DNA from: Gemmata sp.
GTDB taxonomy: Bacteria > Planctomycetota > Planctomycetia > Gemmatales > Gemmataceae
Reading direction: 5' to 3'
Length of the DNA stretch: 64,000 nt
Assembly: GCA_025055115.1 (NCBI GenBank)
Contig: JANWYJ010000075.1
Coordinates: 1 to 64,000, forward strand
Shown here in pieces: positions 1-64,000 of the stretch (position 1 is its first letter; every line of letters begins with the position of its first letter). The notes below the pieces were generated by a model. It was not told where the DNA came from. It did not search any database and saw only the letters and a program-made list of their open reading frames with translations. Position numbers and translations under genes: made by a program.

Positions 1-298
1 CACCCTGACCATTCTCTGGGTGACTACCCGGGGGGTTGTTATGCCCGTTGCACCATGTGGAGTTGGCGGAAGTGCCCGGACGAGTTGAGACATAACCCGA
101 TGGCAGGGTTGTGTTGGCATCGTGGAATGCATGCAAGGCGATGCCAATTTGCTTCAAGTTGTTCTGACAACTCATTCGTGCCGCGGCTTCACGCACTTTT
201 TGCACAGCCGGCAACAAAAGGCCAATCAAAATAGCAATAATCGCGATGACAACCAGTAACTCAATCAGTGTGAATCCGGAGCGTGACGATCTTTTCAT
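1..298 (-). CDS. DUF1559 family prepilin-like protein, N-terminal part
   Basis: This is the first 99 residues of a gene that runs off the left edge. It opens with a type IV prepilin signature: a short basic leader (MKRSSRSG), then [20 protein letters not shown]. The next segment, with [27 protein letters not shown], is the hallmark start of the DUF1559 family, which is greatly expanded in planctomycetes. Cleavage and N-methylation would occur between G8 and F9, leaving a hydrophobic helix. Members are secreted, pseudopilin-like proteins of unknown role. The start is the ATG at 298, with AGGACTCTCC just upstream. It is divergent from feoA. Confidence 0.93.
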
Positions 299-596
299 AG
301 GGAGAGTCCTGGATTGAAGGAAAAACGTGAGGTAGAGGGTGTAAAAACTAATAATGAGGCGGGTTTCCGACACATCCTGATGCTAATTATATGTCCTCGT
401 GAGAGTATCGTAAATACCCCCCTCCGAATTTCCATTCCATTATTTTGCCTTGTCAACGCCCTGCCATGGAACATCGAATGTCGGGCAAGAAATCTGCAAA
501 TCTGCAATACCCATCTTGACTTCGGTGTCGAGGGTTGCGAAAGTAAATGAGACAGAATCTCAATAAGTACGGGTCGCCTTCCTGTCGGGAAAGGCT
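299..596. promoter_or_regulatory. Divergent intergenic region between DUF1559 gene and feo operon
   Basis: These 298 bases separate two outward-facing genes and must hold both promoters. The middle (about 370-460) is noticeably richer in A and T than its surroundings. I looked for a Fur or DtxR-type palindrome ahead of feoA and found only the weak inverted repeat GAGA-N5-TCTC near 550, not enough to name a regulator. The sequence GGGAAAGG just before 597 is the likely ribosome binding site of feoA. Confidence 0.4.
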
Positions 597-824
597 ATGC
601 TTGTGCCCTTGGACATGCTGCAGGCCGGAGAATGGGCCGAAGTTGAAGAAGTGACGGGGCAACCCGGTTGGGTTGGCCGCTTGGCGGAACTGGGCATTCG
701 CCAAGGGTGCCGCGTGCAGGTGCTGCAACCTGGTGCCACTTGCTTACTCAACGTCGCCGGCTGCAAGCTCTGCCTCCGCGGCGGCGAATGTTCCCAAATC
801 CTGGTTCGCCCGGTAACACTCTGA
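597..824 (+). CDS. feoA: FeoA domain protein (first copy)
   Basis: 75 residues, the usual length for FeoA, a small SH3-like protein that acts at the cytoplasmic face of the FeoB ferrous iron transporter. The pattern fits the family: an opening 'L...L..G' stretch, then LAELGIRQGCRVQVLQPGA, then a C-terminal strand. This copy carries three cysteines (CLLNVAGCKLCLRGGEC region has four in total), more than typical FeoA. GGGAAAGG precedes the ATG. Its TGA overlaps the next ATG by one base (TGATG), so translation of the two FeoA copies is probably coupled. Confidence 0.9.
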   Translation: MLVPLDMLQAGEWAEVEEVTGQPGWVGRLAELGIRQGCRVQVLQPGATCLLNVAGCKLCLRGGECSQILVRPVTL

Positions 825-1060
825 TGCCCACCCTTGCCGATCTGGTGTGTGGTCAGCACGCCGAAGTGCTTGCGATCTCAGGTCCTCCGGCCTTTGTGCA
901 GCGGATTTATGAGTTGGGCTTGCTGGAAGGGGAACGCCTCGAATTGATCGCTGTTGCCCCCCTGGGAGACCCTATTGAGATTCGCCTCGGGAACTCCCGC
1001 CTCAGTTTGCGTCGTTCGGAAGCCGCCCATATTGACGTTCGGATCATTCACGCCCCTTAG
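824..1060 (+). CDS. feoA: FeoA domain protein (second copy)
   Basis: 78 residues and a second FeoA: RIYELGLLEGERLELIAVAPLGDPIEIRLG matches the core family pattern, including the 'GDP..ir' segment that the first copy lacks. The start ATG shares its A with the TGA of the upstream feoA. Two separate FeoA polypeptides before FeoB are known in several phyla; the second copy here is the more canonical one, and the first, cysteine-bearing copy may have a specialised role (inference). feoB starts 42 bases further on. Confidence 0.9.
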   Translation: MPTLADLVCGQHAEVLAISGPPAFVQRIYELGLLEGERLELIAVAPLGDPIEIRLGNSRLSLRRSEAAHIDVRIIHAP

Positions 1061-1102
1061 CCGCTGGGGGGTCATCCGCCGACCGATGGCGGCTTTTGGT
1101 GT

Positions 1103-3370
1103 ATGGCCATGCTCACCACCACCCTCACTGTCGCGCTTGTTGGCAACCCCAACACCGGCAAATCCACTCTCTTCAACGCCCTGTCGGGATTGCGACAGCG
1201 GGTCGGCAACTACCCCGGGGTGACCGTGGAGATGAAAAAAGGGCAGTTCACCAGCGATGGCCTGACCTTTGAGCTGGTCGACTTGCCAGGTACTTACAGC
1301 CTCGCGGCCCGCAGCCCGGATGAGATGGTGGCCGTCGATCTACTCTTGGGACGACGGCCCGAAGAACCGCGACCCGATGTTATCGTCTCCATCGTTGATG
1401 CCACCAACCTCGATCGGCACTTGTACTTGACCAGTCAGCTTTTGGATTTGGGCGTTCCGGTGGTGGTCGCGGTCAATATGATCGACGCCGCCGCGGCCCA
1501 AGGCCTGACCATCAACTACGAGAAACTCAGTGGTGCATTGGGAGTTCCGGTGGTGCCGATTCAAGCCAACAACGGCACCGGTTTGCCGCAATTGATCCGA
1601 ACCATTCGCCAGACGGCCGAAAACGGAAAAATTCCCCAGCCGCTCGAATTTCCGGTTGCTTTTAATGAAATTATTGCGCATATAACTAAAGAGCTATCTG
1701 ACCAAGTCCCACCGGTCTTGGTCCGCCGATTACTTTTGGACGTCGGCGGATATGTCGAACACGAGTTCGTTGCCGAACACGGCAAACGTCTTCAGCAGCT
1801 TCTGACAAAAGCCCGCGAACAACTGGCCGCGGCGAATTGCCCGGTGCCGGCCATTGAAGCCCGGACACGCTTTGCCTGGGTCCGTAACGCGGTCGCCGCT
1901 GCAGTGACCAAGCCGGCGCAGCGGCCGATCACCTGGACGGATCGTCTCGACGCGGTTTTGACCCATCGGCTGTGGGGTACCGTGGCATTTTTGGCCGTCA
2001 TGTTCGTGATGTTTCAGTCGATCTTTCTGTGGGCGCAGCCGCTTATGGATCAGATCGACGCTGCCCGGGAATGGCTGGCCCAAGGTGTTGAAGACGCCAT
2101 GCCCCCCGGACCCCTGCGGGCGTTGCTGGTGGATGGTGTGATCGGCGGCATTGGCAGTGTGTTGGTCTTTTTGCCGCAGATTCTTATTCTGTTTGCGTTT
2201 ATTGCGATTTTGGAAGATTGCGGTTACATGGCTCGGGCAGCGTTTCTGATGGACCGGATCATGAGCCGCTGCGGGTTGAGCGGAAAGTCGTTCATCCCGC
2301 TGCTGTCGAGCGTCGCTTGTGCCATTCCGGGCATTATGGCGACTCGGGTGATCGAGAATCGCCGCGATCGGCTGGCGACTATTCTGGTCGCTCCGCTGAT
2401 GAGCTGTTCGGCACGCCTGCCGGTGTATGTCCTGCTCATTGGGGCCTTCATCGCGAAGCCCGGTTCGCCTGCGTGGCTGCCCGGATTGGTGTTGTTCGCG
2501 ATGTACCTCATTGGCTTCACCGTGGCCCCATTGGTGGCTTTAGCGTTGAAGCGAACCTTGCTCCGTGGGGCACCTCCCGTGTTCGTCATGGAGTTGCCCA
2601 GCTACCGGCGACCGAAACTGACCGCGATCCTGCGGCGGATGTTCGAGGCTGGCAAAGCCTTCGTCATCCGTGCCGGGACGATCATTCTGGCCGCGATGAT
2701 CATTGTTTGGGCGCTTCTCTACTTTCCATACACGGATGCTAATGGGGAGTCGTATCCTGAACGTATCGCCCAAGCGGAAGAAGCCGCAAGTGCCAACGCC
2801 GACCGGCTGAAGGAACTGCACGCGATCGAACAGCCCACCCCAGAACAACAAGCGGAGCTGGCCCAACTGGAAGAAACCGCTAGCCTGGCCGACAAACTCA
2901 ACGGCGCATGGAAGCGGCAAAGCCTCTTGGGCCGCTTGGGGCTGTGGATGGAACCCGTCTTCGAACCGTTGGGGTGGGATTGGAAAATCGGCGTGGCAGC
3001 GATGGCCAGCTTCCCAGCACGGGAAGTGATCGTCGGCACGTTTGGTCTTCTTTATGATGTGGGTGATGTCGACCCCGGCCTGGTCCTCGACGGTTCCGAC
3101 GAAGAAGGGCAAGCGAAAGTCGTCAGCCTGACCCGCGCCGTCCAAGACGAGTGGGCCAAAGACCCCATCCGTGGCCGATACGGCGTGCCGGTGGCGCTGT
3201 CGATCATGGTCTTTTTTGCCCTCTGCTGCCAATGTGGGGCCACTCTCGCCGTCATTCAGCGCGAGACCCGAAGCTGGCTGTGGCCGGCATTTACGTTCGT
3301 GTACATGACCACCCTGGCCTACCTGGGGGCCATGCTCACCTTCCAAATCGGCCGACTGATGGTTGGCTGA
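1103..3370 (+). CDS. feoB: Ferrous iron transporter FeoB
   Basis: 755 residues, the normal length. FeoB is the inner-membrane Fe(II) permease with an N-terminal GTPase domain. Visible motifs: G1 GNPNTGKS (residues 14-21), G3 DLPG (60-63), G4 NMID (125-128). The two Gate domains follow with many membrane helices, including the GYMARAAFLMDR and SFIPLLSS...IPGIMATR segments typical of the core, and ASFPAREVIVGTFG in the second half. A hydrophilic glutamate/alanine-rich insert lies at about residues 545-610. The start is the ATG of MAMLTTT; the second ATG two codons on is an alternative. It is third in the feo operon. Confidence 0.98.
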   Translation: MAMLTTTLTVALVGNPNTGKSTLFNALSGLRQRVGNYPGVTVEMKKGQFTSDGLTFELVDLPGTYSLAARSPDEMVAVDLLLGRRPEEPRPDVIVSIVDATNLDRHLYLTSQLLDLGVPVVVAVNMIDAAAAQGLTINYEKLSGALGVPVVPIQANNGTGLPQLIRTIRQTAENGKIPQPLEFPVAFNEIIAHITKELSDQVPPVLVRRLLLDVGGYVEHEFVAEHGKRLQQLLTKAREQLAAANCPVPAIEARTRFAWVRNAVAAAVTKPAQRPITWTDRLDAVLTHRLWGTVAFLAVMFVMFQSIFLWAQPLMDQIDAAREWLAQGVEDAMPPGPLRALLVDGVIGGIGSVLVFLPQILILFAFIAILEDCGYMARAAFLMDRIMSRCGLSGKSFIPLLSSVACAIPGIMATRVIENRRDRLATILVAPLMSCSARLPVYVLLIGAFIAKPGSPAWLPGLVLFAMYLIGFTVAPLVALALKRTLLRGAPPVFVMELPSYRRPKLTAILRRMFEAGKAFVIRAGTIILAAMIIVWALLYFPYTDANGESYPERIAQAEEAASANADRLKELHAIEQPTPEQQAELAQLEETASLADKLNGAWKRQSLLGRLGLWMEPVFEPLGWDWKIGVAAMASFPAREVIVGTFGLLYDVGDVDPGLVLDGSDEEGQAKVVSLTRAVQDEWAKDPIRGRYGVPVALSIMVFFALCCQCGATLAVIQRETRSWLWPAFTFVYMTTLAYLGAMLTFQIGRLMVG

Positions 3371-3424
3371 ATGGGCCAAATGCGGCAAAGACCCAACGTC
3401 GGCTGGCCCTGCGAGGAACAACCC

Positions 3425-3616
3425 ATGCCGATGATGATGCAGTGGATCGCGGTGGGCTTGATCGTTGCGGTGGCAGGAAGTTACGTCGTGTATGTGACGT
3501 ACCGAAGTTGGTTCGCCCCGCCGAAAGCGGGCTGTGGCGGCCGCTGTGGCCAGTGTCACCAACCCCGAATCGATTCGCCCCCCCCCCACGGACGCCGCCC
3601 CCTGCCGCTGGCATAA
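3425..3616 (+). CDS. FeoB-associated Cys-rich membrane protein
   Basis: A 63-residue protein if started at the ATG at 3425 (MPMMMQW...); an in-frame ATG directly after the feoB stop (3371) would add 18 residues. It has one N-terminal transmembrane helix (WIAVGLIVAVAGSYVVYVTY) followed by a short cysteine cluster, C-x3-C-x2-C, in GCGGRCGQCHQP. This matches the small FeoB-associated Cys-rich membrane proteins found next to feoB, which may hand iron to or from the transporter. Its TAA overlaps the start of the protoporphyrinogen oxidase gene (TAATG), tying iron import to haem synthesis. Confidence 0.82.
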   Translation: MPMMMQWIAVGLIVAVAGSYVVYVTYRSWFAPPKAGCGGRCGQCHQPRIDSPPPHGRRPLPLA

Positions 3617-5070
3617 TGACGGCAAGCAATACCTTCTCTCTGGCCGAATCGAATTCCGCTATGCCGCAGGTTGTTGTCGTCGGTGGTGGGCTGACAGGGT
3701 TGACAGTAGCTTTTCGCTTGAAGCAGTGGGCGGCGGGCATTTCTGTCGTGCTTCTGGAGTCGGGCGATCGCCCCGGCGGCAATATCGGCACGGAATGGCA
3801 TGAGGGCTTTCGTGTCGAACGGGGACCGAATGGTTTTTTGGATCGCACGCCCGCAGTGCCGGATTTGGTGCGCGATTTAGGGCTGAGCGCACAGCTCATT
3901 GCGGCTAGCGATGGCAGCCGGAAGAATCGCTACGTCTTTGTCCGAGGTCAACTTCACAAACTGCCTCGTGGTCCGCTGGGGTTGCTTACCACGCCCTTGT
4001 TGTCATGGCGCGGTAAATGGCAACTTCTCAGCGAACCGTGGCGGAAGAGCCAACCGGTCAGCGCCGATGAATCGGTTCACGACTTTGTGACTCGCCGCGC
4101 CGGCCAAGAAGCTGCGGACATCTTCGCTGATGCTCTGGTCACTGGGATTCATGGGGGTGATCCGCGGCAACTGAGTGTGGCTGCGACTTTCCCGCGACTG
4201 CCGGTCCTGGAGCGCGAAGCGGGCAGTATCATTCGCGGGTTCCTTCGTGCCGCCCGGCAGCGGAAAAAGGAGGCGAAAGCCCAGGGACTTCATCCCCCTG
4301 GTCCCATGCGGATGTGGTCGTTTCGCGAAGGATTGCAAGTGCTGATCGACGCGCTGACGCAGCACTTGGGTGATACGGTGCAATGCGGTGTGGCCGTGCG
4401 GTCGATAACCAAACCGACCGAGGCTTCGCCGTGGATCATCCACACCGACCGCACGACCTTCACGGCCGACGCGGTGGTATTGACATGCCCTGCCTACGAG
4501 CAAGCCGCGATCCTCCACGACTACGATCGGACACTGGCCGAGGAAATTGCGGGCATTCCCTACAATCGTATCGCAGTGGTGGCTCTGGGTTATCGCCGTG
4601 ACGATTGCCCTGGGGGCCTCGACGGCTTCGGTTATATCGCGCCGCAAAACACCCGCCGCGATCTGCTCGGTGTGCAATGGTGTTCATCGATCTTTCCTGA
4701 TCGCGCACCCCCGGGCTTTGTGCTGTGGCGGGCGTTATGCGGCGGTGTTCATCGGGGCGAACAATTGGATTGGGACGACGACCGTTTGGTGAAAGCCGTC
4801 CATGCGGAAATTCGCCTGGCAATGGGGGTGCGCGGCGAACCGGTCTTCCAGCGCATCATCCGTTGGCCCAAGGCCATCCCCCAGTATGTTTGCGGGCATC
4901 TGGACCGGATGGCCCGGATCGAGGAACTGGCTTCGCGTCATGCCGGATTGTTCCTCACGGGCAATGCCTACCGTGGGGTGGCGATGGCCGATTGCGTGGA
5001 ACAAGCGGGTCGCATAGCCACGCAAGTGAGCCGCATGCTATTGCCGCCGGATAGGAAATCATCGGTGTGA
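3616..5070 (+). CDS. hemY: Protoporphyrinogen/coproporphyrinogen oxidase, HemY type
   Basis: 484 residues, typical for the FAD-dependent HemY family that oxidises (copro)protoporphyrinogen to the porphyrin in haem synthesis. The N-terminus has the dinucleotide-binding glycine motif GGGLTG (residues 23-28). Family stretches follow: ERGPNGFLD, SVHDFVTRRAGQEAADIFADALVTGIHGGD, and near the C-terminus LFLTGNAYRGVAMADCVEQA, the usual FAD-contacting end. I chose the ATG at 3616 because it overlaps the preceding stop; an internal ATG at 3661 (MPQVVVV) would give a more compact N-terminus. The link to the feo operon suggests co-expression of iron uptake and haem assembly. Confidence 0.93.
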   Translation: MTASNTFSLAESNSAMPQVVVVGGGLTGLTVAFRLKQWAAGISVVLLESGDRPGGNIGTEWHEGFRVERGPNGFLDRTPAVPDLVRDLGLSAQLIAASDGSRKNRYVFVRGQLHKLPRGPLGLLTTPLLSWRGKWQLLSEPWRKSQPVSADESVHDFVTRRAGQEAADIFADALVTGIHGGDPRQLSVAATFPRLPVLEREAGSIIRGFLRAARQRKKEAKAQGLHPPGPMRMWSFREGLQVLIDALTQHLGDTVQCGVAVRSITKPTEASPWIIHTDRTTFTADAVVLTCPAYEQAAILHDYDRTLAEEIAGIPYNRIAVVALGYRRDDCPGGLDGFGYIAPQNTRRDLLGVQWCSSIFPDRAPPGFVLWRALCGGVHRGEQLDWDDDRLVKAVHAEIRLAMGVRGEPVFQRIIRWPKAIPQYVCGHLDRMARIEELASRHAGLFLTGNAYRGVAMADCVEQAGRIATQVSRMLLPPDRKSSV

Positions 5071-5088
5071 ATCGACGTATCAGCTTCA

Positions 5089-5123
5089 GTCGCGCGGCAT
5101 ACCGTCGGTCGCGCGGCATACCG
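5089..5123. repeat. Tandem 16-bp repeat, two copies
   Basis: GTCGCGCGGCATACCG occurs exactly at 5089-5104 and 5108-5123, 19 bases apart, just after the hemY stop. It is one of many short tandem duplications in this window's intergenic DNA. Confidence 0.9.
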
Positions 5124-5372
5124 CTTATCGAAAGCGGTGATGACTCGACGCTATCGGGTCACGGTCAGGGGTGGGCCCGTATGGCCAGGGTTCGCCCTCC
5201 GCACAGTTCGAGAGGCGTTGGATGAATCCGCGGGAGCGACTCGGTTTTCCCTTGCGATCATTGTGAGTAGACCGTAATCTAGGGTGTATGAGGGGTAGAC
5301 CCTCAACCGATAAGAGAAGTGTTGGAATTCCCGCCGAAGTCTTCCCTTCCTCGTTTGGGAGCCTGCCGAGCC

Positions 5373-6731
5373 ATGCTCAACATTCCCTTCGGATCGGTTC
5401 GATTCTGTGATGGCGTCAGCCGCCGCAACTTCCTGAAGATTGGGTCACTGTCGTTTGGTGCTTTCCATCTGACGTTGGCCGACATTTTCCGGGCTGAAGC
5501 TGCGGCCAAAAAACAAGGCGAACTCCCACGCACACGGCATAAAGCCGTCATCAACATCTTCTTGGCCGGCGGTCCACCACACCAGGATATGTGGGACCTG
5601 AAACCCGATGCCCCGAAAGAAATCCGCGGTGAGTTCAACCCGATTCAAACGAATGTCACGGGAATTCAAATTGGTGAGACGTTCCCGCGTATCGCCCGCA
5701 TGGCCCACCGCTTCGCTTTCATTCGCTCGATTGTCGGTGCCCGCGGAGGTCATGATGCGTATCAATGCACCACGGGTTGGGATCAACAATCGCTTGCGTC
5801 GATCGGGGGCCGGCCGAGTATTGGCAGTGCGGTGTGGAAACTGCAAGGCCCGGTCGACCCCAGCGTGCCACCGTTCATCGGTCTGGCCGAACGGACGCAG
5901 CATCAGCCGTGGAGCGACCCGGGGCGGAGTGGTTTCCTCGGCAGCACCTTTGCAGCCTTCCAACCCAGTGGCCCCGATATGCAAAATATGGTGCTCAATG
6001 CCACCAATAAAGATTGCCTGCCGGAGCGCAAAAAACTGCTCGCCGCCTTCGACGATATGAAGCGCGAACTGGACTATCAAGGCACTCTCCTGGCCGCCGA
6101 TGCTGCCACCGAGCGTGCCTTCGATGTCCTTACCTCCAGCAAACTGGTGGAAGCTCTCGACTTGTCCAAAGAAAGTCCGAAAGTTCGCGAACGCTACGGC
6201 GACGGAAAACCCTACCAATACCAATACGATGGCGCGCCCACGGTCAATGAACATCTACTGATTGCGCGCCGGCTCGTGGAAGCGGGTGCTCGTGTCGTCA
6301 CCCTCAGCTACGGTCGTTGGGATAGCCACGGCAGAAATTTCGACCTGGTCCGCGACCACGGCGCCAAACTCGACCAATGCCTGACAGCGTTGGTGGAAGA
6401 CCTGGAAGCCCGTGGCATGCTCGATGATGTGACCGTCATCGCCTGGGGCGAATTTGGTCGCACCCCGAAGATCAATAAAGACGCTGGCCGCGATCACTGG
6501 CCGCAAGTCAGCTGCGCCATTCTCGCCGGTGGTGGCATGAAGACGGGTCAAGTGATCGGCAGCACCGACAAGGACGCTGCGCTGGCCAAAGATCGCCCGG
6601 TGACCTTCGGCGAAATCTTCGCCACGCTCTACCACAACCTCGGCATCAACCCGGAAACGACGACCATCACCGATCCAACCGGCCGTCCACAGCATCTCGT
6701 CGACGGCAAACCGTTACCGGAATTGGTGTGA
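5373..6731 (+). CDS. DUF1501 domain-containing protein
   Basis: 452 residues from the ATG at 5373; a GTG at 5319 in the same frame would add 18 residues and has AGAGAAG nearby. The N-terminus carries a Tat-type signal (SRRNFLKIG then a hydrophobic stretch), so it is probably exported folded. DUF1501 belongs to the alkaline-phosphatase-like/sulfatase fold: visible are FLAGGPPHQDMWDLKPDAP, the SYGRWDSHGRNFD segment and VIAWGEFGRTPKINKDAGRDHWP near the C-terminus. In planctomycetes it normally pairs with a DUF1549/DUF1553 cytochrome-like gene; no partner is adjacent here, and the nearest DUF1549 protein is 37 kb away. Substrate unknown. Confidence 0.93.
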   Translation: MLNIPFGSVRFCDGVSRRNFLKIGSLSFGAFHLTLADIFRAEAAAKKQGELPRTRHKAVINIFLAGGPPHQDMWDLKPDAPKEIRGEFNPIQTNVTGIQIGETFPRIARMAHRFAFIRSIVGARGGHDAYQCTTGWDQQSLASIGGRPSIGSAVWKLQGPVDPSVPPFIGLAERTQHQPWSDPGRSGFLGSTFAAFQPSGPDMQNMVLNATNKDCLPERKKLLAAFDDMKRELDYQGTLLAADAATERAFDVLTSSKLVEALDLSKESPKVRERYGDGKPYQYQYDGAPTVNEHLLIARRLVEAGARVVTLSYGRWDSHGRNFDLVRDHGAKLDQCLTALVEDLEARGMLDDVTVIAWGEFGRTPKINKDAGRDHWPQVSCAILAGGGMKTGQVIGSTDKDAALAKDRPVTFGEIFATLYHNLGINPETTTITDPTGRPQHLVDGKPLPELV

Positions 6732-6741
6732 GCGGAATTCG

Positions 6742-6793
6742 CTGAACCCTGACACCCGGGGCCTGAACTGAACCCTGGCACCCGGGGCCTGGA
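6742..6793. repeat. Tandem 26-bp repeat, two copies
   Basis: Two adjoining copies (6742-6767, 6768-6793) of a unit beginning CTGAACCCTG and containing CACCCGGGGCCTG; they differ at two or three positions. They lie immediately downstream of the DUF1501 stop. Confidence 0.88.
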
Positions 6794-6796
6794 TCA

Positions 6797-6817
6797 GCAG
6801 GGGGGCTTCCCCCCTGC
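6797..6817 (+). terminator. GC-rich hairpin after DUF1501 gene
   Basis: GCAGGGGGG-CTT-CCCCCCTGC forms a perfect 9-bp stem with a 3-base loop, 66 bases past the DUF1501 stop. No T tract follows, so termination is only a suggestion. Confidence 0.45.
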
Positions 6818-6826
6818 CTGACTTTA

Positions 6827-6922
6827 GGCGTTCGGACGTGTGACCGTTGGGTATCGTGATATTCGGAAAATCCTCTGCGCAGTTCGACAGTCTGACCTCT
6901 GGCGCTCGGACGTGTGACCGTT
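6827..6922. repeat. Direct repeat pair, 22 bp, offset 74
   Basis: The stretch beginning GGCGTTCGGACGTGTGACCG at 6827-6848 recurs at 6901-6922 with one change, in the leader region of the CPBP protease gene. The 74-base offset matches several other pairs in the window. Confidence 0.88.
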
Positions 6923-7041
6923 CGTGTTTTCGGCCACAACAGCAGTACGCTTCTCCCCCGGCGTGATTTTCTCCGCAGGCCGTGTGCGTTACGATAGGCA
7001 CTCGGCCATTCGGTGATTCTTCCTATCCCTGGGGTGTTGCG

Positions 7042-7884
7042 ATGGTGTTGTGGATCGGACGATATTGGGAGAAGTGGATTGGCGAACCATTGCGGAAAGT
7101 CGAGGCCGACGCGCTGGCGTATCGACTTTCCGATTCGGGGCGGCGTATCGACGGCAAAACACCGTGGGTTCTGACCACCGCGGCCATCTGCCTGCTTGTC
7201 CAAAACTACAGCGCCCACCCCACCGATGCCGCGGTGGTGGTGAGCTTCACCCTGCGTCCATTGCTGGGAGCCGAAGTGGCCAACCACCTAGACGCGGTTC
7301 TACGCCGCTGGGGGGCCGATCCGCTGGCGATGCTCCTCTGGTGGGGGATTCATGCCGCGTTGTGCTACAGCGTGCTACCGATTTTGGTGTTGAAGCTCGT
7401 CCTGCGAGAGCGTCTGGCCGATCATGGCTTGAAGCTGCACGGCGTTTTGAAGGCGTGGCCACTGTATGTGATGTTTGCGGTCGTCATGGTGCCGTTGGTC
7501 GGGATTTTTTCCGGCACGGAGCATTTTCAGCGAACGTATCCGTTCTTCCGGGTGGTCGCGGTAGAACAAGTCCGTGCGGATTTATGGAAGTGGGAATTGG
7601 CTTACGCTGTGCAATTTGTCGGGCTGGAATTCTTCTTCCGCGGCTTTCTTGTGCATGGGACGAAGCACCGTTTTGGGGTGTATGCGGTTTTTGTCGCGAT
7701 GGTGCCGTATGTCCAGATTCACTTTGGCAAGCCCTTGGCCGAAGCCGTAGCGTCGATTGTCGCGGGCATTGTGTTGGGTTTCATGAGCCTGATTACACGC
7801 TCGGTCTGGTTGGGGGCAGCGCTGCATATTGGCGTGGCCTGGGGCATGGATGGGGCGTGTTTGTACCGGCGGGGGCTGTTGTGA
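7042..7884 (+). CDS. CPBP family intramembrane protease-like protein
   Basis: 280 residues from the ATG at 7042; an upstream GTG (6982) would overlap the repeat region, so I prefer the internal ATG. A multi-pass membrane protein with at least six hydrophobic helices. The C-terminal half carries the Abi/CAAX-protease pattern: LEFFFRGFLVHG (E196, R200), then QIHFGKPLAEA (H227) and a final GIVLGFM...GAALHIGVAWGMD. The usual EExxxR is reduced to a single glutamate, as in several bacterial members. CPBP proteins act in membrane proteolysis, prenyl-protein processing or immunity to bacteriocins; the target here is unknown. It is convergent with the beta-helix gene 6 bases away. Confidence 0.85.
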   Translation: MVLWIGRYWEKWIGEPLRKVEADALAYRLSDSGRRIDGKTPWVLTTAAICLLVQNYSAHPTDAAVVVSFTLRPLLGAEVANHLDAVLRRWGADPLAMLLWWGIHAALCYSVLPILVLKLVLRERLADHGLKLHGVLKAWPLYVMFAVVMVPLVGIFSGTEHFQRTYPFFRVVAVEQVRADLWKWELAYAVQFVGLEFFFRGFLVHGTKHRFGVYAVFVAMVPYVQIHFGKPLAEAVASIVAGIVLGFMSLITRSVWLGAALHIGVAWGMDGACLYRRGLL

Positions 7885-7890
7885 ACCAGT

Positions 7891-9480
7891 TCAGGAGCTT
7901 TTCTCGACTTCCAACCCGCTGTTATCAGCCACTTCGGCGTCGGCCTGAAGGATGATCTTCGCTTTCTCGGAACCGACGAACTTGTTACCGCGAATGACAT
8001 TTTTCTCCGATGGATCGCCGCGGAGAAGTATTCCGCCCCCCTTGAGAGTATTTTTGACGATGTGAACGCGTTTGACCGGAAAGCGGGCCGTGTTGCGATC
8101 GGCATTGACGTAAATGGCAGCTCCACTGGCGGTGGTTGGTTTGCCGTCGCTGAGGTGAATTTCATTGCCTTCGATGAGAAGTCCGTCGATACCCGCACAC
8201 TTGTAGAGTGAAAGATACGCATTGCCGCGATTGTTGGTCAGCACGCTATCGCGAATCGTGCTATTGACGTGGTCTTCGTGCATTAGCCCTTCGCCGTCGT
8301 TGATTTTGTACTTTTTGTCGAAGGCCCAATGACGGTGAACGGTGTACTCGTTGCCATCGACCACCCAGCGCCAGCCACGCATCTCGATGGCGCGATTATC
8401 GTTGGTGGAACTGCCGGTGGTGGCGGCGATGCCGGTGGTGGTGGGTCGCCAGAGGTTCTCCGGCATGCGAATGATGTTGTTGATACAGCGGACGCCATCG
8501 CCACAAAAACCAATGCCCATACGGCCGGTGTTGAAGATGAAGTTATCGGCAATGACGATACCCTTGCGGAAACCGTGCGGGTGCGACTCGGGCGTGCCGT
8601 CGGGTCCCATGCCGCCAGCACCACCGATGGCATAGTGGTTCACCAACAGACCTGGCCGGTTGTCGTAATCGAAAACCACGCCATCGATGGTGATGGTGTC
8701 GCGGCCTTTGGTCAGCACATAGCCATTCATGGTGAAGTTATCGTCCCCCGATCGTGGCAGGCGATTGTTGGCGATGAGCGCGTTCTCGGCACTTTTGAGG
8801 TTGATAGCGGCATGGTGGCGGGCAGTGAAACGCTGCCAGGCCTTCTGACCCGCTGGGAGATTTGGGACGTTGGGGTCCGCCACGGCCGCATTGCGCAGCA
8901 CACAGCCGACAACGAATCGGTTCCTGCCGGCGGCGAATTTCGCACTGGCACCCGCATCGGCAAAGTGAATGTGTCCGCGGTTGATGGTGATGTTCAACAC
9001 CCCGACATTCGAAGCCGTCGCTGGTTCGGCAAGGTAGATGCCCTTGAACGCCTTGCGGATATCGGTTCCGTCGCCTTCTAGTTGCGGTTCGTATTTTGGG
9101 AACTCGAAAACCGTGGGCGGGGCGTAGCGGTCGTGGTGAGCGCGGGTGACGACCGCTGGCTCGGCTCCGCGCAGAACCACACCCTCCACCAGGCGGATGG
9201 TATCGGTGAATCGGAAAGTTCCTGCGGGGAACTGGACCACACCGCCGCCTTTCATCGTGGCCAGGGCAATGGCGTTTTTCAACTTCTCATCGTTGGTCGC
9301 GCCGGGTACCGAGGCGAAATCGATGACGGTATCCCAGCGTATTTTTCTCGTCCAGGCGAGTTTGTAACTCGCCAGCGGGTCGGCGGCTTGTGGTTCGTGG
9401 CGAATAGCTCGTAAGGCCTGTGGCCCCCACGCCGCCACACAGGCTGTCAGAAAGGCACGCCGCGACAGTTCGCCAGTCAT
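7891..9480 (-). CDS. Secreted right-handed beta-helix protein (Tat signal)
   Basis: 529 residues, starting at the ATG at 9480 with GGAGGATCGTTC upstream; an in-frame extension to 9618 looks non-native. The N-terminus has a twin-arginine signal (LSRRAFLTACVAAWG). The body begins with a pectate-lyase-superfamily element (TVIDFASVPGATNDEKLKNAIALA then GGGVVQFPAGTFRFTDTIRL) and continues with regularly spaced beta-helix coils rich in N and G (GFRKGIVIADNFIFNTGRMG, HVNSTIRDSVLTNNRGNAYLS, VHIVKNTLKGGGILLRGD). Such proteins usually bind or cleave polysaccharide. I cannot identify catalytic residues, so the substrate is open. Exported, probably periplasmic or surface located. Confidence 0.85.
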   Translation of the reverse strand: MTGELSRRAFLTACVAAWGPQALRAIRHEPQAADPLASYKLAWTRKIRWDTVIDFASVPGATNDEKLKNAIALATMKGGGVVQFPAGTFRFTDTIRLVEGVVLRGAEPAVVTRAHHDRYAPPTVFEFPKYEPQLEGDGTDIRKAFKGIYLAEPATASNVGVLNITINRGHIHFADAGASAKFAAGRNRFVVGCVLRNAAVADPNVPNLPAGQKAWQRFTARHHAAINLKSAENALIANNRLPRSGDDNFTMNGYVLTKGRDTITIDGVVFDYDNRPGLLVNHYAIGGAGGMGPDGTPESHPHGFRKGIVIADNFIFNTGRMGIGFCGDGVRCINNIIRMPENLWRPTTTGIAATTGSSTNDNRAIEMRGWRWVVDGNEYTVHRHWAFDKKYKINDGEGLMHEDHVNSTIRDSVLTNNRGNAYLSLYKCAGIDGLLIEGNEIHLSDGKPTTASGAAIYVNADRNTARFPVKRVHIVKNTLKGGGILLRGDPSEKNVIRGNKFVGSEKAKIILQADAEVADNSGLEVEKSS

Positions 9481-9535
9481 GAACGATCCTCCCCCGCGGG
9501 GTTGGCCCAATCGCTTCACTTGGTCGGCCTTGGCT

Positions 9536-10087
9536 TTATCCTTCCCCTTGGCCGCCTTCGGGTTTCTCATGGATGACGAGCGGCACTGTGGTTTTGCGGG
9601 CGACCACTTCGCGCACATACGAGAGTTCGGTGAGGGTGCCGCGCACAGCCAGGCGCGATTCGCGGATGAGCATCACCGCCGCGACCAATAGGGCGGTGGC
9701 CCCGGAGAGGCCGAACCCCACCGGAATCCAACCCAACGCCCATCGGGTTGTGGCCGACAGACCCACTGTCAAGCTAGCACCGACAAGCAGGCCAATCGCC
9801 GTGTAGAGCGTGACAATCGTTCGTTGGAGCAACACCAGTCGCTGCGAGTGCCAGCGGATTTGGTCGGCGATCAAAGCTCGCTTTTCCACAACTTCGGTGG
9901 TGGCGACACCGTCGGGTAAGTCTTCGGCGATCTCGGCCAATCGGCGCACCCGATCGACCACCCGGCCCAGGCGGTTGGTCGTCGCAAGAGCCAGTGTGCC
10001 GGTGGCGCTGATGAGTAGCGCTGGGGTAATCATAGCACTGAGAATTTCACTGGCGCTGAGCAATTCCAGCAGCGGCGATGCACTCAT
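9536..10087 (-). CDS. DUF2721 domain-containing membrane protein
   Basis: 183 residues from the ATG at 10087, preceded by CGCGGAGGGAAGCGG. It matches DUF2721: an N-terminal helix with AMITPALLISATGTLALATTNRLGRVVDRVR, a cytoplasmic coiled section, a second helical pair (LVLLQRTIVTLYTAIGLLVGASLTVG and WIPVGFGLSGATALLVAAVMLI) and a basic tail. Function is not established for this family. The stop lies 55 bases upstream of the beta-helix start on the same strand, and the gene follows the YyaL-type gene by 20 bases, so the three are probably co-transcribed. Confidence 0.85.
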   Translation of the reverse strand: MSASPLLELLSASEILSAMITPALLISATGTLALATTNRLGRVVDRVRRLAEIAEDLPDGVATTEVVEKRALIADQIRWHSQRLVLLQRTIVTLYTAIGLLVGASLTVGLSATTRWALGWIPVGFGLSGATALLVAAVMLIRESRLAVRGTLTELSYVREVVARKTTVPLVIHEKPEGGQGEG

Positions 10088-10107
10088 CCGCTTCCCTCCG
10101 CGCCTCG

Positions 10108-12186
10108 TTACTTTCGGAAATGCGTCTCCACCGCTTCCGCGCCCACAAGCGGTGCTTGGCACTTGAAATTCTCGCACAGATAGACAGTACACGCATTGTT
10201 GGCCATCGTCTTGCCTTCGAACAACTGCGCCAGTTCTTTGGGTAGGGGTCCGGAGGCCGGATCGTGAAAGGCCAGCACGCGGTGGGGATGAAAGCGTTGC
10301 TGCAAGAAGGCTACGATCCGCTCGGTCGCCTCTTCGTGGCGTGTTCCCACGATCGCCACCTGCTGTATGGGGCCAAGGAAGAAATCGAGGGCGATCAGCA
10401 TCTGCCCGCTGGCGGCAGGATGTTCGGCCATGGTGTCGCGGTAGGCACGGAGGGTTCGTTCCGCGGGTTCCGCCAGATCGCGGCGGCCGGTCAGGGCTGC
10501 CAGGCGCAACAGAGCCATCACGGCCATTGCATTGCCACTGGGCGTGGAGCCGTCGTGCAAATCTTTGGTCCGAGCGATGAGCGGTTCGTGATCGTCGGCG
10601 GTGAAGAAGAAGCCGGGGCCGTGGGGATCGGTGAAATGCTGTAGCAAACTTTCAGCCACGTCGATGGCCGCGGCCAGCCACCGGGTGTCGAAGGTGGCTT
10701 CGTAAAGAGTTACTAGCGCATCGGCCAGATAGGCATAATCTTCGAGATAACCGTTGAGTTTCGGTGGTTGGTTCACACCTGCGGTACGATAAAGCCGGCC
10801 TTCGGGTGTACGCATGGTTTCCAGCACGAATTGAGCCGCCGTCGTCGCTGCCTGCTGGTAACGCGCTTCGCGGAACACAGCGCCCGCTTGGGCCATCGCT
10901 GCGATCATCAGCGCATTCCACGCGGTGAGAATCTTTTCATCGCGGCCCGGCCAGATACGCTGTGATCGGGCGGCGTAGAGCTTCTGTTTCACTCGCTGTA
11001 AGCGGTTCTGAAAATCGGACAACGTCATTCCCTGTGCCCGGGCTTCATCAGCGTCCGACAAGGGGCGATAGAGAATGTTGTGACCTTCGAAATTCCCAGC
11101 CGCAGTGACGCGCCACACCTGACAGGCGAACTTTGCATCGTCGGGTCCGAGGATGTCGTCGAGTTCCTGTTGGCTCCAGATATAGAATCGGCCTTCTTCC
11201 CCGGCACTATCGGCATCTTGGGTGGAATAGAAGGCTCCGTTGGGAGCGGTCATTTCGCGCAACACATAGTCGAGCGTTTCGCGGACGATGGTCGCCAAAA
11301 ACGGGTCGTGGGTGACTTGCCAGGCCTCCAGATACGCGGTGGTCAGGAGGGCGTTGTCGTAAAGCATCTTCTCGAAATGAGGAACAAGCCAGCGTTCGTC
11401 GGTGCTGTAACGGGCAAAACCGCCACCGATTTGATCGTAGATGCCGCCGCGGGCCATCATGGTGAGAGTGTGCTGCACCATGTCGAGCGCGACGGGGTCG
11501 TGGAAGCGGGCGTGCAGTCGCAATAGCAGCCGGAGTTCCAAGGCGTGAGGAAATTTGGGGGCCGTACCAAAACCGCCAAAACGTGGATCGTAACTGCCCT
11601 GCAGGGCCTTGAGTGCTCCGCGGAGCAGTTCGGGCGTCAGCACGGCATCGCTCGCGGAAAGATGCCCCATTTGCTGCAGATACTGGGCGACGTTGCGACC
11701 CACTTCTTCGATCCGGTCGCGCTGGTTGGTCCACGCCTCGCGGATGGCAGTCAGGAGAGTTCGGAAGCTGGGGCGGTGAGGGGCGTAGCGGTCGTCGGGA
11801 GGGTAGTAGGTGCCAGCGTAGAACGGGGTGAGGTCTGGTGTCAGAAAAACCGACAGTGGCCAACCGCCGCCTTCGCGGGTCATCAATTGCAGGGCATTCA
11901 TGTAGATGGTGTCGAGATCGGGGCGTTCTTCGCGGTCCACTTTGATGCACACAAAATGGGCATTGAGGAGCTCCGCGGTCGCGGGGTCCTCAAAGCTTTC
12001 GTGTTCCATGACATGACACCAGTGACACGCCGAATAACCGATCGAAAGGAAAATCGGCCGATTGAGTTGTTTCGCCTTGGCAAGGGCTTCCGGCCCCCAC
12101 GGGTACCAATCGACCGGGTTATAGGCATGTTGGCGCAGGTAGAGGCTGGATTCGTGGACCAGCCGGTTGGGTTGACGCGAAGTCAT
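10108..12186 (-). CDS. YyaL/SSP411 family protein (thioredoxin-like DUF255 plus six-hairpin domain)
   Basis: 692 residues, the normal size for this conserved family (B. subtilis YyaL, human SPATA20). Residues 1-165 form the thioredoxin-like DUF255 domain: [21 protein letters not shown], then [22 protein letters not shown] with the CxxC pair C54/C57, then [12 protein letters not shown]-type [12 protein letters not shown]. The rest resembles an alpha/alpha six-hairpin glycosidase fold, with [39 protein letters not shown] and [17 protein letters not shown]. The biochemical role is unsettled. The ATG at 12186 is supported by the family's conserved N-terminus. It is divergent from the GDPD-like gene, with 69 bases between. 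Confidence 0.95.
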
Positions 12187-12255
12187 AGATGCCTCCGGAT
12201 GGAAGGGGCAATAGGATTGTACGAAAGCAGTCGGGTCTCATCGGGTGAGTTCCTT

Positions 12256-13047
12256 ATGATTCGCGAGCTGTTGGTACTTTCCGCGTTCCTAGTGCCGTTT
12301 CTGGCTCCGGCGGCCGAACCACAACCGTTGCCGCGGGCGCACGCCCATAACGACTACGAACACCCACGCCCGCTTTTCGATGCCCTCGCCTGTGGCTTTT
12401 GCAGCGTTGAAGCCGATATCTGGTTGCGGCAAGACCGTTTGCTCGTGGGCCATACCCCCAGGGACCTCAAACCGCAGCGAACGCTCGAAAAACTCTATCT
12501 GGAGCCACTGCGGCAACGGGCCAAAGCCAATGGCGGCAAAATCTACCGCAACGGGCCAGAATTCTACTTGCTCATCGACATCAAATCGGATGCCCAAGAG
12601 ACTTACGCCGCCCTAACCAAAGTCTTGGAACAGTATGCCGATATTCTGACGGTCATCCGCGATGGCCGCGTTCAGACCCAAGCCGTGACGGTCGTGATCA
12701 GCGGCAACCGCGACATCGCCACGCTGCGCCAACAAGCTGTTCGCTACGCCATGATCGATGGCCGGCCCAGCGATCTGGAGGGCGACGCCCCCAACCATTT
12801 GATCCCATGGATCAGTCAATCGTGGCGGATACTATTCCGCTGGGACGGCACCGGCGAAATGCCCGCCGCCGAACGCACGAAACTGCAGGACCTTGTGACC
12901 AAAGCGCACAAACAAGGCCGCAAAGTTCGTTTGTGGGCCACACCCGAGAAAGAAACGGTGTGGAAAGAATTGCTCGCTGCCGGTGTCGATTTTATCAACA
13001 CCGATCAACTTCCCCAGCTCGAAAAATTCTTACGCGCCAATCCGTAA
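12256..13047 (+). CDS. Secreted glycerophosphodiester phosphodiesterase-like (PLC-like) protein
   Basis: 263 residues with a signal peptide (MIRELLVLSAFLVPFLAPAAA-like, cleavage after the AA near residue 19). The mature start RAHAHNDYEHPRPLFDALACGFCSVEADIW holds the metal/catalytic pattern of the PI-PLC-like phosphodiesterase fold: an HAHNDY motif followed by an E-x-D pair (VEADIW), then VGH. The C-terminal VRLWATPEKETVWKELLAAGVDFINTDQLP is the TIM-barrel end typical of GDPD proteins. It resembles the Aim6-like branch rather than classical GlpQ, so the substrate (a phosphodiester) is inferred. It converges on the SNF2 gene. Confidence 0.85.
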   Translation: MIRELLVLSAFLVPFLAPAAEPQPLPRAHAHNDYEHPRPLFDALACGFCSVEADIWLRQDRLLVGHTPRDLKPQRTLEKLYLEPLRQRAKANGGKIYRNGPEFYLLIDIKSDAQETYAALTKVLEQYADILTVIRDGRVQTQAVTVVISGNRDIATLRQQAVRYAMIDGRPSDLEGDAPNHLIPWISQSWRILFRWDGTGEMPAAERTKLQDLVTKAHKQGRKVRLWATPEKETVWKELLAAGVDFINTDQLPQLEKFLRANP

Positions 13048-13100
13048 CGGGACGATGTCCGACCGTGCTGCGCTGCACGCAGGCTGGTGGTGTGATGCCA

Positions 13101-14873
13101 TCAAGCCGGAGGCGGCTTGTCGCGTTTCGGACGGGCTTTGATGTCGAAGAGGCCGAAGATTTCCTCCTCGGTCAAGCCGCGTGTTTCGGGTTTATCGGCT
13201 TGGGCGATCAGTTCATGGAACAGTTGGCGCTTGGCTTCCAGAATCTCGGCGATGCGTTGTTCGATCGTGTTGCTGCTCAAAAATCGTGTGACGGTCACGG
13301 GGTGCCTTTGCCCGAGCCGATGCGCCCGGTTGATGGCCTGATCTTCCACCGCGGGATTCCACCAGCGGTCGAAAAGGAACACATAGTTGGCAAATTGCAG
13401 ATTCAACCCGACGCTGCCGGTTCCGTAGCTCATCAGCAGCACATGGCAATCGGGATCGTCACGGAACCGATCAAGAATGGCAGTGCGTTGCGCATGGGGA
13501 ACCTTGCCATGATATTGTAATGCCCCATAACGCGCCAGCGCCTGGGCCAGCACCTGGAGCGGTTCGACCCATTGTGAAAAAACAATCGCCTTACGGCCGC
13601 TGGCGGCGACTTCTTCCATATCGGTCAGCAATTGCTCCAGTTTAGCGCTATCGCCGGTAACCGGATCGAAGTTGCAAATCTGCTTCAGCCGCATGACCAA
13701 TTGAAAAACGTGCTGAATGGTGATCGTATCGCCCAGTTCATTGAGGTGAACAACGCCTTCGTTTTCAGCCCGATCATAGGCCGCTCGTTGGGCGGGTGTC
13801 AGCTCGATGGTGATGTCGCGAATGGTTTTGGTCGGCATGTCGGATTGGACCAGGTCTTTAGTGCGCCGCAAGATCGAATCCGAAGTGTACTGGGGGAGCC
13901 GTCGCGGTGGAGTTCCAGGGGGTATGCGGCCGCTATCAAGAAAGCTGAAGATGTTCACGAGGTCGTCGGGATGATTTTCGATCGGAGTACCGGTGAGGGC
14001 CCAACTGCGGCTGCGATGGATGGCTCGGACCACTTGCGATGTTTTGCTTTCTTTATTTTTGATGCGCTGAGCTTCATCTAATACGACTACATCGAAATGC
14101 ACCCGTGGGTCGGTGGCCAGTTCGCAATCGCGGCTGAGGGTTTCGTAGTTGATGAGTTTGAGAGGGCAGTTCGACACCAGCCACATGCGGCGGCGTTCTT
14201 CGGGGTCGCCGTCGAAGGTTTCAAAAGGGATGTCGGGTGCCCACATTTTCAGCTCGCGTGCCCAATTGTACATCAAGGGTTTGGGGCAAACCACCAAGGC
14301 GCGGTGAATGTAACCATGATGGAATAAGACACGCAAAGCCAGAATGGCTTGAGCCGTTTTCCCCAAGCCCATTTCATCCGCTAACAATGCGCTTTGCCGC
14401 GGCACCAGAAATGCAATCCCTTCGAGCTGATATTTGTACGGCTCGAAGGGGACTTCGAGTTGCCGGCTGCCAAATAAACCGTCCAGCGGCGGTTGCAACA
14501 AATAAAGAAGGCGATCTTTGAACAGAACGGTATCGTTAGTGGGCTTGGGGCGAATACGCGGACGGGCCGGTTCGCTCGGATCGGGCAGAGGAGGGTTAAA
14601 CACCGCCGGCACGCTGGTCGACACGCGCGCAGTCGAGGAGGTAGTCGGGGGATTCGGTGGCGTGTACTCCACTGGCGGCTTCGGGAACTTCCAACCCGCC
14701 GTCGACACACTCAACTCGAGTCGGCCCAACGAGCGGACCGACGGGGTTTCACTCAACAAGCGAGCTTCGCGAACATTCGGGTCCAACGGGTAATCGAGCT
14801 TGGATAGCTCCACGCTCGACGCCCCGAACTCCAGAGCGACTTCCACCGCTTCCGTCAGATTGTCAGGCGGCAC
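13101..14873 (-). CDS. SNF2-family DNA/RNA helicase-like ATPase
   Basis: 590 residues. Domains in order: a short N-terminal region of unknown fold (1-110, proline rich at 65-110), the SNF2 N-terminal ATPase lobe with YQLEGIAFLVPRQSALLADEMGLGKT (Walker A GLGKT, 169-173) and VVVLDEAQRIKN (DEAQ, 266-269), and a helicase C lobe with SQWVEPLQVLAQAL, LMSYGTGSVGLNLQFANYVFLFDRWWNPAVEDQAINRAHRLGQ. DEAQ replaces the commoner DEAH. The start is a GTG at 14873 that overlaps the last 11 bases of the upstream gene, so both are probably translated from one mRNA. It likely remodels DNA-protein complexes; no partner domain shows the target. Confidence 0.93.
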   Translation of the reverse strand: MPPDNLTEAVEVALEFGASSVELSKLDYPLDPNVREARLLSETPSVRSLGRLELSVSTAGWKFPKPPVEYTPPNPPTTSSTARVSTSVPAVFNPPLPDPSEPARPRIRPKPTNDTVLFKDRLLYLLQPPLDGLFGSRQLEVPFEPYKYQLEGIAFLVPRQSALLADEMGLGKTAQAILALRVLFHHGYIHRALVVCPKPLMYNWARELKMWAPDIPFETFDGDPEERRRMWLVSNCPLKLINYETLSRDCELATDPRVHFDVVVLDEAQRIKNKESKTSQVVRAIHRSRSWALTGTPIENHPDDLVNIFSFLDSGRIPPGTPPRRLPQYTSDSILRRTKDLVQSDMPTKTIRDITIELTPAQRAAYDRAENEGVVHLNELGDTITIQHVFQLVMRLKQICNFDPVTGDSAKLEQLLTDMEEVAASGRKAIVFSQWVEPLQVLAQALARYGALQYHGKVPHAQRTAILDRFRDDPDCHVLLMSYGTGSVGLNLQFANYVFLFDRWWNPAVEDQAINRAHRLGQRHPVTVTRFLSSNTIEQRIAEILEAKRQLFHELIAQADKPETRGLTEEEIFGLFDIKARPKRDKPPPA

Positions 14874-15408
14874 GGTTGGTTACCCCCATCTTACGGGCTT
14901 CGGCCACAGCTTCACGCACGCGGGTAAACGGCTCGGCCAAATCCACCGCCGGGTCAACTTGGTCCAGAAGGGCCACGATCCGGTCCTGATCAACCTCAAA
15001 TTTTCGCGGCAGCAACAATAAGGTCGAGGATCGAACATGGGGAAACGCGACCCAATCGCCCAAATGCTCCGGTGCTGAACCAACAGCAACCACCGGAATA
15101 TCGATGCGTGACCGCAACGCCAGTACTGGCAGACTATCCGTCACGATCAGATCAGGTTTGGTGGTCGTTTTCTCGACCAAGGTTTTGCCGATAACGTCGG
15201 CATGAAGGTATTCACTGAGAGTAGGCCCATAAAGTACGGTTTGGACGCGGTTCGGTTGAACAGCGGTAGTCAGGCGGAACTCCAACGGACGCCCCCAGCC
15301 GTTGGTGACCAGATATCCGCCGAGCCACCCGTGCGATTCTTGCAGCACGGACAGAAACCCCAAAGTCAGCAGTCCGTGCGGCTTGGCAGACGCGGCCTGT
15401 CGTGTCAC
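14863..15408 (-). CDS. Conserved-looking unknown protein upstream of SNF2 gene
   Basis: 181 residues if started at the GTG at 15408, which has AGGATC upstream; an ATG at 15465 would add 19 residues. I do not recognise the family. The sequence is mixed alpha/beta with no signal peptide: HGLLTLGFLSVLQESHGWLGGYLVTNGWGRPLEFRL resembles a small beta-sheet domain, and PDLIVTDSLPVLALRSRIDIPVVAVG looks like a Rossmann-type strand-turn-helix. The C-terminus (LLDQVDPAVDLAEPFTRVREAVAEARKMG) is helical. Its stop lies inside the start of the SNF2 gene, suggesting coupling and a related function (inference). Confidence 0.75.
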   Translation of the reverse strand: MTRQAASAKPHGLLTLGFLSVLQESHGWLGGYLVTNGWGRPLEFRLTTAVQPNRVQTVLYGPTLSEYLHADVIGKTLVEKTTTKPDLIVTDSLPVLALRSRIDIPVVAVGSAPEHLGDWVAFPHVRSSTLLLLPRKFEVDQDRIVALLDQVDPAVDLAEPFTRVREAVAEARKMGVTNRAA

Positions 15409-15699
15409 GGCAAGTGATCCTATCCAGGAAGGAGACTCCCACGTGGCACATCCTCCATCGGCCATCTTCGGCGAAGGCTTCAGCGGCTTCCGCCAAGATA
15501 CCCGGGCCAAGCACTTCCGCAGCGCGGTAGCCGGAAGGGTTTGCGCAGTCTCTGCGGACCGCATCGGTGAGCCGATCGGCAAGAAGCGGCGGAGAATTAT
15601 CACTTTGTTAATGACTATTTGCGAGAAACTGGTCTTCCGAAATGGCCCCAAAGCGGTAAAACGAATCATACGCATCCGCAACGAGAGACGAGTTGTGCC
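15409..15699. promoter_or_regulatory. Divergent region between SNF2 operon and sulfite reductase
   Basis: 291 bases that should contain outward promoters for the SNF2 pair and for cysI. I see no recognisable operator or riboswitch; the segment from about 15595 to 15690 is the least GC-rich part and the likeliest cysI promoter site. Confidence 0.35.
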
Positions 15700-17415
15700 A
15701 TGAGTGAGTCGAACGAGCTGAAATTGTCGCCGGTGGAAGCCCACAAAGCCGAAAGCCGCTATCTGCGGGGAACATTGGCTGAGGAGTTCGCGGACCCAGC
15801 GCTGGATCACTTGAGTGAAGCCAATAAAAGCCTCATCAAGTTCCACGGCAGCTATCAGCAAGAAGATCGCGACGCGCGGAAAAACCGCAGCAAAGCCGGG
15901 GTTGGTAAGGTGTACATGTTCATGATTCGCCTCAAGCTCCCAGGGGGGAAGCTGACGGCGGAGCAATATTTAGCCATGGACGACATCGCGGGCCAATACG
16001 CCAACGGCAGCTTGCGCATCACCACCCGGCAGAGCTTCCAATTTCATGGGGTGTTGAAGAACAACATGAAGGCCACGATGGCCGCGATCAACGCAACCCT
16101 CATCACCACGTTGGGTGCTTGCGGGGACATCAACCGCAACGTGATCAGTTGTCCGGCGCCGCTGCCCGATCCGACGCGTCGGCAGATGATGGCCGATTGC
16201 GAAGCCGTGGCCGCGCACCTTGCGCCCCGTGCCGGCCAGCAAACCTATCACGAAATCTGGCTCAACGGCCAACCGCAATCGTTTGACAATGTGCCTCCCG
16301 AGGTTGCTGAACCGATCTACGGCAAAACCTATCTCCCACGCAAGTTCAAAGTCGCCTTTGCTTTACCGCACGACAACTGCACCGATATCCTGGCGAATTG
16401 CTTGGGTTTTCTCGCGATTACTGAGAATGGTCAACCCGTGGGCTACAACCTCTACGCGGGTGGTGGCCAAGGGCAAACCAATAGCAAGCCCGATACCTAC
16501 CCCCTTTTGGCGCAGCCCATTGGCTTCATTGAATTGGGGGAAGTTCTGCCAGCGGCGGAAGGGATTATCAAACTGTTTCGCGATCATGGGAACCGTGTTG
16601 ACCGGAAACGGGCACGGCTCAAATATGTTCTGAACGATTGGGGTCTGGAGAAGTTTCGCGAGGTGTTCTATCGCGACTATTTCCCCCACCCGCGGCGTGA
16701 ACCGCGTCCGGTGCCGATCACGGGTCTCGACTTGCACCATGGCTGGCATCGCATGGCTGGCGACCGCTTCTTCCTCGGGTTATCTGTGGAAAATGGCCGC
16801 ATCAAGGATGAAGGAAAGCTGCGGATGCGCAGCGGCCTGCGTGCGATTGTGGCTCAGTACAGGTGTGAGGTGCGGCTGACCCCGCAGCAAGACATTCTGC
16901 TTTGTGGCTTCACTGCGGCCGATCGCCCGGGGGTCGAAGCCTTGCTCCAAGAATACGGAATTCCACGTCCAGAAACCCTCTCGCAAGTGCAGCGTTGGAG
17001 TATGGCCTGCCCGGCGATTCCCACATGCCCGTTGGCGATCACGGAAAGCGAGCGGGCCTTACCGGCTGTTGTGGATCAACTGGAAGCCGTCTTGCGCGAC
17101 CTCGACCTGGCCGACGAACCCATCAGTGTACGTATGACAGGATGCCCCAACGGCTGCGCCCGGCCGTATCAGAGTGAAATCGGATTGGTGGGCCGCAGCG
17201 GTACGAAATACACTATCTACATGGGCGGCGATGCCTTCGGTCGCCGGCTCAATGCGGAAGTTCTCGACGGTGTGCCGATTGAACAAATCGTACCGCGCTT
17301 GGCACGCGTGTTCGCCGCCTTCAAGGCCGAGCGCACCAACGGTGAGCCGTTGGGGGATTATTGCGCCCGCGTCGGTCTGGAGAAGTTGAAACAGTTGGTC
17401 TCTTCACCCCTGTGA
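15700..17415 (+). CDS. cysI: Assimilatory sulfite reductase hemoprotein (beta subunit)
   Basis: 571 residues, the expected length for CysI/Sir, which reduces sulfite to sulfide by six electrons using sirohaem and a 4Fe-4S cluster. The cluster ligands are visible: C437 and C443 (MACPAIPTCPLA) and C482 and C486 (GCPNGCARP), the last also bridging sirohaem. Substrate-arginine regions are present (GSLRITTRQSFQFHGV, NDWG...). The start ATG at 15700 gives MSESNELKLSPVEAHKAES; upstream in-frame codons are not protein-like. No flavoprotein subunit lies next to it, so it may take electrons from ferredoxin or a distant CysJ. The pathway's earlier steps are at 47-50 kb. Confidence 0.96.
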   Translation: MSESNELKLSPVEAHKAESRYLRGTLAEEFADPALDHLSEANKSLIKFHGSYQQEDRDARKNRSKAGVGKVYMFMIRLKLPGGKLTAEQYLAMDDIAGQYANGSLRITTRQSFQFHGVLKNNMKATMAAINATLITTLGACGDINRNVISCPAPLPDPTRRQMMADCEAVAAHLAPRAGQQTYHEIWLNGQPQSFDNVPPEVAEPIYGKTYLPRKFKVAFALPHDNCTDILANCLGFLAITENGQPVGYNLYAGGGQGQTNSKPDTYPLLAQPIGFIELGEVLPAAEGIIKLFRDHGNRVDRKRARLKYVLNDWGLEKFREVFYRDYFPHPRREPRPVPITGLDLHHGWHRMAGDRFFLGLSVENGRIKDEGKLRMRSGLRAIVAQYRCEVRLTPQQDILLCGFTAADRPGVEALLQEYGIPRPETLSQVQRWSMACPAIPTCPLAITESERALPAVVDQLEAVLRDLDLADEPISVRMTGCPNGCARPYQSEIGLVGRSGTKYTIYMGGDAFGRRLNAEVLDGVPIEQIVPRLARVFAAFKAERTNGEPLGDYCARVGLEKLKQLVSSPL

Positions 17416-17443
17416 GGGTACAGGTCAACCGTGTGAGGGTACA
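17411..17443. repeat. 12-bp repeat spanning the cysI stop codon
   Basis: TGTGAGGGTACA at 17411-17422 includes the cysI stop (TGA, 17413-17415) and recurs exactly at 17432-17443, 21 bases on. Confidence 0.85.
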
Positions 17444-17715
17444 CGCCATCCGAATGAAAAGTCCCGGGTCTGGCAACCGTTTCAGCGATATTGCGACGGT
17501 GGCTTTTCATCACTTCGGCCGGACCAACGGCTTGGTGGCCATCCTGGCCCGGTGTGTACCCTTGTCGAGTTATCATCGCGTGCCCATCCCAGCACAATAA
17601 TCCCAGGACAATAATGGTGAAAAATGGATTAGTATTCGCATGTTCCATATCTGCCAGCACTTCGGCGCGACATTCTGACAAGCGCCAACGTGGCACGGGG
17701 AGCAAGGGGGTCAAG

Positions 17716-17832
17716 GGTGGACATGTGCCTGCCGCGGCACGATCAGGGTTGAAGTTCCTGGCAGTAGGATGAAAGGAATCGGGTGGCACGCTCACGGTGG
17801 ACATACGCCCGTCGCGGCACGATCAGGGTTGA
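17716..17832. repeat. Direct repeat pair, 37 bp, offset 80
   Basis: A segment starting GGTGGACAT and ending GCGGCACGATCAGGGTTGA lies at 17716-17752 and again at 17796-17832 with about four mismatches. No gene is recognisable around it. Confidence 0.85.
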
Positions 17833-18039
17833 GGGTGCCCGATCGGTGCCGGATCGGCCACAATCACGTGGCCATCGACTGTCCTTCGGCCTCAAGCCGC
17901 AATTACCCACGAACGACCTGAACTGGTCGTTCAACAATCCCCAGCTCAAACACGCGCTTTTCCCACGAGCCGCGCCAACTTAGGAGGGACGCCCCCTTTA
18001 CGCCGCGTCGCCCCTCCACGCCCAGGGTGGGGCCGCCGG

Positions 18040-18128
18040 CGTAAGCCGTCGGAGAGACTGATAGGCGTCTGTAAGCTGTCGGAGAGACTGATAAGTAAGA
18101 GACTGATAAGTATCTGAGAGACTGATAC
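18040..18128. repeat. Short tandem array around GAGACTGATA
   Basis: Four imperfect copies of a unit containing GAGACTGATA occur here; the first two share the longer stretch GTCGGAGAGACTGATA. Spacing is irregular (about 18-26 bases). Confidence 0.85.
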
Positions 18129-18229
18129 GGTGGCAGACGTAAACCCCATATCAGATAGCAGTCATAAACCCAGTTCCTCGAACGTCCAGGGCTGCCCTCC
18201 CTTGCGTGCGCCGGGCGATTGTGCTGGTA

Positions 18230-18295
18230 TCTTCAGCGGGTTCTGTCTTCAGCGGGTTCTGGTCTTCAGCGGGTTCTGGTCTGCGGCGGGTTTTG
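18230..18295. repeat. 17-bp tandem array, four copies
   Basis: TCTTCAGCGGGTTCTG at 18230-18245 is followed by copies ending near 18261, 18278 and 18295; the last has three changes. The unit is 16-17 bases. Confidence 0.88.
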
Positions 18296-18304
18296 TAAGG
18301 GATA

Positions 18305-18410
18305 CACGCATCTACTATGGGATACACCCAGGGTTGCGCCTGTCAACCTCCTCTACCTCAATGACAACATGACAATCACGCATCTACTATGGGATACACC
18401 CAGGGTTGCG
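18305..18410. repeat. Perfect 34-bp direct repeat, offset 72
   Basis: The 34 bases at 18305-18338 (start CACGCATCTACTATGG, end CAGGGTTGCG) recur exactly at 18377-18410, 40 bases before the stop of the lipoprotein gene on the other strand. With the preceding repeats this fills most of the gene-free stretch 17416-18450, in which I found no convincing gene or RNA. Confidence 0.92.
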
Positions 18411-18450
18411 TTCCCGTGCGAGAGGCCGGGCTATTGCGCTGAGTACGGCG

Positions 18451-19197
18451 TTAGGGTTTGGCGAAGGTTTTCTCATCGACAGCCGCCGCCAATTTCACTT
18501 CTTTGATCACAACATCCATGACCATTTGGCCATTTCTTTTGACCAGAAGCCGCATCGGTTGACGGGTATTTTGAACGTCCGTGTATTGGCTGAGAATGGT
18601 TTCTTCGTTCACCTCGTGCGGGCTATTCTCATCCCGCACGCGGGTTTCGACTTTGGCCAATAACCCGGTTTGTTGGTCGAAGTACAGCTTGATGGGACGG
18701 TACCCGGCTCGCGACACCTGCACGCCCCAGGCTGGTTTGTCGTCCACGGTGATGCTTTCCAGGGGTGTGAGCGTGTACTGCGGGTCTTGGAGGGGAAATA
18801 GCCGGCTGACCCAGGCAGCGTGGGCTTGCTCTTTGGCTTCGGCGAGTTCGTCGGGCGTCATGTCGCGCGTGATCTTGTCGTCGCGAATCCACCCCTTGTC
18901 GCCCACGACGACGTTGGTAACAGTTGTTTTTCGCCCCACAACGTCGAGTTGGATTGTAGTTTTGCTCTTATCACTACCCAGGGCCACGGTTGTACCGGTC
19001 AGCGGGCTATCGAGTCCGTGGGTTGACTGAATTCCTTGGAAATGAATGGTGATGGCGGGGAATTGCGAGAGCACCTCCCGGCCACCGTGGGCGGCGAGGG
19101 CTTTGTCGAGGATCGTCTGTGGATCGGGATTGCCCCCACACGCCGGAATGGTCATCAGTACCAGCGTGACACATACTGAACGCATAAGATGTTGCAT
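18451..19197 (-). CDS. Secreted lipoprotein of unknown function (LolA-like fold possible)
   Basis: 248 residues from the ATG at 19197. The N-terminus is a lipoprotein signal: basic start, hydrophobic core (VCVTLVLMTI) and lipobox IPAC with C20. The mature protein begins with a helix, DPQTILDKALAAHGGREVLSQF, followed by alternating beta strands (TTIQLDVVGRKTTVTNVVVGDKGWIRDD, YRPIKLYFDQQTGLLAKVETRV, TDVQNTRQPMRLLVKRNGQMVMDVVIKEV). This arrangement, including a 'tillakve' strand and a closing VDEKTFAKP, resembles the half-barrel of LolA/LolB-type lipid-binding proteins common in planctomycetes. The ligand is unknown. Confidence 0.8.
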   Translation of the reverse strand: MQHLMRSVCVTLVLMTIPACGGNPDPQTILDKALAAHGGREVLSQFPAITIHFQGIQSTHGLDSPLTGTTVALGSDKSKTTIQLDVVGRKTTVTNVVVGDKGWIRDDKITRDMTPDELAEAKEQAHAAWVSRLFPLQDPQYTLTPLESITVDDKPAWGVQVSRAGYRPIKLYFDQQTGLLAKVETRVRDENSPHEVNEETILSQYTDVQNTRQPMRLLVKRNGQMVMDVVIKEVKLAAAVDEKTFAKP

Positions 19198-19432
19198 AAT
19201 AGCTCCGGCATCACAAGGCTGGCTGACCGAGGAATCGGTGGAGCGAACACCCACGAAGCGCTAGGCTCCGCACTGTGTACCCTATCGCTGCTTGTATCAC
19301 ATCCGCACGCCCCACGACACGAAAAATTCCCTCCTACGATTCTCCCCTTTCAGTTTGGTGGGGAATGTTTATGGTGAAATGAGTGGCTATGGTTGGTGCG
19401 AACCATGAAACAACTCCGGGAGGGCCGAGGCA

Positions 19433-20359
19433 ATGACGGATGATTTTCTCGACCGGTTCTCCGGGAAGGGTGTGCCGCGGATCGGGGGGCCACCCGTCGC
19501 CAATCCGCGCCTGCGCGATCCGGTGGGGTTACAATGCTTGTGGGATGGGCCGTTGGCTCTCGACGCGAACGAAGTGCAGAAGGCCCTTCGGGATTACCAC
19601 CCGGAGATGGCCGAGGCGACGGCGGAATTGCTCGAAGTTCCGCCCCCGGAAAAGACGCCACCGCACGGCATCGAACCTACGCTGTTGGGGCTTCTGGCGT
19701 GGGATCGGCATGTCGTGAAATTGGTGGGTTTCAACACACCCATGCCGGCGGAGGCCGTCGAAGCGTGTGTTCGCCCCGCCCACTTCGCCGCGGAGTACAA
19801 AGCCCGCGCATACCAACATCAATCCCATGTGATGCTTTATTACGTTGGCTACGATCACGACCCGCTGGAACAATACGTGGCCGTGGCCGCCTGCGCGGGG
19901 GCGATTGCGTATTTTGGGGCGAGTTTTGTACTCAACGAAACCGGTCACACGGCTGTGCCGGCCGCGGTCCTGCACCCGCATGAAGAAGACGCCGGCGACA
20001 TCCTGCGCGCGCTGCGGAATTTCCCGTTGCCGTTTCTGTACTGCGGCTTTGTCAAACTGGAAGTCGAAGGTGTCCCGGGGGTCTGGATGCGAACCTATGG
20101 TTGCCACCGCTTCGGTTTGCCCGACTTGGCGTTCCACGCGCCAGGGCACGAATACGGCGCTACCACCTTTGAACTCTTCGGCAATCTATTGGCCTACTTG
20201 CAGCGCACCGGCCATCACTTCGCCCCCGGGCATACGTTCCAAATCGACGACACCACATTTTTTCGCCTCCGTGCTCGCACCTTGGAAGAATGGTATCTGG
20301 CCAGCGAAGGAAGCATGCTCATTGCCGAGCGGATTCGGCCCGAGGAGGCCAACCGATGA
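19433..20359 (+). CDS. DUF4261-like domain protein
   Basis: 308 residues, no signal peptide, probably cytoplasmic. The C-terminal two thirds (about 75-305) resemble DUF4261: LLAWDRHVVKLVGFNTPMPAEAVEACV, AYQHQSHVMLYYVGYDHDPLEQYVAVAACAGAI, then a strand-rich part with WMRTYGCHRFGLPDLAFHAPG and the closing TTFELFGNLLAYLQRTGHHFAPGHTFQIDD. That domain has no known function. The ATG follows CGGGAGGGCCGAGG. The stop overlaps the next ATG (ATGA), so it is coupled to the TPR protein. The family name is given from memory of the pattern, with moderate confidence. Confidence 0.75.
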   Translation: MTDDFLDRFSGKGVPRIGGPPVANPRLRDPVGLQCLWDGPLALDANEVQKALRDYHPEMAEATAELLEVPPPEKTPPHGIEPTLLGLLAWDRHVVKLVGFNTPMPAEAVEACVRPAHFAAEYKARAYQHQSHVMLYYVGYDHDPLEQYVAVAACAGAIAYFGASFVLNETGHTAVPAAVLHPHEEDAGDILRALRNFPLPFLYCGFVKLEVEGVPGVWMRTYGCHRFGLPDLAFHAPGHEYGATTFELFGNLLAYLQRTGHHFAPGHTFQIDDTTFFRLRARTLEEWYLASEGSMLIAERIRPEEANR

Positions 20360-21690
20360 TGAACACGCGATCACATTGGATGGGGCGTTTGCACCAGCCG
20401 TGGGTGGTGGCCTTGGCTGGCCTACTGCTGCTTGCGGATAATGGGTCCGCTGGAGTGTACTACTCGGGCGAGCAGTTCGCCGAGTTACCCAGCCGTCCGG
20501 CGGGGTTTTTCGTCGATCACCGTGCCCTGCGTGCCGCGGGGTATGAACGCCCCGATGGACTTCCTTCACCGTTGCGCGACCATTACCTCGCCGCGGCAGC
20601 ACGGCTCGAACAGCTCACCCAAACACGCCGCTGGACCGCGGATGAAATCGCGGATCGGGGGGCACTTTACTTGCGGCTGGGGCAACCCGAGAAAGCTCTC
20701 AATCTATTGGTCCCAGCAGCCCGTCAGTTTCCCGACCATTTTGCCATCGCGGCGAACCTCGGCACGGCGTTTCAGCTCACCGGCGATCTCGACCGGGCCG
20801 CGGCGCAATTGCAGGAAGCCGTGCGGCTGGCCCCAGCAAAATGGCAACGCTTCGAGCAAGCCCACCTCCAACTCGTCCAACAGCGGCGCAAAGAAGGAAA
20901 GGCCGCGCAAGCCTTCACGAACGTCGATGACCTGTTTGGGGTGAAGTATGTCGGCGAATCGGGCCAGCCCGAAGCCGGAACAATCGCCGCCGCGGAACGC
21001 CAGAAACTGCCCGACGATGCCCTGGCGATCGTTCAGCAACTGGCATTGTGGCTGCCCGCCGATGGCCGGCTCCTGTGGCAGTTCGGCGAGTTGTGCAACG
21101 CCTATGGCGATGTGCGGGCGGCGGCGGCAGCTCTCGAAGGCTGCGTTGCCGAATTCGCCCTGGCCGCTCCGGAGTTGCGGCAACGCCGCCGGCTTTACCG
21201 CGACGCTGCCGACCAAATCGCCCAGAAACCCGGTCACGAACAACACCGCCCCACCTTCAAGGTCAAATCGTCGCGGCCCTTGGTGAAGGCCTTCGACGAA
21301 TCCCTCCTGCCGGCGATTAGTGACGAGAAACCCAATCCACTGCCATGGCCCCTGTTAGCCGCGACGGTCTTCGATACGAAAGGTCGTCCCACCTTTGCCA
21401 AATACCTCGACCAACTCGATGGCAAAACGGTCACGCTCACCGGTTTCATGCAATCGACGCACGACGGCCGGCTCGTGGCGTCGTTTTTCCTCTTGGAATA
21501 CCCGATTGGCTGTTGGTTTTGTGAAGTACCCGATCCCACCGGACTGGTGTTCGTCGAACTGCCCGAAGCCAAGACCACGGAACTGCGCCGCGGATTGGTC
21601 AAAGTCACTGGCGTTCTGGAACTGAATCGCGATAACCCCGAAAGTTACCTGTTTTCGTTGCGCGATGCCCGGGTCGGAGAAGTGGATTAG
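20356..21690 (+). CDS. Secreted TPR-containing protein of unknown function
   Basis: 444 residues; ATG at 20356 overlaps the upstream TGA by four bases (a second ATG follows directly). A signal peptide (WVVALAGLLLLADNGSAG) precedes a planctomycete-style mature start YYSGEQFAELPSRPAGFFVDHRALR. Residues about 95-230 form TPR-like helices (YLRLGQPEKALNLLVPAARQFPDHFAIAANLGTAF, GDLDRAAAQLQEAVRLAPAKWQ). The C-terminal 120 residues (LLAATVFDTKGRPTFAKYLDQLDGKTVTLTGFMQ, IGCWFCEVPDPTGLVFVELPE) resemble the DUF3299-type OB-like domain seen in predicted lipoprotein/copper-related proteins. Coupling to the DUF4261-like protein implies a shared role. Confidence 0.8.
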   Translation: MMNTRSHWMGRLHQPWVVALAGLLLLADNGSAGVYYSGEQFAELPSRPAGFFVDHRALRAAGYERPDGLPSPLRDHYLAAAARLEQLTQTRRWTADEIADRGALYLRLGQPEKALNLLVPAARQFPDHFAIAANLGTAFQLTGDLDRAAAQLQEAVRLAPAKWQRFEQAHLQLVQQRRKEGKAAQAFTNVDDLFGVKYVGESGQPEAGTIAAAERQKLPDDALAIVQQLALWLPADGRLLWQFGELCNAYGDVRAAAAALEGCVAEFALAAPELRQRRRLYRDAADQIAQKPGHEQHRPTFKVKSSRPLVKAFDESLLPAISDEKPNPLPWPLLAATVFDTKGRPTFAKYLDQLDGKTVTLTGFMQSTHDGRLVASFFLLEYPIGCWFCEVPDPTGLVFVELPEAKTTELRRGLVKVTGVLELNRDNPESYLFSLRDARVGEVD

Positions 21691-21724
21691 GTCGGCCCCG
21701 CGCGTCCTATGAGAGTTCGCCACC

Positions 21725-21822
21725 GCGGAATCTGGGAACGATCCACCCGACGCCATGGCCCTGGAAAGCTCTTCTGATTTCGAACGCTGCGTCAGGCGGA
21801 ATCGAGGAACGATCCACCAGAC
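21725..21822. repeat. Direct repeat pair, 27 bp, offset 71
   Basis: A unit beginning GCGGAATC and containing GGAACGATCCACC lies at 21725-21751 and 21796-21822 with a few mismatches, just past the TPR gene stop. Confidence 0.8.
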
Positions 21823-21886
21823 ACAGTGACACAGCCCTGGGCGTTGCTGTGCCGATTCGATCAACCCCTCAACGATCCGAGATGGA

Positions 21887-22016
21887 GGTCGTGACGGCAG
21901 GCCCCCCCGACACCGCGGGCGTTCTCCAATACCTACGGCGTTCTCCAATACCTACAACGTCACGTTCGAGACGGCTCGGTCGTGACGGCAGCCGCCTCGA
22001 CACCGCGGGCGTTCTC
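21887..22016. repeat. Repeat cluster: 40-bp pair offset 91 plus 19-bp perfect tandem
   Basis: GGTCGTGACGGCAG...CGACACCGCGGGCGTTCTC occurs at 21887-21926 and again at 21978-22016 (about 90% identity). Between them GGCGTTCTCCAATACCTAC is repeated exactly back to back (21918-21936, 21937-21955). Apart from these, 21691-22182 shows no gene. Confidence 0.88.
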
Positions 22017-22182
22017 GGGATGGTTTCCTATCCTTAACTATTTCGCGGCCACCCCGGGACAGAGGGTGTTCTCGGGGCCAATTCTCATCGGCGACGGTTC
22101 CACCCATCGGTTTCCGAGTTGACGCCATCGGCTTTCCCGGCGCTAGTTGCGCCGAGAAGCGTCTTCGGACACGAGTTGCGGG

Positions 22183-22284
22183 CTAGCGTTTGTATTTCTT
22201 TACACTCCGCAGCTTGTATTTGCGCTCTTTGCGACGGCGTTTCGCCAATGTCCGCCGACTTTTCGGTGCATGCAGAATGCCCAT
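22183..22284 (-). CDS. Very small, highly basic protein (33 aa), possibly a ribosome-associated protein
   Basis: An ORF of 33 codons from ATG at 22284 to TAG at 22183-22185. The product begins MGILHAPKSRRTLAKRRR and continues KERKYKLRSVKKYKR: 18 of 33 residues are K or R and only one is acidic. The start is well supported by GGAGGT seven bases upstream (CTGGAGGTTCTACCG-ATG). Composition and size recall minimal ribosomal proteins such as bS22/AURKAIP1-COX24-like or Thx peptides, but I cannot align it to one with certainty. A strand-specific stop, good start signals and the extreme bias make chance unlikely. It is divergent from the GEMM element. Confidence 0.7.
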   Translation of the reverse strand: MGILHAPKSRRTLAKRRRKERKYKLRSVKKYKR

Positions 22285-22554
22285 CGGTAGAACCTCCAGG
22301 ATTGTTGATCACAGCCGCATATTTTAGCCACATCGGTGGCTCCGCCCAGCGCCGGGTTATCCGGACCAACTGCTCTTTGTGCCCTGGTAGAAAAGACCAA
22401 GACCATAGCTGGAAAGGTAGTCGGGTGAATCTGGAAAAGCTGTACGCAGAGGTTGCGGAATCGCGGCGGCTGTTCTAAGTTGAGGTAGCGAGCGATTCGG
22501 CGAGTTTTGGTCGCCGGATCGTGGCGTGCGCTGGCCGGTCTCGCTGTCGCCACA

Positions 22555-22665
22555 CCTTTCATCCTCGAAAGGGCAAACCTATCGCGAGGTAGGGGCGCAA
22601 AGCCACGGGCCTGCGGGGTTAACCCCTCACCTTCCTGAACCGCAGGTCGCCGGGTTGCCGAAGGG
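22555..22665 (+). ncRNA. Cyclic di-GMP-I riboswitch (GEMM) aptamer
   Basis: The sequence follows the GEMM-I consensus closely. P1 pairs CCTTTC (22555-22560) with GAAGGG (22660-22665). The first arm is GGGCAAACC, then CCTATC-GCGA-GGTAGG, a 6-bp stem with a GNRA tetraloop (22578-22593), then GGGCGCAAAGCC, whose GCC (22602-22604) pairs with GGC (22572-22574). The second arm is CCTGCGG (22610-22616) with CCGCAGG (22640-22646), carrying an inner GGGGTTAACCCC hairpin, followed by the receptor-side GCCGGGTTGCCG. The 5' strand of P1 can alternatively pair with GAAAGG (22566-22571), giving a ready switching partner. The first gene downstream on this strand is the zinc protein at 22884. Confidence 0.9.
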
Positions 22666-22694
22666 ATTGGGCGGTGAATGCCTGTCCATCCCTG

Positions 22695-22725
22695 GAGTGC
22701 CCTCAGGCTACTTGAAGCGGCACTC
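22695..22725 (+). promoter_or_regulatory. Hairpin downstream of GEMM aptamer, possible expression platform
   Basis: GAGTGCC (22695-22701) pairs with GGCACTC (22719-22725) around a 17-base loop, 30 bases after the aptamer. No T tract follows, so it is not a classical terminator. The ORF 22678-22827 (49 codons from ATG) overlaps it and is not convincing as a gene. Confidence 0.4.
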
Positions 22726-22883
22726 TCTGTGACGCGGAACCACCGATCTTGCATCGCTAGCGCCGGCGCACGCCTCGCTCCTTTTGGGCGCAATGCCGTG
22801 ACGCGACCATCCCCATCCCGTTGGTGAATCTTTTCACTATCCTAATTCCTATCGCCCGAATCGCGACCGAACCACCAGTACCC

Positions 22884-23156
22884 ATGGCCGAGCCAGTGCG
22901 CTGCCCCTGTGGTGGTCAGCCCGAGTGCGAATTGTGCCTCGGTGCCGGGGTGTACCGCTACCAACCCGGCCCCCGCGGATGGATGCCGTTTCTTTGCCCG
23001 ACCTGTCAAGGACGAGGGCAATGGCCGCGCAACGGCCACAACGAGCCGTGTTTGACGTGCCGGGGCAGCGGCCACATCGATCCGGCCTATCCGCCGCGGA
23101 ACACCAGCGTCCGGGGGTTCCTCCGGGATATGTGGCGGGTGTTCTTCGGCGGTTGA
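22884..23156 (+). CDS. DnaJ-type zinc-finger (CxxCxGxG) protein
   Basis: 90 residues from the ATG at 22884 (MAEPVRCPCGG); a TTG at 22821 would add 21 residues but no good signal supports it. The protein is almost entirely a cysteine-rich zinc domain with three CxxCxGxG motifs in order: CELCLGAG, CPTCQGRG and CLTCRGSG, as in the central domain of DnaJ, plus an N-terminal CPCGG. There is no J domain or membrane segment. Stand-alone versions act as zinc-binding or chaperone-like proteins. A c-di-GMP-I aptamer 219 bases upstream on the same strand makes it a candidate c-di-GMP target, although the long gap leaves this open. Confidence 0.75.
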   Translation: MAEPVRCPCGGQPECELCLGAGVYRYQPGPRGWMPFLCPTCQGRGQWPRNGHNEPCLTCRGSGHIDPAYPPRNTSVRGFLRDMWRVFFGG

Positions 23157-23318
23157 TCGGGTGAACAGGGGGGCCTCGTACGGTTCTGGCGAGGTTATTT
23201 CGGCCCCACCAACGCGGTTAGTCCATAAGACCCCGTTGGCACCCCGGGCCGTTGGGCGAAAACTGTCATCAGGTGGGCTGAGCGCAGAAGCCTTCGCTGG
23301 CTAAAGAATGAGAAAACT

Positions 23319-24071
23319 ATGAAACTGACATTGCATATCTGGCGGCAAAAATCGCGGACCGATCCGGGCCGATTGGTGACCTATCGGGTCGAGGGCATCA
23401 GTCCGGACATGTCGTTTTTAGAGATGCTCGACACCCTCAATGAGCAACTCATTCGCCGGGGGGAAGAACCGGTTGCGTTCGATCATGACTGCCGCGAAGG
23501 CATTTGCGGCAGCTGTGCGATGATGATCAATGGCATGGCGCACGGGCCGGAGCGCGCGACCACCACCTGCCAGCTTCATATGCGCAGCTTCCCCGATGGT
23601 GCCGAAATCACCATCGAACCGTGGCGGGCCAAGGCCTTCCCCATCATCAAAGACCTGGTCTGCGATCGCTCTGCCTTCGACCGCATCATCCAAGCGGGGG
23701 GCTATATCAGCGTCAACACGGGTGGCGCCCCCGACGGCAACAGCCTGCCCATCCCCAAAACGGCCCAGGATCGGGCTATGGACGCGGCCGCCTGCATCGG
23801 TTGCGGGGCGTGTGTCGCGGCTTGCCCCAATGCCAGCGCGATGCTCTTTGTGTCGGCCAAGGTCAGCCATCTGGCCCAATTACCGCAAGGGCAGCCGGAG
23901 CGCAAAGAACGTGTGCGCAAAATGCTCGCCCAACACGATCGCGAAGGCTTCGGCCACTGCACCAATATCAATGAGTGCGAGGCAGCGTGCCCGAAGGAGA
24001 TCAGCGTCGAACACATCGCACAACTGAATCGGGACTATATTACCAGCACCGTCAGCAGTGCGATCAAGTGA
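23319..24071 (+). CDS. sdhB: Succinate dehydrogenase/fumarate reductase iron-sulfur subunit
   Basis: 250 residues, normal for SdhB/FrdB. All three iron-sulfur centres are visible: the 2Fe-2S ferredoxin motif CREGICGSC with a later C (TTTCQLH), the 4Fe-4S motif [12 protein letters not shown], and the 3Fe-4S ligands C...C ([16 protein letters not shown]). It carries electrons from the flavoprotein SdhA to the membrane anchor. The sequence style ([31 protein letters not shown]) is that of the SdhB type found in Bacteroidetes, Chlamydiae and planctomycetes, with a single cytochrome b anchor. sdhA and sdhC are not adjacent, which is unusual. Confidence 0.95.
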
Positions 24072-24186
24072 ATGGCTTGCTGCCAATAGGTCCTGCCGAC
24101 AGGCCGAAGCATTCTGAGGACCAACGCCGCATGCGTGCGCGGATTCCGAGAAGCCCCATCGCTGCGACACCCCGCCACCTTGGCAC

Positions 24187-24216
24187 AACCACCGGGCCGC
24201 ACGAAGCCCGGTGGTT
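24187..24216. terminator. Bidirectional terminator between sdhB and peroxiredoxin
   Basis: AACCACCGGGC and GCCCGGTGGTT form a perfect 11-bp stem around an 8-base loop, ending in TTTT on the plus strand (24215-24218). It sits between two convergent genes. Confidence 0.8.
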
Positions 24217-24238
24217 TTCCCCAGACCAGCCTTCGCGG

Positions 24239-24784
24239 CTACTTGAGAGTCTTGACAAATTCCAACACTTCCTTGGGATGCTTGTTCACATCCACTTTGT
24301 CGTAAATCTTGGCAATCTTGCCGTCTTTATCGACCACGAAGGTGATCCGCTTGGGAGTTTTCCCGGTGGCCGAACTGCGGATGCCCAACTCGTTAATGAG
24401 CTTCAACTCTGTGTCGCATAAGAGGGGCATGGGGAGCGAATGGGTATCGATGAATTTTTGCTGCAGGGCCATGTCGTCGGCACTGGCGCCCAAGAGAACG
24501 ACGTTCTCGGGGAATTCCTTGGCCAGGTCGCGGAAACCGCACGATTCCACGGTACAACCTTTGGTCAACGCCTTGGGGTAAAAGAACACCACCACCACTT
24601 TGCCTTTCAAATCGGCGATCGAGAGGGTTGTGGCGTCCTTCTTCACTTTGTCGATTTGCGCGGCGGTGAGAGGCACGTTGGGGAAGGGATCGCCGACTTT
24701 GACTTTCAGCACCGTATCGTCGGCTACCAGAGGCGATACCCCAAGGCCAACCGCCAAAGCGGCCATCGCAGTGAAACGTCGCAT
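24239..24784 (-). CDS. Secreted peroxiredoxin, PrxQ/BCP type
   Basis: 181 residues. A signal peptide (MRRFTAMAALAVGLGVSPLVA, cleavage before DDT) sends it to the periplasm. The thioredoxin-fold body has the AhpC/TSA pattern VKVGDPFPNVPL, GKVVVVFFYPKALTKGCTVESCGFRD. The peroxidatic C77 and a resolving C82 are separated by four residues, the PrxQ/BCP arrangement, so it should reduce peroxides with thioredoxin-like help. The later segments LLGASADDMALQQKFIDTHSLPMPLLCDTELKLINELGI and KRITFVVDKDGKIAKIYDKV are typical. The extra helix AAQIDKVKKDATTLSIADL before the active site is a little longer than usual. Confidence 0.92.
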   Translation of the reverse strand: MRRFTAMAALAVGLGVSPLVADDTVLKVKVGDPFPNVPLTAAQIDKVKKDATTLSIADLKGKVVVVFFYPKALTKGCTVESCGFRDLAKEFPENVVLLGASADDMALQQKFIDTHSLPMPLLCDTELKLINELGIRSSATGKTPKRITFVVDKDGKIAKIYDKVDVNKHPKEVLEFVKTLK

Positions 24785-25038
24785 GATGTTACTCCGGAGA
24801 CAGGAACGGATCAGTTAGGTGGGAAAACCGGCCATCGTCGTTTGGGAGGGGGCCGGTGAGAGCCATTGTCGAAAATTGCGGCTCGGTTTCAAGTTCCCCA
24901 CGCTCGCTGAGAAGCGGTGTTGGCGACAGACCCGGCGGCACTGAGGGGGGCTGACCGTGGAACCGGCGTGGGGCCAGCCGAAATCCGTTGACGATCGGTA
25001 AATAACCGGTTAAGAGTTATTTGTTGAGGATGGGGTGA

Positions 25039-25064
25039 GCGAAATCTGACGCGACAGGTTTCGC
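25039..25064 (+). promoter_or_regulatory. Hairpin in infC leader
   Basis: GCGAAATCTG (25039-25048) and CAGGTTTCGC (25055-25064) form a 10-bp stem with one G-U pair and a 6-base loop. A second hairpin, GGGGCT-N7-AGCCCC, lies at 25082-25100, ending 13 bases before the infC Shine-Dalgarno. Such leader structures could take part in control of IF3 synthesis. Otherwise 24785-25128 shows no gene. Confidence 0.5.
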
Positions 25065-25128
25065 CCGCGATAGCTCAGCACGGGGCTGAGTCGAAGCCCC
25101 CATCAGACCTAGTAAAGGAGTCCCGGAC

Positions 25129-25785
25129 ATCCCACCGTTTGACCGCAGCAATGCCCCGCGTGGCCCCTCCGGTCCGCGTATCAACGAGGCGATCCGCATT
25201 TCACCCATTCGTTTGATTGGTGCCGAGGGCGAACCCCTAGGAATCGTTCCCACCGCGCAGGCTTTGGAGATGGCGCGGGAGGCGGGCTTGGACCTTGTCG
25301 AAGTCGCCGACAAGGAACGACCCCCCGTGTGCAAAATCATGGACTACGGCAAATACAAATATGCCCAGTCCAAAAAAGCCCATCAAAAGACGCACCAACC
25401 GAAGTTGAAAGAAATTCGTGTCCGCCCGAAAACGGGTGAACATGACATTGAAACAAAGATCAATCAAGCCCGCAAATTCCTCGAGCACAACGACAAAGTG
25501 CAAATCAACGTGCTGTTCCGCGGCCGTGAAATGCAGCACATCGAGGAAGGGCAGCGGGTGATGAATCAGCTGCTTGAAGCTTTGGCGAACGATTGCCGTG
25601 TCGAGCAACCCGCCCGGTTGGAAGGCAAGCGGATGATCGCCCTGTTGGCCCCGAAGCCCAGTCACGAAAAATCGGGCGGCAAAGCCAAGGGCGAGGCGAA
25701 AGCGAAACCGCCCGCCACCCAGGCCGCGGCCGGACAGGCTCCGTCGGCACCGCCGAGTTCGTCCACCCCACCGTCCAAAGCCTAA
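25129..25785 (+). CDS. infC: Translation initiation factor IF-3, probable ATC start
   Basis: 218 residues if started at ATC (25129). IF3 binds the 30S subunit and checks the start codon. The family's conserved opening, RINEAIRISPIRLIGAEGEPLGIV, lies upstream of the first conventional start in frame (TTG at 25213), and no ATG, GTG, TTG or CTG occurs between 25129 and 25213. The ATC has an ideal AAAGGAG eight bases before it. infC using a rare AUU/AUC-type start is the known basis of IF3 autoregulation. The body is typical (DLVEVADKERPPVCKIMDYGKYKY; IKVNVLFRGRE-like QINVLFRGREMQH). A 45-residue Lys/Pro/Ala-rich C-terminal tail is extra. rpmI and rplT do not follow. Confidence 0.92.
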   Translation: MPPFDRSNAPRGPSGPRINEAIRISPIRLIGAEGEPLGIVPTAQALEMAREAGLDLVEVADKERPPVCKIMDYGKYKYAQSKKAHQKTHQPKLKEIRVRPKTGEHDIETKINQARKFLEHNDKVQINVLFRGREMQHIEEGQRVMNQLLEALANDCRVEQPARLEGKRMIALLAPKPSHEKSGGKAKGEAKAKPPATQAAAGQAPSAPPSSSTPPSKA

Positions 25786-25828
25786 GCGGCCCTTTCATGC
25801 CCGCGTCAGAGGCCCCTTTTATTCCCAA

Positions 25829-25866
25829 TGGCGTGAGCGCTCTCGCCCAGGAGCGTTCTCACGCCA
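25829..25866 (+). terminator. Strong stem-loop after infC
   Basis: TGGCGTGAG pairs perfectly with CTCACGCCA, enclosing CGCTC-N8-GAGCG with a 2-base bulge: 14 bp in all, 44 bases past the infC stop. No T tract follows. It may end infC transcription or begin the structured stretch described next. Confidence 0.55.
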
Positions 25867-25876
25867 TGTGGCGCTT

Positions 25877-25964
25877 GTCGGATGGAATGCTCGCCCGCTC
25901 ACCGTCTCCCAGGGAGCATTCCCGCACCGTTTTGCGCTCGCCCAGCCTCGGCCGGCCATCCGAC
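25877..25964 (+). ncRNA. Candidate structured RNA downstream of infC
   Basis: GTCGGATGG (25877-25885) pairs exactly with CCATCCGAC (25956-25964). Inside, AATGCTC (25886-25892) pairs with GAGCATT (25914-25920); the flanking bases could extend that stem in an alternative fold. Two perfect nested helices of 9 and 7 bp in 88 bases suggest a folded RNA. GCTCGCCC recurs three times across 25829-25950. I do not recognise a known family. Confidence 0.35.
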
Positions 25965-26059
25965 GCTTTGTTGTGGAAGGTCATAGGGCATTTTTGTTCA
26001 GAATACGTCGAGTCCGGTCAATGTCAATCGTGTGGAGGGGCAAACCGATCCTGAGCTAG

Positions 26060-26173
26060 GCTGTCGGTTTCTTTTGTTGCCTTGTCCGACGCGAGAAACG
26101 CTGGTGGGAGTCGAAGAGCCGTCGGTTTCTCGTGTTGCTGTTTCCGACGGGAGAAACGCTGGTGGGAGTCGAA
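26060..26173. repeat. 56-bp repeat copying the 3' end of the tRNA-Cys-like gene
   Basis: The 56 bases at 26118-26173 contain the last 20 bases of the tRNA-Cys-like gene and its downstream flank. They recur at 26060-26115 with 49 of 56 identical, an offset of 58. The flank can pair GTCGG with CCGAC in both copies. Confidence 0.9.
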
Positions 26174-26223
26174 CCCACGTCGCGGTGCTTTGCAGGCAAC
26201 CGACCGGGCCGCCGGACAGCGTC
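26154..26223 (-). tRNA. tRNA-Cys(GCA)-like gene with an atypical D arm
   Basis: On the minus strand: acceptor GACGCTG (26223-26217) with CAGCGTT (26161-26155), seven pairs including G-U at 1-72; discriminator T at 26154, as expected for tRNA-Cys; T arm GTGGG-TTCGACT-CCCAC (26178-26162); anticodon loop CTGCAAA with GCA at 26193-26191 and a 5-bp stem having one mismatch. The D region is only 16 bases, TCCGGCGGCCCGGTCG, giving a 4-bp CCGG/CCGG stem and a 4-base loop. A14 and A21 are absent. It may be a divergent functional tRNA or a decaying one. Confidence 0.45.
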
Positions 26224-26272
26224 ACCACGCCCCCACCGCCGGTCTGGTTTGAAACAGCCGCGGCGGGGGAAG

Positions 26273-26343
26273 TGTCCTCGCGAGGAATTGAACCTCGTCC
26301 GCGACCTTCGCAGAGTCGCATGCCTCCATCACAACCCGAGGAC
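26273..26343 (-). tRNA. tRNA-Arg(GCG)-like gene with a weak D arm
   Basis: On the minus strand: a perfect 7-bp acceptor GTCCTCG/CGAGGAC (26343-26337 with 26280-26274), discriminator A (26273), T arm CGAGG-TTCAATT-CCTCG, anticodon arm CGACT-CTGCGAA-GGTCG with anticodon GCG (26311-26309). The 18-base D region allows only a 3-bp stem (TGT/GCA) but keeps A, GG and A in loop places that suit A14, G18G19 and A21. U8 is missing at the usual place. Anticodon GCG for Arg is uncommon in bacteria, which normally use ACG. It lies 49 bases upstream of the Cys-like gene. Confidence 0.45.
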
Positions 26344-26443
26344 GGAACGATTTCATCCACTCAGACACCCGATCAGCGGTTGTGGTTCGTACAAAACCGA
26401 ATGGATGGCATCGTCGGGGAATTGGCAGCAGGTCCGCCAGAGC

Positions 26444-26538
26444 GGAGAGCACCATCCTCTGGCCTGCGCGCTCCAAAGAGAACCTGGCAAAAGGAAAAAC
26501 GATTCATCGTGACAATGGAGAGCACGATTCTCTGGCCT
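26444..26538. repeat. Direct repeat pair, 22 bp, offset 73
   Basis: GGAGAGCAC, two changed bases, then CTCTGGCCT occurs at 26444-26465 and 26517-26538 (20 of 22 identical). The rest of 26344-26591 shows no gene. Confidence 0.82.
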
Positions 26539-26591
26539 TGGGGCTTCAGCACTTTGCCGTCGCGTTTCTGCAAAAGCTCCAGGGAGAGCCG

Positions 26592-27722
26592 CTATGCAAA
26601 ACGGCGGACGGAGAAGAACCGCATGTCGGAGCTGAAGCGGCCCTGGGCCACGCCTTCGGCCAGAATTTCTCCCACCATGGGAGCGAACTTGAATCCATGC
26701 CCACTGAAACCACAGGCGACCCACACCGGCGGATAGGCTGGGTGCTGGTCGATGACAAAGTGACGATCCGGTGTGAGTGTATACATGCACACTTGGGCCT
26801 GCGTCTGGGGGCCAACCCCCGGGAGAAAGCGATCGAGAAATTGGCGAATCGGTCGTTCATCGTCGGCTGTCGTGGTCCAATCGACCTGATCGGGGCTATC
26901 CCATTCGGGCGCGTTGTAGTGCCGCGCCACTTTGATGCCGCAGCGGTCAATCGCTGGTAAGCCGTAGTACGGACCATCGGCCACATCGGCCAGGAAGATG
27001 GGAAACCGATCGCGACGGAACTGGGCGGCTTGCGAACGCACATCGAACCACAAGAGTACTTGCCGCATCACCCGCAGCGGTACGCCCAAGTCGGCTAACA
27101 ACCGCGTGGCCCATGCCCCGGCGGTCACGACCAGCTGGGCTGCCTGGTAGGTACCGCGTTCGGTCGTGACTTCGACGCCTGAGCCAAGCACATGCCATCG
27201 TTGCACTGGTTCGTGGGCATGAATTTCGGCCCCCCATGCGACGGCGGCGTGAATCTGCGCTCGCACGCACTCTTCCACGAAGAGGAAACCGGCCGCCTGT
27301 TCGAGAACCCCTTGCCAATCGGCGGGGAACCGAAAGGCGGGGAAGCGGCGGTTGATGGCACTTCCCGAGAGTTCTTCCGCGGTGAGCCGGTGTTGTTGCA
27401 CCGAGCGACGAACGCCGCGCACATGTTCGCTGTCGGGCGGACCCACATTGAGGCAGGCGCATTCGGTCAGCAGATGCCGTCCGGTGAATTGTTCCAGGTC
27501 GTACCACTTTTCAAAGGCGCGTTGAACCAACGGCACATATTCAGGACCTTCGGCGTAGGCAGTGCGGATGATGCGCGTCTGCCCGTGGGAGCTGCCGCGG
27601 GAATGGACCAGTTCGAATTGTTCTAAGCCCAACACGCGCAGCCCGCGTCGGGCCAGTTCATAGCAAGCGGCCGAACCCATCCCCCCCACGCCGACAACAA
27701 TTACGTCGAATGTGGCCGCCAT
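26592..27722 (-). CDS. solA: N-methyl-L-tryptophan oxidase/monomeric sarcosine oxidase family protein
   Basis: 376 residues, the usual size for SolA/MSOX, flavoenzymes that carry covalent FAD and oxidise N-methyl amino acids, releasing H2O2. The N-terminal FAD motif is VVGVGGMGSAACYELARRG; next is LEQFELVHSRGSSHGQTRIIR, a strong family signature (the SSHG region contacts FAD). The C-terminus has CMYTLTPDRHFVID and VWVACGFSGHGFKFAPMVGEILAE, typical of the family; CM in the first of these is where the covalent flavin cysteine sits in MSOX. The exact substrate cannot be read from sequence, but the nearby kynurenine-pathway-like genes fit tryptophan-derived compounds. Confidence 0.88.
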   Translation of the reverse strand: MAATFDVIVVGVGGMGSAACYELARRGLRVLGLEQFELVHSRGSSHGQTRIIRTAYAEGPEYVPLVQRAFEKWYDLEQFTGRHLLTECACLNVGPPDSEHVRGVRRSVQQHRLTAEELSGSAINRRFPAFRFPADWQGVLEQAAGFLFVEECVRAQIHAAVAWGAEIHAHEPVQRWHVLGSGVEVTTERGTYQAAQLVVTAGAWATRLLADLGVPLRVMRQVLLWFDVRSQAAQFRRDRFPIFLADVADGPYYGLPAIDRCGIKVARHYNAPEWDSPDQVDWTTTADDERPIRQFLDRFLPGVGPQTQAQVCMYTLTPDRHFVIDQHPAYPPVWVACGFSGHGFKFAPMVGEILAEGVAQGRFSSDMRFFSVRRFA

Positions 27723-27878
27723 GATAGCAAGTCCTTATCGGAAAAGCCGTTCCAAGAGATTATCAACAGGCCCTGACGGAAGTTCCCGAAAGTCCCAAGG
27801 TTCTTTTTATACTGGCGAGAACGTATCTATGTTCAGAGATGCCTGGCGCAAGTTCACAGTGCCAGGTGGTTTGAGGAT

Positions 27879-30167
27879 ATGGGAGCGATTGTCGCCGTGA
27901 ATGACCTCGGGTCCACGCCCCTGATGAGCGACGCGGAATGCGAAGCGGCGCGTCGGTTGAGCCTGCGGGGGGGGCGGCCGCCGGTTAAGGTGCCCGGCTA
28001 CGAGAACGAGCAGTTCCTCGGTCATGGGGCCTATGGTGAAGTGTGGACGGCCACAAACCGCAATAGCGGTCGGCGGGTGGCGATCAAGTACTTCACCCGA
28101 CGCGGGGGGATGGATTGGGCCTCCTTGGCCCGCGAAGTGGAGAAATTGCGGTATCTCTTCTCCGATCGCTACGTCGTGCAACTGTTGGAAGTCGGTTGGG
28201 AGGCCGACCCGCCCTACTATGTGATGGAATACATGGAGAACGGCTCTCTGGAAGAGAGGCTCCAGAAGACGCCGCTGTCGGTCGATGAAGCCGTCACCAT
28301 TTTCCGCGAAGTGGCCATTGCTCTGGTTCACGCCCACGATAAAGGGATTTTGCACTGCGACCTGAAACCAGCCAATATCTTGCTCGATCATCACCACAAA
28401 CCGCGACTGGCCGATTTTGGCCAGTCACGGCTGACCCACGAAATGTCGCCAGCGCTGGGTACGCTCTTTTACATGGCCCCCGAGCAAGCGGACCTCAAGG
28501 CCACACCCGATGCCCGGTGGGATGTTTACGCTCTGGGGGCCGTGATGTACCGCATGCTCACCGGTGCTCCGCCGCATCGGGATGAACCCGGGGCGGAACA
28601 ACTGACGTCGGCCGGTTCGTTAGAAGCCCAGCTGGCGGCCTATCGCCAATTCATCCTGAATGCCCCACGTCCGCAAGCGCACCGATCCGTGCCCGGGGTT
28701 GATGCCGGCCTGGCTGCCATCATCGACCGTTGCCTCGAAACCCATCCCAATAAGCGTTTTCCCAACCCCCAAGCGGTGTTGGTGGCCCTCGATGCCTGGA
28801 GCCTGCAACGGGTCCGCATACCACTGCTTTGGGTGACGGGCCTGACGTTCGCCTGGGTTTTCGTAGCGTTGGCCGTGTTGGGCCAGTACCTGTTCCGAAC
28901 AACGGTCAATACCGCCGAACAGGGTGTGGTGAACGGTACCCGCGAAGGGAACCGTTTCGCGGCCCAATCGGAAGCCAAACAAATCGCTGCCCAAATCCAA
29001 CTCCGTTGGCTGCAACTGGAATCGGCAGCCCGCAATGCCCAACTCCGGGAACTCTTGGCCCAAGGCGGGGCTTTTGCTACCGAAGCCGCCTTAGGTCGGC
29101 AACTCGACCAATTCCTGGCCCAACGCAAAGAACGCGGGGACAAACAATTTCCCGAAGGTGAAAAATCGGCCCTGTGGTTTGCCCATACCGCGGACGGCTA
29201 CCAACGTGGCAGTGCGCCGCCATCGGAATTTGGCCGCAACGTTTATCGCGGCTATCGTGATTACTTCCATGGTTTAGGCGAATACCCACCCCGGGAACCG
29301 CCACCACCAGGGATTGTGCGCAAACCGCATCGTTCCGTCGCGTATCGCCGCGATCGACCCGACGACAAAGGCATTTGGTCGGTCGCATTCACCGTCCCAG
29401 TGTTGAGCGAAGACCCGGTTCCCCAACCGCTGGGCATTGTTGGCATGACTATCACACTGGCCAACCTTCCCACCGACCACACGGATCGTTATACTGTACT
29501 AGTGGATACTCGACCGGATGCCAAAAATGGCCGCCGAGGCCTGATTTTGCGGCATCCTTATTGGGCCACAATGCGGGATGAACCGAATCCGCCCCTTTAC
29601 TATGCCGAGGAGGTGGTGAAATGGGCTGATCAAGCTCGGGAACGGAACGATAATGACCTGCCCTTCGAGGCCGGTGCCCGTTACATCGACCCGGTGTCGG
29701 TCAGTACCGAAACCACGCCCGGCCTGAAGGAGTACGCGGGCGAGTGGCTAGCGTCTGTGCATCGGGTGTTGGTCGGACCCGACCAGATTGATACCGGCTG
29801 GGTGGTGTTGGTGCAAGAACGGCGGGACGTGGCCCTGCAGCCAGTGCGCGACTTGCAGTGGCGGTTGGGCTACGTGGGTTTAGGAGCCACCGTGATTGTC
29901 GCGGTGCTGATGGTACTCATGTGGGCGGGGATGATTGTGGTGATGGACCCTACACCCCGTTCGCCGGTGACACGTTGGCTGCGTCGCTGGGCGGGCCTAC
30001 CCACAGGCGGCAGTGGTAGCACCTTGACCACTCCCCTCACCCCTCGAGGCAGTTCGCTCCAAGGGGCGAACACCCCTCGCGAGCGTGTCACTGCCACGGC
30101 TGGAATGGCGGCTCTTTCTCCAGCGGCAGCGAGGTCTTCAGCCGAAAGAACCGGCAATTCCCCATGA
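27879..30167 (+). CDS. Membrane-anchored Ser/Thr protein kinase with large sensor domain
   Basis: 762 residues. The N-terminal kinase domain (about 40-300) has a glycine loop LGHGAYGEVW, the ATP lysine K70 (VAIKYF), the catalytic loop HCDLKPANILLD (D161), DFGQSR and an APE-like APEQAD. HCD replaces HRD, so it is a non-RD kinase. A first transmembrane helix (about 313-338), a 320-residue soluble domain and a second helix (about 663-689) follow. The soluble part, with a long helix (QIAAQIQLRWLQLESAARNAQLRELLAQ) and YRGYRDYFHGLGEYP...IWSVAFTVPVLSEDPVPQPLGIVGMTI, resembles a dCache sensor. It probably couples an external ligand to cytoplasmic phosphorylation. An ATG at 27924 is an alternative start. 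Confidence 0.92.
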   Translation: MGAIVAVNDLGSTPLMSDAECEAARRLSLRGGRPPVKVPGYENEQFLGHGAYGEVWTATNRNSGRRVAIKYFTRRGGMDWASLAREVEKLRYLFSDRYVVQLLEVGWEADPPYYVMEYMENGSLEERLQKTPLSVDEAVTIFREVAIALVHAHDKGILHCDLKPANILLDHHHKPRLADFGQSRLTHEMSPALGTLFYMAPEQADLKATPDARWDVYALGAVMYRMLTGAPPHRDEPGAEQLTSAGSLEAQLAAYRQFILNAPRPQAHRSVPGVDAGLAAIIDRCLETHPNKRFPNPQAVLVALDAWSLQRVRIPLLWVTGLTFAWVFVALAVLGQYLFRTTVNTAEQGVVNGTREGNRFAAQSEAKQIAAQIQLRWLQLESAARNAQLRELLAQGGAFATEAALGRQLDQFLAQRKERGDKQFPEGEKSALWFAHTADGYQRGSAPPSEFGRNVYRGYRDYFHGLGEYPPREPPPPGIVRKPHRSVAYRRDRPDDKGIWSVAFTVPVLSEDPVPQPLGIVGMTITLANLPTDHTDRYTVLVDTRPDAKNGRRGLILRHPYWATMRDEPNPPLYYAEEVVKWADQARERNDNDLPFEAGARYIDPVSVSTETTPGLKEYAGEWLASVHRVLVGPDQIDTGWVVLVQERRDVALQPVRDLQWRLGYVGLGATVIVAVLMVLMWAGMIVVMDPTPRSPVTRWLRRWAGLPTGGSGSTLTTPLTPRGSSLQGANTPRERVTATAGMAALSPAAARSSAERTGNSP

Positions 30168-30316
30168 ACTTCCCGTTCAACCGTTGGAAGTGGGCCGGTT
30201 TGGTTAGAGCCTGCTGGTCCCATCCGAGGAAACCCGCGGTCGAAAAGCCGTGCCTCTTCGAGGGGGGGCGGCGGTGCGGGGAGTATCAGACGGGCAAACC
30301 CTCGTCCGCAATGCCG

Positions 30317-31036
30317 TTAGTCTTCGCCTGGATACAAGATCGGGCGCGAGGGTACTGCGTCGGTCAGGATGTGCGGGGTTTCGATGGTCAGCCGATAGCG
30401 GCCATCGGCTACGGATTCAGGTACGAAGATCAGTTCGGTGATCGTCCGTTGGCAAGCATCGGGGTCTGGTAGAGCCGTGGAACCCGGTGGCATGTCCCAA
30501 AAGATGCGGTGGGCTTGGAGTAGACCATTGTCGTAGAGGGGATCGACCGAGGGTAGATCGACAAGCAGATGCTTGACGCCACGAGAACGAATGACGTGCA
30601 TCGCTGCGGCGGTGAAGTAGGGGGTTGTGGCGTTTTCCCAACGCCGGGTGCGTTTTGTGGCGTCGTTGGGTAGTGTTCGCACCACCAGGGCTTCGATGGG
30701 TTCGCCGTCCAGTGCTTCGGCGAGGATTTCCCGACCGCGCGGCTGGACGGAAACGAGTTCGCAGGGGGTTGCCTGTGGCAGAGTCACCGCGGCGATGAAA
30801 AAGCGTTCGCGCGTCAGGTGTCCGACACTCTCGGTATGGGTCGTCTGACCGTGGGGGATCAGTTGCCAAACGTCGCAGTTGACGGCGCCGCCGCGAGCAA
30901 CTTCGAGCGTAAAGCCTTCGCTGGAATACGGTTGCGCCGTAGCGGCCGGCACGCCGTAGGCGTTGGGCTGAGGTCCGTGGAAGTCCAGGGGAATCGACAG
31001 ATCAACACCGCGACTTGGTATATGCAGCGGCTTCAT
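30317..31036 (-). CDS. Kynurenine formamidase-like cyclase-family protein
   Basis: 239 residues from ATG at 31036 with GGAGGTAGCCC upstream. It belongs to the cyclase/KynB metal-hydrolase family: DLSIPLDFHGPQPNAYG near the N-terminus, a metal site region PHGQTTHTESVGH (family HxGTHxDxPxH with several substitutions), and GVKHLLVDLPSVDPLYDNGLLQAHRIFWD later. KynB hydrolyses N-formylkynurenine to kynurenine. Because the metal motif is altered, activity should be treated as uncertain. The next gene downstream (128 bases) is ACMSD-like, supporting a kynurenine-pathway role. A copy of this gene's start signals lies 73 bases upstream. Confidence 0.75.
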   Translation of the reverse strand: MKPLHIPSRGVDLSIPLDFHGPQPNAYGVPAATAQPYSSEGFTLEVARGGAVNCDVWQLIPHGQTTHTESVGHLTRERFFIAAVTLPQATPCELVSVQPRGREILAEALDGEPIEALVVRTLPNDATKRTRRWENATTPYFTAAAMHVIRSRGVKHLLVDLPSVDPLYDNGLLQAHRIFWDMPPGSTALPDPDACQRTITELIFVPESVADGRYRLTIETPHILTDAVPSRPILYPGED

Positions 31037-31109
31037 GGGCTACCTCCAACGGCCAATTCAAGAGTCTACTGAAGCCGTTACCGTTGCTGTGGTCACGCCG
31101 CGGCTTCAT
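31002..31109 (-). CDS. Possible 35-codon upstream ORF overlapping the cyclase start
   Basis: The duplicated initiation region (GGGAGGGCAGCCC-ATG-AAG-CCG) at 31109 opens a 35-codon frame, MKPRRDHSNGNGFSRLL..., ending at TGA 31002, 35 bases inside the cyclase gene in another frame. It has a ribosome binding site as good as the gene's own. It may be a leader peptide or merely a by-product of the duplication. Confidence 0.3.
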   Translation of the reverse strand: MKPRRDHSNGNGFSRLLNWPLEVAHEAAAYTKSRC

Positions 31110-31114
31110 GGGCT
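31027..31114. repeat. Duplicated translation start region of the cyclase gene, offset 73
   Basis: GCGGCTTCATGGGCT at 31027-31041 (start codon CAT on the minus strand at 31034-31036, plus three codons) recurs exactly at 31100-31114. Similarity continues through the ribosome binding site with one inserted base. Confidence 0.88.
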
Positions 31115-31163
31115 GCCCTCCCACGGCCACTGGCGGAAAAGCGCGTACCAGGTTGCGCATGGG

Positions 31164-32174
31164 CTACTCGAACCACTCGGGAGCGACATTGAGCCAACGG
31201 CACGCCGTGCGGAAGAATAAGTCTTCCTGCACCGCGTGGGGCAAGTTCATCGAGCGAATCAAAGCCCCAGGAGGGCTTTCCCCTAAGGGGAAGGGATAGT
31301 CGCTCCCCAACGCGATGCGCTCCGAACCCATCACGTCCAACAGATACTGCAAGGCCCGTGGGTCGTGGACAAGAGCATCGACATAAATTCGCCGCAAGTA
31401 GGAGCGCGGATTGACCGAGTTATGAATCGCGCAAAGGTCCGGGCGGCAGTGGAAGCCGTGTTCGATGCGGCCGATCGTCGCTGGGAACGAACCGCCACCG
31501 TGGGCAAAGGCGATGCGGAGCTTCGGGACCTTTTCCAGCACTCCCCCGAAGATCAGCGAGACGATCGCCCGTGTCGTTTCGGCCGGCATCCCGACCAACC
31601 ACGGCATCCAGTACTGATTCAATTCCTGTTGGCCGAACATCTCCCAGGGGTGAACAAAGACGGCAGCCTCCAATTCTTCGGCCCGTTGGAAAACCGGGAG
31701 AAACTCCGTCGCGTTGAGATTGCGTTGATTGACGTTGGAACCAATCTGCACACCCCGCAAACCCAATTCGCGGACACAGCGTTCCAGTTCGCGAATCGCC
31801 AACTCCGGCGCTTGCATCGGCAAGGTGCCCAACCCGACGAATCGTCGGGGGTACTTGCGGACTACATCGGCCAGATGGTCGTTGAGGAATTGGGCGATCT
31901 GGTAACCATGATCCGGGCGTGTCCAATAACTGAACATCACCGGCACGGTACTGAGAACTTGGACGCGAACCCCATGGGCTTCACACTCGGCGAGGCGTGT
32001 CTCGGCACTCCAGCAGTTGGCCTCAATTTCGCGGAAGACTTGGCCATCAATCTTCATCTGAGCACATCCCGGGCGGTGGTGCGCCAACTCAACAAAGCCG
32101 CCATAGCCGAACCGCTCGGCCCAACGCGGCAGTCGCTCAGGCAGAATGTGCGTGTGAATATCAATAACCAACAT
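31164..32174 (-). CDS. Amidohydrolase, ACMSD-like
   Basis: 336 residues from the ATG at 32174; the longer frame to 32261 has no family-like sequence. The fold is an amidohydrolase barrel with the metal ligands visible: HTH (VIDIHTHILPER), a middle histidine in VFVHPWEMFG, AHGGGSFPATIGR and the aspartate of LGSDYPFPLGE. The middle region (FVGLGTLPMQAPELAIRELERCVRELGLRGVQIGSNVNQRNL) is typical of 2-amino-3-carboxymuconate-6-semialdehyde decarboxylase, which works late in tryptophan/kynurenine and nitrobenzoate breakdown. Related decarboxylases look similar, so the exact substrate is inferred from the family and the cyclase neighbour. Confidence 0.85.
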   Translation of the reverse strand: MLVIDIHTHILPERLPRWAERFGYGGFVELAHHRPGCAQMKIDGQVFREIEANCWSAETRLAECEAHGVRVQVLSTVPVMFSYWTRPDHGYQIAQFLNDHLADVVRKYPRRFVGLGTLPMQAPELAIRELERCVRELGLRGVQIGSNVNQRNLNATEFLPVFQRAEELEAAVFVHPWEMFGQQELNQYWMPWLVGMPAETTRAIVSLIFGGVLEKVPKLRIAFAHGGGSFPATIGRIEHGFHCRPDLCAIHNSVNPRSYLRRIYVDALVHDPRALQYLLDVMGSERIALGSDYPFPLGESPPGALIRSMNLPHAVQEDLFFRTACRWLNVAPEWFE

Positions 32175-32279
32175 GACGCCAACCGTTGGGCGACAGGAAG
32201 AGAACCGCCGTGCGTGCCGCTCCGCGCCGATTGGAAACGACGGATGCGGCTTTCGCTGCATTGTACCCGGGTCGAGCCT

Positions 32280-32669
32280 TCAACGCCGTGTGAGTACGAA
32301 ACGCCCATAATCCCGCGGGCTAGTGAACGTGGCCTGGAAGTGCGTGGGCGAAACGACCGCCGTGCTGCGGAACGTTCCACGCCAGCCCAAACGCCGCTCC
32401 GTAGCCAGAATCACGACATCGTCGCCCCAACCCACAACCTGCATCGTGGCGTTGTAGCGAAACGGAATGATCTTCGCGAACCGACCACTGAACGTGACGC
32501 GATAAGTGGCGTCATCCTGTGGCCGGACAGAGGCCCGCAGCGGGCCGCGATGGCCGTTGAAGTCGCTGACCCAATACCCGGACCAATGGCCGTTGATATT
32601 CGGGGGCTGACTGCTTCCAACAGCTGGCCATAACAGCACGCATCCAAGGCAAGCGACCAAGTGTTTCAT
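32280..32669 (-). CDS. Small secreted protein of unknown function
   Basis: 129 residues with a clear signal peptide (MKHLVACLGCVLLWPAVGSSQ). The mature part is a compact beta-rich domain: NINGHWSGYWVSDFNGHRGPLRASVRPQDDATYRVTFSGRFAKIIPFRYNATM..., ending YGRFVLTRR. Alternating hydrophobic strands and G-x-W turns suggest a small barrel, a type common in planctomycete exported proteins. I do not know a function. It lies 105 bases upstream of the ACMSD-like gene on the same strand and is divergent from the sialidase. Confidence 0.75.
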   Translation of the reverse strand: MKHLVACLGCVLLWPAVGSSQPPNINGHWSGYWVSDFNGHRGPLRASVRPQDDATYRVTFSGRFAKIIPFRYNATMQVVGWGDDVVILATERRLGWRGTFRSTAVVSPTHFQATFTSPRDYGRFVLTRR

Positions 32670-32841
32670 CCTCGGCTCCTCGTCATCGAGTCGGTGGCTC
32701 TCACTTGCACCGTCGTTGGTTTCCTGTTGTCGATTTCACCGTCGGCAACGTTTTTGTCGAGGCTTTTTTTGTTTGCTGGTGTGTGCGAGAGGGGGTTAAA
32801 CTGCGTTTGGTAGCGGTTTTACGCTGTTTGGGAGGATTCTG

Positions 32842-34023
32842 ATGCAACGCGTCGCCATCCTTTTGGCCAGTTGGTTCATCGTGTCGCCACTAGCGGGAGC
32901 CGAACCGGAAAAAATCGACCTCTTTGAGGCCAATACCCACGACTACGCCATCTACCGCATCCCCGGGATAGTTGTGACCAAGGCCAACACCATCCTGGCC
33001 TATTGTGAAGCCAGAAAATCGGCCAGCGATTGGGGAACGATCGACCTGCTGATGCGCCGCAGTACCGATGGGGGAAAAACGTGGAGCCAACCAACCAAAA
33101 TCGCGGAAGCCCCCGGGCCAATCCAACGCAATCCGGTGGCAGTCGAGAAGAAGCTCGCGAAAAACGACGACGTTACGTACAACAACCCCGTGATGATCGC
33201 CGATGCCTCGGGTGCGGTTCACTTCCTCTTTTGTGTCGAATACATGCGCTGTTTCTACAGCCGCAGTGATGACGACGGCCGAACCTGGACTCAACCGACC
33301 GAAATCACCGCGTCCGCGTTTGATCCCTGGAAGAAACAGCACAACTGGAAAGTGATTGCCACCGGCCCCGGTCATGGCATTCAGCTCCGATCGGGGCGCT
33401 TGGTCGTACCCGTGTGGTTATCGCTGGGCACCGGGGCCGGCGGCCATGGGGATAGTGTCAGTGCCACCATTTATAGCGACGACGGTGGCAAAACGTGGAA
33501 ACCCGGGGACATTGCCATACCCAACACCAAGGATTGGAAGGACCCCAACGAATGCTGTGTTGCGGAACTGTCGGATGGCCGGGTGATGCTCAATGCGCGC
33601 AGCCGGTCGACAACTCATCGTCGCCTTGTCACCCTCAGCCCCGACGGTGCCACACAATGGAGCCGCCCCCGCTTCGACGATACCTTGGTGGAACCCATCT
33701 GCATGGGCAGCTTATTAGCAATTCCGGGCAAGAAAGTGTTGCTCTTCAGCAATCCCGACAATCTCAGCAAAAGGAATGTCGAAGACCCCACCCCCGGCAC
33801 CGGCCGCGACCGCAAAAACCTCACCGTCCGGCTCAGCGACGACGACGGCCAAACCTGGTCGGCGCAACGCACGATCGAAAGCGGTTTCAGTGCCTACTCC
33901 GACCTGGCGGTTCTCCGCGACGGTACGGTGTTGATCTTCTACGAGCGCGGCAGCGACAAGCGACCGGCCTACGGGCGGTTGACGGTCGCCCGTTTCACGG
34001 TGGATTGGCTGAAGTCGAAATAG
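32842..34023 (+). CDS. Secreted exo-sialidase (BNR/Asp-box neuraminidase)
   Basis: 393 residues with a signal peptide (VAILLASWFIVSPLAGA). A six-bladed sialidase propeller is indicated by the N-terminal arginine motif YRIPGIV and four Asp boxes: STDGGKTW, SDDDGRTW, SDDGGKTW and SDDDGQTW. Further catalytic-site features are the glutamate/tyrosine parts of the C-terminal half (SGFSAYSDLAVLRDGTVLIFYERG). It should remove terminal sialic acids or related sugars from glycans outside the cytoplasm, in keeping with planctomycete polysaccharide feeding. GGGAGGATTCTG precedes the ATG. Confidence 0.93.
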   Translation: MQRVAILLASWFIVSPLAGAEPEKIDLFEANTHDYAIYRIPGIVVTKANTILAYCEARKSASDWGTIDLLMRRSTDGGKTWSQPTKIAEAPGPIQRNPVAVEKKLAKNDDVTYNNPVMIADASGAVHFLFCVEYMRCFYSRSDDDGRTWTQPTEITASAFDPWKKQHNWKVIATGPGHGIQLRSGRLVVPVWLSLGTGAGGHGDSVSATIYSDDGGKTWKPGDIAIPNTKDWKDPNECCVAELSDGRVMLNARSRSTTHRRLVTLSPDGATQWSRPRFDDTLVEPICMGSLLAIPGKKVLLFSNPDNLSKRNVEDPTPGTGRDRKNLTVRLSDDDGQTWSAQRTIESGFSAYSDLAVLRDGTVLIFYERGSDKRPAYGRLTVARFTVDWLKSK

Positions 34024-34028
34024 GGCCA

Positions 34029-34066
34029 GATGTTATGTTGCGCAGCAGGATGTGATGTTCCGCAGC
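34029..34066. repeat. Tandem repeat just past the sialidase stop
   Basis: GATGTTATGTTGCGCAGCAG is followed directly by the similar GATGTGATGTTCCGCAGCCG (about 34029-34066), a 19-20-base unit with a few changes. Confidence 0.75.
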
Positions 34067-34200
34067 CGGCGCAACGGCCTGAAGGAAGGCGACACCGCGG
34101 AGTGTCCCGCGGTCCTGGTGGTGTGAACGTGCGTTAGTAACGCTACGCCCAGGTTTTGGGGAAAATGCTCGTCATTGTTCCCCGTGATGGGGCGCGCCAC

Positions 34201-34313
34201 TTACGCCCCGCCGAAGGCCAGACCCGGTTGCGGGGGCAACATTCACAAGTACGCAAATGATCCATCAACCCTCGACTTACGCTCCGCCGAAGGCCAGACC
34301 CGGTTGCGGGGGC
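34201..34313. repeat. 37-bp copy of the ftsH 3' end, offset 76
   Basis: The last 11 codons plus stop of ftsH (34277-34313) recur at 34201-34237 with a single mismatch. The copy keeps the stop codon and would encode the same residues, [12 protein letters not shown]. It lies beyond the gene end in the convergent gap with the sialidase. Confidence 0.95.
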
Positions 34314-36349
34314 GGCTCAGGCAGCGGTTCGGGGGTCGGAGCGGGCGTGGGCTTGACCGCAGCCGACTTCGAGGGTTCTTTCCGCAGTTCCGAAGCTGGT
34401 ACCCCCGACATGATCAATTCCACTTCCGAGCGATCAATTTCCTCATGTAGCAGCAGCGCATCCTTGATGGCTTCCAACTTGTCGCGGTGGGAGCGGACCA
34501 ATTCGATGGCCCGGGCTTCGGCTTCGGTCAGAATCCGTTGAATTTCTTCATCGATCAGCCGGGCTGTGCCTTCGCTGAAAGTCCGTGACTCGATGATTTC
34601 TTTGCCGAGGAAAACGTGTTCCTCCCCGATTTGATGATACACCGGGCCGAGCCGTTCGCTCATACCAAACTGGGTTACCATAATCCGGGCCAACCGTGTG
34701 GCTTGTTTCAGGTCGCTGACAGCCCCAGAGAGCGGCTCGCCCAGCACGATTTTGTCGGCCGCACGGCCGCCCATGGTCATCACCAGCATGGCGAAGAGTT
34801 CGCTTTGGGAGTGATCGACCCGTTCTTCGGACTGTTGAAAGAGTGTCACTCCGCCGGCACGGCCCCGCGGAATGATGGACACGCGATCCAGTGATTGCGT
34901 CGAGGGCATCAGGTAGGCACACAGGGCATGTCCGGCTTCGTGGTAGGCGGTCCGTTTCTTCTCGGCTTCGGAGAAGGGTTCCTCCCGCATGGCCCCCAGA
35001 CGGACGCGATCGGCCGCGCGGTCGAAGTCGATCTGCTCGATCTTGTTGCGTCCGGCGCGAACGGCCAGCAGGGCGGCTTCGTTGCATAGGTTTTTCAACT
35101 CCGCACCGCTCATGCCCACCATGCTGCGGGCGATCCGCTCCAAATCGACCTGATCGGAGAGCGGTTTATTGCGGGTGTGAACTTTGAGAATCTCCAATCG
35201 GCCTTTCCAGGTTGGGCGATCGACGGTGATGTGCCGGTCGAACCGCCCGGGCCGCAACAGGGCCGCGTCGAGGACATCCGGCCGGTTGGTGGCGGCCATC
35301 ACGATGACCGTTTCGCTGGGTTGGAAACCATCCATTTCCGAGAGAATCTGGTTGAGCGTTTGCTCCCGCTCATCGGAACCGCCGCCGTAACCGGCTCCCC
35401 GCATGCGACCGACCGCGTCGATTTCATCAATGAAGATGACGCACGGGGAATGCTCCTTGGCGGTCCGGAACATATCGCGGACACGGCTGGCCCCCACGCC
35501 CACGAACATTTGAATGAATTCGCTGCCGCTGATGGCGAAAAACGGCACGTTGGCTTCCCCAGCCACCGCTTTGGCCAACAGCGTTTTGCCCGTGCCCGGT
35601 GGGCCGACCAACAAGACCCCCTTGGGAACCTGGGCGCCCATGCGTGTGAATTTGCCGGGGTCTTTGAGATATTCCACCATCTCCGAAAGTTCGCGCTTGG
35701 CGTTCTCCATCCCCGCGACATCGTCGAAGGTGATGCGGCCTTTGCCTTTCTCGTAGCGTTTGGCGGGGCTGCGGATGTAGTTGTTGATGAAACCTCCGCC
35801 CATCGGATCGCGCAAACGCGGTAAAAAGAAAATGACAAACAGCGTGATCAAGCCAAAAACGATCAACAATTGCAGCAACAGCGGCCCCAACCACGGAGTG
35901 GGTTCATCCCGGCGGCTGAGTTTGGTCAGCTCGAATTGGGGTTCCGGTTCGCCTTTGGCCTTGGCTTCGGCGCGAAGTTTTTCCAGGTATTTCCGATCGG
36001 CTTCCTGAATGTCCTTGACGAGCTGATCTTGGTCTTTGGAGGCCGGCAAGTTGACAGTGAAGCGGCCACTTTTCCCCAATTCGAACTTCTTGGCCAATTC
36101 CGAATCGGGGTTACGCACTTCACCTTCTGCCCGATCAGTGCCAATCAGGGTGACGCTTTTGAGTTCACCCGCGTCCATCAATTGTTTGAAGGGCGGGTAG
36201 TAGTCGATCTCTTTATAGTTGTTCCGCATGGTCAGGAAGGCGAAGGCGACCACCCCGACGACGATGAGCACAATCCAGCTCGTCGGGAGAATCGCATTGG
36301 CCTTCTTGGGAGGTGTCGTACCGGGGGGCAGTCCGTCGTGCTGCGGCAT
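34277..36349 (-). CDS. ftsH: ATP-dependent zinc metalloprotease FtsH
   Basis: 690 residues. FtsH degrades membrane and cytoplasmic proteins. Order: N-terminal helix (about 22-40), a periplasmic domain with a charged coiled insert ([23 protein letters not shown], 115-137), a second helix (about 153-177), the AAA module with Walker A GPPGTGKT (249-256), Walker [10 protein letters not shown] (306-314), SRH ([21 protein letters not shown]), and the zinc site HEAGH (470-474). The C-terminal tail is Pro/Lys rich and ends [12 protein letters not shown]. The ATG at 36349 has TGAGGAGACGGA before it. Its 3' end is copied downstream. Confidence 0.97.
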
Positions 36350-36361
36350 TCCGTCTCCTCA

Positions 36362-36381
36362 ACGCGGGCGACGACCCGCGT
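36362..36381 (-). promoter_or_regulatory. Hairpin directly upstream of the ftsH ribosome binding site
   Basis: ACGCGGG-N6-CCCGCGT forms a 7-bp perfect stem, ending about 4 bases before GAGGAGA of ftsH. It may be a 5' untranslated control element, or just a stabilising stem. Confidence 0.4.
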
Positions 36382-36556
36382 AGATGGGGGTCGATGAACG
36401 AGTCACCTCAACCCACGTGGGGTTGGGGTTGTGGTAATCATTCCCATTCTACGGCATCGCACAACGCTAAGTGTACCCGGAGTACGTCCGCAACCAATGG
36501 CAGGCCATGACGCCAGCGGCCGTTTCCGGTTCGGCGCGGCCGGAACGGTATGTGGC

Positions 36557-39500
36557 TCAGGGGGTGGCCTCGGGTGTCTCTCCTGGGGATGCGGCAGCGG
36601 GTGGTGGCGTTGTGGCTTCGGCCGTTGCGGCCGGAGCCGTCGCCGCAACATCTGGATTCTCAGAAGGTTGCGGTGTTTTGCCGGGGGGGGGCGGAGGCGG
36701 AGGGGACGGGGCCGACTCGGCTTCGGCTGCCTTGAAGTACGCCGCCAACTCCGCGAACGTGTTCAACGCCGCTTTGCCGGAGCGTTTCTCCGCGCTCAGG
36801 TGGGGCAGAGGTTTGGCTTTCGCGGGTTTGCGCGGGGGCGGCGGGGGCGGCGTTGGCGGGCTGGGTGCAGGGCTGACGGCCGCCGTCGGGGTAGCCGTTG
36901 GTGGGGACGCTGGCCGGGGAGTCGCAGGGGCACCGCCGCGCGATGGGCCACCCGCCGTACGCGGTCGTATGGGTGGACGCTCCGGCCGGGGGGGGCGCGG
37001 CGGGCGTTCCGTGGCCGGTCCGGTCGCTGTACCTGCACCCGCAGTGCTGCGCTCGGCACGCGGTGGACCGCTGGGCCGCCGCTCTTGACCAGGGGGAATC
37101 ATCGACAACGAAATCTTCTTCTCCCCCGCTTTGACATCAATCACCCACACCGTCACCACATCCCCCACGGAAACCACATCGTAGGGGCTTTTGATGTAAC
37201 GGTTGGCCATCTGGCTGATATGGACCAGACCGCTTTCTTTCAGACCAATATCGACAAACGCTCCAAACGGCACCACATTGAGAACGGTGCCTTTGAGTTC
37301 CATACCCGGGGTGATGTCTTCGAGTTTGAGGACACCCGTTTTGAAAATCGGCGGGGGGAGGTCTTCGCGGGGGTCGCGGCCGGGCCGAGCCAGTGACCGG
37401 AAAATATCGTCAAGCGTCGGTTCACCGACACCGAAGCGAGCCGCCAATTCGGGCAACCGGTGGGCGTTGGCGTTGAGCTTGGCCCGCAGCTCCTCCACTT
37501 TGGCTTTGTCACGCAGATCCTCGGGCGTGAAGCCAAACTCGCTGAGAACCTGCCGCGCCACCGGATAGCTTTCCGGGTGAATCCAGGTGGCGTCCAGCGG
37601 ATCGGCGCTTTCGGGGACTTTGAGGAAGCCGGCGGCTTGGATGAAGCGTTTTTCACCCAGACCCGGTACTTGCAACAGCTGCTGCCGGCTGGTGAAAGGC
37701 CCATGTTTTTCGCGATAATGAACGATTTCCCGGGCGACCAGTTGGTTCAACCCCGATACATGCCGCAACAGCGGCACACTGGCGGTATTCAGATGCACCC
37801 CCACTTGGTTGACACTGGACTCGATGACCGCTTCGAGAGATTCTTTCAGTTGTTTGGGCTTCACATCATGTTGATACAGCCCAACTCCGATATGCTGCGG
37901 GTCGATCTTGACCAATTCGGCCAATGGGTCTTGCAAGCGACGGCCGATACTGATGGTGCCGCGGGTGGTGGCATCGAGATCGGGGAATTCTTCGCGGGCA
38001 ATCGGGCTGGCGGAATAATCGCTGGCGCCAGCTTCGATCACGATGATGTACGCGAGGTCTTCGGGCGCCGGCGGCAGCCCTTCCAGCGAGATCGGCGGTT
38101 CGGGTTCTGGTGTCGTGGTGGTCGTAGTCGCCACGGGCACCGCGGCATCGGGGGCGACCGGCGGCAGTGATTCCGCCGGCGCTGGAGCGGCCGGTTCTGT
38201 GGTGGTCGCAGGTGCCAGCGTCACCCCCGCGGGCAGTTCCGTCGAGAGAGTGACCGATTCGGTGGGCAGTGGCGGCGTTTCGATGGCCAGGGTGACGGCG
38301 GTGGGCAGTGGCGCCGCCGTTTCCGCCGGGCTGGGGGGGGGCGGCACGACCGCGACCGGTGGGGGCGAAACCGGAGTGTCGCTGGGAATGGTCGCCGCCG
38401 CCTGTTGCACTTCCAGGGCCGGATTGAGGCGCCGTTCGGCCAGTTCCGCGATCAGTTCTGCTACGAGTTGTTCCGTTTCTCGACAGCCGGTGCCATTGCC
38501 GATGGCAATCACCGAGATCTGATATTTGCGAACGAGCTGTTCTAGCTTCCGTTTGGCAGTTGTGGTGTTTTTCTTTGGCCCGTGGGGATAAATGACCGCG
38601 TCTTCGAGGAATTTGCCGGTTTCATCGAGCACGGCCAACTTGCAGCCGGTCCGAATGCCGGGGTCGATGGCGAGAACTTTTTTGCCGCGTAAGGGAGGTT
38701 GCAACAGCAAGCTTTTGAGATTTTTGGCGAAGACCATGATGGCGTGTTCTTGGGCACGCTCGGTCAGATCGCGGCGCACTTCGCGTTCGAGACTGGGGCG
38801 GATGAGCCGATCGAGAGCATCGAGCATCACCTCGTGCATCAGCTCACGGTGGGGGTGATCGGCGATGTGGAGATGGTAAGCGGCGATTTCCTTGGCCATG
38901 TCGGCGTTGGTGTCGATGCGCACACGCAGAACATTGGCTTTTTCGCCGCGGTTGATGGCCAAGACGCGGTGCGGGGGAATTTCTTTGACCGGTTCGCGGA
39001 AGTTGAAATAAGGTTCGTATTCCCGCCCTTTGCCTTCCGGCAGCGTTTCAATCCGGGTGGCGACCAAAACGCCCGTATCCCAGGTAAAGGCCCGCAGCGG
39101 ACCGCGGACTTCGGCATTGTCCGCGATCATTTCGGCGAGGATGTGCTTGATCCCGGCCAAAACATCATCGGTATTGAGCAGCCACTTGTCCGGGTCCACC
39201 AAGCCGGGCAAGACGGCGTTGAGGTCGGCGACGGCTGGGTCGCGGTTGTAGATGGCTTCGGCGACCGGTCCGAGACCCTTTTCGCGGGCTTCGGTGGCCG
39301 CAGATTTCTTTTTGGGTTTGTAGGGCAGGTAGAGGTCTTCGAGCCGTTTGGGGTTATCGGCGGCGAGGATAGCCTGCGTCAGCGCGTCGGTGAGTTTATT
39401 TTGGAAGGCGATACTGCGCAGGATGGTCCGTTTGCGATCTGCCAAAGCGCGCAAGGCTTTGACGCGCTCTTGGATACGGCGGATGATGTCTTCGTTGAGG

Positions 39501-40192
39501 CCGCCGGTTCGCTCTTTCCGATAGCGGGTGATGAACGGGACGGTGTTCTCTTCGTCCAACAACTGCACAACGGCTTCGACCTGGGCTTTGCGAATTTGCA
39601 GGTCTTGGGCGATGCGCGAAAGATCATGCGGCTGTGGGGCCGGGGGAACATCGGGCACCGGCTGAGGCGGCACAGCGGGTTCGCGGCGTGGCGGAGCCGC
39701 CGCGGGCGGGGCTGACGCGGTGGGGACTCCTTCGCCCCCCGCCGATTCCGCACTCGCGGCCCCTTCTGCCGTAGCTGCGGCCACCGTGACGGCCCCTTCT
39801 GCCGTAGCTGCGGCCACCGTGGCGGCCCCTTCCGCTGTGGCTGCGGCCACCGTGGCGGCCCCTTCCGCTGTGGCTGCGGCTACCGTGACGGCCCCTTCTG
39901 CCGTAGCTGCGGCCACCGTGACGGCCCCTTCTGCCGTAGCCGCGGCCATGCTGCCGTCGTCTGACGCCCCGGCGGTCGGTGCCATTTCCTGCGGCGGTGC
40001 CAGTGGCGTTGCGGGCAGGACTGCAGCGGCCGGTGCGGCTGCTGGTTCCGCAGCGGTGGCTCCGTTGTGGGAAGCCTCTGTCGCGGGTACCGAGGGGGTG
40101 CCCGGTGCCGATTCCGGGGGGGATTCCGCGGGGGATTCCACAGGGTTAGTCGGGGTAGAAGGGGTTGTCGGTGTGGGATCGGACGGAATCAT
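36557..40192 (-). CDS. tex: Tex-family RNA-binding protein, greatly enlarged
   Basis: 1211 residues; ordinary Tex proteins have about 750-800. The Tex core is complete: N-terminal helices (LSRIAQDLQIRKAQVEAVVQLLDEENTVPFITRYRKERTGGL), a YqgF-like RNase H fold (KVLAIDPGIRTGCKLAVLDETG), the helix-hairpin-helix pair (NTASVPLLRHVSGLNQLVAREIVHYREKHGPFTSRQQLLQVPGLGEKRFIQAAGFL) and an S1 domain (ELKGTVLNVVPFGAFVDIGLKESGLVHISQMAN). Three low-complexity parts are added: residues 1-185 with six 11-residue repeats of AAATAEGAVTV type, about 587-708 inside the YqgF fold (Pro/Thr/Ala/Val), and about 1035-1211 (Pro/Arg/Ala). Tex acts in transcription/RNA metabolism. Confidence 0.93.
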   Translation of the reverse strand: MIPSDPTPTTPSTPTNPVESPAESPPESAPGTPSVPATEASHNGATAAEPAAAPAAAVLPATPLAPPQEMAPTAGASDDGSMAAATAEGAVTVAAATAEGAVTVAAATAEGAATVAAATAEGAATVAAATAEGAVTVAAATAEGAASAESAGGEGVPTASAPPAAAPPRREPAVPPQPVPDVPPAPQPHDLSRIAQDLQIRKAQVEAVVQLLDEENTVPFITRYRKERTGGLNEDIIRRIQERVKALRALADRKRTILRSIAFQNKLTDALTQAILAADNPKRLEDLYLPYKPKKKSAATEAREKGLGPVAEAIYNRDPAVADLNAVLPGLVDPDKWLLNTDDVLAGIKHILAEMIADNAEVRGPLRAFTWDTGVLVATRIETLPEGKGREYEPYFNFREPVKEIPPHRVLAINRGEKANVLRVRIDTNADMAKEIAAYHLHIADHPHRELMHEVMLDALDRLIRPSLEREVRRDLTERAQEHAIMVFAKNLKSLLLQPPLRGKKVLAIDPGIRTGCKLAVLDETGKFLEDAVIYPHGPKKNTTTAKRKLEQLVRKYQISVIAIGNGTGCRETEQLVAELIAELAERRLNPALEVQQAAATIPSDTPVSPPPVAVVPPPPSPAETAAPLPTAVTLAIETPPLPTESVTLSTELPAGVTLAPATTTEPAAPAPAESLPPVAPDAAVPVATTTTTTPEPEPPISLEGLPPAPEDLAYIIVIEAGASDYSASPIAREEFPDLDATTRGTISIGRRLQDPLAELVKIDPQHIGVGLYQHDVKPKQLKESLEAVIESSVNQVGVHLNTASVPLLRHVSGLNQLVAREIVHYREKHGPFTSRQQLLQVPGLGEKRFIQAAGFLKVPESADPLDATWIHPESYPVARQVLSEFGFTPEDLRDKAKVEELRAKLNANAHRLPELAARFGVGEPTLDDIFRSLARPGRDPREDLPPPIFKTGVLKLEDITPGMELKGTVLNVVPFGAFVDIGLKESGLVHISQMANRYIKSPYDVVSVGDVVTVWVIDVKAGEKKISLSMIPPGQERRPSGPPRAERSTAGAGTATGPATERPPRPPRPERPPIRPRTAGGPSRGGAPATPRPASPPTATPTAAVSPAPSPPTPPPPPPRKPAKAKPLPHLSAEKRSGKAALNTFAELAAYFKAAEAESAPSPPPPPPPGKTPQPSENPDVAATAPAATAEATTPPPAAASPGETPEATP
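39749..39946 (-). repeat. 33-bp in-frame tandem array in tex (six copies)
   Basis: Six copies of a 33-base unit encoding AAATAEGAVTV or AAATAEGAATV (residues 83-148 of Tex). Copies differ by few bases, pointing to recent expansion. Confidence 0.93.
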
Positions 40193-40351
40193 GATGCGCG
40201 CGTCCTACTGACAGCGGGGGTGGCTCCGGGGGCCGGAGTCGAGACGAACAGGCGACCGAACGACAGATGCCCGGTCGATGCGCCTCCACAAGACTACTGT
40301 TACTTAGTCATGGTTACGACAGCCTTTGGAGGGAGTCAAGGAACAAGCCCT

Positions 40352-40392
40352 ACCCAGGCCGCCGAAGTTCATAGCCGACGGCGGGCCTGGGT
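40352..40392 (-). terminator. Long GC stem between the unknown secreted gene and tex
   Basis: ACCCAGGCCGCCG (40352-40364) pairs with CGGCGGGCCTGGGT (40379-40392) with a one-base bulge: 13 bp around a 14-base loop. It lies after the gene ending at 40607 and before tex on the same strand. The rest of 40193-40606 shows only repeats. Confidence 0.5.
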
Positions 40393-40494
40393 GTCGCTGG
40401 CAGTGGTAGTCTTCCTGGGAGATGACTTTTTCTCCCGGCCTATCCCGCCTTCTTCCAGTTCCAGCACTGCATCGAACAGTCCCAAGACCACCCG

Positions 40495-40613
40495 ATGACG
40501 TCGTCTTCCGGTGTATCACTTCGTCTTCAAGTAAGCCGTACAGTGGATTAGCTGTTCATGTGAGATTCAATTCATGTGAGATTCAATGACGTCGTCTTCC
40601 GGTGTGTCACTTC
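40495..40613. repeat. 28-bp copy of the end of the 40607 gene, offset 91; plus a 17-bp tandem
   Basis: ATGACGTCGTCTTCCGGTGT, one changed base, then TCACTTC occurs at 40586-40613, where TCA (40607-40609) is the gene's stop, and at 40495-40522 with 27 of 28 identical. Between them TTCATGTGAGATTCAA is tandemly doubled (about 40555-40587). Confidence 0.92.
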
Positions 40614-42178
40614 TTTTTTAAGGGAGGTTGTGGGATTTGCACGCGGAGATCGTCGCCGGGTGGGTCATCGTCGAACGTCTTACCGCCGTCGTCTTGGCCA
40701 TTCATTCCCACGCTGTAGAGGAGATAACCCTGGGCGGTGGGCTTGTAGATCAACGGCTGGCCGCTGAACCCATCGTGCGGTACTTGGGCCAGATATTTCG
40801 GTGCCAGATCGGTGAGCTTGTCGGGGTATTTCCCGTTGTCGTTGTGATACGCGGCCAAGGCCAAGGCGATTTGTAGGTTCATGGCAACTTGTTCGGCGCG
40901 TTCTTGAGCCGCAGAAATCCTGCGGATCGCCGGCGCTAACAGACTCATCAGGGTGTTGGCGATCGACCGGGCCACGACCTGCCCCGCCTCGGGGCCTGCG
41001 AGCTGCTTTTTGACTTTCTCGGCGTCGGCCAGTTCTTTTTTGATGGCTTGGAAGTCGTCTTCAATTTTTTGGAATTCCTTGACGCGCGCAGTGCGATCTT
41101 TGATCCGCATGGCCGCTGCCATCCGGTCGTACCACCGGTTGACCGTTTGCAGCATGACGGCCCAATCTAACAGCTCCAAAGCCTTTTCGGTATCAGCAAT
41201 CGGCTTTTCGTCGTCATCGACAATCCCTTTCAACGCTCCCAGGCCGCCGCGGCGGATCATTTGCAGCGAATCCAGCCCCATGAAGCGCTCTGCGAGGTCG
41301 ATTTTGTCAGCCAGAGGGGGGATGGCAGGGAGTTGCTGGATGGCGCGCAGATGGGCCAAGGCTTGCTTCGCGTCCAGGTGCGCGTGTTCGATGTAGGTGA
41401 TGGTGGCCTGGGTGGCTATTTGGCAGATGGCGAAGCCCACCAACGCTTCGATGAGTGTTGCGCCGCGAGCGATCAGACGACCCAAGCGGTGGCACGTGAG
41501 AAGGTCGTCCCAGGCACGCTCGAGCTGGCCGGCGTGGATATGTAACATGGCCCGCAGGGTTAAGGCTTGGGCCAAGTCGCGGCACTTCTGCACACTGGGG
41601 AGCAGCGCCCCGATGAGATGGCTCGATTCACCCTCGGCCCGCCTCGAAACAAGTGGGTTGAAGTACTCGGGGCGTTTCACAGCCTCAGCGACCTTGGCCA
41701 GGTGTTTGTCGTTGACCTTCAGCCATTCGGCGAGGGGGGGGCAGTCATCAGCTTTCCAGGGCCGTTGGTTGAGGCGATATTGGAGGTCTTGGAGGGCTTC
41801 GAGTTTCTCGCCGGTGATACCGAGTTGATCCCGCACGTACTTGTATTGGCTGATGAAATAGTCCCCATCGCGGGGCAAGGGAGGAATGTCCAGCCATTTG
41901 TAGTAGGCGAGGGGAAAGCCATCGCCGCCTTCGGGAGCCGGACCGAGTGCTTCCAGCAGTAGCACTTTGGCGTTGTTGTCGCGGGTGACGTTTTTGCTCA
42001 ACTCGGCATTGAGAGCGGCTTCGTAGTCGATGTAACCGTGTTTGTCGAGTGGCCCGGTGACGAAGGTAGTGTCTTTGCCCAAGGGCAGTTTTGGGGGGGG
42101 CGACGAGGGCTTCTTGTCGTCGGCCGAAAGCCCAAGAACACACGCCCCCAAGAGTGTCGGAACCAGAAGCGATTTCAT
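40607..42178 (-). CDS. Secreted planctomycete protein of unknown function
   Basis: 523 residues. A signal peptide (MKSLLVPTLLGACVLGLSA) precedes a mostly helical body rich in A, L, E and K (WKADDCPPLAEWLKVNDKHLAKVAEAVKRPEYFNPL; QLERAWDDLLTCHRLGRLIARGATLIEALVGFAICQIAT). A charged coiled-coil segment lies around residues 365-400 (KEFQKIEDDFQAIKKELADAEKVKKQL). The last 90 residues, NLQIALALAAYHNDNGKYPDKLTDLAPKYLAQVPHDGFSGQPLIYK...YLLYSVGMNGQDDGG, look like the pseudopilin (GspG-like) C-terminal fold that planctomycetes attach to many exported proteins. No enzymatic motif is visible. Start ATG 42178. Confidence 0.8.
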   Translation of the reverse strand: MKSLLVPTLLGACVLGLSADDKKPSSPPPKLPLGKDTTFVTGPLDKHGYIDYEAALNAELSKNVTRDNNAKVLLLEALGPAPEGGDGFPLAYYKWLDIPPLPRDGDYFISQYKYVRDQLGITGEKLEALQDLQYRLNQRPWKADDCPPLAEWLKVNDKHLAKVAEAVKRPEYFNPLVSRRAEGESSHLIGALLPSVQKCRDLAQALTLRAMLHIHAGQLERAWDDLLTCHRLGRLIARGATLIEALVGFAICQIATQATITYIEHAHLDAKQALAHLRAIQQLPAIPPLADKIDLAERFMGLDSLQMIRRGGLGALKGIVDDDEKPIADTEKALELLDWAVMLQTVNRWYDRMAAAMRIKDRTARVKEFQKIEDDFQAIKKELADAEKVKKQLAGPEAGQVVARSIANTLMSLLAPAIRRISAAQERAEQVAMNLQIALALAAYHNDNGKYPDKLTDLAPKYLAQVPHDGFSGQPLIYKPTAQGYLLYSVGMNGQDDGGKTFDDDPPGDDLRVQIPQPPLKKK

Positions 42179-42264
42179 AAAACACCGTGGGTAAGAGGAT
42201 CATAACCTCGTATCACCATGACGCCACTGCCAATCCCTCACTTCAAGATACAGCGGCTTCGTGC

Positions 42265-42293
42265 TTGACAGAATAGCCCCGATACGCGACGAT
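42265..42293 (+). promoter_or_regulatory. Candidate sigma-70-like promoter for the DUF1549 gene
   Basis: A consensus -35 TTGACA (42265-42270) is followed after 17 bases by GACGAT (42288-42293), a poor -10, 56 bases before the chosen start. Suggestive only. Confidence 0.3.
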
Positions 42294-42348
42294 TCTTATA
42301 CCCGCCAGAGTGATTATCCCACCTTTAGCCCCATTGGGGGATTCTGTT

Positions 42349-44850
42349 ATGGGCCTATCCTTCGACTGTCGGCTTTTCCTGCGCCTTTTTAAGCTCTTCC
42401 GCCTTTTTAAGCTCTTCGTTGTCGGATCGCTGATCTTGACGACCGCCGACCGTTGCTTAGCCCAATCCCCCCGTGGTGCGCCGAAAGAATTGACCGTCTA
42501 CCCCTCCCAAGTGAACCTCCAAGGGCCTCGGGATGAGCAGCGGATCATCGTGGTTGGGGTGTGGAATGATGGGCGATCCTTCGACTTAACATCATCAGCA
42601 AAAATCACTTGCGACAATCCCAAAATTGCCACAGTCGAGAACGGCAGGGTGCTGCCGCGGGCTGATGGCCGCGCCACACTGACGATTGCCGCAGCGGGAG
42701 CGACGGCCCAGGTGCCCGTGGTGGTGGAGAAGGCCACTGCGGATATTCCCGTCGGTTTTTCCCGTGAAGTGGAACCGATTCTCACCAAAGCCGGGTGCAA
42801 CTCGGGGGGCTGCCACGGGGCGCAACATGGCCGCGGCGGCTTCCGGCTGTCGCTGTTCGCCTTCGACCCAGCCTTCGACTACTTCCAAATCGTGCAAAGC
42901 AACGAGGGCCGACGGGTCGTTTTGAGCGAACCAGAACGAAGTATCTTACTGGCCAAACCGGCCCTGATCATGGAACACGGGGGCGGGGAGAAGTTGCCAC
43001 TCAACAGCCGCGACTACCTCCGCATGCGGCAATGGCTCGAAGACGGCGCCCCGCCCCCCACGGCCAACGACCCCGTGGTGACGCAACTCGAGGTCTTCCC
43101 GCCCAAACGGATTATGACGCCCGGTGAGTCGCAACATCTGGCGGTGACCGCTGTTTGGTCGGATGGCCGCCGTGAAGATGTCACCGCGCTGGCCCAGTTC
43201 GATGCCCTCAACGAGGCTGTGGCCACCGTCACCTCACAAGGGCTGATCACGGCCAAAAACGCGGGGGAAACGCACATCATGGTGCGTTTCGGCGGGCAAG
43301 CCGCAGTCGCGCAAGTGACGCTACCGTTCGCCCGCATCGACAACTACCCCCAACTGCCGGCGAACAACTTCATCGATACCCTGCTGATCGCCAAGTGGAA
43401 AGACTTGGGCCTGACTCCTTCCCCCCTTTGCACCGACGAAGAATTCCTCCGGCGGCTGTATCTGGATGCGATCGGGACACTGCCTACACCCGAGGAAATC
43501 CGCCGGTTCGTGGCCGATCACGACGCGGCAAAACGCGAGCGAGCTATTGCGCAAGTTCTTGATAGACCAGAGTTTGTGGATTGGTGGGCCTTGAAATGGG
43601 GCGACTTGCTCCGCATCAACCGCACCGCGTTGGAAGAGAAAGGCATGTGGAGTTTCCACAACTGGGTGCGTTCCCAGATTCGCGACAACGTGCCCATCGA
43701 TCAGTTTGTCCGCGACATCATTACGGCTGAAGGCAGTACCTTCACCGAAGGTCCAGCCAACTTCTTCCGCATCGGCCGCAACTTGGAAGATTGGTCCGAA
43801 ACCGCGACACAACTGTTCCTTGGCATCCGCATTGGCTGTGCCAAGTGCCACCACCACCCCTTCGAGAAATGGAGCCAAGACGACTACTACGGGATGGCGG
43901 CGTTTTTTGCCCGTATCGGCACCAAGAATAGCCAAGAGTTCGGCATCTTTGGCCGGGAAACCGTGATTTTCGTACGCGAAACGGGGGAAGCCACCCATCC
44001 GCGGAAGCGCACTGTGGTTCGACCACGGCCCCTCGATGGCGATGCGACCATCAACTGGGACGATCCATTCGACCGACGCAAGAAATTGGCCGATTGGCTG
44101 ACCGCACCCACCAATCGCCTCTTTGCCCGCAATATCGCCAACCGGTTGTGGGGATACACGATGGGCCGCGGCTTGGTCGAACCCCTCGACGACATGCGGG
44201 CGACCAATCCGGCCAGCAATCCGGAGCTGCTCGACGGCCTGGCCGACGAATTGATCAAGTGCCGCTTTGATCTCAAACACATGCTCACAACCATTTTCCG
44301 CAGCCGGGCGTACCAACTGTCGCATCAAAGCGAACCGGGCAACAAAGCTGATGCCGCCAACGTTCACTTCACCCGGTACACCATCAAACGGCTGACCGCA
44401 GAACAACTGGCCGACGCTGTGGATTTCGTCACCGGCACCCGCGAAAAGTACACCGGCTTGCCACTGGGCACACGAGCGATTCAACTGCCCGATAGTGAAG
44501 TCCGTTCGTACTTCATGGACACCTTTGGCCGTCCGCCCCGGCAAGTTCTGTGCGAATGCGAACGCACCACCACCCCCAACATCGCCCAGGCGATGCATTT
44601 GCTCAACGGCGACTTCCTCAATAAGAAGATCGCCGACCCTAACGGCCGCATCGAACGCCTCATCACCGCCAAAACCCCCTTACCCCAGGCTGTTGAGGAG
44701 CTGTATCTGGCCACATGGGGCCGTCGACCCACCGACGACGAACAAAAGAAAGCGGAAGGCTGGGTCCGTTCCTCACCGAGCGTTCGTGAGGGGCTGCAGG
44801 ATTTGCTGTGGGTTCTCGTCAATAGCCGAGAGTTTTTATTCAATCGCTAA
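42349..44850 (+). CDS. DUF1549/DUF1553 protein with BIG2 domains and haem-like motifs
   Basis: 833 residues from the ATG at 42349 (an upstream ATG at 42310 is possible). The N-terminal signal segment carries a doubled RLFKLF. Two BIG2-like Ig domains are visible (TVYPSQVNLQGPRDEQRIIVVGVWNDGR; LEVFPPKRIMTPGESQHLAVTAVWSDGRREDVT). Between them lies a cytochrome-like motif GCNSGGCHG. DUF1549 (NFIDTLLIAKWKDLGLTPSPLCTDEEFLRRLYLDAIGTLPTPEEI...) includes IGCAKCHHHPFEKW, a CxxCH. DUF1553 follows (RKKLADWLTAPTNRLFARNIANRLWGYTMGRGLVEP...). Such proteins normally pair with DUF1501 sulfatase-like partners, absent here. Exported; possible haem binding; function unknown. Confidence 0.92.
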   Translation: MGLSFDCRLFLRLFKLFRLFKLFVVGSLILTTADRCLAQSPRGAPKELTVYPSQVNLQGPRDEQRIIVVGVWNDGRSFDLTSSAKITCDNPKIATVENGRVLPRADGRATLTIAAAGATAQVPVVVEKATADIPVGFSREVEPILTKAGCNSGGCHGAQHGRGGFRLSLFAFDPAFDYFQIVQSNEGRRVVLSEPERSILLAKPALIMEHGGGEKLPLNSRDYLRMRQWLEDGAPPPTANDPVVTQLEVFPPKRIMTPGESQHLAVTAVWSDGRREDVTALAQFDALNEAVATVTSQGLITAKNAGETHIMVRFGGQAAVAQVTLPFARIDNYPQLPANNFIDTLLIAKWKDLGLTPSPLCTDEEFLRRLYLDAIGTLPTPEEIRRFVADHDAAKRERAIAQVLDRPEFVDWWALKWGDLLRINRTALEEKGMWSFHNWVRSQIRDNVPIDQFVRDIITAEGSTFTEGPANFFRIGRNLEDWSETATQLFLGIRIGCAKCHHHPFEKWSQDDYYGMAAFFARIGTKNSQEFGIFGRETVIFVRETGEATHPRKRTVVRPRPLDGDATINWDDPFDRRKKLADWLTAPTNRLFARNIANRLWGYTMGRGLVEPLDDMRATNPASNPELLDGLADELIKCRFDLKHMLTTIFRSRAYQLSHQSEPGNKADAANVHFTRYTIKRLTAEQLADAVDFVTGTREKYTGLPLGTRAIQLPDSEVRSYFMDTFGRPPRQVLCECERTTTPNIAQAMHLLNGDFLNKKIADPNGRIERLITAKTPLPQAVEELYLATWGRRPTDDEQKKAEGWVRSSPSVREGLQDLLWVLVNSREFLFNR
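42382..42417 (+). repeat. 18-bp exact in-frame tandem in the signal peptide
   Basis: CGCCTTTTTAAGCTCTTC occurs twice back to back (42382-42399, 42400-42417), doubling RLFKLF in the DUF1549 protein's signal segment. Confidence 0.95.
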
Positions 44851-44883
44851 TTATTCAATCGCTAACAATTATTCAATCGCTCA
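44836..44883. repeat. Triple 15-bp repeat spanning the DUF1549 stop codon
   Basis: TTATTCAATCGCTAA (last four codons plus TAA) at 44836-44850 is repeated exactly at 44851-44865 and, with one change, at 44869-44883. Confidence 0.95.
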
Positions 44884-45026
44884 CGGGGATTTGCCCCTCG
44901 CGCTGTCCTGAATGGTTGCCGCCAGGACGCCGCTGTTGGCCGGCCCGGGCGACTGAACGTTGCTGCTCGGACACGGTGGCTCACTGTGGCCGCAAGGGCA
45001 GCTTCATCGCGAAAATAACGTTTGTT

Positions 45027-45062
45027 CAATACTTAACTTACGTACCAATACTGAACTTACGT
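45027..45062. repeat. 17-bp repeat spanning the adenosyltransferase stop codon
   Basis: CAATACTGAACTTACGT at 45046-45062 includes the stop (TTA on plus, 45057-45059) and recurs at 45027-45043 with one mismatch. Confidence 0.9.
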
Positions 45063-45635
45063 CGAGACGCGGTGTGCTCCGGGCGTCCACAGTACATCTG
45101 CGGTGCCGTTATGATTGGCGATGCGGGCCAAGACGAACAGGAAATCGCTCAGCCGGTTCAAATAAATCAGCACATGCGGATTCACCTTCTCGCTGTGCAT
45201 CAACGTGACCACGGCCCGTTCCGCCCGCCGACAAACCGTACGCGCCAAGTGCAACCATGCCGAGGCCGGAGTTCCTCCTGGTAAAATGAAGCTGCGCAAC
45301 GGCTCGAGCTTCTCATTGAGCCGGTCGATGGCCTTCTCCAAACGTTCGTATTGTGCCGCCACGATGCGGAGAACGTGGCCCTCACCTTCATTCTCCGGGG
45401 GGGGAACGCACAAATCGGCCCCCACATCGAAAAGATCGTTTTGAATCACCCGCAGAAGTTCGGCTTCCGGGCAATCCGGGCAATAGGCTAGCAACAACCC
45501 CAACGTGGAATTCAATTCATCCACTTCCCCATAAGCAGTCACCCGGGGCGAATCCTTGCGGACCCGGGTACCATCACCCAGACCGGTTTCACCACCATCG
45601 CCCGATTTCGTGTAGATGCGCGACAGAAAGACCAT
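45057..45635 (-). CDS. Cob(I)alamin adenosyltransferase, PduO type
   Basis: 192 residues from ATG at 45635; the in-frame extension to 45716 is not family-like. PduO-type enzymes transfer adenosyl from ATP to cob(I)alamin, giving coenzyme B12. Visible are the ATP-binding start RIYTKSGDGGETGLGDGTRVRKD, the central AYGEVDELNSTLGLLLAY and helix-bundle segments FDVGADLCVPP and ILPGGTPASAWLHLARTVCRRAERAVVTL, and the end YLNRLSDFLFVLARIANH. It lies alone, with no cobalamin riboswitch or other B12 gene nearby. Confidence 0.95.
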   Translation of the reverse strand: MVFLSRIYTKSGDGGETGLGDGTRVRKDSPRVTAYGEVDELNSTLGLLLAYCPDCPEAELLRVIQNDLFDVGADLCVPPPENEGEGHVLRIVAAQYERLEKAIDRLNEKLEPLRSFILPGGTPASAWLHLARTVCRRAERAVVTLMHSEKVNPHVLIYLNRLSDFLFVLARIANHNGTADVLWTPGAHRVST

Positions 45636-45896
45636 AACCGTGCCTTCGTTATCAGGAGTTTCGGCGAACTCATCATCCCACAGCCGGTTGTAACCGCCAG
45701 CCGTGGTCGTGAGCAACGCGATTTGCCCCTACCGGCGAAGCGATTTCCCCCGCGACCAGTGAACCGTCAGCGTCTGCCGAGGGCCAACGGCGGTTCACCA
45801 CCGGCTGCAACTTCCCATTTTCGGCTAAACCCCTTCCATCCGGGATTCCGATACATCCGATACACAGCATCAAACCGTTAGGCACGGAGGGATGGT

Positions 45897-46463
45897 ATGT
45901 CGTGGATTCGTCGCAAATGGTGGCTGGTGGCACTGGCCCTCGTGCCGGTGGTCAACATCGGTTGTAACCCCTTCACGCTTGGCCTGCTCACCCCTATTCC
46001 GGTTCAGCCGTGGGTTGCGGAGCGAATGGAAGAGAAGTACAACCATCATAAAGACGGCAAAGTACCGATCATGCCGCCTATTCGCGACGGTTTTCCCCCT
46101 CCCATCTGCGAAGACCCACCCAGCGATGCAGAAGTGCTGCGCGCCATGCCACGTGTGCCCCGGGGCGTACCCTACGTCTACGAAGTTTTCCGCGACGACA
46201 TCGTGATCGTGAAGAACCGCTTGGTCGATAAGATTGACCCGCCGCGCTTTTTCCCCTTGGTTGGCCCGGCCCAACTGCACCACTGCCACTGGGAATGCGT
46301 GGTTTACTACACCGAACTGATTCAATCGGATTACCCGTTCCCGGTGTATATCAAACGGCCGCGGGTTCAAGTCATCTACATCGACAAGGACCACCTGCAC
46401 TTGTATGTCGGCGACAATCCCGACATGCAGCGACAAGTAACCCAAGACCTCACACGCTACTAG
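45897..46463 (+). CDS. Exported lipoprotein-like protein of unknown function
   Basis: 188 residues. The N-terminus is a signal with a cysteine at C23 (LVALALVPVVNIGC), so lipid attachment is plausible, although the -3 position is atypical. The mature part contains VPYVYEVFRDDIVIVKNRLVDKIDPPRFFPLVGPAQLHHCHWECVVYYTE and VQVIYIDKDHLHLYVGD, alternating strands and prolines without known motifs. I do not recognise the family; similar short exported proteins are common in planctomycetes. It ends at TAG 46461-46463, in a region where the gene end is partly copied (46459-46510). Confidence 0.7.
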   Translation: MSWIRRKWWLVALALVPVVNIGCNPFTLGLLTPIPVQPWVAERMEEKYNHHKDGKVPIMPPIRDGFPPPICEDPPSDAEVLRAMPRVPRGVPYVYEVFRDDIVIVKNRLVDKIDPPRFFPLVGPAQLHHCHWECVVYYTELIQSDYPFPVYIKRPRVQVIYIDKDHLHLYVGDNPDMQRQVTQDLTRY

Positions 46464-46510
46464 GAGTGACTCACGCGACTGGGAGTGACTCAAGACTTCA
46501 CGCGCTAAGG
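46443..46510. repeat. Copy of the lipoprotein gene 3' end
   Basis: CAAGACCTCACACGCTACTAGG (46443-46464) has an imperfect copy CAAGACTTCACGCGCTAAGG at 46491-46510, again ending in a stop-like TAA. Between them ACTAGGAGTGACTCA is tandemly repeated as ACTGGGAGTGACTCA. Confidence 0.8.
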
Positions 46511-46621
46511 GGAGAAATGAGTACCAAGTGCTGCTCAGCTAGCCTTCAGGGGGCTGTGAACCACCGTGGGGGTGGATGGAAAAGCCAACGGGCCAACGGA
46601 TAGATATGGCCTCGTCTCGGG

Positions 46622-46711
46622 GAAGTCGAAACTTCTGCTTGTGAAACCCCTCCGTCGCCTGAAGGCGACTGCCGCACCCGGTTCCGTCAGGAGCCTGGGT
46701 GCGGGCTTTTT
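46622..46711 (+). terminator. Row of hairpins ending in an intrinsic terminator
   Basis: GAAGT-CGAA-ACTTC (46622-46635), GTCGCC-TGAA-GGCGAC (46654-46669) and CCGCACCC-N17-GGGTGCGG (46672-46704) followed by CTTTTT. The last is a good intrinsic terminator on the plus strand. The first two have stable tetraloops. This could be the 3' end of a small RNA starting after 46510, or the lipoprotein mRNA tail; no known family recognised. Confidence 0.6.
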
Positions 46712-46721
46712 GGGGGTATTT

Positions 46722-46916
46722 CTTCCATCAGGTTGGCATTGGGGGTTACCTCTTCCAAGTTGGCATTGGGAGTTATTACTTCCATCAGGTTGGTATCGAG
46801 TGTTTGCTCCTTCCCCTGCAAGCCCGGGCGCGAGTGTAGGGGATCCGTCATCCAACACCTGTAGGGGGATACGTCATCCAACACCAAGCGTTGGGGGATA
46901 TGTCGTCCCTGACACC
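46722..46916. repeat. Two triple tandem arrays
   Basis: CTTCCATCAGGTTGGCATTGGG starts units at 46722, 46752 and 46779 (27-30 bases apart). GTAGGGGGATACGTCATCCAACACC-like units start at 46836, 46861 and 46890. Otherwise 46712-47148 holds no convincing gene; a 34-codon frame at 47013-47117 is unsupported. Confidence 0.88.
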
Positions 46917-47148
46917 GCGGTAGAAAAGGAACACCTCAGCCGCGTCGGCGTACAGATGTTGAACACCTCGGTACGCGGGTCTTCATCACCGCATTTCCGG
47001 AAGCTCATCGTGATGGAAGGCCGTACAAAGTTTGAACAGCTCTTCACCGCTGAGGTGCAGCCGCTGGTGGATTTCGGAGCTACCACTCTGGAGCTGGAAT
47101 CACTACAATGTCGATAAAAAATGTCATAATATCTGCCGTCGAGGGAGG

Positions 47149-47883
47149 ATGGCCTTTGTGAGACCGGCTTCGTTGGACGAGATTCGCGCGGCGAATGAGC
47201 GTTTCCAATTGGCCTCACCGCAAGAAATTTTGCAATGGGGCGTGGAACGGTTTTTCCCTCGCTTACTGATGGCGACGGCCTTTGGGGCGGAAGGCTGCTG
47301 CATCATTCATATGCTGTCGGAAATTCAACCGGCGACCAAGATTATCAATCTCGAAACCGGGTATCAGTTCCCCGAAACGCTTGAACTCCGCGAGCGGATC
47401 AAAGCTCGTTACGGTATCGAGGTGGAGTACATCTACCCCGAAACGACCGTGGCTGAATACGAAGCGGAACATGGGGGGCCGCTGCATGTGTTGCGGCCTG
47501 ATCAATGCTGCTACGACCGCAAGGTTCTCCCCCTTCGCCGGGCGTTGCAACGCTTGGCCCCGTTGGCGTGGATTTCGGCCATTCGGAAAGATCAAACGGC
47601 CGAGCGGCAAAAAGCCGATGTGGTGCAATGGGATCAGAAATTCCAATTGGTGAAACTCAATCCGCTATTAAATTGGACTAAGAAAGACGTTTGGGCGTTT
47701 ATCCATCGCTACAACATTCCCTACAACCCCTTGCACGATCAGAACTACCCGAGTATCGGTTGTTGGCCCTGCACCCGGCCGGTGGCCCCCGGCGAGGACG
47801 ACCGTGCGGGTCGTTGGGCCGGAAAAGTGAAGAAAGAATGTGGACTTCATGTAGTGGAAGTTAAAGACGGGGAAGGTATCTAG
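47149..47883 (+). CDS. cysH: Phosphoadenylyl-/adenylyl-sulfate reductase
   Basis: 244 residues from ATG 47149 (GAGGGAGG runs into it); a GTG at 47158 has better spacing and is an alternative. CysH reduces APS or PAPS to sulfite. The PP-loop fold shows LLMATAFGAEGCCIIHMLSEI and the substrate segment LETGYQFPETLELRERI. Two cysteine pairs, DQCCYDRKV and GCWPCTRPV, are the CC...CxxC ligands of a 4Fe-4S cluster, which indicates the APS-using type. It precedes the Rrf2 regulator and sat. Confidence 0.95.
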   Translation: MAFVRPASLDEIRAANERFQLASPQEILQWGVERFFPRLLMATAFGAEGCCIIHMLSEIQPATKIINLETGYQFPETLELRERIKARYGIEVEYIYPETTVAEYEAEHGGPLHVLRPDQCCYDRKVLPLRRALQRLAPLAWISAIRKDQTAERQKADVVQWDQKFQLVKLNPLLNWTKKDVWAFIHRYNIPYNPLHDQNYPSIGCWPCTRPVAPGEDDRAGRWAGKVKKECGLHVVEVKDGEGI

Positions 47884-47952
47884 CCGCTGCTCCGTTGCCT
47901 GCTCGGCCTGACGGGAGAGCGGATCGACGGCATCCCCGGAAACGGATGAACC

Positions 47953-48402
47953 ATGTTATTCTCCGCACGCGCTGAATATGCCTGTTTAGCCATGCTGGAG
48001 CTGGCCGCTCAGTATGGGAATCCGCATCCGGTGCGGCTGAGCGAAATTGCCAGCAAACATGGGATCACGTCACCGCGATTTTTGGTGCAAATACTCATTC
48101 AGCTGAACAAAGCCGGATTGGTGACCAGTACCCGCGGCGCTGCGGGGGGGTACCATCTGGCCAAAAAACCCACTGATATTACCCTCGCTGATGTGGTGGC
48201 CGCGGTGGAAGGGTTGGAACCCCCCACGGCCCGGGTGAAAAAACGTCGCCCCGCCTCACCTTTGGCCGGAGCTTTGCAGGATGTGTGGGATCGGATTCGC
48301 GAAGCCTATGATGAGTTTCTGCGGACCCAACAGACGATCTTGCAGGAAACAACGTTGGCTCAACTCGTCGAAGCGGGCCAACCTCCCCAGTATGTCATTT
48401 GA
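47953..48402 (+). CDS. Rrf2-family transcriptional regulator
   Basis: 149 residues with the Rrf2 winged helix: MLFSARAEYACLAMLELAAQY, IRLSEIA-like VRLSEIASKHGITSPRFLVQILIQLNKAGLVTSTRGAAGGYHLAKKPTDITLADVVAAVEG. The only cysteine is C11; the three cysteines that hold Fe-S in IscR/NsrR are absent, so this resembles CymR, the cysteine-metabolism regulator, rather than an Fe-S sensor. Lying between cysH and sat it is very likely the regulator of sulfate assimilation here. A GATGCG-N12-CGCATC repeat at 48409-48432, just before sat, is a possible but unproven operator. Confidence 0.93.
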   Translation: MLFSARAEYACLAMLELAAQYGNPHPVRLSEIASKHGITSPRFLVQILIQLNKAGLVTSTRGAAGGYHLAKKPTDITLADVVAAVEGLEPPTARVKKRRPASPLAGALQDVWDRIREAYDEFLRTQQTILQETTLAQLVEAGQPPQYVI

Positions 48403-48481
48403 CCTTCGGATGCGGCCTGGGTTCATCGCATCGTGAAGAGGTTGTTCGTCTCTTTCCCTGATTCCCATAGCCAGAGATTCC

Positions 48482-49723
48482 ATGCCAGACCTGATCCCCC
48501 CCCACGGTGGCCTCACGGAGCCTATCAACCGTACAGTGGCGATGCTCGACCCTCTCTCGAGCGATCAGATTCCGGTTTCCGATGCCGATTTGTCGACACT
48601 TTATCGGATCGCCGACGGCGGGCTTTCGCCCCTGACCGGCCCGATGATCCGAGAAGAATACGACCGGGTTTTGGACGAGGAAGTGATCATCCGCAACGGG
48701 AAAAAATACGCCTGGACGATTCCCTTAGCCTTTCCGGTAGACGAGTTCAAAGCCCGGCACCTGCACATCGGCACCAAACACCCCCTGACCAACGAACGGG
48801 GCGAGGTTGTCGGGATGATAGAAGTTCACGATGTGTATCCGTGGGATAAAAAGAAGTATAACGCCAGTGTTTATGGCACGACACGCGAGGACCATCCGGG
48901 AGCGCGTATTGCCAACAACGATCCGCGGACGTGGCTTGTGGGAGGCGAGGTATGGGTGCTTCCGCAACCGAAACATCCGGAATATGGCGATTTGGTGTTA
49001 ACACCACGGGAAACGCGAGCTTTGTTTGCCCAGCGTGGTTTTCAGCGTGTGGTGGCGTTTCAAACCCGCAATGCCTTGCATCGTGCTCACGAATACGCGC
49101 TGGTCGTGGGGCTGGAACGCTTAACCCGCGCAGGTTACTACGCCGGCGCGGTTCTCAATCCCTTGGTAGGTGAGACGAAAAGCGACGATGTCGATGCCGC
49201 GACGCGGATGAAAACCTACCGTGCCCTCATCGACAGTGGTGCTTTAGGCCAGGGCGACATCGACGAGGAATTGTGGAAAAAGGTTGGTCGCCGTTTCATC
49301 GATCACGTTCTGCTGATCGCTCTGGACATCAAAATGTTCTACGCCGGGCCGAAAGAGGCGGTGATGCATGCCATCTACCGGCAGAATTTCGGCTTCACCG
49401 ACATCATCATCGGCCGCAAACATGCCGATGCCCCTTACGACGACAAAACCGACATCTGGGACGCTCTCGCGGCACAACGCAAATTCGATGAATTGCGTGG
49501 GGAGTTACTCATCCAACCGCTGAAAGTCGGTTTTGCGGCGTATTATGCTGAACTAGGTCGCGTGGGTTTGGTCGAGGACTATGCTTCCAAAGGGTGGAAG
49601 CCGGTGAACATCAGTGGCACGGAATTGCGGGAGAAGCTCCGCCGCGGTGAACTGCCCGATCCGGGGATCATGCGACCGGAAACAGCCCGTGTTCTCATCG
49701 AGAAGTACCAAGCGACCCGATAA
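48482..49723 (+). CDS. sat: Sulfate adenylyltransferase (ATP sulfurylase)
   Basis: 413 residues of the homodimeric bacterial Sat type, which makes APS from sulfate and ATP. Visible: [24 protein letters not shown]-like start, [17 protein letters not shown] (family QTRNPxHxxH with A for P; the two histidines remain), [51 protein letters not shown] and the C-terminal [21 protein letters not shown]. The N-terminal start ATG 48482 gives [10 protein letters not shown], common in this family. The 3' end including the stop is partly copied 72 bases on. APS kinase is not adjacent, consistent with an APS-type CysH. Confidence 0.95.
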
Positions 49724-49811
49724 GTGAAGATAGCACAACCGGGCCATCTCGGCGTTCTGCCGGGATTGGCCCCTGTTGTTGTCGCGACCCGGCCCGTGAA
49801 GATAGCGCAAC
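49712..49811. repeat. 28-bp partial copy of the sat 3' end, offset 72
   Basis: GCGACCCGATAAGTGAAGATAGCACAAC (49712-49739, containing the stop) recurs at 49784-49811 as GCGACCCGGCCCGTGAAGAT then AGCGCAAC; 23 of 28 identical, the stop itself altered. Confidence 0.88.
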
Positions 49812-49945
49812 GGGGGAATCCTGGCGATGCGTTCGGCTCGCCTCAACTACCGTGGGCGAAAATGGTGTGAAGTTTCGTCCGCAAAAAGACGATAAGCCCG
49901 CACCGGCGAAAAGTTCCATACGTTCGCGGGTGCGGGTGAGGCGTT

Positions 49946-51232
49946 ATGCGAATCGGCACGCAGATCAGCACACAGCGCGGGGGCGATTTACGTGCTTGGA
50001 GTCTTTTGGCGGCGGTGGGGCTGGGAGTATGGATCGTCGTCGATCTGACCGGCCGGGCGTTTTTCGGCGCGGTTCCGTGGCCGCAATCGGTGGTTGATTA
50101 TCGCATCATCTACGAAGCCAGTCGCCACGTTTACCAAACCCACGCGTTCCCCGTCCATTCGCCCTATCCATATCCCCCCCCCGCGATTGCGTTGCATGCG
50201 GCGTCAGCGATTTTCCCATTTTCCGTAGCGGCGGCACTGTGGCTGATTCTGACCGGGTGTGCTGCGGTGGCCGTTTACGCCATTGTCGCCGCGATGCTGG
50301 ATTTGCACCGGCGCCCGGGTGGGCTTTGGGTGTTACCGTTGGCCCACCTTGGTGTGGCGTACTACTTCCAATGGGACTTCCGCTCCATCAATTGCAATGT
50401 ACTGGTTCTTGCGGCGATTGTTTTGGGCGTTGTCGCGCTGCGCGCAGAACGAGGGGGCATCGCTGGGTTTTGGTTGGCATTGGCGGTGGCACTGAAACTG
50501 ATTCCGGTGCTGTTGCTGCCGTATCTCGCCTGGACGCACCGTTGGCGTGCCCTGAGGGCCGCCTTGGTATTCTCCGCGTTTTTCTGGGTGGTCCTTCCTC
50601 TCATCGCCTTCGGCCCCGAAGGTTTCGTTCCCGTCTATGCCGGTTGGTATGATGAATTGACGCGCGCGACGAACGCCGCAACGAAGGACACGCACCCGAT
50701 TCTGATTTCGCTGACCAAAGCGGCGCAAGCGGCTTTTCCGGAGAATGCGGCGGCAACTGTCGTCGGAAGCATGATCGCAGCTTGGGTGGTCTTGGGCCTT
50801 GTCGGCGCCTGGACCAGCTGGCGGTTGCGAACTGCCAACAGTGAGACCCTACTGACCCATACCAGTCTGGTGGTGATCGGCCCGGCCGCGGTCAACCCGT
50901 ACCTGGAGCCGTATCATTTGGTGGCGTTGGTCCTACCGAGTCTGCTGCTGGTGGCCGCCGCGACCGATTCACGCCGGCCGGTTCATGTGCGCGCGGTCGC
51001 GGCGGTCGGGTTTGTTGCGGCCCTGGTTATTGTCAAGCTATCCAGCCCGTGGCCTTTGCGGGGTCTGGTGGTGAACCTTCAGGCCTTGGTCCTGTGCGCG
51101 ACCGCGTTGATTGTCGCCAGAAGGCCGTCCTCGGCAACCGCCGACCGGCGCGCTGAGCCGCGATGGCCCTTCGTCCATCGGCTGCCGCGATGGCTGCCAC
51201 AGTCTGTGGGGGTTCCCTCCCAGCATGGGTGA
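49946..51232 (+). CDS. GT87-family (DUF2029) glycosyltransferase
   Basis: 428 residues and about ten predicted membrane helices, all over the length (WSLLAAVGLGVWIVVDLTGRAFF, AAALWLILTGCAAVAVYAIVA, WLALAVALKLIPVLLLPYLAW, AALVFSAFFWVVLPLIAF). The DUF2029 pattern is clear: VVDYRIIYEASRHVYQTHAFPVHSPYPYPPPAIALHAASAIFPF (an early aspartate in a DYR motif as in polyprenyl-phosphate mannosyltransferases) and later the PVLLLPYL and LEPYHLVALVLPSL segments. It probably uses a lipid-linked mannose donor at the cell envelope. ATG 49946 has GAGGCGTT before it. Confidence 0.88.
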   Translation: MRIGTQISTQRGGDLRAWSLLAAVGLGVWIVVDLTGRAFFGAVPWPQSVVDYRIIYEASRHVYQTHAFPVHSPYPYPPPAIALHAASAIFPFSVAAALWLILTGCAAVAVYAIVAAMLDLHRRPGGLWVLPLAHLGVAYYFQWDFRSINCNVLVLAAIVLGVVALRAERGGIAGFWLALAVALKLIPVLLLPYLAWTHRWRALRAALVFSAFFWVVLPLIAFGPEGFVPVYAGWYDELTRATNAATKDTHPILISLTKAAQAAFPENAAATVVGSMIAAWVVLGLVGAWTSWRLRTANSETLLTHTSLVVIGPAAVNPYLEPYHLVALVLPSLLLVAAATDSRRPVHVRAVAAVGFVAALVIVKLSSPWPLRGLVVNLQALVLCATALIVARRPSSATADRRAEPRWPFVHRLPRWLPQSVGVPSQHG

Positions 51233-51265
51233 TTCGCCTGCGCGGGGCGAGCTGCGCTGGCGGCA

Positions 51266-52522
51266 TCACTCAGGAACGCTGCGGTTCACGAAGATGACGG
51301 CGCGGCCATACTTCTGCGTCAACAACCGGCGGTTTTTGCGATCCACCCATTCGCGATCGAGAACAAGGGCGGTCAGGTGCGGCGGAAGGGGGGCATCGAG
51401 AAGGTAGCGAAGGCAATTGGGCGATAGATTGTTCTGGCGTAAGTCGAGTTCGACCAAATGAGGCCAAAACATGGCTTGTGTCAGGTGGCGAACCCCTTCG
51501 TCACAGATATTGCAGCCGCACAAATGCAGCATGCGGAGATTCCGTAACGACGACGATGCCAGCATTTCCGCACCCAGTGGGGTCAATACGCTGTGGGTGG
51601 CATCGATGCGCCGGAGATTCGTCAGACGCTCGGACTGGGCCAAATAGCCCCATTCCCACGGGCGAATACGCAGATTGGCCAACGTCAAATCCTCGAGCCC
51701 AATGGGGCTGCGCTCGGCGACAGCCTGCAGAGTATGGTAGCCATAATCATTCCGCAGCACCAGCTGTTGGAGACCCGCTATCGGTGGCCCTTCCAACAAC
51801 TGCCGCATGTGGTCCTCGGTGATGCCCATATTCACGAAGGTGAGCCGCTCGAGTGACTCCGCGGTGTTGATGGCATCAATCAGGTTGCTGACAGATTCAT
51901 ACCCGGTGTGAAAGTGCAGTCCACGGATACTGCGCCCCAGCAAGGATTGGAACAGCTCTTCAATGACCACGGGCATGCCCGCACCGCTGGCCCGATAAAA
52001 GCGCAGATCGGTGATGCCGCTGGCAGTCGGTTGGTCGCGTAAAGCCCACAGTGGTTCGATGGGGTTCGTGTGGAACGCGATATCGCGAAATTGTTGGACC
52101 GTGGGCGAAGCCGCCAATTTCCGCCAATCGTCGAGCAGTCCACCCCAGAAGTCGATTTGGCCGATGGGTTCTTGACGGAAAAGAGGCTCGGCGTAGTCGG
52201 TCCACAGCCCCACTGAGCGGACTTCGAGGTTCCAACCAAACCCGCGGCGAAACGGCTGCGTGCCCCAGGCGATGCTCCGGGCCTGGGAGGGGGGCAGCTC
52301 GTCGCGGAAGGCGATGCCGGACAGAAGCTCGGGTTGATGCCAGCGGCAGTCAACAACGCGCGGCTCCCAGGGGGGTAGCCGCGCCAACTCGACTTGTGCG
52401 CGAATGAACGCGGCGCGCGCAGTTGCTCCATGCTCTTCCAGATAATCGGCGTAGATCAGCCGCGGCGCGTCTTCATCGGGGTATTCGCAAATTGCGGCAC
52501 GCAGGGCCTCGCCTTCATTCAT
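51266..52522 (-). CDS. TIGR02996 repeat-companion/LRR protein (third of three)
   Basis: 418 residues. The first 45 (NEGEALRAAICEYPDEDAPRLIYADYLEEHGATARAAFIRAQVELAR) are the TIGR02996 module that is highly multiplied in Gemmata-like planctomycetes and almost always sits at the N-terminus of repeat proteins. A mid-region of unknown fold follows, then leucine-rich repeats: LERLTFVNMGITEDHMRQLL, LQQLVLRNDYGYHTLQAVAE, LEDLTLANLRIRPWEWGYLA, LRMLHLCGCNICDEGVRHLT, LVELDLRQNNLSPNCLRYLL. No signal peptide, so cytoplasmic; a protein-interaction role is likely, partner unknown. It ends the three-gene minus-strand run. Confidence 0.9.
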   Translation of the reverse strand: MNEGEALRAAICEYPDEDAPRLIYADYLEEHGATARAAFIRAQVELARLPPWEPRVVDCRWHQPELLSGIAFRDELPPSQARSIAWGTQPFRRGFGWNLEVRSVGLWTDYAEPLFRQEPIGQIDFWGGLLDDWRKLAASPTVQQFRDIAFHTNPIEPLWALRDQPTASGITDLRFYRASGAGMPVVIEELFQSLLGRSIRGLHFHTGYESVSNLIDAINTAESLERLTFVNMGITEDHMRQLLEGPPIAGLQQLVLRNDYGYHTLQAVAERSPIGLEDLTLANLRIRPWEWGYLAQSERLTNLRRIDATHSVLTPLGAEMLASSSLRNLRMLHLCGCNICDEGVRHLTQAMFWPHLVELDLRQNNLSPNCLRYLLDAPLPPHLTALVLDREWVDRKNRRLLTQKYGRAVIFVNRSVPE

Positions 52523-52601
52523 ACGGTCATTTTACAGATTCCCCTCATCCTGGCTTCTCCGCCCGACTGGGGCCGTGGTCGGGCGCGGAGGCCAGCCACC
52601 G

Positions 52602-53840
52602 TTACAATTGCACGCGGACACCCGGATGGGCTTGCAACAGCTCTTGGTACGACTCCGAGAGCAACGAGCCGCTCAGATCAAGATGAAGAAACTGGCTAAG
52701 CCGCGGCTCCTTGAGGATCGCCGTCAGCCCTTCATCGTTGATACGACAATTGGCCAGATTCAGCACCAAAAGATTGTCGCGTTGGGGTGATTGAGCCAAG
52801 GCCGCCAACCCCCGGTTCCCAATACGGTTATCGCTGAGATTGAGGACATGCAAATGATCGGCGGAGGCTTTGGCCAGTGCGATGGCAGCCGTGGAACCGA
52901 GATTGTTCCCAGAAAGTGACAAATGCCGCAGGTTCCGGAAGAACGGGGCATGTGTGAGGGTGTTGACGCCGGCCTCCTGCGGCCGGGTGCGGGCCAAGTG
53001 GAGCGAGCGCAACGCGGGCAGTGTTCCTGTGGCCAAGGCCGTAATACCGCTGGCTCCCAGATTATTATCACTGAGGTGGAGTTCTTCGACCGTTTGGACC
53101 GCGGGCGAAACGACGAGACGAGCCAGGACGTCGGCTGACAAGCGGTTTCCCGAAAGATCGAGTCGTCGCAATTGCGGGGGGGCCGTCAGCCGAGCCAGTT
53201 CGCCCGCGAGCGGCCCGCCAGCGCGGCTGTCGTTGCGAATCGCTAACGAAGTGAGTTGCGGGAATACCGCACTATTCACCACCGCCGCCACGGTGGCCGC
53301 CGTCGTAAATTGGGACCCCAGGCGCAATTCCTTCAACCGGGTGAAGTATTCCGACGCCAAGAGGGGGCCAATCACCTGGCCGCTGGTGCCTTGGGGGAAG
53401 GTCAAAGTGGTGATCTGTTGCAGTAGGGGGCAATCGGCCAAGGCGCGGGCTTCACCGACACGCACGACGCGAAATTCGAGCGATTCAATGGGATAGCGGG
53501 CCAACACGTCGGCGGCGTGGCGGAGGAAAGTGGCTCCGTCGCGGACTTCGATCGCCCCCGGAAGCCCACGGCGATAGGGTTCAGTGGCCCAGTTAACGCC
53601 CTCCGGCAACTCCCAGTCACCCAGCCAGGCCGGATCGGGTTGGGCACTGGCATGTGTATAGCGGATGCGGAGAGCGACAGGGTCGTACTCTGGGTAGCGC
53701 TGGAGCATCACTTGGGTGCGAATGAATGCGGCACGTTCGCTGGCCCCCGCTTCTTCAAGGGCATCGGCGTAGATCAGCCGGAGGATATCCTCCGCCGGGT
53801 TCTCGAGAATGGCTCGGTACAGTTGCTCGACATTATCCAT
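52602..53840 (-). CDS. TIGR02996 repeat-companion/LRR protein (second of three)
   Basis: 412 residues. TIGR02996 opens it (NVEQLYRAILENPAEDILRLIYADALEEAGASERAAFIRTQVMLQRYPE). LRRs follow with consensus like LTSLAIRNDS..GGPLAGELARLT, LRRLDLSGNRLSADVLARLV, VEELHLSDNNLGASGITALA, LRSLHLARTRPQEAGVNTLT, LRHLSLSGNNLGSTAAIALAKA, LHVLNLSDNRIGNRGLAALA, LLVLNLANCRINDEGLTAIL, LHLDLSGSLLSESYQELL. These are ribonuclease-inhibitor-like repeats of about 24-27 residues. The start is the ATG at 53840, 6 bases after the previous gene's stop. Confidence 0.92.
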   Translation of the reverse strand: MDNVEQLYRAILENPAEDILRLIYADALEEAGASERAAFIRTQVMLQRYPEYDPVALRIRYTHASAQPDPAWLGDWELPEGVNWATEPYRRGLPGAIEVRDGATFLRHAADVLARYPIESLEFRVVRVGEARALADCPLLQQITTLTFPQGTSGQVIGPLLASEYFTRLKELRLGSQFTTAATVAAVVNSAVFPQLTSLAIRNDSRAGGPLAGELARLTAPPQLRRLDLSGNRLSADVLARLVVSPAVQTVEELHLSDNNLGASGITALATGTLPALRSLHLARTRPQEAGVNTLTHAPFFRNLRHLSLSGNNLGSTAAIALAKASADHLHVLNLSDNRIGNRGLAALAQSPQRDNLLVLNLANCRINDEGLTAILKEPRLSQFLHLDLSGSLLSESYQELLQAHPGVRVQL

Positions 53841-53846
53841 AATCCA

Positions 53847-55121
53847 TTACAGCCAGACGCGGGAGCCGAAGCGTTCCACCAACGCGGTGCGTGCTTTGTC
53901 ACTCCAGGTGTGTTGATCGCAGCCTCGTAAATCCAGCAGCAGCAGATTGTCCAAAAACGGTGATTCGGCCAGAGCTATGGCCCCCTGGTCGTGGACAGTG
54001 ACGTTACGCAAATCGAGTTCTAACAACCCACGCAGCAGAGCGGAGCGAGCTAACGCTATCACTCCCGTGTCGTCCAGAGGATTATTGGCCAGATTCAAGA
54101 CAGATAAGTTGTCCCACTGTTCGGCGGCAGCCAAAGCCTTGATCGCCTCGGGACCCAGCGAATTGTGGCTGAGGTCGAGCATGCGTAAGTTTCGGAGGTG
54201 GTCGGATTGGGTCAGAGCGCGGACACCGCGCGGGCCGGGGCGCGTGTTGCTGAGATTGAGAATCCGCAGCTGGGTCAGATGCCCTTGGGTTGCGATGGAG
54301 CGAACACCGCTGGGACCCAAGGGTTGGTCGGTGAGTTCGAGATGTTCGATTGTCTGCAGCCACGGCAGTTGAACCAACCGCGCGACATCAGCGCCCGTCA
54401 GATGGCAGAACGCCATGGCAAGATGGCGCATGGCGCCGGGTTTCTCGGCTGTGGCTAAAGCTTCGACAATCACGGTCCCTGGATAGCGGCTGTGGTACAT
54501 TTCCAACCGCGTCAGTTGGCCAAAGAAAGCCGATTCGGCCAGAGTCTGAAGGCCGCTGGGGGAGAAACCATCTTCGTGAATCCGCAATTCGTGGATGTGG
54601 CAGGCACCCGGCGCTGTGATGAGCTGAGCCACTGTCCGCGGACAATACCAGCCCCCCGCAACCCCCAGGCCATGAAGGCGTTCCAGGCCTGGCCATTCGG
54701 CCAGCAAGCCGAGGTGGCCATCGAGAGGTTGATGGAGTTGCAAGGCTTGGATAGGGGCCAGGTCGAAGATGGCCAGGCCCGAATCCCGAAGTGGTTGTAA
54801 CGAATCGACACCCACCGCCCAAGGAAATCCCCGGCGGAATTCGAAATACCGCCAACTGAAACCGGATGGCAGCGGTTTGGGCAAAGTGTCGGCCAACAGC
54901 CAACCGGTGGCGATGTCGGGGTAGAGGCGGCGGGCACGGACCCATTCGGCTGAATAGAGGGGCTGGGTAGCCACCGCGAGCTGGGTGCGGATGAACTGAG
55001 CGCGGAGTTGGTCGCGGGCGTTTCCAGTTTCCTCGAGCAGGTCCGCGAAGGCCCACCGGGGCATATCTTCATCCGGGTGTGAACAGATAGCACGGTACAA
55101 AGACTGTCGCAAATGGGTCAT
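53847..55121 (-). CDS. TIGR02996 repeat-companion/LRR protein (first of three)
   Basis: 424 residues from ATG 55121; the in-frame extension to 55322 is not protein-like and crosses the promoter area. It starts with TIGR02996 (LRQSLYRAICSHPDEDMPRWAFADLLEETGNARDQLRAQFIRTQLAVA) and has a PLPSGFSWRYFEFRRGFPWAVGVDSLQP linker comparable with LPEGVNWATEPYRRGLPGAIEV in the next gene, evidence of common descent. LRRs include LTRLEMYHSRYPGTVIVEAL, LRILNLSNTRPGPRGVRALT, LRMLDLSHNSLGPEAIKALA, LSVLNLANNPLDDTGVIALA and LLELDLRNVTVHDQGAIALA. It is the first gene of the trio, probably sharing one promoter. Confidence 0.92.
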   Translation of the reverse strand: MTHLRQSLYRAICSHPDEDMPRWAFADLLEETGNARDQLRAQFIRTQLAVATQPLYSAEWVRARRLYPDIATGWLLADTLPKPLPSGFSWRYFEFRRGFPWAVGVDSLQPLRDSGLAIFDLAPIQALQLHQPLDGHLGLLAEWPGLERLHGLGVAGGWYCPRTVAQLITAPGACHIHELRIHEDGFSPSGLQTLAESAFFGQLTRLEMYHSRYPGTVIVEALATAEKPGAMRHLAMAFCHLTGADVARLVQLPWLQTIEHLELTDQPLGPSGVRSIATQGHLTQLRILNLSNTRPGPRGVRALTQSDHLRNLRMLDLSHNSLGPEAIKALAAAEQWDNLSVLNLANNPLDDTGVIALARSALLRGLLELDLRNVTVHDQGAIALAESPFLDNLLLLDLRGCDQHTWSDKARTALVERFGSRVWL

Positions 55122-55250
55122 TCGTCCGCCTTCGTTTCTGTCAGGATCAACACCGGCGCTTGGCTCCACTGTACGCCGAGATTGCCCCAGGCGCCTATGC
55201 CAGTGGTGGAAGAAACGGCCCGCGGGAGAGGTTCTCATCAGGAAATCAAC

Positions 55251-55280
55251 CGTTTTTGCGGTACACGTTTTTGCGGTACA
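55251..55280. repeat. 15-bp exact tandem in the divergent region
   Basis: CGTTTTTGCGGTACA occurs at 55251-55265 and directly again at 55266-55280, between the LRR trio and the CNNM-type gene. Confidence 0.93.
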
Positions 55281-55312
55281 ATAGAGAGTGGCCTCGCGGC
55301 TACAGAGGGTAG

Positions 55313-56587
55313 TTGCGGCCACGATTCGGCGGGGGCTGTGGGATATGGCTCCCGTCCCTGGTGAGTGTGATAGCTATTTTATCATCCACATCGGAAGTTT
55401 TGGTAGCTTCGCCCGTCGTTTTATGGGCCGATTCCGGCGGGGAATGGGACTTAGCCCAACTGATCGCGGGCGTGGTGGCGATCCCCATCTTGGTGGCGAT
55501 CAACGGCTATTTTGTGGCCGCGGAGTTTGCCTTGGTCGCTCTGCGGCGGACCCGGGTCGAGGAGTTGGTGAATCGCGGCAAACCGGGGGCAGTGGCTCTC
55601 TTGCGAGCAATTCAGGACCTCGACCGGAGTGTGGCCGCCTGTCAATTGGCCATTACCATGGCCAGCCTCGCTCTGGGTTTCGTGAGCGAACCGGCGATTC
55701 ATCGAATGATCCAACCGTTATTTGCTGATTGGCCCGGGCAGTGGTCGCGGTTGGCGTCGATTGTGCTGACCCTCACCATCATCACCTACATGCATGTCGT
55801 TTTTGGCGAACAGATGCCGAAATTGGCCGCTTTGCAGGAAAGCGAGCGGGTCGGCTTATGGGTGGCCAGCCCGGTCACGCTGCTAGCCCGTATCAGCGGG
55901 CCACTTATTCGGCTTATGAATGGTTCTAGCGCCTGGTTCCTGCGCCGATTGGGATATCGAGCCAACGGAGACGCCGGCGAAATTCACACGGTCGAGGAAC
56001 TGCGGCTTTTGGTCGAAGACACCCAGGAAGCGGGGTTGCTCGACCCCGATCAGGCCGACATGGTTCTCAATGTCTTTGCCCTGACCAACAAAACCGTCCG
56101 CGATTGTATGGTGCCGCGCGACAAAATGTCGATCTTGGATGTCGCCACGCCCCCCGACAAAGTCCTGGAAGCGGTACGGCGCGGGGCCCACACGCGCCTG
56201 CCCGTTTACGAAAGCCACCCCGATAACATCATCGGCATCGTGAACACCAAAGACCTCTTCTTCCTCTTCAGTACTTCCGGAGCGGTCTTGCTCGAAGATG
56301 CCCTCTACCCCGCAACCTTTCTCGATCCGGATGAACCCGTCGCCAATGCTTTTCGCCTGTTTCGCAAGTCGCACCGACCGATGGCCATTGTGCGCGACAA
56401 GACCGGCCAGGTCCTCGGCCTTTTGACCCTAGAGGATGTTTTGGAAGAAATTGTCGGTGATATTGAAGATGAACACGACGTTCCCGTGCCGAAGCTGAAG
56501 ATCGCTCGCCGGCTGGCTGCGCTGAACAAATCGGGTGTATCATCCCCTGCCAAGTCGCGGGCGTCGGATGTCCCCAGTGGCCGTTGA
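55313..56587 (+). CDS. CNNM/CorC-type membrane protein with DUF21 and CBS domains
   Basis: 424 residues from a TTG at 55313; a GTG at 55361 is an equally good start and begins just before the first hydrophobic stretch. DUF21 occupies about 40-225 with four helices and the family landmarks AINGYFVAAEFALVALRRTRVEELVNRG and VVFGEQMPKLAALQESERVGLWVASP. A CBS pair follows (VRDCMVPRDKMSILDVATPPDKVLEAVRRGAHTRLPVYESHPDNIIGIVNTKDL; RPMAIVRDKTGQVLGLLTLEDVLEEIVGDIEDEHD). The usual C-terminal CorC_HlyC domain is missing. Members are linked to magnesium/cobalt export or membrane resistance. Confidence 0.9.
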   Translation: MRPRFGGGCGIWLPSLVSVIAILSSTSEVLVASPVVLWADSGGEWDLAQLIAGVVAIPILVAINGYFVAAEFALVALRRTRVEELVNRGKPGAVALLRAIQDLDRSVAACQLAITMASLALGFVSEPAIHRMIQPLFADWPGQWSRLASIVLTLTIITYMHVVFGEQMPKLAALQESERVGLWVASPVTLLARISGPLIRLMNGSSAWFLRRLGYRANGDAGEIHTVEELRLLVEDTQEAGLLDPDQADMVLNVFALTNKTVRDCMVPRDKMSILDVATPPDKVLEAVRRGAHTRLPVYESHPDNIIGIVNTKDLFFLFSTSGAVLLEDALYPATFLDPDEPVANAFRLFRKSHRPMAIVRDKTGQVLGLLTLEDVLEEIVGDIEDEHDVPVPKLKIARRLAALNKSGVSSPAKSRASDVPSGR

Positions 56588-56710
56588 TAGCGAACGTTGC
56601 AGCGTCTGGAGGCGACGGGGTGCGAAAACTCGGCTACACGGCCTTTAAACTCCGACCAATCTCCATAAGTTGCGCCTCCAAGCACCGGCTGTGTTGTGGA
56701 GGAAGGATGG

Positions 56711-58018
56711 ATGGCCGACATTCGGGCGTTTCGCGGCTTTCGCTACGATTTGGGGCGCGTGGGGGCTTTGTCGGATGTCGTGGCCCCACCGTACGATGTC
56801 ATCGACCCGGCCCTTCAAGAGCGACTGTATCACCAGAGTCCTTATAACGCCATTCGTCTGGAATTAACCCGCGCCGAACCCACCGATACCGATCCTTCCC
56901 AGAAGTACGCCCGCGCCGCCCTGACCCTGCGGGAATGGCTGGCCGACAACATTCTCCGTCAGGACACCGCCCGCAGCTTGTACGTTTATGAACAAGAGTA
57001 TACAATCGAAGGCCAAACCTGGATTCGCCGCGGGTTCATGGCCCGGGTCCGTTTGGAACCCTTTGGTACCGGTAAAGTTTTCCCCCACGAACAAACTCTT
57101 TCCGGTCCGAAGGAAGACCGATGGAAGCTCTTGAACGCCACCGGTTTCAACATTTCGCCAATCTTTGGCCTGTATCCGGACCCGCAGGGCGACATTTTCC
57201 GCCTTCTTGAACCACACATTCGCACAGCCCCACCGTTGGTGGCCCGCGATCATCTGGGTGTCAGCCATCGCCTCTGGCTAGTCACCGATTCGGCGACGAT
57301 CAGTCAGGTGGTCGGCGCGATGGGTCCACAACCGGTGTACATCGCCGATGGCCACCACCGCTACGAAACCGGGCTGCGTTATCTCCACGAACGCCGCGCA
57401 GCGGGAGAGGTTCTGGATGACGAAGCGCCGGCCAATTTTTGCCTGATGATGCTCGTGGGCATGAGTGATCCGGGTTTACTCATCCTGCCAACCCACCGAC
57501 TCGTCAGCGGCCTAACCGCTCCCCTCACCGCAGCCCAACTCGAAGCACTACTGGCTCCACATTTCGACATCGTGGAACGCACCGGCACCAATCCCCACGC
57601 CGCCTGGGAATACATCCAGATGGACGGTCAGCAATCGACCTTGGGTTTTGGAACAGTTGCCGATGGTCAGTGGCTGGTCGCCAAACTGCGCGATGGCCGC
57701 ATCATGGCTGAACTGGCCCCCGAACACAGTCCGGCGTGGCGTTCCTTGGGGGTGAGTATCTTGCACCAACTTGTCCTGGATCGTTTGATACCCCCCTGTG
57801 CCGGCGGCCCGGTCAAGTGCCAATACGTCCATCTCATGAGCGAAGTGACCGACGCGGTGAGCCAGAGGGCCTGCCAATTGGCGTGTCTGGTGCCGCCCGC
57901 CACCATGCAGCACGTCGCGCAGATCGCTGGTCAGGGCGAGAAAATGCCTCCGAAATCGACCTACTTCTACCCGAAACTCGTCACCGGTTTGGTTTTCAAC
58001 TCGCTCAAAAAGGATTGA
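56711..58018 (+). CDS. DUF1015 domain-containing protein
   Basis: 435 residues from ATG 56711 (MADIRAFRGFRYDLGRVGALSDVVAPPYDVIDPALQERLY, the conserved family start); GTGGAGGAAGG stands upstream. DUF1015 is nearly the full length: SPYNAIRLELTRAEPTD, RGFMARVRLEPFGTGKVFPHEQTLSGPKEDRWKLLNATGFNISPIFGLYPDP, PVYIADGHHRYETGLRYLHERRA (a histidine-rich ADGHHRYE), FCLMMLVGMSDPGLLILPTHRLV. It is often described as related to HTH/kinase-like or SerR-type proteins in bacteria and archaea, but function is not settled. Probably cytoplasmic. The next gene begins two bases after its stop. Confidence 0.93.
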   Translation: MADIRAFRGFRYDLGRVGALSDVVAPPYDVIDPALQERLYHQSPYNAIRLELTRAEPTDTDPSQKYARAALTLREWLADNILRQDTARSLYVYEQEYTIEGQTWIRRGFMARVRLEPFGTGKVFPHEQTLSGPKEDRWKLLNATGFNISPIFGLYPDPQGDIFRLLEPHIRTAPPLVARDHLGVSHRLWLVTDSATISQVVGAMGPQPVYIADGHHRYETGLRYLHERRAAGEVLDDEAPANFCLMMLVGMSDPGLLILPTHRLVSGLTAPLTAAQLEALLAPHFDIVERTGTNPHAAWEYIQMDGQQSTLGFGTVADGQWLVAKLRDGRIMAELAPEHSPAWRSLGVSILHQLVLDRLIPPCAGGPVKCQYVHLMSEVTDAVSQRACQLACLVPPATMQHVAQIAGQGEKMPPKSTYFYPKLVTGLVFNSLKKD

Positions 58019-58020
58019 CC

Positions 58021-58364
58021 ATGCCCCCCACACGCTCCGACCACCCCACTGACGACGATACCTCCGCGGCCGACCCAGACAACACGCGGTACGACGCCCT
58101 CAGCTCGGACGACGACCCAGACGATGAGTTCGTGTGCGACGATGATAATGACCCGGACAATCCGAAAGTGGAAGACGAGCGGCCGACTATTCCTTGCCCG
58201 CAATGCCGCGCGGAGATCAACGAAGAAAGCCCACAATGCCGCACTGCGGCTGGTTCATCAGTGCCGAGGATGAGACGCCAACAGGGAAGCCCAAGTCGCT
58301 TCTGGGGCACGTGCTGATGGCGTTGGCATGGGCCGCCGCGCTGTCGTGGGCTGTGTGGGGCTAA
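58021..58364 (+). pseudogene. Zinc-ribbon/acidic membrane protein broken by a one-base deletion
   Basis: The frame opens two bases after the DUF1015 stop (ATG 58021) with a very acidic region (SSDDDPDDEFVCDDDNDPDN) followed by CPQCRAEINEESPQC. The zinc ribbon should continue CPHCGW, but at 58237-58247 the sequence TGCCGCACTGC shifts the frame. Adding one C (TGCCCGCACTGC) restores CPHCGWFISAEDETP...LLGHVLMALAWAAALSWAVWG and a stop at 58362-58364, giving about 114 residues with one C-terminal membrane helix. As read, the protein ends at 58317 with an unrelated tail. The loss lies in a short C run, so an assembly error is as likely as true decay. Confidence 0.75.
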
Positions 58365-58370
58365 GACAGA

Positions 58371-59447
58371 CTATTCCAGAAGGATATCGCGTGATGTGTG
58401 GATGCGATCGCGGAATCGGCGAACTTTATCATCGTCCTTCTGGAGTTCGCAAATGGTCACAAGCCGCTGCAGGGCTTTGAAAACTTCCTCTTTATCATGA
58501 TGTAAGACATTCTCGATCATCAAAAATTCCCACTTGGCCTCCTGAGGTTTGTTGTCGGCCAGATACAGTTCGCCGATCATGGCAAAGCCCGTGGCATGAA
58601 CGGTCGGGTCTTTGCTGGCATTCATGATTTGCCGGATTTTGGCAATGCCTTCGCCGTGTTTATTGCTGGAGGCATGGGAGGCGGTCAATTCGTAGATGCT
58701 CAAGCGATCTTTGGTGGTTCCCGTGGCGGTTTTGAGCAGTTGAGCGGCATTGGTGGTAGCGGTGGAGTAGGCGGTTTTGGCCCGGATCAGCAAGTCGATT
58801 TCTTGCAGGGCGGCTTCGAGTTTGGCCTCGGGGGGCATGTTGGGATTTTTGCTCAGCCGGTTCCAGGTGCGGGCGGCGTCTTCGTATTGGCCACGTTCGA
58901 TTTGCAACCGGGCGCAGGCGACTGTCGCAGGCCATAATTCCCAGCCACTAGGTTGCGTCAGCAGGAAATTCGTCCATCCGCGAATGCATTGATCCGCCTG
59001 TTTTTCCCACTCCGCGCCAGGTGCCAGATCATTGACGATTCTGTTGGTCAGCAACAGCTCTTTGAATTCGAGATGACGTTTGGTGCGCTCATCGAGTCCG
59101 GCTTTGCTATTCAGATCACGGTAGATCGTCCGGGCGGCGTCGTATTCGCCGTTGGCTTCTTTGGTCAACGCCGAGCGAATGGTGCTGCGTTCCACACCGG
59201 GCAAATCACCAATCGTGACCGCGAGGATATTCTTCGGATGAATTGGCTCGCCGGCTTTGTCACCACGGAAGACCTGGAAGCCGGCCGAGCTAGCCTTCAG
59301 AAGCCCCTCGGTGGTTTTCGTCGAGCCGTCTTTGGCGTCGCGATAGACCACCTTATCGAGAATGGGTGCTTGTCCGTAAGCCACCGCATGATGGATGGCG
59401 ATGAACAACCCCAACGCCACCATGCCACGCACGCTACAGCGCATCAT
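58371..59447 (-). CDS. Secreted TPR-like protein of unknown function
   Basis: 358 residues with a signal peptide (MVALGLFIAIHHAVAYGQA). A short beta domain (ILDKVVYRDAKDGSTKTTEGLLKASSAGFQVFRGDKAGEPIHPKNILAVTIGDLPGV) is followed by tetratricopeptide-style helices: SALTKEANGEYDAARTIYRDLNSKAGLDERTKRHLEFKELLL, LQIERGQYEDAARTWNRLSKNPNMPPEAKLEAALQEIDLLIRAKTA, ATGFAMIGELYLADNKPQEAKWEFLMIENVL. Likely a scaffold in the periplasm. It lies directly downstream of the 1173-residue TPR gene on the same strand, so the two probably act together. Confidence 0.85.
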   Translation of the reverse strand: MMRCSVRGMVALGLFIAIHHAVAYGQAPILDKVVYRDAKDGSTKTTEGLLKASSAGFQVFRGDKAGEPIHPKNILAVTIGDLPGVERSTIRSALTKEANGEYDAARTIYRDLNSKAGLDERTKRHLEFKELLLTNRIVNDLAPGAEWEKQADQCIRGWTNFLLTQPSGWELWPATVACARLQIERGQYEDAARTWNRLSKNPNMPPEAKLEAALQEIDLLIRAKTAYSTATTNAAQLLKTATGTTKDRLSIYELTASHASSNKHGEGIAKIRQIMNASKDPTVHATGFAMIGELYLADNKPQEAKWEFLMIENVLHHDKEEVFKALQRLVTICELQKDDDKVRRFRDRIHTSRDILLE

Positions 59448-59504
59448 CTGGAGATTCCTTGGTGTTCGAGGAACGTGGATTCACCCGCGCTACGGGGGTG
59501 CAAA

Positions 59505-62500
59505 TTACGGATTCTCTGGCAGCGGTTCCAAAAAGAGCTTACCGCCGTTGGCTTTGTACGGCCCGACCACTTCGGGAGTTTCTTTCAGGAACATCATGTA
59601 GTTGCGGTGGACGTCAGGATACCACTCGGCGATTGGCAGTTGCCGTTCCATCACGGCAACTTGCTTGCCGACATCCTCATAGGTTTTTTTCAATTTTTCG
59701 GGTGCCGCCTTGAGCAACTGTTGATTGGCTTTGACGACACAGCGTTGGAGATCGAGGAAGGCGTCGGCATAGGCATTGCGGTACTGCCGCATCTGTTCGG
59801 CGGAGGCCTCGGCGGGTGGTTTAATCAAGCGATTGCGTTGGAAATTGCAGATCGTGAGCCATTCGCGGTAAGCTTTGTCCCATTCCGCCTTGGCAGCTTT
59901 CGCGTCGGTGAGTGTTTGGGCTTTGGTTTCATAAACGGAGGCTAACTCGCGGCGGAAATAAAAGCGTCCGTAACCCCAGTTGGGCTTGTCGTTGGTGCCG
60001 ATGATCTCGGTGAGCATTTTTTCCGCCGCATCGAAGTCGCGTTTCTCTTTGAAAGCTCGGGCGATGGTCAATTGCGCTAGGGCATAGTCACGAATCTGTT
60101 CTTGGATGCGACCGCGCAGTTCTGCGGGAATCTCTTCGGGGCGTTTGGTTTCCCAACCGGCAAACTCGGGGGCGCGAATCTTGCGCAGCATTTCGATGGC
60201 GCGGTCGTTTTCGCCCACAACTTGCAGGGTTTCACCCAAAAAGAGAACCACGCGCGGTTCGAGATTCGGTACGGTGGTGATCTTCTTGAGTAATTCCGCC
60301 AAGCCGGCGCCGAAAACTTTGGCTTCCTCGGTTTTACCTTCGTTGCGCAGCGTGCGCATCTGCGCGGCCATTTCGCGGCCGAGCAGTTCGAGGACCGGCA
60401 GATTGTCTTCGATGTTACCGCCGGCTTTGACCATCACATCCAGAAGGCTGGCCGCTTCAGCCGCTTGCGCTTGCCGCACCTTGAGCCGGAAAGCTGCCAG
60501 GATAACATCGACACGGGTTTTATCAACCGTTGCTGCCAGCTGGGCAATGCGGGCTTTTTGGATGTCGTCCTCATCACCGCCCACGCCTTGCGACCACTGC
60601 TTCATCTCGGCGGTGTAGAGGGCACCATTTTGGGAAACGGCCTGCAGGATCGGTTGCAGTACCTTGGTGACTTCGTTGAGCTTGGCAGCTTGTTCGGCTC
60701 CGGCGAGTGTGTCGGCTTCGTCAATCATTGCCCGAGCCTTCAGATAGATGGCACGCGCTTGAACATCTTGAGCTAGCAACGTCAGTTCCAGTCCGTCGAG
60801 GTTGAGGGCTTTCTTGCCGCCGTCGAGTTTGGTCAGACAATCGTAAGTCGGGATGATTTTCAGCATCTCCTCGGCGATTTGCAGCGCCTGGTTGTAACCG
60901 GGGCGGGTTTTCTCCGTGGCGGGGTCGGCGCGGCCTTGCAGAAACAACAGCGAGCCAATGCGGCATTGCGCTGAAACGTAATCACGGACATCGTCCACCC
61001 CGGCCGCCGCCGGTGGGCGTGGAATTTTGCCTAGCTCACTCAGAGCCCGGCGAAACACAGCGGCCTTGTCCTCATCGCTCAGCGCTGTATTCCGCGCGAC
61101 CATCAGCTCGCGGGCGATGTAGCCTTGCAGAAGGCGGACTTTGGCGATCTGCGCATACGCTGGCCGCACCTTCAGCAACACTTGAAAGGCCTCCGGTAGC
61201 CGCTTTTCTTCCAGCAAGATCGAAGCGTGTTGATGCCGCGCGGCATCGGTGGCGGTGTCGTTGGGGAATTTTTCATCGAGGAATTGTGCGACCTGGATGG
61301 CCCGCTGCCGCAGTTCCTGGCGCTTCTGGGCCGCTTCGTCGGGGTCGTCAGCCGGCACCATGCGGCTGGCCGCGATGTAACTGGTGATGGCGAACAGCCC
61401 CGCCACGGCCGCTTTGCCGCCGGTAGATTTGATCGTCTGGGCGACTTGTTCGCCCAATTCCGCCGCCTTCAGGTGATCGTTGACCAATTGATAGAAGTAG
61501 ATGAGGCGCAGAAGTACGTCGGTAACATCCGCTGCGTTGTCTTGGGGAGTGGCCAGCGCGCGGGCGCGTTCTAACAGAGCGATAACTTTCCGCCGCCGAT
61601 CGTTGATCTCGGCCGCTTTCTTGTTGATCTCATCCTCGGTGGTTTCGGGGAGTGCCTCCGCTTTGGCGAGTTTGCTCAGCTGAATGAGTGACGCCAGTTG
61701 GGCTTTTTCGAAGCTATCGTAGCTTTCGGGGGGCTTTTCTGCTTCACCCAACATTCGCACGACCACATTGATCCGTTGCCGCGTGGCCCGCGAGGTATAT
61801 TCGTGGTCGGTGTGCGACAGTTCGCGGTAGAGCTTTTCCGCTTCCTCCAGCATGCGCCGGGCGGTTGTGGGAATGTCTTTGGGCGGTTTGGGGTCTTTGG
61901 GGTTGATCGTTCGACTGATGGTATCTTCTGCAAGTGTTTGGAAGATGCGGGCCAGGTAGTACTTCGCGGCAAATTCTTCAGGGCTTGGCTTACGGGGATT
62001 GCCGTAGGTCCGTAGCCAGTTCCTGATTTCGCGCTCACTATCCTCAAAGGCTTTGACGGTGCGGGTCCGCAAGGCTTCGAGGAAATTGCGCCGTAGTTGG
62101 AAGAACCGGGCCATGCGCTTGCCATCCGCTGAAGCCGGTTCGCGTGAATCGATGATCGCCTTCACTTCAGCCGCGGCATCATTGGCTTTGCCTTGTTCGT
62201 AAAGAACTTCGGCAATCCACGCTCGGGCAATCCAGACCGTGCGGCTGCGGGGCGAGCCTTTGGCCAAAGCAGCGAAGGTGGTTTTCGCTTGTTCGAGCAG
62301 TTTATCGCGGGCGGCTTTATCAACACCGCTGAGAAGTTCCTCGGGAACGTAGGTTTCCGCAGTATTGAATTGATTGATGCCCACGGCCAGTTCGGCATCG
62401 AAGGCTTCTTGTTCGAGTCGGGCGCGTGTGGCCGGCTCGAGGGTGGGGTCGCTGAGTTTGGCCCGGAGTAACTTCGAGGCTTCTTCAAACCGTTTGGCGG

Positions 62501-63026
62501 CGGTCAGGAACAGTGGCTGAGCCTTGAGGGCTTCAGCTTTTTGTTTGGCCAGTAAGGCTTCCCGTTGGGTGTTTTCACCCGGGTCGTTGCTCTTGGGTGG
62601 AATATCCATCCGCCGGGCCTGATTGAGCTGTTCGCGGGCATCAACGGCCAACAACTTTGCTTCGGTCAGCAGCCCTTCGGCCCGGCGCGGATGATTGGGG
62701 AACTTGACGAGGAATTCTTGGAGCGCGGCCTTGGCTTCGGCCACCATACCCAAACGAGTTCCTTCATCAGGTTCATCCTCGCAGGCTGCCAGCAAGCACT
62801 TGGCCCGTTCGAGACCCAGTGCGGCTTTGTCGTCTGCCGTCAGGGGCTTATTTTCAAGCTGCTGCAAATACTCCAATGCGAAATCGACATGGCCGTTATC
62901 CCGCAGCCCGCGGACCAAATCGAGCGGACCGGGCGGCTGCCCCAGCGCCGACCCTGCGGCGACACACACGCCTACAAGTGCGAACCCCATGAACCCAAGC
63001 CAGTCGCGACAGTTGGGGAACAACAT
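59505..63026 (-). CDS. Large secreted helical-repeat (TPR-like) protein
   Basis: 1173 residues. A signal peptide (GFMGFALVGVCVAAGSALG) precedes a long run of degenerate TPR-like helical pairs, e.g. LVRGLRDNGHVDFALEYLQQLENKPLTADDKAALGLERAKCLLAA, AKTTFAALAKGSPRSRTVWIARAWIAEVLYEQGKANDAAAEVKAIID, RIFQTLAEDTISR, RRMLEEAEKLYRELSHTDHEYTSRATRQRINVV, FRLKVRQAQAAEAASLLDVMVKAGG, TIARAFKEKRDFDAAEKMLTEIIGTNDKPNWGYGRFYFRRELASVYETKAQ. No catalytic motif is visible. Such very long periplasmic solenoids are frequent in planctomycetes; role unknown. The 58-base gap to the next gene suggests one transcript. Confidence 0.88.
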   Translation of the reverse strand: MLFPNCRDWLGFMGFALVGVCVAAGSALGQPPGPLDLVRGLRDNGHVDFALEYLQQLENKPLTADDKAALGLERAKCLLAACEDEPDEGTRLGMVAEAKAALQEFLVKFPNHPRRAEGLLTEAKLLAVDAREQLNQARRMDIPPKSNDPGENTQREALLAKQKAEALKAQPLFLTAAKRFEEASKLLRAKLSDPTLEPATRARLEQEAFDAELAVGINQFNTAETYVPEELLSGVDKAARDKLLEQAKTTFAALAKGSPRSRTVWIARAWIAEVLYEQGKANDAAAEVKAIIDSREPASADGKRMARFFQLRRNFLEALRTRTVKAFEDSEREIRNWLRTYGNPRKPSPEEFAAKYYLARIFQTLAEDTISRTINPKDPKPPKDIPTTARRMLEEAEKLYRELSHTDHEYTSRATRQRINVVVRMLGEAEKPPESYDSFEKAQLASLIQLSKLAKAEALPETTEDEINKKAAEINDRRRKVIALLERARALATPQDNAADVTDVLLRLIYFYQLVNDHLKAAELGEQVAQTIKSTGGKAAVAGLFAITSYIAASRMVPADDPDEAAQKRQELRQRAIQVAQFLDEKFPNDTATDAARHQHASILLEEKRLPEAFQVLLKVRPAYAQIAKVRLLQGYIARELMVARNTALSDEDKAAVFRRALSELGKIPRPPAAAGVDDVRDYVSAQCRIGSLLFLQGRADPATEKTRPGYNQALQIAEEMLKIIPTYDCLTKLDGGKKALNLDGLELTLLAQDVQARAIYLKARAMIDEADTLAGAEQAAKLNEVTKVLQPILQAVSQNGALYTAEMKQWSQGVGGDEDDIQKARIAQLAATVDKTRVDVILAAFRLKVRQAQAAEAASLLDVMVKAGGNIEDNLPVLELLGREMAAQMRTLRNEGKTEEAKVFGAGLAELLKKITTVPNLEPRVVLFLGETLQVVGENDRAIEMLRKIRAPEFAGWETKRPEEIPAELRGRIQEQIRDYALAQLTIARAFKEKRDFDAAEKMLTEIIGTNDKPNWGYGRFYFRRELASVYETKAQTLTDAKAAKAEWDKAYREWLTICNFQRNRLIKPPAEASAEQMRQYRNAYADAFLDLQRCVVKANQQLLKAAPEKLKKTYEDVGKQVAVMERQLPIAEWYPDVHRNYMMFLKETPEVVGPYKANGGKLFLEPLPENP

Positions 63027-63256
63027 AACGGCTCCCAGAGAGGAACAGGCCGCACACGCGGTGACAAATATTGGTACTGTGACGTTCTCTCGACTCTGAA
63101 AGTTCCACTACGATGAATTCTCCCCGCGCCGTCCCGAGAGTCAAGGGAATCAGGTCGGCTGGAGCCGGCTGCGGGATTCCCACGGCTTTGCTCAGAACCC
63201 CTGTCGAACGTTTGATGATTCTCGCCGATCCCTTTGGCCTCAAAAGCTAAGTGTGT

Positions 63257-64000
63257 TCACGAATTGAGAGGCTGGCCCGACCACGCCATCCGAGCGGCCT
63301 CGGCCACGGCTTCGCTCAACGTTGGGTGACCGTGCGGACAACGGGCTATGTCCTCAGCGCTGCCGCGAAATTCCATGATGGTGACACATTCGGCGATCAG
63401 CTCGGAGGCGCGCGGACCAAGGATATGAACCCCCAAGACGCGATCCGTTTTTGCATCGGCCAAAACTTTGACAAAGCCATCGGTTTCGTCCATGGCCTTG
63501 GCCCGACCGCTGGCACTGAATTTGAATTTGCCCACACGGTAGGCTATGCCTTGTTCTTTCAGCTGCTCCTCGGTGGCCCCCACCGCCGCAACCTCGGGCC
63601 AAATGTAGATGATGCTCGGAATTGCGTTGTAGTTGATGTGCGGTTTCATGCCCGCGAGCCGCTCGGCCAATACGGCGCCCTCTTCGCTGGCTTTGTGAGC
63701 TAACATCGGGCCGGCAATCAGATCACCGATCGCGTAGACACCAGGCACACTCGTGCGGAATTGGTCATCAACTTCAACGCGGCCACTTTGGGGATCGACC
63801 TTCACACCCACCTCCTCCAACCCCAGCCCAGCAGTGTAGGGACGTCGCCCCACCGCAACCAAAACGCGATCCCCGCTGAACTGCAGCGGCTGACCATCGG
63901 GGGCTTGCGCCGTGACGGTGACAGTATTTCCCCGAACCGTCGCACCGGTGACACGTGTATTTGTGTGAATCACGAAGCCTTGCTTGATGAGTAGCTTGTG
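63257..64000 (-). CDS. lpdA: Dihydrolipoyl dehydrogenase, C-terminal part
   Basis: The last 247 residues of a gene whose 5' end is outside the window (the open frame runs to the edge with KLLIKQGFVIHTNTR). Visible are the NAD-domain end RVLVAVGRRPYT, the FAD-contact VPGVYAIGDLIAGPMLAHKASEEGAVLAERLAG and the interface domain IPSIIYIWPEVAAVGATEEQLKEQGI...LGVHILGPRASELIAECVTIMEF. The catalytic His-Glu pair is present in CPHGHPTLSEAVAEAA (HxHPTxSE). This E3 flavoprotein reoxidises lipoyl groups in 2-oxo acid dehydrogenases. Partner genes are not seen. Confidence 0.95.
   Translation of the reverse strand, partial: HKLLIKQGFVIHTNTRVTGATVRGNTVTVTAQAPDGQPLQFSGDRVLVAVGRRPYTAGLGLEEVGVKVDPQSGRVEVDDQFRTSVPGVYAIGDLIAGPMLAHKASEEGAVLAERLAGMKPHINYNAIPSIIYIWPEVAAVGATEEQLKEQGIAYRVGKFKFSASGRAKAMDETDGFVKVLADAKTDRVLGVHILGPRASELIAECVTIMEFRGSAEDIARCPHGHPTLSEAVAEAARMAWSGQPLNS

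Follow-up and report, generated by a model that had tools for sequence, protein, structure and literature searches.

The c-di-GMP-I aptamer present in a 64,000-nt stretch of a Gemmata sp. genome (contig JANWYJ010000075.1; hereafter the window) very probably belongs, judging from comparisons with related genomes, to a structured stand-alone RNA of about 300 nt (here type A), of which it would form the sensor domain. Almost every riboswitch known so far regulates in cis the mRNA of which it is part. The type A RNA is predicted to be a single-copy, structurally constrained stand-alone c-di-GMP RNA that spans many genera of one planctomycete family, which suggests that Gemmata-group bacteria read c-di-GMP with a free RNA.

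Our cmscan analysis of the whole window places the aptamer at 22563–22663 of the forward strand and by covariance-model score makes it a member of RF03167 (c-di-GMP-I-GGC, a variant of c-di-GMP-I/GEMM-I): 65.5 bits against a gathering cut-off of 59, E-value 3e-13, full-length match to model positions 1–80. The sequence-only reading had proposed a GEMM-I-type aptamer and a covariance-model search for it; the search gives a gathering-level match to this variant family, and the tetraloop (GCGA), CGCAAAGCC and GCCGGGTTGCCG on which the proposal was based are all present in the window. The GGC variant was reportedly described in papers in NAR and PNAS in 2017. A whole-genome search found one RF03167 copy above the cut-off, the runner-up scoring 22 bits. 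No second Rfam family reached the gathering level in the window, scaffold included (cmscan, with one overlapping same-clan match of lower score dropped from the list); the type A RNA can be assigned to RF03167 by its aptamer alone. The window aptamer keeps the fold and the ligand-contact residues of RF03167, which Rfam lists as cis-regulatory, whereas the type A aptamer lies inside a putative stand-alone RNA of about 300 nt with the additional helices H1 and P0. In the Vc2 riboswitch c-di-GMP is contacted by G20, A47 and C92 (PMC4744006). These correspond, in a mapping done by hand, to G22572, A22599 and C22658 of the window, none of which changes in 35 aligned relatives. The genome encodes two GGDEF proteins, so c-di-GMP can be made.

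Conservation exceeds the aptamer by about 76 nt upstream and about 120 nt downstream. From 5' to 3' the type A unit comprises a promoter-like element, hairpin H1, the 5' strand of helix P0, helix P0b, the segment ACRCCUUUCAU, the aptamer, hairpin PD, a variable hairpin, the 3' strands of P0b and P0, and a U tract. In the window the features are:

22453–22481, forward strand: promoter-like element TTGCGG (22453–22458), 17-nt spacer, TAAGTT (22476–22481), based on conservation
22487–22785 (approximate), forward strand: putative type A stand-alone RNA, about 299 nt, scaffold conserved in 44 genomes
22494–22520, forward strand: hairpin H1, 10 bp, loop GUUUUGG, with covariation
22521–22535, forward strand: 5' strand of P0, pairs with 22762–22776
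22537–22544, forward strand: 5' strand of P0b, partner 22734–22741, 7 pairs in the window
22553–22562, forward strand: pre-aptamer segment, ACRCCUUUCAU invariant in relatives, its CCUUUC pairing with GAAAGG
22563–22663, forward strand: c-di-GMP-I-GGC riboswitch aptamer, by RF03167 score and invariant contact residues
22663–22692, forward strand: post-aptamer hairpin PD (GGGAU...AUCCC), 92.5% of cells paired
22693–22728, forward strand: variable hairpin H2, in the minimum-energy fold
22762–22776, forward strand: 3' strand of P0, from pairing tests
22778–22785, forward strand: CUCCUUUU tract, a weak U tract and probable 3' end
22884–23156, forward strand: gene of the 90-aa triple CxxCxGxG protein, outside the RNA unit, homologues mostly unlinked

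Both ends of the RNA are predicted. Most of the 38 relatives aligned here keep TTGC-N17-TAnnnT, with its spacing to the RNA start unchanged; a strict promoter consensus scan found none at the type A locus of the window, so the promoter assignment relies on aligned conservation. Transcription would start at about A22487, near AGC(A/G)AACG, a motif found across type A. At the other end, many relatives carry GCUUUUUU, compared with the weaker CUCCUUUU of the window, where we place the probable 3' end; a simple terminator scan detected none at this locus, and such a scan, with its loop limit of 8, is blind to a long-range stem. Folded alone, the type A RNA of the window gives z = -4.1 against dinucleotide shuffles, and PD in isolation folds at -14.8 kcal/mol, while the sequence and length of H2 differ between relatives. 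A hidden coding gene in the 219 bases between the aptamer and the next ORF was considered and rejected, the longest ORFs inside the RNA varying in length and position among relatives.

The scaffold is closed by helix P0 (about 15 bp), which encloses the aptamer. When the flanks of the aptamer were searched for pairing in each genome alone, P0 emerged at about -43/+95 in most of them, even though its strands diverge widely (for example GGGGCGUGCGUCGGCG/CGCCGACGCACGCCCC versus GGAGCAAGCCGAAGCAU/AUGCUUCGGCUUGCUCC). The mean pairing score was 36.9 for cognate flanks and 22.5 for non-cognate ones, and the cognate mean was reached in none of 10,000 permutations. In the alignment, from which six divergent copies (G025, G063, G080–G083) were excluded, changes on both sides were found at 13 of the 14 pairs of P0, at all 10 pairs of H1 (94% of cells paired) and at 36 of the 50 pairs of the whole structure. 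Cells changed on both sides numbered 280 against 88 expected, a count that no shuffle out of 500 attained, and the signal was lost when the partner was shifted by 1–3 columns, a comparison in which the unslid version is somewhat favoured by the structure having been taken from the window sequence. Such compensatory changes across the scaffold imply selection on the RNA. P0b has less support than P0, the MAFFT alignment showing pairing in only 56% of its cells, and takes the form CCUGGAUC/GAUCCAGG in other genera. Among four later sequences not used before, P0 is clear in three, and the fourth (L234) is indistinguishable from non-cognate flanks by score.

The sequence-only reading had also claimed a competing partner for the 5' segment of the aptamer, and this partner exists: CCUUUC (22555–22560) can pair with GAAAGG (22567–22572) in a hairpin that we term K. 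Covariation is uninformative for K because the helix is almost invariant, with 99% of cells paired; in G072 and G073 an extra U in K is offset by an extra A. K is part of the predicted minimum-energy fold in all 33 sequences folded, and the P1 state lies 5.9–14.6 kcal/mol above the K state (median 8.3), ligand and tertiary contacts not being counted. Since K and P1 have G22567 in common, K should open and ACRCCUUUCAU become free once the ligand binds; from these folding models we infer a switch between K and P1. Our best explanation, which as a whole we judge about as likely to be right as wrong, is a c-di-GMP-controlled free RNA with its own promoter. P0 would close this RNA, and transcription would probably end at the U tract that follows the 3' strand of the helix. 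In the ligand-free state CCUUUC would pair with GAAAGG at the start of the aptamer; with c-di-GMP bound, P1 and the aptamer core would form, K would open and ACRCCUUUCAU would be exposed. The exposed segment, which is rich in pyrimidines, would then most likely work in trans, jointly with the C-rich P3 loop of the genus, by mRNA pairing or protein binding. Taken separately, the trans mechanism is a plausible proposal to which we give slightly less than an even chance, and action in trans, like the promoter and the 3' end, is predicted from sequence features. The broadest form of the proposal can be put forward only tentatively: clade-wide, free, single-copy c-di-GMP RNAs in Gemmata-related planctomycetes, with ACRCCUUUCAU as a seed freed for trans action, accompanied by a second, terminator-ended stand-alone class (type B, below). 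If true, clade-wide trans-acting RNAs would be the RNA counterpart of c-di-GMP effector proteins. Type A makes the question of RNA as a trans-acting c-di-GMP effector testable, and its main helices provide comparative constraints.

Of 59 relatives, 40 have RF03167 matches with E <= 0.001; in the set of 95 family genomes, 57 have one with E <= 1e-5. Comparison of 142 loci with their flanks, using simple sequence rules and for type A also a hand-made list, revealed three architectures: type A (45 loci), type B (25) and type C (72); the loci share descent, and the counts of sequences do not equal independent events. Type A occurs in 44 genomes, that of the window included, and is single-copy in 43 of them, the exception being G018. 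The type B loci come from 25 genomes, 11 of which also possess type A. With genes called by a simple codon-usage script, the gene next to a type C aptamer is in the sense orientation in 58 of 64 cases and within 40 nt of the aptamer in 19, the start codon often lying 2–15 nt past it. The products sampled include Flp pilin, TadE, type IV leader peptidase, and trypsin-PDZ and S8 subtilase secreted proteins. By this gene context, type C loci are ordinary cis switches for Tad/Flp pilus and secreted-protease genes. The sequence-only reading had noted that c-di-GMP riboswitches usually control motility, surface or exopolysaccharide genes; it is these apparently true cis copies that precede targets of the expected kind. 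Individual loci of this type (L076, L094, L172, L050, L144) have trypsin-PDZ proteins, FG-GAP/cadherin subtilases, Flp pilins and TadE downstream, and a planctomycete c-di-GMP regulon may thus be readable from the type C aptamer alone. Type A shares its aptamer with these cis switches of the same bacteria, which in contrast often have a target gene close by. No sense gene lies within 40 nt of the aptamer at any of 44 type A or 25 type B loci; the nearest sense gene of type A is at a median of 368 nt, and the next gene is antisense at 14 of these loci for type A and 17 for type B (Fisher p-value 0.005 for A versus C and 7e-8 for B versus C, related genomes being treated as independent). By these criteria types A and B look like stand-alone RNA genes.

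The sequence-only reading had suggested that the aptamer controls, as a new effector, the gene of an uncharacterised zinc-finger protein that follows it. Its description of 219 bases lacking a clear gene, followed by a 90-residue ORF at 22884–23153, holds, but the gap is mostly the 3' half of the RNA (the post-aptamer hairpin, the variable hairpin, the 3' strand of P0 and the U tract). The encoded protein resembles DnaJ_CXXCXGXG below threshold (PF00684: 24.9 against 32.7; PF15777, anti-TRAP: 20.9 against 32). Homologues were found in 27 of 95 family genomes and lie beside the RNA in 5–7: the start codon is about 190–310 nt past the aptamer only in G000, G017, G018 (copy C578), G014 and G004, in the last of which the gene has an in-frame stop, while in G008 and G010 the distance is about 0.8 and 1.8 kb. 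In other genomes they are unlinked, and homologues are missing altogether from many genomes with type A. The CxxCxGxG gene is therefore a neighbour and not a conserved target, a role that synteny rules out, and the prediction that it responds to c-di-GMP is hereby corrected. In some members of this family of ~90-aa triple CxxCxGxG proteins (window 22884–23156; L184–L213) a TATCCT-like box recurs loosely about 45 nt upstream of the gene.

A more general cis model, a riboswitch whose long expression platform governs read-through into whatever gene lies downstream (in the window the CxxCxGxG gene, then one similar to sdhB/frdB), is in our opinion unlikely. It could explain why the CxxCxGxG gene comes next on the same strand in the five genomes listed above, including the copy with the in-frame stop, and the excess of sense genes downstream of type A (30 of 44, p-value 0.02, kinship ignored), and long two-terminator platforms are known in c-di-GMP-I switches, Bc1 for example (PMC11218506). 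However, we found no downstream gene or function shared across the 44 type A loci, whose downstream genes are diverse and in 14 cases antisense, and the CxxCxGxG gene is usually distant or on a different contig. A cis terminator would have no need of a helix such as P0 that already begins upstream of the aptamer.

The stand-alone RNA has its closest precedent found in merRNA of Bdellovibrio bacteriovorus, a massively expressed sRNA of 445 nt that contains a c-di-GMP riboswitch, lacks a conserved downstream ORF, was proposed to store c-di-GMP and is not conserved outside Bdellovibrio (PMC3627812). merRNA is the single reported stand-alone c-di-GMP RNA that we found in the literature. Type A agrees with it, as far as sequence signs go, in having a c-di-GMP aptamer within a putative stand-alone sRNA and no conserved ORF downstream; it differs in being shorter (~300 nt), in spanning many genera instead of one, and in that its aptamer is enclosed by a covarying helix and faces a competing hairpin.

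The same architecture makes it conceivable, with a probability that we put somewhat above that of cis read-through and still low, that type A is a reservoir or sponge as proposed for merRNA (PMC3627812), an abundant RNA that buffers the ligand and whose scaffold serves only for stability; the P0 scaffold and the terminal AGC/GCU pairing would indeed make the RNA very stable. A pure sponge would need neither the competing hairpin K nor an invariant ACRCCUUUCAU outside the aptamer. Ligand-controlled riboswitch-containing sRNAs that act in trans are known for cobalamin: Rli55 and EutX sequester EutV. The proposed type A RNA would likewise be a ligand-gated non-coding RNA acting in trans, with a different ligand and a different aptamer. 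We consider it very improbable that the scaffold is merely an attachment site (attB) or other part of a mobile element, with the aptamer as a passenger. Genes of PF00589 integrases do adjoin the cut copy in G011 and the duplicated copy in G018, but type A is single-copy in 43 of the 44 genomes that contain it, the compensatory changes extend over the entire scaffold, and the pattern is missing from viral contigs, in which neither the 3' half of the RNA nor its core was matched.

Insertion into tRNA genes is well known, and integrases often pick conserved RNA genes, a preference that explains the integrase association of a free type A RNA. In G011 the RNA is cut directly after CATCCTCGAAAGGGCAAA, and the next gene there codes for a tyrosine recombinase (PF00589; locus L183). 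In G018 there are two RNA copies with identical cores (L065, L066): copy C748 has the promoter and the 5' half, together with a 3' half that pairs with the latter through its P0 strand, and copy C578 has an integrase gene alongside and the CxxCxGxG gene downstream. In two genomes, then, elements with tyrosine recombinases appear to have integrated at CATCCTCGAAAGGGCAAA, taking the type A RNA gene for their attachment site, which speaks for an RNA gene in its own right. In G018 the 3' half brought by the element seems to keep the RNA whole, provided that we have inferred correctly which half is native; an assembly error is possible at this site, as the records are metagenome bins.

Analysis of the phylogenetic distribution revealed no type A signature in 391 other genomes drawn evenly across the phylum (392 with that of the window). 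Type A is apparently confined to relatives, since this draw matched the genome of the window alone; the matches in the family and order come from separate searches, not from the even draw. Exact matches to the type A core in named records (30) belong to planctomycetes, many of them Gemmata or Gemmataceae, Gemmata sp. IIL30 included, with one labelled just as bacterium. Of the 19 genomes of the genus, 13 contain a copy with a scorable aptamer and G011 contains the cut copy; no intact copy was found in 5 of the 19, therefore the type A RNA is not indispensable. Matches to the pattern with two mismatches were obtained in G009 and G003, and the former proved on inspection to lack the scaffold and was dismissed as a chance match.

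Variation within the aptamer accompanies these architectures. Three loci with the type A scaffold (L217, L234, L237) have an altered base in P3, with GCAAAGAGACAG...CUCUGCCG replacing GCAAAGCCAUGGG...CCAGGCUGCCG, and apparently retain the equivalents of A47 and C92; they may constitute a sub-variant. A C-rich ACCCC(U/A)C occurs in the type A P3 loop in the genus of the window and in some others (e.g. in the window aptamer, 22563–22663). Type B loci (L077, L080, L055, L048, L078 and 20 more) consist of a promoter-like region, an H1-like hairpin, the aptamer and, after it, GGAUGGACGGGACCCGUAAGUAUGCUUGGUG plus an intrinsic terminator. The gene that comes next is mainly antisense, and the P3 loop of type B is often G-rich (GAGGGGG).
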